Below, one piece after another: positions 1 through 8,961 of a stretch of DNA of 8,961 nucleotides. Position 1 is the stretch's first letter; each line of letters opens with the position of its first letter. The translations under genes were made by a program, and so were the position numbers. Under the pieces are notes generated by a model, which saw only the letters and a list, made by a program, of their open reading frames with translations, did not search any database and had not been told where the DNA came from. This DNA comes from Candidatus Omnitrophota bacterium (GTDB lineage Bacteria; Omnitrophota; Koll11; Gygaellales; Profunditerraquicolaceae), in contig JAQUNE010000047.1 in assembly GCA_028717765.1 (NCBI GenBank), forward strand, positions 1-8,961. The letters run 5' to 3'.

Positions 1-646
1 AACCCAATATCCTGGACTTAAGATCACGAATGGGAAAAATCAAACGGTTACGGAACCTATCGTAATAACCTCCCTTATCCTTGGGTAAAACTAAGCCGGA
101 TTTCTCTATCAAATTAAGGCTGATATTTTTCGCGCGTAAAAAATTAATTAAGCCGTCCCATTTATCCGGAGCAAAACCTAAATGAAATGATTTAATCGTC
201 TCTTCGCTGATATTACGGCTGAGCAGGTATTTTTTTGCATGGGCCCCTTGCACAGAATTTAAAACCTGCGCATAAAAGCCTTCTGCCAATTCGTTAATTT
301 TATAAAGCTGGGTGCTTAAGTTTACTACCGCAGGATCTTGTTGTGGCACCTGCGGCAAATTGATCCCTACTTTTCGCGCCAGGATCTCCACTGCTTCGGG
401 AAACTCTAGATGATCATAACGCATAAGAAATTTGAAGGCATTTCCGCTCTCCCCGCAGCCAAAACAATGAAAAATCTGCCGGTCCGCAGATACCATGAAA
501 GAAGGAGTTTTTTCATGATGAAACGGACAGAGTGTACGGAAATTTCTCCCTGCGCGCTTAAGCGGCATATATTCTGCGATCAACTCAACAATATTGATCC
601 GGCTTAAAATATCCTCTAAAATATTTTCCGGGATAAGTCCTGGCAT
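1..646 (-). CDS. dnaG: DNA primase DnaG, N-terminal part (cut by the left edge)
   Basis: This gene makes the RNA primers for chromosomal replication. Reading leftward from ATG at 646, 215 codons stay open to the window edge, with no stop, so this is the 5' third of a gene usually near 600 codons. The CHC2 zinc-binding domain is complete: Cys40-Pro-Phe-His43 and Cys61-Phe-Gly-Cys64 are the four metal ligands, with the family phrases HHEKTPSF (43-50) and HCFGCGESGNAF (60-71). The start of the catalytic core follows, including RFRNRLIFPI near residues 198-207. The start is well fixed, because an in-frame TAA lies 13 codons upstream and no other start codon falls between. No Shine-Dalgarno sequence is visible: the leader is an A/T-rich run with eight consecutive A. 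It starts 22 bases after the NIF3 gene and is probably co-transcribed with it. The identification is very secure. Confidence 0.97.
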   Translation of the reverse strand, partial: MPGLIPENILEDILSRINIVELIAEYMPLKRAGRNFRTLCPFHHEKTPSFMVSADRQIFHCFGCGESGNAFKFLMRYDHLEFPEAVEILARKVGINLPQVPQQDPAVVNLSTQLYKINELAEGFYAQVLNSVQGAHAKKYLLSRNISEETIKSFHLGFAPDKWDGLINFLRAKNISLNLIEKSGLVLPKDKGGYYDRFRNRLIFPIRDLKSRILG

Positions 647-668
647 AGAATTATTTTTTTTAAGAAAA

Positions 669-1553
669 TTATTGGTTTCTGGTTATCCTGCGAAAACCTG
701 AACAATCAAGTATCTGAAACTTCTGTTTTGCCTTAATTTCCAGCCTATCCAGCAGTAAATTAAGCCCTACGGTATCCGAAGAAATATGGCCGGCAATCAC
801 CACATTAAGGTTGGCATCTTTTACTTTTCTGAAATGTTCCTCGCTTAAATGCATAGAAACTAGCGTCCTGATCCCCGCCTTGTATAATTTATCATAAACT
901 TCCTTGTTACCTTCTGTGCCTCCGGTCATTTCAAGTAAGATCTTTCCTACCGGCCGGCGCGGATTACCCAGAATGATCTTTGGCCCATTATTCAATTCCC
1001 TGTCCGCTAATTTGTATTCGGGAACTTCCATGAGAAGATCCACGATATCCTGGACCTTTTGCGGTTTTTTTTCGGCGAATAATCCGTCGAGAAAACTTGC
1101 TACATGATTATCCGCGGGCGTATGCAGGCACATAAATGGCAGATCCAAAAGCCTCGCTGCATCTACCGGGCGCATATGGTTACCCGGCATTAATCTGCGC
1201 TCCACTTCATCCATTCTTTCTTCAAGAAGTTCTTTGGCTACACTCGCCGCCACTCCTGCTTTTACAAGAATATCAATTTGTAAACGCATTACTTCATGTA
1301 AAGCAGCATAAGCCCTTCCTTCCGGATGATGCGCGATCACCAGGTCCAGCCCTGTTTCAGCGCGCAGCCTGTCAGCTAAAAGCAGTTCCGCGACTTCAAT
1401 ATCGATACCAACAAGAATTCTTTTTATCTCAACATCATCCCTGCCATAAAGCACTGCCGAATCCTCAAAAGATTTAATTGAACTTCTTACTTTTCTCGGA
1501 TCACGGCTAATGCCGCATTTCACCGCTTCTTCATACAAATGAGCTAATTTCAT
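669..1553 (-). CDS. NIF3-family (GTP cyclohydrolase I type 2-like) metal-binding protein
   Basis: A 294-residue protein of the NIF3 / YbgI / DUF34 family, widespread but of unsettled function and generally described as a cytoplasmic dinuclear-metal protein. Visible hallmarks are DLVIAHHP (70-77, His75 and His76 as likely metal ligands), CLHTPADN (142-149, matching the family HTxxD element), a glycine-rich GGTEG (211-215), and AGHISSD (254-260, the C-terminal His plus acidic ligand region). I chose ATG at 1553 over the longer open frame to 1616: a strong GAGGAG ribosome site sits five bases or fewer upstream, and the longer version would run back into the end of cvpA. The gap to the cvpA stop is only 10 bases. 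Its position between cvpA and dnaG suggests a replication/housekeeping operon; in Firmicutes a NIF3 gene also lies in the dnaG-sigA neighbourhood. The N-terminal segment (1-45) is less typical, so subfamily placement is uncertain. Confidence 0.85.
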   Translation of the reverse strand: MKLAHLYEEAVKCGISRDPRKVRSSIKSFEDSAVLYGRDDVEIKRILVGIDIEVAELLLADRLRAETGLDLVIAHHPEGRAYAALHEVMRLQIDILVKAGVAASVAKELLEERMDEVERRLMPGNHMRPVDAARLLDLPFMCLHTPADNHVASFLDGLFAEKKPQKVQDIVDLLMEVPEYKLADRELNNGPKIILGNPRRPVGKILLEMTGGTEGNKEVYDKLYKAGIRTLVSMHLSEEHFRKVKDANLNVVIAGHISSDTVGLNLLLDRLEIKAKQKFQILDCSGFRRITRNQ

Positions 1554-1566
1554 TTTCTCCTCACTA
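1548..1566 (-). promoter_or_regulatory. Ribosome binding site that decides the NIF3 start
   Basis: On the minus strand the cvpA stop TAG is followed directly by TGAGGAGAAA and then ATG at 1553. The GAGGAG core is close to the anti-Shine-Dalgarno complement and correctly spaced. It supports the shorter NIF3 reading over the one that begins 21 codons upstream inside cvpA. Confidence 0.75.
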
Positions 1567-2091
1567 GAATTTTGATAATAAATGGTTCCAGATAAAATTA
1601 TGCGTTCCCGGAGCAACCCTAAAGATACGTTTTCCCGAAAGAGAATTATTCACACTCTCTTTAAAATAATTAACATTCATAAAAAGTAAAAGAGAAATGA
1701 AAAGGCTAGAAAACAAAATGCCTCTTAATACACCTAATGCTAAAGCGCCCCATTTATCAAAACCCGGGTGCGCCTCCATCTGGATCAAGCGCGCAAAAGC
1801 TAAGCGTAAAATCAATACCACTAAATAACCAGCGATCGCCAACGCTAGAAAAGAAAGAATATCAGCTGATGTAGCAACTAATGTATCCTTTGTATTTAAG
1901 GATAATGTTTTTTCTAAAAAAGCAGCTGCAGGCTTAAAATAATGGAATGAAATATAGGTAGCAACGACAGTGCCTAGAAATTTAAAAAATTCGGTGGGCA
2001 GGCCATTTTTCGCGGCAACCAGGCAAATACGAATAAAACAAACCAACAATACAATATCTACCCAATTGATTTTATGTAATAAGCCAGCCAA
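1564..2091 (-). CDS. cvpA: CvpA family membrane protein
   Basis: A 175-residue inner-membrane protein of the CvpA (colicin V production) family, which is known from purF-linked and mutS2-linked contexts and from envelope-stress phenotypes; its biochemical role is not established. Four hydrophobic segments are visible at about residues 9-28, 34-52, 76-98 and 115-138. The family element WGALALGVLRGIL (114-126) precedes the last segment. Length and topology match the usual 160-200 residues. The start is TTG at 2091, supported by a strong AAGGAG seven bases upstream; the only nearby ATG opens a five-codon frame. It is the first gene after the strong promoter in 2131-2159 and the NIF3 gene follows 10 bases later, so it probably leads a cvpA-NIF3-dnaG transcript. 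Family assignment rests on topology and the Gly/Arg motif; sequence conservation in this family is low. Confidence 0.82.
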   Translation of the reverse strand: MAGLLHKINWVDIVLLVCFIRICLVAAKNGLPTEFFKFLGTVVATYISFHYFKPAAAFLEKTLSLNTKDTLVATSADILSFLALAIAGYLVVLILRLAFARLIQMEAHPGFDKWGALALGVLRGILFSSLFISLLLFMNVNYFKESVNNSLSGKRIFRVAPGTHNFIWNHLLSKF

Positions 2092-2097
2092 GACGTT

Positions 2098-2103
2098 ACT
2101 CCT
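2098..2103 (-). promoter_or_regulatory. Ribosome binding site for the TTG start of cvpA
   Basis: Read leftward, AAGGAG ends seven bases before the TTG at 2091. This strong match is what justifies the non-ATG start of cvpA; no ATG or GTG with a comparable site lies nearby in the same frame. Confidence 0.7.
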
Positions 2104-2130
2104 TGAAATTCATTAAGATAACAATATTGA

Positions 2131-2159
2131 AGTATAACATATCTAAGGTAGGGTGTCAA
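2131..2159 (-). promoter_or_regulatory. Strong sigma70-type promoter for cvpA-NIF3-dnaG
   Basis: On the minus strand there is a perfect TTGACA (-35, at 2159-2154), a spacer of exactly 17 bases, and TATACT (-10, at 2136-2131) preceded by TG one base upstream, the extended -10 arrangement. Transcription would begin near 2124, giving a leader of about 33 bases before the TTG start of cvpA. It is in the only sizeable intergenic gap of the window and faces the housekeeping genes. The match is seen directly; activity is inferred. Confidence 0.85.
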
Positions 2160-2160
2160 G

Positions 2161-2172
2161 GTAAGCGCTTAC
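2161..2172. promoter_or_regulatory. Perfect 12-base palindrome, possible operator
   Basis: GTAAGCGCTTAC is identical on both strands and lies one base upstream of the -35 box of the cvpA promoter and ten bases after the tonB stop codon. The central AAGCGCTT with a CG dyad is the pattern typical of LacI-family operators and of CcpA cre sites; on the minus strand TGTAAGCGCTTACC differs from the cre consensus only at the last base. It has no loop and no T-tract, so it does not look like an intrinsic terminator. A regulator binding here could modulate the promoter. The palindrome is observed; the operator role is inference. Confidence 0.45.
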
Positions 2173-2182
2173 AAAATCTGTG

Positions 2183-2869
2183 CTATTCTATCTCAAATGA
2201 AATCACCACGTTAAAGGAAAGTTGGTCATAATCCAGCTCCTTGGGAAAGTCGGGAAAGGGTGCCGCATCCTTGATACTTTGCAAGGCAATTGTCCTTAAG
2301 TATCCGCTAGGGCTGGACTTCTCATCCACTAAACGCACATTGCGTAAAAAACCATCCTTTGAAAGCACAAAAGAAAGAAAAACTTGCCCGGTTTCCATAC
2401 GGTTATAATTTTGATAAAGGCAACGTTTGATCTTCTCGCGCACAATTTGAGAATGAGAAATATACGCCGGGCTATCGCTCTTCTCTGTTTCATTCGGTGA
2501 AAGGGTAATCTTAGTTTTTACGGTGATGAATTCAGGTTTGATAAATGCCGGCTTGGTAAAGCTAATCTTAGGGATATTCGTTTCTTTAGCGGGCCGAAAA
2601 ATATCTTCCTTGTTTACTGAAGGAGTAAATGAAGTTTCCCGGGCGGTAATTTTTGTGGGTAATTTTAAAAGAGGGTCAATATTCTCCATCGTCCTTTGCG
2701 CAGGCCCTCTCTTATATTGCTTAAGCGGCTTAATATAATGTACTTCCATTTTTTGAGGTTTCTTTTCACCGGGTAGATTTAAAAAATTAAAGCCCGGAGC
2801 CTGCAGAACCGCTGCGTGAAAAGTAAAAGAAATTAAAAATGCAATGGGTAATATTTTATCGGAAGGCAT
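2183..2869 (-). CDS. tonB: TonB-like energy transducer
   Basis: A 228-residue inner-membrane protein expected to pass proton-motive energy from an ExbB/ExbD motor to the outer-membrane receptor. A single N-terminal membrane anchor (about 6-24) carries Ser14-x3-His18, matching the SxxxH element by which TonB engages ExbB/ExbD. A long periplasmic linker (about 30-135) is rich in Lys, Thr, Ile and Pro but lacks the Pro-Lys/Pro-Glu repeats of E. coli TonB. The C-terminal domain (about 139-228) has GQVFLSFVLSKDGFLRNV, a helix, AAPFPDFP and a final beta strand, as in TonB C-terminal domains (TIGR01352 type). Its ATG at 2869 is the first start after an in-frame TAA, but has no clear ribosome site. 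It follows btuB by 39 bases, suggesting a dedicated partner of that receptor. ExbB/ExbD are not in the window. Confidence 0.85.
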   Translation of the reverse strand: MPSDKILPIAFLISFTFHAAVLQAPGFNFLNLPGEKKPQKMEVHYIKPLKQYKRGPAQRTMENIDPLLKLPTKITARETSFTPSVNKEDIFRPAKETNIPKISFTKPAFIKPEFITVKTKITLSPNETEKSDSPAYISHSQIVREKIKRCLYQNYNRMETGQVFLSFVLSKDGFLRNVRLVDEKSSPSGYLRTIALQSIKDAAPFPDFPKELDYDQLSFNVVISFEIE

Positions 2870-2908
2870 CTTAAATGTAGATTAACACAAAAATTTATTT
2901 TTTCAACC

Positions 2909-4750
2909 TCAAAAATCAAACTTTAGCCCGTTAGTGATGGAAAATCCAGGCATAGGATAATCACGGATCACCTGATATTTCTTTGCCAGCATATTGTCTA
3001 TATTAAAGTAATAACTGATCCCATGTTTAAATTTCTTGGAGGCATTTACCCCTAAAACAAAAAATTGTTTTACCTTTATACTGTTATCGGCATCGTGGAA
3101 TCTCTGGCCGGTAAACTGCCCCTTAAATTCAATCAAGAAACCATTAAGATTATGATATTTCAAAGAAAAATCGACCTTGTCTTCTGGCTGATAGATGAGG
3201 AACTTATGGGTCTTACTATCCTTTGCTAAAAGATAAGTAAACCCTAGCCCAATTTCAAAATTATCAGTGAGGTTAATATGATTTTGCAATTCTGCCCCCT
3301 GGATTACCGCCGAGCCGATATTTTTCGGGCTCCAGACGTTTGCAGCATCAGGAACCCAATTAATCAATTCATTGTAATTACTTCTGTAATAAGTCAAATC
3401 TGCAGAAAAATATTTATTTAGCCTGGTTTCGTAGCCCAATTCTGCAGTCGCCCCTTTTTCCGGTTTGAGGTTAGGATTGCCCATACTAAATCCGTCATTG
3501 GGCCAATAGAGGTCATTAAAGGTGGGCGCGCGGAAAGAACGGCTGACTAAACTATGCAGTTTATTATTCTCATTAAATTTATATAAAAAGCTAAAGCTGG
3601 GGGAAGGCTGCAAGCCAAAATTAGAATAATCATCAACGCGTACGCCTAAGGATAATTTTATTTTTTTAGTGAGCTCAAACTGATCATCCAAATACGCTGC
3701 TTTAACATTATATTTATGCTTGGCCGTAGAAGTACTATCATTGAAATTACCCACATAGCTTAAGCCGCTTACTAGGCGGTTTTTTTCAAACAACTGCTTG
3801 CCCAGTTGTAAATTAACGCCTCTAACCTGGGTAGCTTGGATGGATTTTGGTGCGCCGGTATCATATAATGAATCCATGGAATTTTGCATAAATTCCAAGC
3901 GGTCATAATTATTGTATATTTTGGAAGAGATCAAGGTTGTATCATCCACTTTATAGTCCCAGTTAAGATCGAGGAAATTTTTCAGGGTCCTCTGTTTATC
4001 GTCGATATCCGGCGCGCTGATCGGGCCCGGTACTCCTACCATGGCTTTATAAAAACCACCGCCAAAAGTAAGGTTATTATTATCATTCAGTTTATATTCC
4101 AGTTTGGTATTAAAATCTTTCGCGTTAGTTTCGGAATTAGTACGAAATCCGGCAGAACTTTCGTAGCTGCCGCTTACCAGGTACCCGAATTTACCGATCC
4201 TTGCCCCATGCACCAGCCGTTCAAGATAAGTACGAAAAGTTCCAAAACTAGTACTAAATTGGGTTTCCTCTTTTTCTTTCGGTGGGCTCTTGGTAATAAT
4301 ATTTATTGTCCCTCCCATCGCCGAAGAACCGTATAAATTCGAAGTCGGGCCATAGACAACCTCCACCCGCTCAACGTCTTCTAAAAGTATGTTGCTTAAA
4401 TCAATTGCCCCGTCTCGAGGGCTATTCATCGGCCTGCCATCGATTAAAACCAATACCTGAGAAGCAGTTGACCCGCGCATTCTGATATTTTTTAAGCCGC
4501 CTACTCCGCCGTAATCTGATATATCAACCGAGGTCCTTTCGGTTAGTACCTGCGACAAATCTTTTGCTCCGGAAGACTCAATCTCTCCGGAAGTGATCAC
4601 GTCTACCTTGCGAGAGGTATTACCCGAGCTCTCTTCAACCCTTGAGGGAGTAATAACAATCTTATCCAGGTCAACATCAAGAGCAAATACTGGGATGTAA
4701 ATGCTAAATCCGCATACTGCCAAAAGAAAAAATATTTTTTTCATCTTCAT
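2909..4750 (-). CDS. btuB: BtuB-like TonB-dependent outer-membrane receptor (cobamide uptake)
   Basis: A 613-residue outer-membrane receptor, near the length of E. coli BtuB. A signal peptide (1-23) ends PVFA before LD. A TonB-box-like DKIVITPSR (29-37) follows, then the plug domain (about 45-155) with IRMRGSTASQVLVLIDGRPMN-type and VERVEVVYGPTSNLYGSSAMGGTINIITK-type elements. The rest is a beta barrel with alternating hydrophobic strands, the SFRAPTFNDLYWP and GNPNLKPEKG elements common in BtuB/FepA-type barrels, and a C-terminal phenylalanine (KFDF) suited to BAM-dependent insertion. The ATG at 4750 overlaps the stop of the upstream DUF71 gene by four bases (ATGA), with AGGAG 11 bases upstream; a second ATG two codons on is possible but less well spaced. 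Substrate is inferred from the surrounding cob genes; by sequence alone another siderophore or cobinamide would be possible. Confidence 0.9.
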   Translation of the reverse strand: MKMKKIFFLLAVCGFSIYIPVFALDVDLDKIVITPSRVEESSGNTSRKVDVITSGEIESSGAKDLSQVLTERTSVDISDYGGVGGLKNIRMRGSTASQVLVLIDGRPMNSPRDGAIDLSNILLEDVERVEVVYGPTSNLYGSSAMGGTINIITKSPPKEKEETQFSTSFGTFRTYLERLVHGARIGKFGYLVSGSYESSAGFRTNSETNAKDFNTKLEYKLNDNNNLTFGGGFYKAMVGVPGPISAPDIDDKQRTLKNFLDLNWDYKVDDTTLISSKIYNNYDRLEFMQNSMDSLYDTGAPKSIQATQVRGVNLQLGKQLFEKNRLVSGLSYVGNFNDSTSTAKHKYNVKAAYLDDQFELTKKIKLSLGVRVDDYSNFGLQPSPSFSFLYKFNENNKLHSLVSRSFRAPTFNDLYWPNDGFSMGNPNLKPEKGATAELGYETRLNKYFSADLTYYRSNYNELINWVPDAANVWSPKNIGSAVIQGAELQNHINLTDNFEIGLGFTYLLAKDSKTHKFLIYQPEDKVDFSLKYHNLNGFLIEFKGQFTGQRFHDADNSIKVKQFFVLGVNASKKFKHGISYYFNIDNMLAKKYQVIRDYPMPGFSITNGLKFDF

Positions 4751-5451
4751 CTTTTTACCAACTCCTGACTAGGAACTGCACGGTATTTTTTAATATCCAA
4801 GAACCAGTGCTTCCAATAACTTTCTTTAATAATCGGCTCTGCTTCCAATATTTCGATACGCTGTTTAAAGATCGGCCCATCTACGACCAAGGTATGAAAT
4901 TCGCCTTTTTCGCCGCAGGGACATATCCCTTTTGCCTCTAATTCGGCAATTAAATCCAGATCAATATATCTACCGATATATTCTTTACCCATGACATCTG
5001 CTTTACAGCTGACAATAATTGTTTTAAAACCTAAGCCTAAAAATTCCGCGATGATTTTTTTGGGATCCAGATTCCAGAGCGGCTCAATGGCAGTAATCTT
5101 TAATTCACTACAGACCCGCTCAACCCAACTCTGATGCTCAAGCAAATAGATATCTCCAAAAACCATGGCATTAACACCTTGGGCGATGAATTTATTTACT
5201 GCTGCTTTAAATTCTGCTTCATATTTCTGCATATCCGGGCCGACTTCTTCCTGGACTAAAGGTACGCCGATTAATTGCGCCTGAAAATTTAAAAGTTTTC
5301 CCTCAACGCCATGAAAACATCCGCGCTTGGACTCGCGAGAGATAAAATTTAACAAGCAGGTTATTTTTACTCCCTGCTTTAACGCCTTATAATAAGCCAA
5401 GCAGCTATCCTTTCCACCACTCCAGGACGAAATTGCATTTAAATTATTCAT
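4747..5451 (-). CDS. DUF71/Dph6-like PP-loop ATPase, B12-operon subgroup
   Basis: A 234-residue cytoplasmic protein of the DUF71/COG2102 adenine-nucleotide alpha-hydrolase family, to which archaeal/eukaryotic diphthine-ammonia ligase (Dph6) belongs. The PP-loop SWSGGKDSC (9-17) binds ATP. FGDIYLLEHQSWVERVC (98-114), IIVSCKADVMG (145-155) and CPCGEKGEFHTLV (177-189, close to the Dph6 CGENGEFHT element) define the family. Bacteria lack diphthamide, and published comparative genomics (de Crecy-Lagard and colleagues) separated a bacterial DUF71 group linked to B12 salvage; this gene's place between cobS and btuB fits that group. The chemistry is not known to me; an ATP-dependent amide-bond or adenylation step on a corrinoid side chain or nucleotide loop is inference. 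The start overlaps the cobS stop by four bases (ATGA) with a strong GGGAGGA seven bases upstream. Confidence 0.87.
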   Translation of the reverse strand: MNNLNAISSWSGGKDSCLAYYKALKQGVKITCLLNFISRESKRGCFHGVEGKLLNFQAQLIGVPLVQEEVGPDMQKYEAEFKAAVNKFIAQGVNAMVFGDIYLLEHQSWVERVCSELKITAIEPLWNLDPKKIIAEFLGLGFKTIIVSCKADVMGKEYIGRYIDLDLIAELEAKGICPCGEKGEFHTLVVDGPIFKQRIEILEAEPIIKESYWKHWFLDIKKYRAVPSQELVKR

Positions 5452-6194
5452 CCAAAAATCCTCCCTAAAATTGTGATCGCAAATAATGTAATCACCTCGG
5501 TGATTTCATTTATTGCACCCAGCGTATCACCGGTTATACCACCAATTGTTTTGTTAATGAGTTTACCGATGAAAAAAACCGAAATCGCAATCAAGGCAAA
5601 AACAATCAAACCATTAATCTGCAAAATTAAAAGCGCGGCGGCCAATGTAATTAGTGTGGCGATTATAATTACGCGGATATTAATATTCTCGATAAATGCC
5701 TTGGCCTTGCCTTCTTGGCGTGCGTAAGGAAATAAAAACATTGTAAACACCATCGCCCATCTGCTAAAAATACAGAGTAAAAGCAGTGATTTACCTATTA
5801 GAGATGCAGGTATTGCATAAAGTAGGGCGATCTTTAAAAGTATCACACTGATAATACTTAATACCCCCATCACCCCGGCATGCGAGTCGCGCATGATCTC
5901 AAGCATTTGATCTTTACTTTTCCTGCTTAAGAAAGCATCGAAAGAATCAGACAGCCCGTCTAAATGCATCCCGCCGGAGAGCGCGGCTAAGGAAATCACC
6001 AGGATAATATCAATAGAAATCTGCGCGAAATCGAGAAAAGAGAATAAACTATTAATTCCAAATAAAATAAAACCTAGAAACAGCCCCACCAAAGGGAAAT
6101 AAATCATCGCTCGGGAAAATTTTTCCTGATCGATCATAGGTATTTTAATTGGAATAATCGTCAAAAATTGTAGCGCTAATAAAAAACTGATCAT
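5448..6194 (-). CDS. cobS: Cobalamin (5'-phosphate) synthase CobS
   Basis: An integral inner-membrane enzyme that joins adenosyl-GDP-cobinamide to alpha-ribazole (or its 5'-phosphate), the last assembly step of the nucleotide loop. The 248-residue length is typical. The N-terminus FLLALQFLTIIPI (4-16) is characteristic, as are GGMHLDGLSDSFDA (74-87, acidic residues thought to bind Mg2+), MRDSHAGVMG (101-110) and GGITGDTLGAINE (218-230). Between them are several hydrophobic segments (about 32-55, 60-78, 108-130, 133-156, 173-210, 232-246). ATG at 6194 overlaps the cobT stop by four bases (ATGA), with GGAG 11 bases upstream. It works with CobU and CobT encoded just upstream. Confidence 0.96.
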   Translation of the reverse strand: MISFLLALQFLTIIPIKIPMIDQEKFSRAMIYFPLVGLFLGFILFGINSLFSFLDFAQISIDIILVISLAALSGGMHLDGLSDSFDAFLSRKSKDQMLEIMRDSHAGVMGVLSIISVILLKIALLYAIPASLIGKSLLLLCIFSRWAMVFTMFLFPYARQEGKAKAFIENINIRVIIIATLITLAAALLILQINGLIVFALIAISVFFIGKLINKTIGGITGDTLGAINEITEVITLFAITILGRIFG

Positions 6195-7252
6195 GATTTA
6201 CTTTTCTCCGATACACCCGCGCTCTTAAAGGTAGCCATCTGGGTTAAAATTTTTACTGCTGCCTCTGCTATGCTGATCCCCAATGCTGCTCCCGTACCCT
6301 CGCCTAACCTTAAATTTAAATCAATTAAAGGAGTTAACCCGAGATGCTCTAAAATAATCCGGTGCCCCTTTTCCACTGAACAGTGGCTGGCAATAAAATA
6401 TTCTTTTACTTTAGGCTCCAGATGATAAGCTACCAATGCCCCTGCGCCGGAAATAAAACCATCGATTACAATAGGAACCTTCCTGGCAGCAGCAGCTAAA
6501 ATTACTCCACAGGTTCCACCAATTTCGAATCCTCCTACTTTCGCCAAACAATCAATGGCGCTAGCTGCATCAGGATGATTACAGCTAATTGCCTGTTCAA
6601 TAGTGCGGATTTTCTTTTCTAATCCCTGATCGTCCAGGCCCGTGCCACGGCCAGTAACATCTTTTACTGTCCTTTTTGTCAATACCGCGGTGAGCGCGCT
6701 GGAAGGTGTAGTATTGCCAATGCCCATTTCTCCGGTACCAATAATATCTATCCCCTTTTTATATTCTTCTTCAAAAATCTCAATTCCTGCTTCAATAGAT
6801 TTAATTGCCTCTTCCCTAGTCATTGCTGGCCCTTTAGCCATATTTTTCGTGCCGTAATTTATTTTTTTGATGATGAGTTTTGGATCTGGCTTTAAATCAC
6901 TAGCAACACCTAAATCCGCCACTACCACTCTTGCCCCGGCATGTTTTGCCAAAACATTGATTGCCGCTCCCTGATTGATAAAATTATAGACCATCTGCGC
7001 GGTAACTTCTTTTGGATATGCACTCACGCTCTCTTCGCATACACCGTGATCCGCAGCAAGCGTAAAAATAACTTTATTTTTCAGTGCAGGATTAAGATTA
7101 TGCGTGATTCCCACGATCTGCTTGGCCAATTCTTCCAGCCTGCCTAAGCTGCCTAGTGGCTTAGTAAGATTATCCAGGCGTTCTTGCGCAAGCGCTCTGA
7201 TATTTTCGTCGGGTATCTTGATATTTTTTCTTATCTCAGATATTTTATCCAT
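6191..7252 (-). CDS. cobT: Nicotinate-nucleotide--dimethylbenzimidazole phosphoribosyltransferase CobT
   Basis: This enzyme activates the lower-ligand base: it transfers ribose phosphate from nicotinate mononucleotide to 5,6-dimethylbenzimidazole or a related base, giving alpha-ribazole 5'-phosphate in the cytoplasm. At 353 residues it matches the family (about 350). Motifs include LDNLTKPLGSLGRLEELA (26-43), TLAADHGV (64-71), GEMGIGNTT (174-182), TGRGTGLDD (200-208), and GFEIGGTCGVILAAA (241-255). LRLGEGTGAALG (314-325) carries Glu318, the counterpart of the catalytic Glu317 of the Salmonella enzyme. ATG at 7252 lies eight bases inside the end of cobU; the ribosome site (AAAGGG) is modest, so translational coupling is likely. 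No gene for making a lower-ligand base is visible nearby, so the base is probably imported or released from scavenged cobamides. Confidence 0.97.
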   Translation of the reverse strand: MDKISEIRKNIKIPDENIRALAQERLDNLTKPLGSLGRLEELAKQIVGITHNLNPALKNKVIFTLAADHGVCEESVSAYPKEVTAQMVYNFINQGAAINVLAKHAGARVVVADLGVASDLKPDPKLIIKKINYGTKNMAKGPAMTREEAIKSIEAGIEIFEEEYKKGIDIIGTGEMGIGNTTPSSALTAVLTKRTVKDVTGRGTGLDDQGLEKKIRTIEQAISCNHPDAASAIDCLAKVGGFEIGGTCGVILAAAARKVPIVIDGFISGAGALVAYHLEPKVKEYFIASHCSVEKGHRIILEHLGLTPLIDLNLRLGEGTGAALGISIAEAAVKILTQMATFKSAGVSEKSKS

Positions 7253-7775
7253 TTTTTCGCCCTTTAATTTTTGTAGGTATCCCGGAGATCAAAAAGAATA
7301 CCTCGTCGCTATTTACTGCCATAAATTGATTAACTCTTCCTGCGATATCGCGGAAATTCCTTCCTAACTTATTCCTGGGAACTATCCCTAACCCCACTTC
7401 ATTGGAAACAATGATCACTCTGCCTTTAAACTTTTTTAACTGCTGCAAAACTTTTTTAATATTATTTTCAATGGAATCGTGGCTAGCCCCGGATAAAACC
7501 AAATTAGAAACTAAAAGTGTTAAGCAATCAATGATGATGCAGGGGAAATTATTCCTGATTTTTCCTAAAGCACGCATAATTTCTTTTGGCTCTTCGAATG
7601 TCTGCCAATGGCCAGGACGAGAACTTTGATGCGCTTTGATGCGCTGCTGCATTTCTTTATCTAATCCCTGGCAAGTAGCGATAAAGGCTACCTGACGATA
7701 CTTTTTAGCCAGCTCTAAGGCAAAAGTACTTTTTCCGCTTCTTGCTCCGCCTAATATAAAGGTTATTTTAGCCAT
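7245..7775 (-). CDS. cobU: Adenosylcobinamide kinase / adenosylcobinamide-phosphate guanylyltransferase CobU
   Basis: This bifunctional cytoplasmic enzyme phosphorylates adenosylcobinamide and then transfers GMP to it, giving adenosyl-GDP-cobinamide for CobS. At 176 residues it is normal length. The P-loop GGARSGKS (9-16) is intact. FIATCQGLDKEMQQRI (31-46) leads into AHQSSRPGHW (48-57), where His49 corresponds to the guanylylated His46 of Salmonella CobU. IIIDCLTLLVSNL (80-92) is the Walker B region, and VSNEVGLGIVP (123-133) with LGRNFRDIAGRVNQ (137-150) are near-invariant family elements. ATG at 7775 overlaps the end of cobC by eight bases, with GAGGG five bases upstream. The kinase step suggests that cobinamide itself, not only complete cobamides, is salvaged. 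Confidence 0.96.
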   Translation of the reverse strand: MAKITFILGGARSGKSTFALELAKKYRQVAFIATCQGLDKEMQQRIKAHQSSRPGHWQTFEEPKEIMRALGKIRNNFPCIIIDCLTLLVSNLVLSGASHDSIENNIKKVLQQLKKFKGRVIIVSNEVGLGIVPRNKLGRNFRDIAGRVNQFMAVNSDEVFFLISGIPTKIKGRKNG

Positions 7776-8376
7776 GAGATCCCTCTAAATGAGAAACATC
7801 GTTAAATTTTTTTATCTTTGTTTTACCTTTTTTCTCTTCAACTATACTTATGCTTGCAGATGAAGGAATCTGCTTCCAAAATTCTTTTGATTTAAGAATA
7901 TGGTTGAGAAAAATACTGATCGAACCGCCGTGACAGACCACAGCCACAGTTTTGCCCTGATTAGCAACGATAATTTTACAGACCGCTTTTACTACACGCT
8001 GTTTAAAATCTTTTAAATTCTCACCCTTGGGAATAGTGGTATTAAAGGGATCCTTGAGCCATTTCTTTAAAACTAGGGGGTGCTTTTGCATTACTTGCTG
8101 ATAAGTCAATCCCTCAAAGACCCCGAAATGTATCTCCCTGAGATCCGCCACCTTTTCAACCTTGCATTTTGAAAAAATAATTTTTGCGGTTTCCAAGGCG
8201 CGTTTTTTATTGCTCACATAAATTTTATCTACCGGCTGAGAACTTAATTTTTGCTTTAATTTTCTTGCCTGGGCCTTTCCTTTACGGTTAAGGGGAATAT
8301 CTGTTGAGCCGGCGTACTTTTTTTTAAGGTTCCACTCTGTCTGGCCGTGCCTGATAAAAATCAATTTAGTGGCCAC
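7768..8376 (-). CDS. cobC: Alpha-ribazole phosphatase CobC (histidine phosphatase family)
   Basis: A 202-residue cytoplasmic phosphatase of the phosphoglycerate-mutase-like superfamily, expected to remove the 5'-phosphate from alpha-ribazole phosphate or adenosylcobalamin phosphate. Catalytic features are RHG (9-11, nucleophile His10), Arg59 in SNKKRALETA, LREIHFGVFEGL (79-90) with the acid Glu81, PKGENLKDFKQRV (116-128), and VVCHGGS (146-152) with the second His149. The protein is unusually rich in lysine. The superfamily is broad, so the CobC role relies on the neighbouring cobU/cobT/cobS genes; an unrelated sugar-phosphatase role is the main alternative. The start is GTG at 8376, eleven bases inside the upstream ATPase gene, supported by a strong GAGGAG about eight bases upstream. 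Confidence 0.88.
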   Translation of the reverse strand: MATKLIFIRHGQTEWNLKKKYAGSTDIPLNRKGKAQARKLKQKLSSQPVDKIYVSNKKRALETAKIIFSKCKVEKVADLREIHFGVFEGLTYQQVMQKHPLVLKKWLKDPFNTTIPKGENLKDFKQRVVKAVCKIIVANQGKTVAVVCHGGSISIFLNHILKSKEFWKQIPSSASISIVEEKKGKTKIKKFNDVSHLEGSHG

Positions 8377-8961
8377 GGTTTTTCTCCTCTTGCGGCACCA
8401 GAATGATATAAGGCTTTTTGCTGATCGGATTTTCCTTTACCACGACAATGGTTTTATAGACCGCCTCAATATTTTGATAGGTTAACACTTCTTCCGGAGC
8501 ACCCGCTTTAAAAACCTCTCCTGCGTTTAAAAGCAGGACCCGGTTACAATATTCGCTTGCCAGATTCAAATCATGCAAAACCATGACAATAGTAAGATTA
8601 CTTTGACGGTTAAGCTTCTTTAAGAGATCCAATACCTGGATCTGATGGCCAATATCTAGATGTGAGGTCGGCTCATCTAAAAATAGCAGAATCGGCTCCT
8701 GGGTAAGTGCTTTGGCAATTATTACGCGTTGGCGCTCTCCGGAACTTAGCTCATCAATGCGTTTAAGTGCTAGATTCGTTGTATCGGTTGCCACCATCGC
8801 ATTTTGTGCGATCTGCCGGTCTTTTTTACTTTCAGCTTGCAGCCTTTTTAAATGTGGGATCCTACCCATTAAGACAATTTCTAAAACTGTAAAAGGAAAA
8901 TTGATTGCCGTATCCTGTTGCACAAAAGCCACCCTTTGACAAAACTTTTTTAAATCCATCC
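8366..8961 (-). CDS. btuD: ABC transporter ATP-binding protein, BtuD/FecE type (5' end cut by the right edge)
   Basis: The cytoplasmic ATPase of an importer for corrinoids or, less likely, ferric siderophores. Only the C-terminal ~198 codons are in the window. A Met codon at 8959 is internal, since the frame continues to the edge and the P-loop (Walker A) is missing. Numbering from that Met, the Q-loop is VQQD (13-16), the ABC signature is LSSGERQR (71-78, Ser in place of the second Gly-like position), Walker B with the catalytic glutamate is ILLFLDEP (90-97), the D-loop is SHLD (99-102) and the switch histidine is His129 in VLHDLNLA. The arrangement is that of the iron/B12 (FecCD-type) importer ATPases. 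A permease and binding protein (BtuC, BtuF) would be expected beyond the edge. The stop overlaps cobC by eleven bases. Substrate specificity rests on the cob operon context. Confidence 0.88.
   Translation of the reverse strand, partial: MDLKKFCQRVAFVQQDTAINFPFTVLEIVLMGRIPHLKRLQAESKKDRQIAQNAMVATDTTNLALKRIDELSSGERQRVIIAKALTQEPILLFLDEPTSHLDIGHQIQVLDLLKKLNRQSNLTIVMVLHDLNLASEYCNRVLLLNAGEVFKAGAPEEVLTYQNIEAVYKTIVVVKENPISKKPYIILVPQEEKNRGH
8381..8394 (-). promoter_or_regulatory. Ribosome binding site for the GTG start of cobC
   Basis: Inside the last codons of the ATPase gene the minus strand reads AAGAGGAGAAA shortly before GTG at 8376. The strong GAGGAG core supports the GTG as the cobC start and points to translational coupling across the 11-base overlap. 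Confidence 0.65.

Follow-up and report, generated by a model that had tools for sequence, protein, structure and literature searches.

A DUF71 ATPase of the B12-linked subgroup in a corrinoid salvage operon of Omnitrophota: constraints on its reaction and a possible role in amidation

Which reaction would a relative of the archaeal diphthine-ammonia ligase Dph6 perform when its gene is lodged in a bacterial operon for vitamin B12 salvage? The question is raised by a stretch of 8,961 nucleotides from a Candidatus Omnitrophota bacterium (JAQUNE010000047.1), hereafter the window, where an open reading frame on the minus strand (4747-5451) encodes a DUF71 protein of 234 amino acids. The link between a DUF71 subgroup and B12 was published in 2012 (de Crecy-Lagard et al., PMC3541065), in agreement with the initial annotation, which had mentioned such a prediction with no defined reaction attached to it. 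Indeed, a literature search gave no settled DUF71-B12 reaction among the matches listed, a table from 2016 still enters the group as of unknown function, and searches on asparagine synthetase with corrinoids, CbpB and amidation yielded nothing usable among the matches listed. Many of these proteins are still named diphthine--ammonia ligase in databases.

The operon and its DUF71 protein

The operon, encoded on the minus strand, runs in the order btuD-cobC-cobU-cobT-cobS-DUF71-btuB, and neighbouring genes overlap at each of its six junctions, from that of the ABC ATPase gene through that with btuB. It comprises (i) a btuD-like ABC ATPase of corrinoid/heme type (8366..8959), whose 5' end is cut by the window and whose best model is a corrinoid ABC ATPase (NF007082, below cut-off), (ii) a cobC-like alpha-ribazole phosphatase (7768..8376; TIGR03162, 160.0, just below the cut-off of 162.9), (iii) cobU (7245..7775; NF004469, 197.6 vs 161), (iv) cobT (6191..7252; TIGR03160, 458.2 vs 319.3), (v) cobS, for adenosylcobinamide-GDP ribazoletransferase (5448..6194; TIGR00317, 145.5 vs 110), (vi) DUF71 itself, and (vii) a btuB-like TonB-dependent receptor (2909..4750; best match TIGR01779, 207.1, below the cut-off of 599.7), next to which a TonB-like protein, the likely partner of BtuB, is encoded on the same strand (2183..2869; TIGR01352, 31.2 vs 27.1). 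DUF71 overlaps cobS (5448-5451) and btuB (4747-4750) by exactly 4 bases each. This arrangement is not due to chance, as the Omnitrophota loci read show the identical gene order again, and the tie to corrinoid metabolism that had been drawn from the overlaps is borne out by the profile matches of the operon neighbours and by the B12 genes beside relatives. Two relatives (L155 and L156) keep the same operon without DUF71, from which it follows that the DUF71 step is dispensable.

The protein matches PF01902 over residues 7-224 in the profile search (185.3 bits vs a cut-off of 23.2). Both the PP-loop SWSGGKDSC (residues 9-17; 5401..5427, minus strand) and the element CGEKGEFHTLV (residues 179-189; 4885..4917, minus strand), bearing Cys179 and His186, the latter at the position of Glu188 in Dph6, are intact, as first annotated. 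Across the 68 rows of alignment A2, S9-S11 and G13-S16 of the PP-loop are invariant and G12 is conserved in at least 90%.

With archaeal Dph6, i.e., diphthine-ammonia ligase (TIGR03679; PF0828, 3rjz, and PH1257, 2d13), the window protein shares the sequence family, the PP-loop, His47 and the GExGE core, but Glu188, proposed to be catalytic in Dph6, is replaced by His, several EF-2-contact positions of the published model are changed and the genomic context is one of bacterial B12 genes. The Dph6 equivalog model (TIGR03679) gives 153.2 bits, below its cut-off of 197.3, and the motif EGGE-x-E188 is absent from the aligned window protein. At the Glu188 position, His is present in all 141 non-Dph6 rows, vs Glu in 6/6 Dph6 rows; as His186 also occurs in 38/38 DUF71 rows without B12 neighbours, it is not specific to B12 linkage. 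In the phylogenetic tree, four archaeal Dph6 rows split off with a support of 100, and the window protein falls in a clade of 24 rows (support 97), of which 22 are CobS+/CbiB- and one is CobS-. Judged from the TIGR03679 score, the His for Glu replacement and the tree position, the window protein is not a Dph6. Sequence and context place it in the DUF71-B12 subgroup of the 2012 prediction, with which it shares PF01902, the PP-loop, His for Glu188, B12 transport and salvage neighbours, the separation from Dph6 and the lack of CbiZ in the bacterial genomes tested (PMC3541065). A difference lies in the type A and uptake-only genomes described below, in which no CbiB was detected, an enzyme needed by the CbiZ-like role proposed for the subgroup. 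The nearest solved structures are PH1257 and 3rjz/3rk0/3rk1, the latter with ATP and AMP bound (PMC3541065).

Occurrence and neighbours in Omnitrophota

Among 285 Omnitrophota genomes surveyed, 25 exhibit a DUF71 adjacent to cobS as in the window (type A). CbiB was found over cut-off in none of these, vs 53 of the 78 other CobS+ genomes (Fisher 2e-10, a value ignoring kinship among genomes that are not independent and where MAG gaps may conceal genes). Neither was CbiP over cut-off in any of the 25, nor CbiB in the 26 genomes carrying the closest DUF71 relatives. DUF71 and CbiB nonetheless occur together in 23 Omnitrophota genomes, and 22 of the 25 DUF71 copies of CbiB+ Omnitrophota lie at most 10 kb from cbiB. 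The loci read amounted to 20/25 type A copies, 20/25 DUF71 copies of CbiB+ genomes, 20/31 CobS places of CbiB+/DUF71- genomes, 12/13 CobS-only places, 8/16 other CobS+ DUF71 copies and 20/41 DUF71 copies of CobS-/CbiB- genomes, 14 of these 20 having B12-uptake neighbours; searches for CbiB, BtuR-type enzymes and CbiZ among the closest relatives covered 50 of 80 loci (49 genomes). Genes were found with a simple ORF caller, by which the DUF71 frames of L191 and L193 were lost, and labelled by BLAST against members named by family search (window proteins and some representatives) or by eye. Neither CobD nor any other amidotransferase of the labelled kinds is encoded in the 20 type A loci read. 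Of seven type A relatives scanned, six have a cobalamin riboswitch directly before btuF (in L101, before btuB). The window itself holds none at the Rfam threshold; one at the position seen in the type A relatives would fall outside it.

Besides type A, 14 Omnitrophota genomes possess a DUF71 adjoining btuB, btuC or btuF while CobS and CbiB are undetected (uptake-only genomes). CobT and CobU were each found in 0/14, with 8/8 controls recovered for both, and B12-binding domains are encoded in 14/14; for one of these genomes (G291), a single contig accounts for 1.275 Mb out of about 1.3 Mb. Cobalamin riboswitches were found in 13 of the 14 loci, with a match directly before DUF71 in seven, namely above threshold in L177, L178, L180 and L182, and below it in L175, L176 and L179 (E 1e-7 to 3e-6). 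The copy at L177 (genome G206) belongs to the window's own clade and has canonical SGGKDS and CGENGEFHT. His186 is kept in all 15 uptake-only copies and Cys179 in 14; the PP-loop differs from SGGKDS in nine (Gly12 to Ser in six, position 15/16 in three) and His106 is a Leu in ten. Because of the altered PP-loops and the loss of His106, the role of DUF71 may have changed in these genomes. That the gene is vestigial there is not favoured, despite the nine altered PP-loops, as the reading frames are open and His186 persists throughout. Three copies (L187, L188 and L190) group in the tree with DUF71 copies without B12 neighbours, in a clade that is divergent, and for the receptors of L187 and L188, the two scanned, the siderophore model gives a slightly better match than that for B12. 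On plasmids, the three regions read show no annotated B12 genes alongside DUF71.

Some neighbours recur. In seven genomes without CbiB, of which three also have no CobS, the direct upstream neighbour of DUF71 is the gene for CbiP, the cobyric acid synthase, which forms amides; elsewhere its place is occupied by an Asn-synthase-like PP-loop protein (14 genomes in all, G249 included). CbiA is present in 15/20 CbiB+/DUF71- loci vs 0/20 CbiB+/DUF71+ loci, these counts being of loci, with a genome-scale CbiA search covering about 83% of one genome (G258). A CobY-like representative scored below the CobY model cut-off.

Candidate reactions

The preferred reading, put forward tentatively, is that DUF71 may use ATP to amidate the carboxylate side chains of corrinoids taken up by the cell. 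DUF71 would act on imported corrinoids with no need for CbiB nor, in some relatives, for nucleotide-loop assembly; where a corrinoid is incomplete or hydrolysed, a side chain ending in a carboxylate would be adenylated with ATP and then converted with ammonia into a carboxamide, as Dph6 does on diphthine, and a broader set of corrinoids would become usable via BtuB/BtuFCD import. The corrinoid substrate, the amidation and the ammonia donor are the inferred parts. Counted in favour are the lack of CbiB and CbiP in all type A genomes, the uptake-only genomes, the riboswitches, the CbiP and Asn-synthase-like neighbours, the CbiA pattern and the nearest structures. Counted against are the change of Glu188 to His, the lack of B12 specificity of His186, the divergent L187/L188/L190, the lack of another labelled amidotransferase in type A loci, the operons without DUF71 and the altered uptake-only PP-loops, which lower the confidence in this reading. 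The corrinoid amidotransferases CbiP/CobQ and CbiA/CobB perform the kind of chemistry proposed here, and CbiP recurs upstream, but they belong to other Pfam families (CbiA/GATase_3) and depend on glutamine, whereas DUF71 has no glutaminase domain. A more speculative extension, to which only a slim probability is granted, is an ammonia-dependent, non-orthologous amidation module of corrinoid salvagers, where DUF71 would take over from CbiA at side chains a,c and the Asn-synthase-like PP-loop protein from CbiP at b,d,e,g, finishing or repairing environmental corrinoids, with uptake-only bacteria keeping DUF71 alone for cobamide repair.

Prominent among the proposals of 2012 is a CbiZ analogue, which would cut cobamides such as pseudo-B12 down to cobyric acid for rebuilding by CbiB. 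This agrees with the published anti-correlation of DUF71 and CbiZ in bacteria (PMC3541065), with CbiZ being found in 5 of the 49 relatives' genomes, all archaeal, and with the proximity of DUF71 to cbiB in CbiB+ Omnitrophota. Yet hydrolysis does not require ATP and CbiB was not found in the closest-relative, type A or uptake-only genomes, nor CbiP in type A. Cobyric acid would lead nowhere in such genomes, and the proposal appears unlikely. Rather unlikely too is remodelling, where removal of the lower ligand would deliver cobinamide or its phosphate to CobU/CobS: type A operons, including that of the window, suffice for loop rebuilding from cobinamide phosphate, but completion would be impossible in the 14 genomes without detected CobS, CobT and CobU, ATP is unnecessary, and four loci pair DUF71 with a nearby CbiR-family gene, namely L007 (whose protein matches the model), L010, L052 and L170, this co-occurrence in one locus arguing against DUF71 as a CbiR equivalent. 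CbiR and CbiZ are likewise found in B12 salvage loci but belong to other families and, by the reactions described in PMC7733943, give products that require CbiB or loop-assembly genes missing from some DUF71 genomes.

By analogy with Dph6, the substrate of which is a protein (EF-2), DUF71 might modify an uptake-system protein or peptide, but this is quite improbable. CbpB, a peptide-modifying radical SAM protein (TIGR04163; two such proteins from cob loci match the model), is encoded just upstream of DUF71 at seven places, some genomes being counted twice, but none of the 20 type A loci read contains it, and several EF-2-contact residues differ as stated above. If DUF71 stood in for CbiB and used ATP to join cobyric acid with the aminopropanol arm, the chemistry would be apt, being amide formation, and the exclusion of CbiB from type A would fit; this role is very doubtful given the 23 genomes with both proteins, the presence of DUF71 where CobS, CobT and CobU are undetected, and type A genomes without CbiP or, in the loci read, CobD. 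Of the three roles entertained by the initial annotation, whose overall interpretation is partly supported, amidation survives best, replacement of CbiB fits poorly, and remodelling could operate in a window-type operon without accounting for the 14 genomes.

Finally, DUF71 as the missing ATP:corrinoid adenosyltransferase of the operon was rejected as scarcely credible. The family binds ATP and the window contains no adenosyltransferase gene, but BtuR-type enzymes are present in 37 of the 49 relatives' genomes, often adjoining the operon, and the PP-loop fold splits ATP between its alpha and beta phosphates.

Significance

The constraint placed on the DUF71-B12 reaction by type A and uptake-only genomes is new: genomes having DUF71 without CbiB, some also without detected loop-assembly genes, narrow the proposed roles. 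They further offer a clean assay, as the enzyme is linked to corrinoid import while most of the assembly pathway is missing around it. Should amidation of corrinoid carboxylates prove true, bacterial nutrition would gain a new activity, B12 repair, and the prediction of B12 dependence from genomes would change.

DUF71 protein, operon and family placement

The gene at 4747-5451 on the reverse strand encodes a PF01902 protein of 234 aa (185.3 bits vs. a cut-off of 23.2) and is a genuine member of the known DUF71-B12 subgroup. It belongs to a tightly overlapping string comprising a btuD-like ATPase, cobC, cobU, cobT, cobS, DUF71 and btuB, with a tonB-like gene next in line; the initial annotation claimed overlaps of 4 bases between DUF71 and its neighbours cobS and btuB, and both are present in the sequence. 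Downstream of the operon, also on the reverse strand, lie a DUF34/NIF3 protein (669-1616, family match) and a DnaG-primase-like N-terminus (2-646, recognised by eye). Close homologues with names are nearly all from Omnitrophota.

The paper predicting the subgroup reports that, of 102 genes, 75 adjoin B12 transporter genes and 18 adjoin cbiB (de Crecy-Lagard et al., 2012; PMC3541065), and a 2016 table gives the group's function as still unknown (PMC5041015). A literature search, with most subscription papers outside its reach, found no paper assigning a reaction to DUF71-B12.

On the model of the archaeal diphthine-ammonia ligase Dph6, the window protein scores below the cut-off (153.2 vs. 197.3). 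Across 147 aligned DUF71 rows, the Dph6 Glu is kept in all six archaeal Dph6 rows and is His in the other 141/141, the window among them. In window numbering, Asp100, Trp109, Cys179 and His186 are each conserved in at least 95% of 103 B12-context rows; Cys179 occurs in 51/52, 22/23 and 26/27 rows of three B12 contexts, in 30 of the 38 aligned His-type rows without B12 neighbours in the stretch read, and in 0/6 Dph6. Three plasmid regions with DUF71 had no B12 genes annotated. In a maximum-likelihood tree (quick search, SH-aLRT support only), the comparison with Dph6 proposed at the outset sets the window protein apart, four Dph6 rows splitting off with support 100, while the window's clade of 24 rows (support 97) gathers 22 CobS-positive, CbiB-negative rows, the window and one CobS-negative row (locus L177). 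Solved relatives are 3rjz/3rk0/3rk1 and 2d13. By profile alignment, several EF-2-contact positions of the 2012 model differ in the window protein, i.e., Ser44 to Arg43, Tyr45 to Gly44, Tyr103 to Glu105, Gln104 to His106 and Glu188 to His186, the Tyr103 equivalence being alignment-dependent since a single-sequence alignment puts it elsewhere. Diphthine--ammonia ligase is a frequent database name for bacterial DUF71, yet all aligned non-Dph6 rows lack the Dph6 Glu. The DUF71 of genome G128 (L134), whose cob locus also holds cbiP, cobD and cbiB, sits on a very long branch and possibly has a changed function.

Neighbourhood and distribution of partner genes

Among the loci examined with a simple ORF caller (80 from the genome collection and 100 further Omnitrophota), a common Omnitrophota order is an adenosyltransferase, a cobalamin riboswitch and btuF-btuC-btuD-cobC-cobU-cobT-cobS-DUF71-btuB(-tonB), so that the window's neighbourhood is conserved in relatives. 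Where DUF71 adjoins cobS as in the window (type A), the riboswitch was found in 7/7 loci scanned, and the 20 loci read contained no CbiP, CobD, Asn-synthase-like, CbiR or CbpB gene. In Bathyarchaeota and one Thermoplasmatota locus, DUF71 accompanies an archaeal-type CobT (TIGR00303, 384.8 vs. 240 for one protein) and mostly a CobY-like protein, below its model's cut-off, replacing the bacterial partners; the link thus survives partner replacement. The step is nonetheless optional, since L155 and L156 carry the same operon without any DUF71 match in the locus, with cobS-btuB gaps of 163 and 155 bases. A CbiR-family gene occurs together with DUF71 in L007 (NF041277, 255.7 vs. 105), L010, L052 and L170. 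CbpB, a peptide-modifying radical SAM enzyme, is found in many cob loci of Omnitrophota, whether DUF71 is there or not, e.g., over the TIGR04163 cut-off in L121 and L122 (14573-15901), and by BLAST label in L135, L155 (11766-13064) and L156 (10273-11688). Another radical SAM protein, of 241-287 aa, occurs in seven loci, L122 (7756-8481) among them; two of these loci come from one genome, and at six places the protein's gene immediately follows DUF71 on the downstream side.

Genome-wide counts come from relatives' genomes, not the window's own. Over cut-off in 285 Omnitrophota genomes were PF01902 in 98, CobS in 103, CbiB in 54 and CbiP/CobQ in 54, in the combinations DUF71+CobS+CbiB (23), DUF71+CobS (37), CobS+CbiB (30), CobS alone (13), DUF71 alone (38) and CbiB alone (1). 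The 25 genomes with cobS-adjacent DUF71 had neither CbiB (0/25) nor CbiP over cut-off (0/25), while CbiB was present in 53/78 other CobS-positive genomes (Fisher 2e-10, a value ignoring kinship); among B12-context rows, CbiB changed state at least five times on the tree. Of the first 80 loci, 50 were traced to 49 genomes. CbiB was found in 15 of these genomes (0/26 for the first-ranked) and a BtuR-type adenosyltransferase in 37; a PduO-type enzyme exceeded its cut-off in 2, and CbiZ was found in 5, each of them archaeal.

Copies in uptake-only genomes

DUF71 without CobS and CbiB occurred in 38 genomes (41 loci); of the 20 loci fetched, 14 lay beside btuB, btuC or btuF and six did not. In the 14 corresponding genomes, here called uptake-only, CobT and CobU were each undetected (0/14), with 8/8 control genomes positive, and B12-binding domains were found in all 14, as in 22/22 genomes searched; in G122, one such domain lies within a giant open frame of 45,379 aa (contig C1, near 1248266). 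An assembly gap hiding genes is unlikely in G291, since the contig bearing its locus measures 1.275 Mb out of a genome of 1.3 Mb. The genes are typically arranged as btuF-btuC-btuD-DUF71-btuB(-tonB) or riboswitch-DUF71-btuB(-tonB). A cobalamin riboswitch was found in 13/14 loci, L184 having none, and directly upstream of DUF71 in seven, above Rfam's threshold in L177, L178, L180 and L182 and below it in L175, L176 and L179 (41-47 bits vs. 50). DUF71 can therefore stand at the head of a unit under B12 control that includes the receptor, and where it does so no assembly gene was detected in the genome.

Among the 15 uptake-only copies, His186 is kept in 15/15 and Cys179 in 14/15, and His106 is Leu in ten. 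Instead of SGGKDS, the PP-loop reads SSGKDS in six (L175, L176, L178, L179, L180, L182), SGGKDC in L183 and L184, and SGGKES in one copy of L181; ATP cleavage may or may not persist in the SSGKDS copies beside B12-uptake genes. L187, L188 and L190 each have the riboswitch and belong to a divergent clade shared with copies without B12 neighbours, and for L187 and L188 the receptor fits a siderophore model slightly better than the B12 one. L177 (genome G206) is the clearest example: it comes from the window's clade, with canonical SGGKDS and CGENGEFHT and the order riboswitch-DUF71-btuB. In L181 (7807-9142), btuB and btuF flank two tandem divergent DUF71 genes of different clades; the genome is nearly a single contig, and CobS, CobT and CobU were undetected in it.

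Proposed corrinoid amidation and competing roles

PP-loop relatives activate carboxylates by adenylation. The Dph6 product is an amide according to the 2012 paper (PMC3541065), and DUF71 would likewise amidate corrinoid carboxylates. Seven genomes without CbiB have CbiP as the gene just upstream of DUF71, four of them with CobS (G293, G315, G143, G310) and three without (G115, G135, G111); as known enzymes could not convert cobyric acid to a cobamide there, CbiP plausibly re-amidates imported corrinoids. In 10/20 loci with CbiB and DUF71, an Asn-synthase-like PP-loop protein stands in place of CbiP. This single-domain protein, encoded before DUF71 in cob loci (L115 7625-8500; L119 5278-6207; L132; L185; others), has no glutaminase domain in the one copy checked by Pfam and two C-terminal CxxC motifs in most full-length copies. 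In the locus read it occurs in 14 Omnitrophota genomes, 13 of them without CbiP over cut-off; the sole exception, G249, has two complete loci, one for each of the two proteins. Such near exclusivity suggests that it may replace CbiP, i.e., cobyric acid synthase, although the exchange needs two switches on the CbiB tree and independent events are therefore few. CbiA was labelled in 15/20 loci with CbiB lacking DUF71 vs. 0/20 with both, and neither CbiA nor CbiP was found in about 83% of a 1.43 Mb contig of G258 (1.19 Mb of letters). These patterns favour an amidation module.

Of the three roles initially suggested, corrinoid side-chain amidation is accordingly the best-supported reading, a tentative one with the chances somewhat against it. 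Substitution for CbiB and remodelling of the nucleotide loop fare worse, as neither could finish in uptake-only cells if DUF71 does one job throughout; if the job changed in those copies, both are excluded on weaker evidence only. The 2012 paper proposes a role in pseudo-B12 salvage, like that of CbiZ or another, and reports that bacterial DUF71-B12 is anti-correlated with CbiZ (PMC3541065), but cobyric acid, the product of such cleavage, could be taken no further in type A genomes, where no CbiB was found. Beyond the preferred amidation, the useful advance is mostly negative and consists of constraints on the role, which must work without CbiB and CbiP in the window's lineage and apparently works without loop assembly in some relatives.
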